Below, one piece after another: positions 1-13,215 of a DNA stretch of 13,215 bases. Origin of the DNA: Betaproteobacteria bacterium (GTDB lineage: Bacteria > Pseudomonadota > Gammaproteobacteria > Burkholderiales > Usitatibacteraceae); the NCBI GenBank assembly GCA_012274175.1, contig JAAOZZ010000227.1, positions 1 to 13,215 on the forward strand. Reading direction: 5' to 3'. Under the pieces are notes generated by a model, which saw nothing but the letters and a program-made list of their open reading frames with translations, did no database searches and was not told the origin of the DNA. How positions within the stretch are numbered: position 1 is the first letter of the stretch; each line of letters begins with the position of its first letter. The translations under genes were made by a program, and so were the position numbers.

Positions 1-366
1 GCACATGACCGCGCAACGCTCGGCGCGACCGCGTTCGAGAAGCTGCGCGAGGCCCGCGCGAAACGGGGCCGTCATCGCGTAGTCGGCGTAGTTGTGGAAG
101 CTCTGGTTGTCCCAGAAACCGTTCACTTCCGGGGCGACGTCGCGGCTACGCGGCCGCAGGCCTCCCAGCGCCGGCATGTGCTCGTAGGCGATGCCGACGG
201 CCGACAGGGCGCCGGGCAAGGCATCGGAGTTGTATTGCGGGTTGGTCCGCGACCGAGGCACCGTACGAACGTCGATCACCCGCGCCACCTCGTTCGGCCG
301 CAGCAGCGCCGTGAACTCGTCGATGGCGCGGGTGGAGTGTCCGATGGTGAAGAAAGGTTGCGTCAG
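1..366 (-). CDS. DUF488 family protein, 5' part (runs off left edge)
   Basis: The visible 122 codons encode the N-terminal two thirds of a DUF488 protein, a family of small uncharacterised cytoplasmic proteins. The family's opening TIGHSTR is at residues 7-13. It is followed by VIDVRTVPRSRTNPQYN, the GLGGLR-like segment (here PALGGLRPRSRD), the FHNYADYAM segment, and CAVMC at the window edge, where the family's conserved CAE...C motif begins. No ATG, GTG or TTG lies in frame between the upstream stop (412-414) and the conserved part. The only usual initiator is CTG at 366, which gives the peptide start MTQPFFTIGHSTR, the normal family length. A GGGGG run 4-5 nt upstream is a weak ribosome binding site. 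The gene begins one base after the stop of an apparent gene remnant (368-499), so it may once have been translated by coupling. The family is clear, the start is uncertain, and the biochemical role is unknown. Confidence 0.85.
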   Translation of the reverse strand, partial: MTQPFFTIGHSTRAIDEFTALLRPNEVARVIDVRTVPRSRTNPQYNSDALPGALSAVGIAYEHMPALGGLRPRSRDVAPEVNGFWDNQSFHNYADYAMTAPFRAGLAQLLERGRAERCAVMC

Positions 367-367
367 G

Positions 368-499
368 CTACCCCCACTGGGCCCCGGCGGCGATCTGGCC
401 GGTCGCGGCGTTCATCCGGTTGAAGAAGCTTACCAGCGAGATCCACGTGACCAATGCCGCCGGCGTCTTCTCACCGAGATCGGCGCCGTGTAGCCCAGG
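368..499 (-). pseudogene. Possible 3' remnant of a carboxymuconolactone decarboxylase-like gene
   Basis: This is a 43-residue open stretch ending in TAG at 370-368, with an in-frame TAA at 500-502 just upstream and no plausible start. Its peptide, with the core WISLVSFFNRMNAATGQ, resembles the C-terminal helix of carboxymuconolactone decarboxylase/AhpD-type proteins (the pattern INxxNRxNxATxQ). I cannot find the rest of such a protein in any minus-strand frame up to about 700, so it would be a decayed relic. The resemblance is short and the call is tentative; chance coding-like sequence in GC-rich DNA is the alternative. Confidence 0.3.
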
Positions 500-540
500 T
501 TACTCGTCCCGATGCGCCGACGGCCTTCACCCGCCGGGTG

Positions 541-570
541 TTGACTTCGGACGCATGGCGGACGTATCTT
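541..570 (+). promoter_or_regulatory. Putative sigma70-like promoter of the SOD-rhodanese/chrA operon
   Basis: TTGACT (541-546) and TATCTT (565-570) are separated by 18 bp, close to the TTGACA/TATAAT consensus and standing out in GC-rich surroundings. Transcription would start near 577 and give a leader of about 165 nt before the ATG at 741. No other promoter of this quality is visible before the first gene. No operator palindrome is obvious next to it, and no chrB-like regulator lies in the window. Confidence 0.5.
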
Positions 571-604
571 GCTCGCGGGGGCCACAGGACCCCCGGGAAG
601 TTTC

Positions 605-735
605 CCTCCAAGACGGTGCCCCGTCCAATCCTGGAAGCGTTGCACGCGAGCGGGCACTGTCGTCTCCACGGCAAGACAGTGCGACGTTCGCGGCCCCCGG
701 GCACGCAACGCATCGCCAACGCTTTGCCTTGGAGG
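605..735 (+). promoter_or_regulatory. Structured 5' leader that can sequester the ribosome binding site
   Basis: Three nested pairings are visible. CCTCCAAG (605-612) exactly complements CTTGGAGG (728-735), which contains the Shine-Dalgarno sequence GGAGG (731-735) of the gene at 741. AAGCGTTG (635-642) exactly complements CAACGCTT (717-724). A hairpin spans 645-692: CGCGAGCG (645-652) pairs with CGTTCGCG (685-692) with one G-U, and after a small internal loop GCACTGTC (654-661) pairs with GACAGTGC (675-682). A competing partner exists, because GCGTTGC (637-643) also pairs with GCAACGC (705-711). The fold would hide the ribosome binding site, and the competing helix could release it. No U-tract follows, so it is not a simple terminator. 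It matches no riboswitch class I recognise. Confidence 0.45.
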
Positions 736-740
736 TCACG

Positions 741-1370
741 ATGCGCTACACGCTCAGGCAGATCCACTGCCGCCCCTGGAAGCTGAACGGGCTCTCGTTG
801 AAGCTGATGGAGAGCCATTACGAGAACAACTACGGCGGCGCGCTCCGCCGCCTGAACGCCGTCACCGAGCAGCTCGAGTCGCTCGACATGTACGAGCACG
901 CCTACCACATGGACTTCGGCGCCAACGCCCGGGCCTACGTCGAGACGTTCCTGCGCAACGTCGAATGGCAGGGCGTCGAGGACCGCTACCAACGCGCGGT
1001 AGAGATGCCCGCGCTGCAACCCATCGCGCAGCCGGAGTACGCCGAGCTGCCGAGCATCGGCGTCGAGGAGGTGAAGGAGCGGCTCTCGTCCGGCGAGCCC
1101 CTGCAAGTGATCGACGTGCGTCCGCGCCGCTCGCTCTCGCGCCAGCAGGACATCGCGGAGGGCGTGCTGTGGCGCGATCCGGAACTGATCGAGGACTGGA
1201 TAGGCCAGCTCTCGAAGTCCGACCCCGTGGTCGTGTATTGCGCCTACGGCTTCCACGTCGGCTGCAACACGGCGCGAAGGCTGCGCGAAGCGGGCTTCGA
1301 CGCGAAGTACATGGACAGCGGGCACTCGGGCTGGAAGGCGATCGGCGCCCCGATGAAGCTCGCGACCTGA
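741..1370 (+). CDS. Truncated Fe/Mn superoxide dismutase-rhodanese fusion (ChrC-ChrE-like)
   Basis: This is a 209-residue, probably cytoplasmic protein with two parts. Residues 1-86 align with the ends of an Fe/Mn superoxide dismutase. The N-terminal helix carries the first metal-ligand histidine (H26 in SHYENNYGGAL), and the C-terminal segment has LDMYEHAYHMDF, with the Asp (D49) and His (H53) ligands. Normally about 100 residues separate these; here they are about 20 apart, so the second His ligand region and the substrate-gateway core are absent. Residues 100-206 form a rhodanese domain with Cys167 in CAYGFHVG and a GHSGWK end motif. Rhodaneses transfer sulfane sulfur. The ATG at 741 was chosen because GGAGG lies 5 nt upstream and homology starts at once. 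The gene lies 41 nt before chrA. Separate chrC (SOD) and chrE (rhodanese) genes accompany chrA in C. metallidurans. The fold is clear; dismutase activity is doubtful. Confidence 0.85.
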   Translation: MRYTLRQIHCRPWKLNGLSLKLMESHYENNYGGALRRLNAVTEQLESLDMYEHAYHMDFGANARAYVETFLRNVEWQGVEDRYQRAVEMPALQPIAQPEYAELPSIGVEEVKERLSSGEPLQVIDVRPRRSLSRQQDIAEGVLWRDPELIEDWIGQLSKSDPVVVYCAYGFHVGCNTARRLREAGFDAKYMDSGHSGWKAIGAPMKLAT

Positions 1371-1411
1371 GCCGCCGTCCGCGCCGAAGCTCACGCCACG
1401 CTCATTCCGCC

Positions 1412-2605
1412 ATGGACAAGGTATCGGATCCCTCGATTCCTTCCACCAGTGCCGCGCCGGCCTACTCGCTATGGCAGATGGTGCTCTACATGCTTCGGCT
1501 CGGGACGCTGGGCTTCGGCGGTCCCGTCGCCCTGGCGGGCTACATGCACCGGGATCTCGTCGAGGCTCGGCACTGGATCTCCGAGGGGGACTACAAGGAG
1601 GGTCTCGCCCTCGCGCAGCTGATGCCCGGGCCGCTCGCGGCGCAGCTCGCGATGTACCTCGGGTACGTGCACTACCGCATCCTCGGCGCGACGCTGGTCG
1701 GCTTCGCGTTCGTCGTCCCCTCCTTCCTGATGGTGCTCGCGCTGGGATGGGCTTACGTGCGCTATGGCGGCCTTTCCTGGATGCAGGCGGTGTTCTATGG
1801 CGTGGGCGCCGCGGTGATCGGCATCATCGCGATGAGCGCCTACAAGCTCACTACCAAGAGCGTCCGCAAGGACAAGCTGTTGTGGGCCGTCTATCTCGTC
1901 GCGGCGACCGTCACGGTCGTCACCGAGAACGAGGTCGCCTGGCTCTTCCTCCTCGGCGGCGTGGTCGTGTGGCTGTGGCGCGCGCCGCCGCATTGGACGC
2001 GGCACGGCGCCAATGTGGTCCTGGCCGCGCAGGCGGCGACCGGCGCGAGCATCGCCTCGAGCCTCGACTGGCCGCTGCTGGCGCAAATCGGCGTCTTCTT
2101 CGCCAAGGCCGGGGCCTTCGTATTCGGCTCGGGACTCGCGATCGTGCCATTCCTCTATGGCGGCGTGGTGACCGAAAACCACTGGCTCAACGAGCGGCAG
2201 TTCGTGGACGCCGTGGCCGTGGCGATGATCACGCCGGGACCGGTGGTGATCACCGTCGGGTTCATCGGCTACCTCATCGCAGGATTTGCGGGCGCCATCG
2301 TGGCGGCGCTGGCGACGTTCCTGCCCTGCTATCTCTTCACGATCATCCCCGCACCCTACTTCAAGAAATACGGGAAGCTGCCCGGGCTCATCGCGTTCGT
2401 GGACGGCGTCACGGCGGCCGCGATCGGTGCGATCACCGGAGCCGTGATCGTGCTCGCGCGGCGATCGATCGTCGACGTTCCGACCGCGATCCTCGCCATC
2501 GCAACCCTGGGGCTGCTCTGGAAATTCAAGAAGCTGCAGGAGCCCCTGATCGTCGCCGGCGCCGCGGCGATCGGCCTCATCGCCTATCCGCTGCTGCATG
2601 GGTGA
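1412..2605 (+). CDS. chrA: ChrA-family chromate transporter (two CHR domains)
   Basis: This is a 397-residue inner-membrane protein of the CHR superfamily, which exports chromate from the cytoplasm. It has the duplicated long-chain layout. In the first half, GFGGP (34-38) is followed by LAQLMPGPLAAQLAMYLGY (68-86). In the second half, FFAKAGAFVFGSGLA (229-243) is followed by MITPGPVVITVGFIGY (272-287). About ten hydrophobic segments are separated by short loops, and a basic loop (KLTTKSVRKDK, 145-155) lies between the halves. The ATG at 1412 starts a short polar N-terminus before the first conserved segment. No clear Shine-Dalgarno sequence precedes it, so translation may depend on the upstream gene 41 nt away. 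Length and motifs are normal for ChrA. Some CHR members carry other oxyanions, so the substrate is inferred; the SOD/rhodanese neighbour supports chromate. Confidence 0.9.
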   Translation: MDKVSDPSIPSTSAAPAYSLWQMVLYMLRLGTLGFGGPVALAGYMHRDLVEARHWISEGDYKEGLALAQLMPGPLAAQLAMYLGYVHYRILGATLVGFAFVVPSFLMVLALGWAYVRYGGLSWMQAVFYGVGAAVIGIIAMSAYKLTTKSVRKDKLLWAVYLVAATVTVVTENEVAWLFLLGGVVVWLWRAPPHWTRHGANVVLAAQAATGASIASSLDWPLLAQIGVFFAKAGAFVFGSGLAIVPFLYGGVVTENHWLNERQFVDAVAVAMITPGPVVITVGFIGYLIAGFAGAIVAALATFLPCYLFTIIPAPYFKKYGKLPGLIAFVDGVTAAAIGAITGAVIVLARRSIVDVPTAILAIATLGLLWKFKKLQEPLIVAGAAAIGLIAYPLLHG

Positions 2606-2653
2606 ACCGGCGACGACCATGACCCATGAAACGAAACCCGAGTGGAGGCCCGC

Positions 2654-3274
2654 ATGCATGGATGGTTACTCCCGGCGGCACTGGCCGCGATCGCCATGAG
2701 CGCACGCGCCGAAACGATCGATTTCGACAAGGACCCTGCCGGGGCGCTTCCGCCCGGATGGACCTCGGGGGTTACCGGCAAGGGAAGCTCGCGCTGGATG
2801 GTCGAGGCCGATGCGGGCGCGCCCAGTCCGCCGAACGTGCTCAGGCAATCGGGTTCCGGCGCGTTCCCATGGTGCGTGCGCAAGGATGTGCAGCTCGAAG
2901 ACGGCTTCGTCGAGGTGAAGTTCAAGCCGCTCTCGGGCCGCGAGGACCAGGCGGGCGGCGTGGTGTGGCGCTGGAAGGACGGCGACAACTACTACATCGC
3001 ACGCGCCAACGCGCTCGAGAACAACGTCTCGCTCTACCACACCGAGAACGGGCGGCGAAAGACGATCAAATATGTCGACGCGCCGGTGGCGGGTAGCCAG
3101 TGGCACACGTTGCGCGCCGAATTCCGTGGCACGCGCATCCGCGTCATCCTCGACGGCAAGGCATACATGGAGCTCGACGACAACCAGCTGAAGGGAGCCG
3201 GTGCCGTGGGCGTCTGGACGAAGGCCGACAGCGTGACGGCCTTCGACGACTTTTCCTACGGTCCGGCGAAATAG
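2654..3274 (+). CDS. Secreted LamG/DUF1080-like (concanavalin A-like fold) protein
   Basis: This is a 206-residue protein with a signal peptide (residues 1-19, hydrophobic LLPAALAAIAM, cleavage after ARA), so it is exported to the periplasm. The mature part resembles the jelly-roll domain of the 3-keto-disaccharide hydrolase (DUF1080)/family 16 glycoside hydrolase-like group. Typical pieces are the FVEVKFKPLSG strand, the GGVVWRWKDGDNYYIAR segment, WHTLRAEFRGTRIRVILDGK, and the closing AVGVWTKADSVTAFDDFSYG. I see no clear glycosidase catalytic pair, so it may only bind a ligand. I chose the ATG at 2654 over the in-frame GTG at 2642 because GGAGG (2644-2648) sits 5 nt before it and the signal peptide then begins correctly. 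It lies 48 nt after chrA and 51 nt before the propeller gene, so it is probably in the same operon. Its substrate is unknown. Confidence 0.75.
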   Translation: MHGWLLPAALAAIAMSARAETIDFDKDPAGALPPGWTSGVTGKGSSRWMVEADAGAPSPPNVLRQSGSGAFPWCVRKDVQLEDGFVEVKFKPLSGREDQAGGVVWRWKDGDNYYIARANALENNVSLYHTENGRRKTIKYVDAPVAGSQWHTLRAEFRGTRIRVILDGKAYMELDDNQLKGAGAVGVWTKADSVTAFDDFSYGPAK

Positions 3275-3325
3275 GTACTCGCAAATGCCGACAGCGTTCT
3301 CTCATCCCATGGCCGGTTCGAACCC

Positions 3326-4315
3326 ATGAACGTTCTCCTTCGTGGCGCGGCCGCATGGCCCCTCGTGGTCGCGCTCCATGCCTTGCCGGCCGAGACGCAG
3401 CCCGGCATGGAGCTCGTGTCGACGACGCCGCTGCCCGGCGTCAAGGGACGCATCGACCACTTCGCCGTGGACCTCGAGAGCCATCACGTATTCATCGCCG
3501 CGCTGGGAAACGACACGGTCGAGATGATCGACACGGCGGGCAAGCGGCACCGGAGCATCGCGGGATTCCGCGAGCCGCAGGGCATCGCGTATGTCCCCGA
3601 GTCGAACCGGATCTTCGTCGCGAACGGGGAAGGCGCTCGCGTGGACATCGTCGATGCCTCCTCCCTCGCGGTCCTCGGACGCATCGAGGAACTGGACGAT
3701 GCGGACAACGTCCGGTACGACGCAGGCTCGCGCACGGTGCTGGTCGGGTACGGTGAGGGCGCTCTCGCGATCGTCGATCCGGCCAAGGCGCAAGTGGTCG
3801 GCCGCATTCCGCTGCCGGGCCACCCCGAGTCGTTCCAGCTCGAGCGCAACGGTCCACGCGCCTTCGTCAACGTCCCGGGCGCGCACAAGGTCGTCGTGGT
3901 CGACCGCGTCAAGCGCCGGGTCGTCGCAAGCTGGGACGTGCCGGACGCGGGAGGCAACTTTCCGATGGCGCTGGACGAAGGCAGCCACCGGCTCTTCGTC
4001 GGCGCCCGTTCCCCCGCCGTGATGCTCGTCCTCGACACGAGCTCCGGGAAGGTCGTGGCACGCGCGCCGATCGGCAACGACACCGACGACATCTACTTCG
4101 ACGCCAGGCGCAAACGCGTGTACGTGATCTGCGGCGAGGGCCGCGTCGATGTCTTTCGACAGGAGACGCCCGACCGCTACGTCAGGGAATCGTCGATCAA
4201 GACCGCCCCGCGCGCCCGCACGGGGATCTTCGTGCCCGAGGAGCGGAAGCTGCTCGTCGCCGCCCCGGCGAGCGGTGGCACGGCCGCACGGATCCTCGCC
4301 TACCGCCTGCACTGA
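3326..4315 (+). CDS. Secreted YncE/YVTN-type beta-propeller protein
   Basis: This is a 329-residue protein beginning with a hydrophobic leader (about residues 1-22, ending HALPA), so it is probably periplasmic. The rest is a chain of about 40-residue repeats typical of YVTN/YncE seven-bladed propellers. Examples are HVFIAALGNDTVEMIDTAGK, IFVANGEGARVDIVDASS, VLVGYGEGALAIVDPAK, AFVNVPGAHKVVVVDRVK, LFVGARSPAVMLVLDTSSGK and VYVICGEGRVDVFRQ. Such propellers bind partners or small molecules, and no enzyme motif is visible. The ATG at 3326 has no strong ribosome binding site. A six-codon frame (3309-3329) ends across this ATG (ATGA), so termination there might aid re-initiation. It is the last gene of the plus-strand operon. 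The family is well supported; the link to chromate or redox stress rests only on position. Confidence 0.8.
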   Translation: MNVLLRGAAAWPLVVALHALPAETQPGMELVSTTPLPGVKGRIDHFAVDLESHHVFIAALGNDTVEMIDTAGKRHRSIAGFREPQGIAYVPESNRIFVANGEGARVDIVDASSLAVLGRIEELDDADNVRYDAGSRTVLVGYGEGALAIVDPAKAQVVGRIPLPGHPESFQLERNGPRAFVNVPGAHKVVVVDRVKRRVVASWDVPDAGGNFPMALDEGSHRLFVGARSPAVMLVLDTSSGKVVARAPIGNDTDDIYFDARRKRVYVICGEGRVDVFRQETPDRYVRESSIKTAPRARTGIFVPEERKLLVAAPASGGTAARILAYRLH

Positions 4316-4534
4316 ACGGCTCGTTGCGTGGCCAAACTTACCGCGACATGGGTTCCGCGCACCATGTTCGAGCCCGGTCCGGTGACGACGACAGGTATCG
4401 CCGGCGCTCGCGGCGTTCATCGAGGCGATTCGGGTGCCGGCGAAGCGAAGGACGGCGACGAGGTGAGGGATGCCTGCAGGATTCCGATGACCATGCAAAT
4501 CCGGCCTGCCATGAGCATCATCTTCACATGACGG
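4316..4534. other. Convergent intergenic region; possible 36-residue minus-strand ORF
   Basis: This gap lies between the ends of two converging genes. No clear intrinsic terminator is visible for either side. On the minus strand a small frame (GTG 4527 to TGA 4417, 36 codons) starts 7 nt after the acetyltransferase stop. It encodes a short peptide with a hydrophobic stretch (MMLMAGRICMVIGILQASL), which could be a small membrane or exported peptide. It has no convincing ribosome binding site, so I do not call it a gene. The plus-strand frame 4328-4531 has no recognisable content either. Confidence 0.3.
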
Positions 4535-5353
4535 TCATCCCGAACCAAGCGCCTCGTACGCCCGCGTCCGCATCGGATACGTGTGGCAGACGAAACGGAA
4601 GCCGCGCCGCTCGAGGATCGGCCGGCTCATCGGCGCGGCATCGACCGCGATGTAGGGCACGCCGCGCGCCCGCGCCTGCGCGACGCGCAGCTCGAACAGT
4701 CGCGAGTAGAGGCGTCGGCCACGGTACGCCTCGAGAAGCGCGCCGCCGCACAGCTGGGCAAACCGCGACCCGCCGTGGAATTCGATCCATCCGGCGCCCA
4801 CGACGCGATCCCGGGTGCGCGCGCAGTACAGGCTCGCGGTTCCGGAGATCGGATCGGTCATCTCCCTGAGCGTGCGCGCGAGCCAGGGCAGCCGGCACTT
4901 CCACACATCTTCCCCGAGCCTCGCGATCTCGTCGATCTCTTCCGGGGAGGCCACCGCCACCTCCACGTCGGTTTCGTCGAAAGTGCGAGGTTGCGTCTTG
5001 GCGACGTCGAGCACCATGAGCGCTTCGATGTGGTGGCATGACAAACCCCGCGCCTCGAGGCGCGCCTTGAGATCGTCCGGCTCGTCGAAGTCGTGCAGCT
5101 TCCATTCCGCCTGCCAGCCGCGATCGCGCACATTGGCGAGCTCCTCGGCGATGCGGCGGTCGGCCGCGGACTTCGGGAAGCGGGCGAGCCAGAGGAGCGC
5201 CTCGTCATCCCAGCCCTGCGGATGGTGACGCGTGATGTCCGCATCCACCTCGACGGAATACCCCGGCACCGTGACCGTCCGCCGCTCGGACGCGTATCGC
5301 TCGAACATGTGGCGGCGCCAGCGTGTCGCTTCCCCAAAGGCGGTCATCGGCAT
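4535..5353 (-). CDS. GNAT-family N-acetyltransferase (two-domain)
   Basis: This is a 272-residue cytoplasmic protein. The C-terminal half (about 125-265) is a GNAT fold: DVEVAVASPEEIDEIARLGE begins the domain, VVGAGWIEFHGG is the central strand, and EAYRGRRLYSRLFELRVAQA is the acetyl-CoA-binding motif A (R/Q-x-x-G-x-G/A type, here YRGRRLYSRL). PILERRGFRF is the typical last segment. The N-terminal 110 residues form a separate domain with no motif I recognise. GNATs move an acetyl group from acetyl-CoA to an amine; this acceptor is unknown. The start may be the ATG at 5353 or the in-frame ATG at 5347. The second has a GAG about 6 nt upstream and is at least as likely. A TATAAA (5373-5368) could be its -10 box, giving a very short leader. 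It is transcribed away from the terminator that follows the tRNA gene. Confidence 0.8.
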   Translation of the reverse strand: MPMTAFGEATRWRRHMFERYASERRTVTVPGYSVEVDADITRHHPQGWDDEALLWLARFPKSAADRRIAEELANVRDRGWQAEWKLHDFDEPDDLKARLEARGLSCHHIEALMVLDVAKTQPRTFDETDVEVAVASPEEIDEIARLGEDVWKCRLPWLARTLREMTDPISGTASLYCARTRDRVVGAGWIEFHGGSRFAQLCGGALLEAYRGRRLYSRLFELRVAQARARGVPYIAVDAAPMSRPILERRGFRFVCHTYPMRTRAYEALGSG

Positions 5354-5392
5354 CTCGCGCGGTCGTTTTTATATCTTAATCCGCCTCGAAGC

Positions 5393-5423
5393 AAAAAAAG
5401 CCGCTCATCGGAGCGGCTTTTTT
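5393..5423 (-). terminator. Intrinsic terminator, bidirectional in form, after tRNA-Val
   Basis: A 13-bp perfect stem (AAAAAAGCCGCTC at 5394-5406 against GAGCGGCTTTTTT at 5411-5423) closes a four-base ATCG loop. On the minus strand it ends in seven T residues (complement of A 5393-5399), about 20 nt after the tRNA 3' end, so it terminates the tRNA transcript. The T-tract on the plus strand would let it work in that direction too. Confidence 0.9.
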
Positions 5424-5442
5424 CATCCATGGAACGATGAAC

Positions 5443-5519
5443 TGGTAGGCGCGATTGGACTCGAACCAACGACCCCCACCATGTCAAGGTGGTGCTCTAA
5501 CCAGCTGAGCTACGCGCCT
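5443..5519 (-). tRNA. tRNA-Val (anticodon GAC)
   Basis: A complete 77-nt cloverleaf reads on the minus strand. The acceptor stem is AGGCGCG/CGCGCCT, the D stem GCTC/GAGC, the anticodon stem CCACC/GGTGG with loop TTGACAT, and the T stem GTTGG/CCAAT (one G-U) with loop TTCGAGT. The discriminator is A and the 3' CCA is encoded. Anticodon GAC reads valine codons GUC and GUU. It stands alone, not in a tRNA cluster. No direct repeat or integrase hints that it serves as an attachment site. Confidence 0.97.
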
Positions 5520-5534
5520 GTGATTCGAAGTGAA

Positions 5535-5540
5535 ATTTTA
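5535..5540 (-). promoter_or_regulatory. Putative -10 box of the tRNA-Val gene
   Basis: TAAAAT on the minus strand (5540-5535) ends 15 nt before the first tRNA base. This fits transcription starting near 5528 and 5' trimming by RNase P. No good -35 hexamer is seen; the -35 region falls inside the first codons of the divergent gene that begins at 5556. Confidence 0.45.
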
Positions 5541-5555
5541 GCATAGGGACTCCCC

Positions 5556-6140
5556 ATGACGACTTCCGCCTCCCTCGCCGTGCACCTGCGCGAGGTCGAC
5601 CGCCCCGCCCTTGCAGCCCACTTCCTCGCCTTGGGCGGCGACGATCGCCGGCTGCGCTTCGGGAGCCCCATCTCCGACGAGGCCGTGCAGGCCTATGTCG
5701 AGCGCATCGATTTCCGGGGCGACGGAATCTTCGCCGTGCACGACGACGGCACGCAAATCGTGGCGGCGGTGCACGTGGCCTTCACGGGGGAAAGCGCGGA
5801 GCTGGGGCTTTCCGTGCTGCCGGGCCATCGCGGCCTGGGGCTGGGTGCGGCGCTCTTCACGCGCGCCGTCACGCACCTTCGCAACCGCGGGGCGCGGGAA
5901 GTGTTCGTGCATTGCCTCGCGGAGAACGGCGCGATGATGCACCTCGCGCGCAAGCACCGCATGGGCATCGTGCACGGCGGCTCGGAGGCCGACGCGCGCC
6001 TCGCGGTGGATCCTCCCGACGCCTTCACGATGTACGACGAATGGACGCGGGACTTCCTGGGCGCCTCGGTGCAGTCCTTCGCCCGCTACGCCGCCGCCTG
6101 GAGCCAGAGCCCCTTGAGGTACTCGCCCTCGGGGAAGTGA
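5556..6140 (+). CDS. GNAT-family N-acetyltransferase (single domain)
   Basis: This is a 194-residue cytoplasmic GNAT protein. Early residues HLREVDRPALAAHFLALGGDDRRLRFG form the substrate-side start. IVAAVHVAF and SAELGLSVLPGHRGLGLGAALFTRAV give strand 4 and the acetyl-CoA-binding motif A (HRGLGLG), followed by VFVHCLAENGAMMHLARKHRM. The acceptor substrate is unknown. The ATG at 5556 is preceded by AGGGA (5545-5549) at fair spacing. Its 5' end is divergent from tRNA-Val and only 36 bp away. Its last 55 bp overlap the 3' end of rlmI on the other strand, so the final 18 or so residues (AAAWSQSPLRYSPSGK) lie beyond the GNAT core and are encoded antisense to rlmI. Confidence 0.82.
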   Translation: MTTSASLAVHLREVDRPALAAHFLALGGDDRRLRFGSPISDEAVQAYVERIDFRGDGIFAVHDDGTQIVAAVHVAFTGESAELGLSVLPGHRGLGLGAALFTRAVTHLRNRGAREVFVHCLAENGAMMHLARKHRMGIVHGGSEADARLAVDPPDAFTMYDEWTRDFLGASVQSFARYAAAWSQSPLRYSPSGK

Positions 6141-7276
6141 ATCGAGACGGGGTGGTCGAGCCCCGCTTCGAGGTGACGGCGAATCTGGAGATCCACGCGC
6201 GCATCGGCGGCGGCACCGGCCACGATCTTGTGGAAGAGGTCGGCATTCACGGCTCCCGAGCACGAAAACGTGAGCAGGTGCCCGCCCGGCGCGAGGAGCT
6301 TCATCGCCCAGAGATTGATGTCCTTGTAGGCGCGCGCGGCGTTGGCGACGTGTTTTTCCGTGGGCGCGAACTTGGGCGGATCGAGCACGATGAGCGAGTA
6401 ATGCTTGCCCTGGTCGCGGAGCTTGCGCAGCTGCCCGAACACGTCGGCCGCGACCCATTCCGCCTTGCCGACATCGAGGCCGTTCAGCTCCACGTTGCGC
6501 CGCGCGCCGGCGAGTGCCTCTTCCGACGTATCCATGGAAGACACGTGGCGCGCGCCCCCCGCGAGGGCGGCGAGGCTGAAGCCGCCGGTGTAGCAGAAAG
6601 CGTTGAGCACGTCGCCTCCGGCGGCGAGTGTGCGGGCGAGCGCGCGATTCTCCCGCTGGTCCAGGTAGAAGCCCGTCTTCTGCCCGTGGACCACGTCGAC
6701 TTCGTAGGAGATGCCGTCCTCGACGATGCGCACGCCCGTGGGTACCGCTCCCATCAGCGCGCCCGTGCGCGGAGGCAGGCCCTCGAGCGTTCGCACCTCG
6801 ACGTCGGAGCGCTCGAACGCCGCGCTCGCCCCGGTCATCTGCGCCAGGGCGGGCGCCCACAGCGATCTCCAGCGCTCGGCGCCGGCGGAGAGGATCTGCA
6901 GCACGAGCGTGTCGCCATAGCGATCGGCGACGAGGCCCGGAAGCCCGTCGGATTCGCCGTGCACGAGACGCAGGGCGTCGCTGCCCGGGCGCATCACCGA
7001 GCGGCGATCGATCGCGCCTTGCAGGCGGGCTTTGAGGAACGCTTCGTCGACGATCTGCGCCGGATCGAACGACCACGCGCGCGCACGGATCTGCGACTGG
7101 GGGTTATACGCCGCGCGGGCGAGGAACGCGCCGTCCCGCGCCACCACCGTTACCGTGTCGCCCATCGCGGGCTCGCCCTCGACGCGATCGACCGCGCCGG
7201 AGAAGATCCACGGATGGCGATGGCGCAGCGACTTCTCGCGTCCGGGCTTCAGGACCAGTCGGGCTTCGGGATTCAC
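6086..7276 (-). CDS. rlmI: 23S rRNA (cytosine-C5) methyltransferase RlmI-like
   Basis: This is a 396-residue SAM-dependent methyltransferase of the RlmI/COG1092 family; in E. coli RlmI makes m5C1962 in 23S rRNA. A PUA RNA-binding domain occupies about residues 5-75 (LVLKPGREKSLRHRHPWIFSGAV). The Rossmann domain follows, with HGQKTGFYLDQREN (198-210), the SAM loop NAFCYTGGFS (225-234), LDPPKFAP (298-305) and the catalytic-Cys motif SCSG (C339). The length is normal. The start is GTG at 7276, which puts the PUA domain at the correct distance. The G-run just before it is too close to be a good ribosome binding site, so translation may be coupled to the upstream GGDEF gene, 13 nt away. It is the last gene of the relA operon. 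The family is very clear; the exact rRNA target is inferred. Confidence 0.92.
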   Translation of the reverse strand: MNPEARLVLKPGREKSLRHRHPWIFSGAVDRVEGEPAMGDTVTVVARDGAFLARAAYNPQSQIRARAWSFDPAQIVDEAFLKARLQGAIDRRSVMRPGSDALRLVHGESDGLPGLVADRYGDTLVLQILSAGAERWRSLWAPALAQMTGASAAFERSDVEVRTLEGLPPRTGALMGAVPTGVRIVEDGISYEVDVVHGQKTGFYLDQRENRALARTLAAGGDVLNAFCYTGGFSLAALAGGARHVSSMDTSEEALAGARRNVELNGLDVGKAEWVAADVFGQLRKLRDQGKHYSLIVLDPPKFAPTEKHVANAARAYKDINLWAMKLLAPGGHLLTFSCSGAVNADLFHKIVAGAAADARVDLQIRRHLEAGLDHPVSIHFPEGEYLKGLWLQAAA

Positions 7277-7289
7277 CCCCCATTATCGC

Positions 7290-8930
7290 TCACGCGGGGG
7301 CGACGACGAGCGGCTGGACCTGGTTGCGGCCGTGGTGCTTGGCTTCGTAGAGCCAGTGGTCGGCGGCGTCGAGGAGGCCCTGGGGATGGTCGAAGGAGGC
7401 GCTGGTGGCGAGGCCCATGGAGAGCGTCACGCGCAGCTGCGGATGGATCGACGGCCAGTCCCACGCCTCGACGCCGCGGCGCACGCGCTCGCAGGCCTCG
7501 GCGGCGGAGCGCATGTCCAGGCCGCGGAAGATCAGCACGAACTCCTCACCGCCGTAGCGCCCGGCGAGATCTCCCAGGCGGCAATGGGCGCGCAGGATCT
7601 CGCCCACGCTGCGCAGCACCTCGTCGCCCACCGCGTGGGAGAAGCGGTCGTTGATGCCCTTGAAGTGGTCCACGTCCGCGATCGCCACGGTCACCACCCC
7701 GCCGCGCGCCGCGGCCTCGTGCATCATCGCCGCGAGCCGCTCGTCCAGCTGGCGTCGGTTGGCGAGCCCCGTGAGCGCGTCTTCCATCGCCAGGCGCCGA
7801 TAGCGTTCCGCCTCGAGGTCGGCCTGCTCCACGCGCCGGCGCGCCGAGAGCGACCGGGCGCGCCGCTCCGTCTCCTCGCTCTTCAGGCGCTGCTCGATGT
7901 CCCCCGCGCGCTTCAGGCACGCGAGCGCCTCGGCCACGTTCTCCATCGCCTCGTGCCCCTGGGAGAGCACGCGCAGCACCCGTGCCACCTCGTCCCGGGA
8001 GCCCAGCGACTCGAAGGTCGCAAGCGCGTCGCGAAGCAGCGCCACGCCGTCTTCGTGCTGTCCCAGTTGGAGACGTATCTCCCCCACGCTCGCAAGCCCG
8101 TACGCCTCGACCCACTTGTCGCTCGACTCCCGCGCGAGGGCGAGAAACTCGTCGGCCATCCCGAGGGCCACCTCGGGACGGGACATGGCGAGGTACGCTT
8201 CGCCCATCGTCTCCAGGCACACCGCTTCCAGGCGCTTGTATCCGTACTGCCGCGCGATGGCGAGCGCGCGATCGAGGAGCTTCAACGCGGTCTCGGCCTC
8301 CAGCTGGCAGCTCGCCGCGTCGCCCGCCGAGCGCAGCTGGAGCGAGCGCTGGATGTGGCCGAACGCGCTGTTGTTGAGGTCGAAGCCCGCGCCCTCGGAA
8401 TCCCCGATCTCGCGCCGCAGCTCGAGCGCCTGCTCGAAGAGCTCGAGGGCCGCGGAATGGTTGCCGAGCTGGATCTCCACGTTGCCGATGTTGGAGAGCA
8501 CGCGCGCTTGCCACTTGAGGTCCGCGGTCTGGCGAAAGCCCTTGAGGGCCGCCTCGTACATCTCGAGCGCCCGGCCGTACTCCGACAACTGCCGATGGGT
8601 GATGCCCAGCAGGTTGCAGCAGCGCGCCTCGCCGCCCGCATCTCCCAGGGAACGGAAGAGCGCCAGCGCGGCACCCTGGGTCTCGAAGACCGTGGGATAT
8701 TCGGATTGGGAATGCAGGTTGCGCCCCAGGCAGTAGAGCGCCTGCGCCTCGCCCGGGACGTCGGCGGTGGCGCGCGCGAGGTCCACCGCCTCGCGGGCGA
8801 GGAGCGTGCCGCGCGCGGGATCGCGCTCGTAGAGCTGGTCGCAGATCTCGTTCAGCAGCCGTACGCGCTCCTGCACCGGCAGCGGCTCGTTCAACCGCGC
8901 CTCGAGCTGCTGCAGGGTGGCGATCTTCAC
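7290..8930 (-). CDS. TPR-repeat diguanylate cyclase (GGDEF domain)
   Basis: This is a 546-residue soluble protein without membrane segments. Residues 1 to about 340 hold a run of tetratricopeptide-like repeats (for example ARCCNLLGITHRQLSEYGRA, ARVLSNIGNVEIQLGNHSAA, AYGLASVGEIRLQLGQHEDG), a protein-interaction or ligand-sensing superhelix. A charged helix (about 345-380) leads to a complete GGDEF domain (381-540). This starts DALTGLANRRQLDERL and has the metal-binding IADVDHFKGIND, the active-site GGEEF (460-464), and an inhibitory RxxD site (RLGD, 451-454) five residues before it. It should make c-di-GMP from two GTP with product inhibition. The start GTG at 8930 overlaps the relA stop in GTGA, implying translational coupling. 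The signal sensed is unknown. The activity prediction is strong, since all key residues are present. Confidence 0.92.
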   Translation of the reverse strand: MKIATLQQLEARLNEPLPVQERVRLLNEICDQLYERDPARGTLLAREAVDLARATADVPGEAQALYCLGRNLHSQSEYPTVFETQGAALALFRSLGDAGGEARCCNLLGITHRQLSEYGRALEMYEAALKGFRQTADLKWQARVLSNIGNVEIQLGNHSAALELFEQALELRREIGDSEGAGFDLNNSAFGHIQRSLQLRSAGDAASCQLEAETALKLLDRALAIARQYGYKRLEAVCLETMGEAYLAMSRPEVALGMADEFLALARESSDKWVEAYGLASVGEIRLQLGQHEDGVALLRDALATFESLGSRDEVARVLRVLSQGHEAMENVAEALACLKRAGDIEQRLKSEETERRARSLSARRRVEQADLEAERYRRLAMEDALTGLANRRQLDERLAAMMHEAAARGGVVTVAIADVDHFKGINDRFSHAVGDEVLRSVGEILRAHCRLGDLAGRYGGEEFVLIFRGLDMRSAAEACERVRRGVEAWDWPSIHPQLRVTLSMGLATSASFDHPQGLLDAADHWLYEAKHHGRNQVQPLVVAPA

Positions 8931-11176
8931 AGCCGCCGCGCGGTATCCACGCCGGGCACCTCGCGCACTTGCCGCAGCACGCGCACGATCCCGTCGGCCG
9001 ACCCCACCTGCAGCGTGAAGCGCATGAACGCGTGGGCCCCGCGGGAGAGCGTGTTCACCGCGGTCACGTTGATGCGCTCCCGGGCGATCGCCTCGCTCAC
9101 GTCCCGCAGCAGCCCCTGGCGGTCGAGCGCCACCACCTCGAGGTCGGCGGAGAACGGGGCCTCCTCGCCCGTCTTGCCCCAGTCCGCGGGCATGAGGCGC
9201 TCGCGCTGGTCGGGAGCGAGCCCGGTGATGTTCGGGCAATCCTGGCGGTGCACCGTGACCCCGCGCGCGCGGGTGATGAATCCCACGATGGGGTCCGGCG
9301 GCACCGGCTTGCAGCACTTGGCGATGAGGGTCGCGATGTTGGTGACGCCCAACACGAGCACGCCCGAGGAGGTCCCCGAGGGCGCGGGCTTCGAAACCGG
9401 AACGACGGGTGCCGCCTGGGGCGCGGGCGCCTCGCCGCGCACCGCCACCTCGATCTGCCGCGCGGACACCTCGCCGCGCCCGAGGGCGGCGAGGAAATCC
9501 TCGAGCTTGTCGAAGCCGCACGCGGTGGCGATCTTCTCGTGGGATTCGCTCACGGCCCCGATGCGGTGCAGCTCCTTGTCGAGCGCCGTGCGCCCGCTCG
9601 CCACGTCCGACTCGAAGTCCTCGTGGCGGAACCATTGCCGCACCTTGGCGATCGCCCGCGGGCTGGCGAGGAATCCATGATCGCGGGAGAGCCAGTCGCG
9701 CGACGGGCCGCCCTGCTTCGCGGACATGATCTCCACGCGCTGCGCGTTCTGCAGCTTGTAGTCGAGGGGCACCATCTGGCCGTCGACCTTGGCGCCGCGG
9801 CAGCGGTGTCCCAGGTCCGTGTGCACGTGGTACGCGAAGTCGAGCGGCGTCGATCCCGCGGGCAGGTCCACCACGCGCCCCTGGGGTGTGAGCACGTAGA
9901 TCGTGTCCTCGAACAGCCCGCGCCGGGAGGAATCCGCCACTTCCCCGCCCAGCACTTCCTTCTTCCACGCGAGCACCTGCCGCAGCCACGCGATCTTGGC
10001 GTCGAACACCCTGTCGGCGCGCGAGCCTTCCTTGTAGCGCCAGTGGGCCGCCACCCCGTGCTCGGAGTGCTGGTGCATGTCGTCGGTGCGGACCTGCACC
10101 TCGAGCGTCTTGCCCTCGGGACCGAGCACCGCCGTGTGCAGCGACTTGTAATCGTTGGTCTTGGGGCTCGCGATGTAGTCGTCGAACTCGCCCTCGATGG
10201 GCGTCCACAGGTCGTGCACCACGCCCAGCACCGTGTAGCACTCGCGCACGTTGCCCACGATCACGCGCACGGCACGGATGTCGTACAAGCCCTCGAACGA
10301 GACGTCCTTGCCGCGCATCTTGCGCCAGATGGAATAGATGTGCTTCGGCCGGCCCTGGATGGTCGCCTCGATGCCCATCGCGGAGAGCTCCTCGGCCAGC
10401 TTCGCGATGACGCGCTGGATGTAGGCCTCCCTTTCGCTGCGCTTCTCGTCCAGGAGCTGCGCGATGCGCCGGTAGAGGTCGGGCTCGGTATAGCGGAACG
10501 CGAAGTCCTCGAGCTCCCATTTCATGTCGGAGACGCCGAGGCGGTTGGCAAGCGGCGCGAAAAGCTCGAGGGTCTGGCGCCCCGCCGCGCGGCGGATCGC
10601 CTCGTCGGCGCGCGTGAGGGAGCGCAGGTACACCACGCGCTCGGCCAGCTTGATCAGCACCACGCGCACGTCCTCGGCGATGGCGAGCAGCATCTTGCGC
10701 AGCTGCTCCAGGTCCGTGCCCGTGGCTCCCAGGTTCTCGATGCGTCCGGCGCGCGCGAGCCCCCGCAGGAGGAGTGCCAGCTCCGGCCCGAACGCGGCCT
10801 GCACGCCCTCCAGGTCCAGGTCGCGCTCGGGGATCGACTGGCTGATGAGCGCGGCGCTTATCGTCTCCGGATCGGCGCCCTGCACCAGCAGGAGGTGGGC
10901 CACGGCGAGCGCGCGCTCGAAGGCCTCGTCGCGGCCGCTCGCCCGGGCGGCCCCGCGGGCGAACTGCAGGGCGCGCGCGGGCAGCTCGGCCAGGGCCGCG
11001 CCGAAGGTGGAGCGCAGCTCGGCCTCGAAAGGCGCGACGTCGGTGGCGGCGGTGGGGCTCAGCACGGGGCGGATGAAGAGGCGGAAGCGTCGCAACGATT
11101 CTATCCCCGTTGCCGAATATTCCGCACCCGCCCGGTGGAATGCTTCACGGCGCCCCCGGGCCGCCATGGCCATCAT
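8927..11176 (-). CDS. relA: (p)ppGpp synthetase RelA, synthetase-only type
   Basis: This is a RelA/SpoT homologue of up to 749 residues with the full family layout. It has a degenerate HD region (about 85-200, with ISAALISQ where hydrolases have the AALLHD motif) and a synthetase domain (about 275-385: GRPKHIYSIWRKM, LYDIRAVRVIV, EFDDYIASPKTNDYKSLHT). A TGS domain (425-486), a zinc-finger-like CC segment (IAKCCKPVPPDPIVG, 618-632) and a C-terminal ACT domain (676-745) follow. The EFDD motif (330-333) is the ExDD signature of synthetase-only RelA, not the RxKD of bifunctional Rel/SpoT, which fits the lost HD residues. The protein makes (p)ppGpp on stalled ribosomes. The start is uncertain. The first in-frame ATG is at 11176, but an in-frame TTG at 11095, after GGGGATAG, would give 722 residues and remove a poorly conserved N-terminus. 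Confidence 0.93.
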   Translation of the reverse strand: MMAMAARGRREAFHRAGAEYSATGIESLRRFRLFIRPVLSPTAATDVAPFEAELRSTFGAALAELPARALQFARGAARASGRDEAFERALAVAHLLLVQGADPETISAALISQSIPERDLDLEGVQAAFGPELALLLRGLARAGRIENLGATGTDLEQLRKMLLAIAEDVRVVLIKLAERVVYLRSLTRADEAIRRAAGRQTLELFAPLANRLGVSDMKWELEDFAFRYTEPDLYRRIAQLLDEKRSEREAYIQRVIAKLAEELSAMGIEATIQGRPKHIYSIWRKMRGKDVSFEGLYDIRAVRVIVGNVRECYTVLGVVHDLWTPIEGEFDDYIASPKTNDYKSLHTAVLGPEGKTLEVQVRTDDMHQHSEHGVAAHWRYKEGSRADRVFDAKIAWLRQVLAWKKEVLGGEVADSSRRGLFEDTIYVLTPQGRVVDLPAGSTPLDFAYHVHTDLGHRCRGAKVDGQMVPLDYKLQNAQRVEIMSAKQGGPSRDWLSRDHGFLASPRAIAKVRQWFRHEDFESDVASGRTALDKELHRIGAVSESHEKIATACGFDKLEDFLAALGRGEVSARQIEVAVRGEAPAPQAAPVVPVSKPAPSGTSSGVLVLGVTNIATLIAKCCKPVPPDPIVGFITRARGVTVHRQDCPNITGLAPDQRERLMPADWGKTGEEAPFSADLEVVALDRQGLLRDVSEAIARERINVTAVNTLSRGAHAFMRFTLQVGSADGIVRVLRQVREVPGVDTARRL

Positions 11177-11240
11177 GTGCTATCCCGCGCCATCGGTTGC
11201 CCGGGGCGGCGCGGCTCCGGGTAGCTCGTCGCGGAGCTTG

Positions 11241-11276
11241 CCGGCTCCCGGGACCTCCTCCGGGAGCCGGTCTCTT
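11241..11276. terminator. Strong hairpin between the DUF3309 gene and relA
   Basis: CCGGCTCCCGG (11241-11251) and CCGGGAGCCGG (11260-11270) form a perfect 11-bp stem with an 8-nt loop. The plus-strand side is followed by TCTCTTT, a fair terminator tail. The minus-strand side has no T-tract, although both neighbours are on the minus strand. It may still end or stabilise the DUF3309 message by structure, or stop plus-strand transcripts. Confidence 0.5.
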
Positions 11277-11289
11277 TACCGAACGAGCG

Positions 11290-11448
11290 TTAGATCTTTC
11301 CCAGCAGCAGCAGGACCACGATGATCACCAGCACGAGCCCGAGCCCGCCGCTGGGGCCGTAGCCCCATCCACGGCTGTAAGGCCACGAGGGAATCGCGCC
11401 GATCAGCAGCAGGATCAGGACAATCAACAGGATCATTCCGAGGGACAT
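11290..11448 (-). CDS. DUF3309 family small membrane protein
   Basis: This is a 52-residue protein with two hydrophobic segments: MILLIVLILLLIGAI near residues 5-19 and GLVLVIIVVLLLLG near 37-50. They flank a short loop, PSWPYSRGWGYGPSGG, whose aromatic/Gly pattern (WPYSRxWGYxPSG) is the mark of DUF3309. It is probably an inner-membrane protein; no function is established. The ATG at 11448 is preceded by GAGGAG about 7 nt upstream, an excellent ribosome binding site. Two FNR-like boxes lie 73-110 bp upstream. It is transcribed in the same direction as comEC upstream and relA downstream, but is set apart from both by gaps of more than 100 bp, so it is probably its own unit. Confidence 0.85.
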   Translation of the reverse strand: MSLGMILLIVLILLLIGAIPSWPYSRGWGYGPSGGLGLVLVIIVVLLLLGKI

Positions 11449-11520
11449 GGCATTCTCCTCACGTTGTTTATTTGTTGTGCCGCCGTTCGACCCGGAGCGC
11501 GCGAGCGCAGTTCTCGCGAC

Positions 11521-11557
11521 TTGACGAAGGTCAACCGGCCGACTTGATGAAGGTCAA
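11521..11557 (-). promoter_or_regulatory. Two tandem FNR/ANR-like boxes upstream of the DUF3309 gene
   Basis: On the minus strand, TTGACCTTCATCAA (11557-11544) and TTGACCTTCGTCAA (11534-11521) are two near-identical 14-bp dyads whose centres are 23 bp apart, about two helical turns. They match the FNR/ANR/DNR pattern TTGAY-N4-RTCAA; the first has a perfect ATCAA half. They sit within a longer direct repeat (11518-11538 and 11541-11561) differing at only two positions. Their place before the DUF3309 gene suggests oxygen- or nitric-oxide-responsive activation. The -10 region downstream is not obvious. Confidence 0.55.
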
Positions 11558-11605
11558 ACGGACATCGTGAGGTAGGAATCGGGGAAGCCCCGCCCGCCCG
11601 GTCGC

Positions 11606-13215
11606 CTATCCGCACCCGCGCTCGCTCCAATAGCGGCATTCGCCTTCCCGGCCCGTGATGGACACGGGCGCCGGAAGATGCGCGGGCAGCACCACGTGCA
11701 GCGCTCCTTCCCCATCGGTGCGGCGAAGCGCGACGGCGTGCGCGACGTAACGCGCCACCACCGACGGGTGGGGATGGTGGAAGCGATTGCGATAGCCCAC
11801 GGAGAAGACCGCGCTGCGCGGCGCCACCGCGTCGACGAAGGCCTCGGTGGACGAGGTCTTCGAGCCGTGGTGGGGGACGAGGAGCACGTCGGCCGTGAGC
11901 AGCGCCCGGTCGCGCGCGAGCATCTCCGCCTCGCTGCGCGCCTCGACGTCGGCGGCGAGCAGCATCGAGGCCGCGGCCGTGGAGACCTTGAGCACGCAGC
12001 CCCGGTCATTTTCCTTCCTGCGGGATCGATCGCGCTTGCGCGGCCCTTCCGGCGCGGCCTCGCCGTAGATCCCGGCGCCGGGATGCAGGACGCGGAATTC
12101 CACGCCGTCCCAGGTCCAGGGCTGGCCCGCCTCGCAGCGCAGCGAGCGCTCCACCAGGCGGTGCAGCGGATTCTCAGGGGGCAGCGGCGAGAGCAGCCAC
12201 GGAGGCTTGCGCGCCGCGACGAGGGAGGCAGCACCTCCCGAGTGGTCGTCGTCGGCGTGGGAGATCACCAGCCCGTCGAGCCGGGCCACGCCTTCGCCGC
12301 GCAGGAACGGCACGACGATGCGCCCGCCGCTGTCGGACTCGTCGCTCCACGTGGGCCCCGTGTCGTAGGCGAGCGCATGGGAAGCGGTGCGCACGACCAC
12401 CGCGAGCCCGTTGCCTACGTCGAGCACGTCGAGCCACGCCTCTCCCGGAGCGGGCGCCGGGGGCAGCACCGCGAAGAGCGGCGCGATCCATGCGAGCCCG
12501 CAGGCGCGCATCGGGAAGCCGCGGGGGGCCAGCAGCCAGAGGCATCCCGCGATCGCGGCCACGACGGTCCACGGCGCGGGAGCGTGGCTCTCGACCGCGG
12601 CCGCGGGCAGCGCCGCGAGCCATTCCAGCGGCACCATGATCCCGAGCATGAGCCCGTGGGCCGCGTCGAGCAGGAAGGGCAGCGGCAGGAACGCCCCCGC
12701 GATGGTGAGCGGCACCACGGCCAGGCTCACCAGCGGGATCGCGAACGCATTGGCGATGGGCGAGACGAGGGAGAACTGCCCGAAGAGTGCGACGAGCATC
12801 GGCAGCATGATCACCGTCACGGCGAACTGCTCGAGCAACGCGCCCCGCAGCTTGCCGTGCCTTCCCGTGCGCGATGCCATCACGTAAAAGATCGAGGCCA
12901 CGGCGCCGAAGGAAAGCCAGAACCCGGGCGAGAGCACGCACCACGGGTCCAGCACCACCACGACGAGGGCGGCGAGCGCCAGCACCCGCGAGGCGCTGCC
13001 GTGGCGATCGGCGAGCACGCACGCGGCCACCACGGCGAGCATCGCGAGGGTGCGCTGCGCCGGCACCGCGTAGCCGGTCATGAGCGTGTAGGCGAGTGCC
13101 ACGCCGACCCCGGCGATCGCCGCGGCCTTGCGGCCCGGCCATCGCAGCGCGAGCGCCGGAACGCGCACCCACGCGAAGTACGCCACGGCGAACGCGAGCG
13201 CGGCGAGCATCGTGA
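11606..13215 (-). CDS. comEC: DNA uptake channel ComEC/Rec2, C-terminal part (runs off right edge)
   Basis: About 535 residues of ComEC, the inner-membrane channel that passes single-stranded DNA into the cytoplasm during transformation, are visible. The frame is open to the window edge, and the ATG at 13210 lies inside the competence domain. The usual N-terminal OB-fold domain and first helices, roughly 250 residues, are missing. Counting from that ATG, residues 1-250 are a polytopic membrane region (GYAVPAQRTLAMLAVVAA at 46-63, VLSPGFWLSFGAVASI at 92-107). Residues 258-530 are a metallo-beta-lactamase-like domain with DVLDVGNGLAVVV, the metal motif HADDDH (318-323), ADVE (420-423), VPHHGSKTSS (445-454) and RFHHPHP (476-482). 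These key residues argue for an active nuclease-type domain. A basic stretch, RKRDRSRRKEN (391-401), is inserted before the NDRGCVLKV strand. The gene stop is TAG at 11606-11608. Confidence 0.92.
   Translation of the reverse strand, partial: TMLAALAFAVAYFAWVRVPALALRWPGRKAAAIAGVGVALAYTLMTGYAVPAQRTLAMLAVVAACVLADRHGSASRVLALAALVVVVLDPWCVLSPGFWLSFGAVASIFYVMASRTGRHGKLRGALLEQFAVTVIMLPMLVALFGQFSLVSPIANAFAIPLVSLAVVPLTIAGAFLPLPFLLDAAHGLMLGIMVPLEWLAALPAAAVESHAPAPWTVVAAIAGCLWLLAPRGFPMRACGLAWIAPLFAVLPPAPAPGEAWLDVLDVGNGLAVVVRTASHALAYDTGPTWSDESDSGGRIVVPFLRGEGVARLDGLVISHADDDHSGGAASLVAARKPPWLLSPLPPENPLHRLVERSLRCEAGQPWTWDGVEFRVLHPGAGIYGEAAPEGPRKRDRSRRKENDRGCVLKVSTAAASMLLAADVEARSEAEMLARDRALLTADVLLVPHHGSKTSSTEAFVDAVAPRSAVFSVGYRNRFHHPHPSVVARYVAHAVALRRTDGEGALHVVLPAHLPAPVSITGREGECRYWSERGCG

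Follow-up and report, generated by a model that had tools for sequence, protein, structure and literature searches.

A superoxide dismutase-rhodanese fusion gene in a chromate-efflux locus appears to have lost its dismutase core by in-frame deletion

A gene from a betaproteobacterium joins the two ends of a superoxide dismutase (SOD) to a rhodanese domain and lacks the middle of the SOD. Is it a new kind of protein, a gene on its way out, an assembly error, or a trimmed form of a known one? We analyzed the gene in its surrounding DNA, a contig of 13,215 nucleotides (the whole stretch is called the window). The reading we favor, at a probability of about 0.7, is that a fusion of the ChrC-ChrE type in a chromate-efflux locus lost its SOD core by deletion between repeats encoding Leu-Asp (LD), with the rhodanese half left intact. 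The short form is probably real, an allele that arose in a known fusion family through an in-frame deletion of a recurrent kind, and the finding is a modest one. The features are:

741..1370, plus strand: SOD-core-deleted SOD-rhodanese fusion gene (209 aa), from alignment to relatives, Pfam and a GGAGG motif
741..884, plus strand: SOD N-terminal remnant, residues 1-48, with ligand H26, from alignment to full-length relatives and 1coj
880..887, plus strand: CGCTCGAC, sole copy left of a short direct repeat at the junction, LD codons; two copies or near-copies in intact relatives, mostly 324 bp apart
885..1010, plus strand: SOD C-terminal remnant, residues 49-90, LDMYEHAYHMD minus its L, with ligands D49 and H53, from Pfam Sod_Fe_C
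1056..1367, plus strand: rhodanese domain, residues 106-209, with catalytic Cys167, from Pfam Rhodanese; ChrE-like, below the cut-off of NF033833
1412..2605, plus strand: chromate transporter (ChrA), from PF02417 (8.4e-78)

We found that the gene belongs to a family of Fe/Mn-superoxide dismutase-rhodanese fusions of about 317 aa, and that 108 residues are absent here. The frame is open for 209 aa, with GGAGG five bases upstream of the ATG. Searching for related proteins at E<=0.001 turned up 5845. Among the 120 that were listed, 118 have lengths of 315-325 aa, the two short exceptions being P0001 (209 aa) and P0008 (278 aa). The remaining sequence shares 78-81% identity with the six closest among ten aligned relatives, and the absent segment is residues 48-155 of the relative P0002 (317 aa). 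Window residues 45-82 match Pfam Sod_Fe_C at profile positions 65-102 of 102 only, so that this C-terminal domain is incomplete although it scores 33.3 bits (cut-off 20.9). Residues 108-200 match positions 2-101 of 102 of the Rhodanese profile (38.3 bits; cut-off 22.2), and Cys167 (1239-1241) is present in 118/118 relatives. Both domains of the fusion are thus recognized in one frame, the SOD domain only in part. The Pfam scan of the 209-aa protein matched no family beyond these two. The NCBIfam model for ChrE, NF033833, gave 73 bits, under its curated cut-off of 120.

The remnant is derived from an SOD. Residues 8-50 align to the start of 1coj, a solved Fe-SOD, and residues 46-88 to its end; the first stretch is weak alone, and the full-length fusion family matches 1coj across the whole SOD domain. 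An earlier note on this DNA, made from the letters alone, had described an SOD-rhodanese fusion retaining H26, D49 and H53, with the SOD core between the ligands gone, the frame open and the rhodanese intact. The alignments and Pfam matches agree with that description and with the SOD ancestry of residues 1-86.

We take the four SOD metal ligands to be H26, H75, D157 and H161 (P0002 numbering). H26 (816-818) is kept in the window gene, as are the last two, now D49 (885-887) and H53 (897-899). H75, which is H in 117/118 full-length relatives, lies within the missing segment, as does Trp123 (conserved in 118/118). The full-length fusions ('Fe-Mn family superoxide dismutase', ~317 aa, such as P0006 and P0002) are like the window protein in the N-terminal 48 residues, the C-terminal SOD segment, the linker and the rhodanese, and they too are often near chrA. 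Unlike it, they own the 108-residue core with His75, a Gly-rich strand and Trp123. Without the full ligand set, the short protein would presumably have no SOD activity.

The SOD gateway pair His30/Tyr34 is also absent from the window protein, which has N30 and A34 instead. N30 is found in 118/118 and A34 in 117/118 full-length relatives, and both are found in ChrC of plasmid pMOL28. This is therefore a family trait and no product of the deletion, and any catalytic relevance of it is putative. We considered whether N30/A34 has cost the entire family its SOD chemistry and did not accept this, because pMOL28 ChrC shares both residues and the ChrC of Ochrobactrum tritici is reported to be an Fe-SOD (PMC4779226).

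The neighborhood points to chromate efflux. The chromate transporter gene starts 41 bp downstream of the fusion gene, and the two likely form one operon. On the 3' side of chrA are a gene for a protein with a sub-threshold PF06439 match and then one for a beta-propeller protein whose YncE-like matches are sub-threshold. We found chrA-like sequence in the flanking DNA of 49/72 fusion rows, a count in which some genes appear repeatedly and some flanks are short. On pMOL28 of Cupriavidus metallidurans, the order is a ChrB-domain gene, the chromate transporter, the SOD and chrE, and a YncE-family gene lies farther along. Where they overlap, the pMOL28 SOD and P0002 are 57% identical, and pMOL28 ChrE is 36% identical to the window rhodanese over 83 residues. 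Based on this gene order and these identities, we suggest that the window gene is of a fused ChrC-ChrE type: the alignment to ChrC and ChrE proposed in the earlier note matches its two halves to neighboring separate genes of pMOL28. In contrast to the window, where one fused gene carries only an SOD stub, the pMOL28 SOD is complete. YncE-like propeller genes, 25% identical, lie near both chr loci (window 3326-4312; NC_006525.1 131615-132583).

ChrC of the O. tritici transposon TnOtchr is likewise the SOD of a chromate operon and has been purified. It differs from the window family in being an SOD of ~22 kDa, and rhodanese is unmentioned in the portion of that paper searched (PMC4779226). chrE is called less studied in another report (PMC3817168), and no title or abstract opening matched by our literature search described a fused SOD-rhodanese gene.

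The SOD half may be dispensable, since 5/5 genus relatives have a separate Fe/Mn-SOD (a Sod_Fe_C gene) and the fusion was not seen in 2/5 of them (one of these 81% complete). In the window's own metagenome-assembled genome (MAG; 80.6% complete), Sod_Fe_C and Sod_Cu matches beyond the fusion were not found, perhaps for missing sequence.

We found that the deletion ends coincide with a repeat of the coding sequence. In intact relatives both edges of the gap encode LD in the same frame. Among 13 rows of >60% identity, the spacing between the LD sites is exactly 108 codons in 11, and in seven the sites share 6-8 bases, CGCTCGA(C). The repeat shared by the deletion ends of intact relatives is often 6-10 bases (CGCTCGAC), and the window retains one copy, at 880-887. 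The idea of a deletion between short repeats, put forward in the earlier note, thus holds in principle, but the pair it named does not: the GCTCGA copies at 872-877 and 881-886 are both 5'-side sequence. Three intact loci (L031, L111 and L033) already read CTCGAGTCGCTCGA at the 5' site, and the partner, at the codons for LALDMYEH, follows 324 bp downstream. The deletion between the two copies would probably have come about by replication slippage or single-strand annealing.

The two repeats specify identical residues in a shared frame, and a deletion between them thus keeps the frame regardless of selection. An open frame is weak evidence of function after a deletion of this sort. The earlier argument that a clean in-frame deletion cannot be decay is therefore not supported, and such deletions are common in a control gene as well (8/120 listed; below). 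LD/LD was the longest direct repeat in only 3/53 intact genes examined, so repeat length alone predicts the junction poorly, and we rejected it as sole cause of the shared junction. This comparison took 53/82 distinct genes, and the LD-site comparison 54/83; the rest were outside the site patterns or had no D at the 5' site.

The same junction occurs in another family. In genome G262 (95% complete; same order as the window's, different family) we found a short form (L129:1369-1944) with an LD/LD junction identical to that of the window, the rhodanese kept and a ChrA-like gene downstream. It differs in being only 43% identical and in having a shorter linker and K at position 30. The two deletions were presumably independent events. 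G474, a genus mate of G262, has an intact fusion gene with 113 codons between LD sites and 6 shared bases; in G460, of the same family as G262, the sites are also 113 codons apart and share 10 bases, GGCGCTCGAC. The suggestion of an individual-strain lesion is thus right that the form is rare among the relatives listed, but not that it is confined to one strain: it is on two contigs (the second is P0001, below) and in a second family. The same cut in a distant relative makes this look like a known gene that is trimmed repeatedly, not like a new enzyme.

Other deletions of the fusion gene have scattered ends. Genome G085, of the genus of G262, has a different in-frame deletion (L157:1375-1644, ~91 aa) in which the N-terminal SOD stub runs directly into the latter half of the rhodanese, a part that contains the Cys loop; a ChrA-like gene again lies downstream. 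At L030 3596-5052 (also L141) are tandem SOD-rhodanese copies, the first without 19 SOD-core residues around the Gly-rich strand and the second running off the contig; G480, which has a 200-mer in common with L030, likewise has two tandem copies, the first without 19 residues of the SOD part. In all, in-frame deletions reach into the SOD part in 4/41 fusion loci of the species genomes sampled (G000, G262, G085 and G480), and others are found in metagenome proteins.

In this tally, four genes with one in-frame stop each (G338, G463, G729 and G911) were counted as full length, as was G474:C38 on its 321-aa frame alone. Gaps at P0002 192-218 in distant loci were taken as linker length. Broken pieces of G164, rhodanese-only rows and SOD-only rows (G156, G049, G164, G252, G193, G231, G914, G913, G871, G892:C11, G890:C293 and G890:C562) were left out. 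L068, L069 and L074 were rejected as short forms, as the first residues of the query align there to the ordinary SOD segment before LDMYEH. Plasmid matches H11 and H12 are of the same size as these apparent short hits.

The alternative that survives best, although we think it doubtful, is a pseudogene in which neither half is used and the open frame is a recent chance state. Besides the two genus relatives in which no fusion was seen, losses elsewhere favor it: a fusion gene is down to 37 codons directly before chrA at L086 (4001-4300), the G085 gene has lost about half of its rhodanese, and 6/82 distinct near-complete fusion genes have an in-frame stop. The window gene itself reads otherwise, with a good ribosome-binding site, Cys167 and 56/57 strongly conserved rhodanese positions kept.

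An assembly error or chimera, in which 324 bp of a gene that is really full length would be missing from the contig, is unlikely. The source MAG is fragmented (479 contigs, 80.56% complete), and the database is rich in internally deleted forms. However, P0001, the representative of a two-member cluster, carries this short form too, on a contig of 6801 bp (the window contig has 13215). It differs from the window protein in one residue near the junction, H53N, a lost metal ligand at a position that is H in 118/118 full-length relatives. The difference could be a sequencing error, and the sample could be the window's own. P0001 speaks against an assembly error that happened just once, and also against conservation of the metal site. 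In addition, the k-mers usually used in assembly are far longer than the 6-10 bases of homology here, and the junction is found again in G262.

We estimated how common such deletions are with a second gene of the window, for an RlmI-like rRNA methyltransferase. A 167-aa query, for which the size filter shuts out full-length relatives and so favors deleted forms by design, gave internal gaps of at least 15 aa in 18/120 fusion proteins listed; in 17 of these the gap extends into the SOD part. The matching RlmI-like query, scored on only the 8000 candidates sharing most words, gave gaps in 8/120 listed (Fisher p=0.06). The RlmI-like deletions are lesions or assembly errors, and in-frame internal deletions are thus background in the protein database. 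In the 98 genomes of family f11, 3/15 fusion loci have in-frame deletions that extend into the SOD part, compared with in-frame deletions in 0/80 complete RlmI-like genes (p=0.003; p=0.024 for G262 and G085 alone, 2/15). Five of 85 genomes with partial or split RlmI rows (G425, G450, G454, G455 and G487) were set aside. Family f46 had such deletions in 0/16 fusion loci (p=0.10 against the 3/15 of f11). Selection probably constrains the RlmI-like genes more strongly than it does the fusion, and this control therefore does not demonstrate a higher mutation rate for the fusion.

We think it quite improbable that conserved LD codons set off the SOD core as a removable cassette, one that lineages repeatedly excise in frame at these same codons while keeping the rhodanese and stub as a selected single-function partner of ChrA.

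The state of the remnant bears on whether the stub is used. At positions at least 90% conserved in the 118 relatives, the window protein deviates at 6/63 in the stub and linker and 1/57 in the rhodanese. None of the 118 reaches six stub and linker deviations; one relative shows 5 there and 0 in the rhodanese. With the tree fixed, the stem comes to 0.187 for the remnant and 0.164 for the rhodanese (summed ratio for the other tips, 0.88). Any relaxation of selection on the remnant would thus be modest only. In an AlphaFold2 model of the window protein (40 sequences, a shallow alignment), pLDDT is <50 at residues 1-35, 37-39 and 41-63 and mostly >80 over 101-190, with a dip near 131-140. Its 50 listed Foldseek matches are mostly titled rhodanese-like, none SOD. 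The model of a full-length relative (33 sequences, mean 71.7) has an SOD fold and a poorly modeled rhodanese part, and its 50 listed matches are SODs, solved ones included.

Least likely is a selected short form, with stub and rhodanese as a stable new arrangement carrying a dimerizing or metal-binding tag: it would explain an identical junction in two families at 43% identity and a largely conserved remnant, but H53N in P0001, the excess of stub and linker deviations, the low pLDDT over most of residues 1-63 and the scattered ends of the other deletions are against it. The new metal-binding tag of the earlier note is probably not what the short protein is, given H53N and the same low pLDDT.

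We therefore return to a ChrC-ChrE-type fusion trimmed at its LD repeats. The ancestor, encoded in a chromate-efflux locus, would have been a bifunctional protein with an SOD of the Fe type joined to a rhodanese. The SOD core with His75 would have been lost by deletion between the two in-frame repeats, so that the four-ligand site could no longer form. The rhodanese half, still intact, would presumably be expressed together with ChrA. As judged from its sequence, the short protein may serve as a ChrE-like sulfurtransferase under chromate stress. Provided that the recurrent deletion is genuine, the part of the fusion worth retaining in chromate-efflux loci would seem to be the rhodanese half, and natural deletion alleles would be at hand for testing the role of each half.

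Elsewhere in the window, the sole Rfam match is a tRNA gene at 5446-5519 on the minus strand. A divergent minus-strand frame at 1-411 runs off the contig end and, by its motif, presumably encodes a DUF488-type protein.
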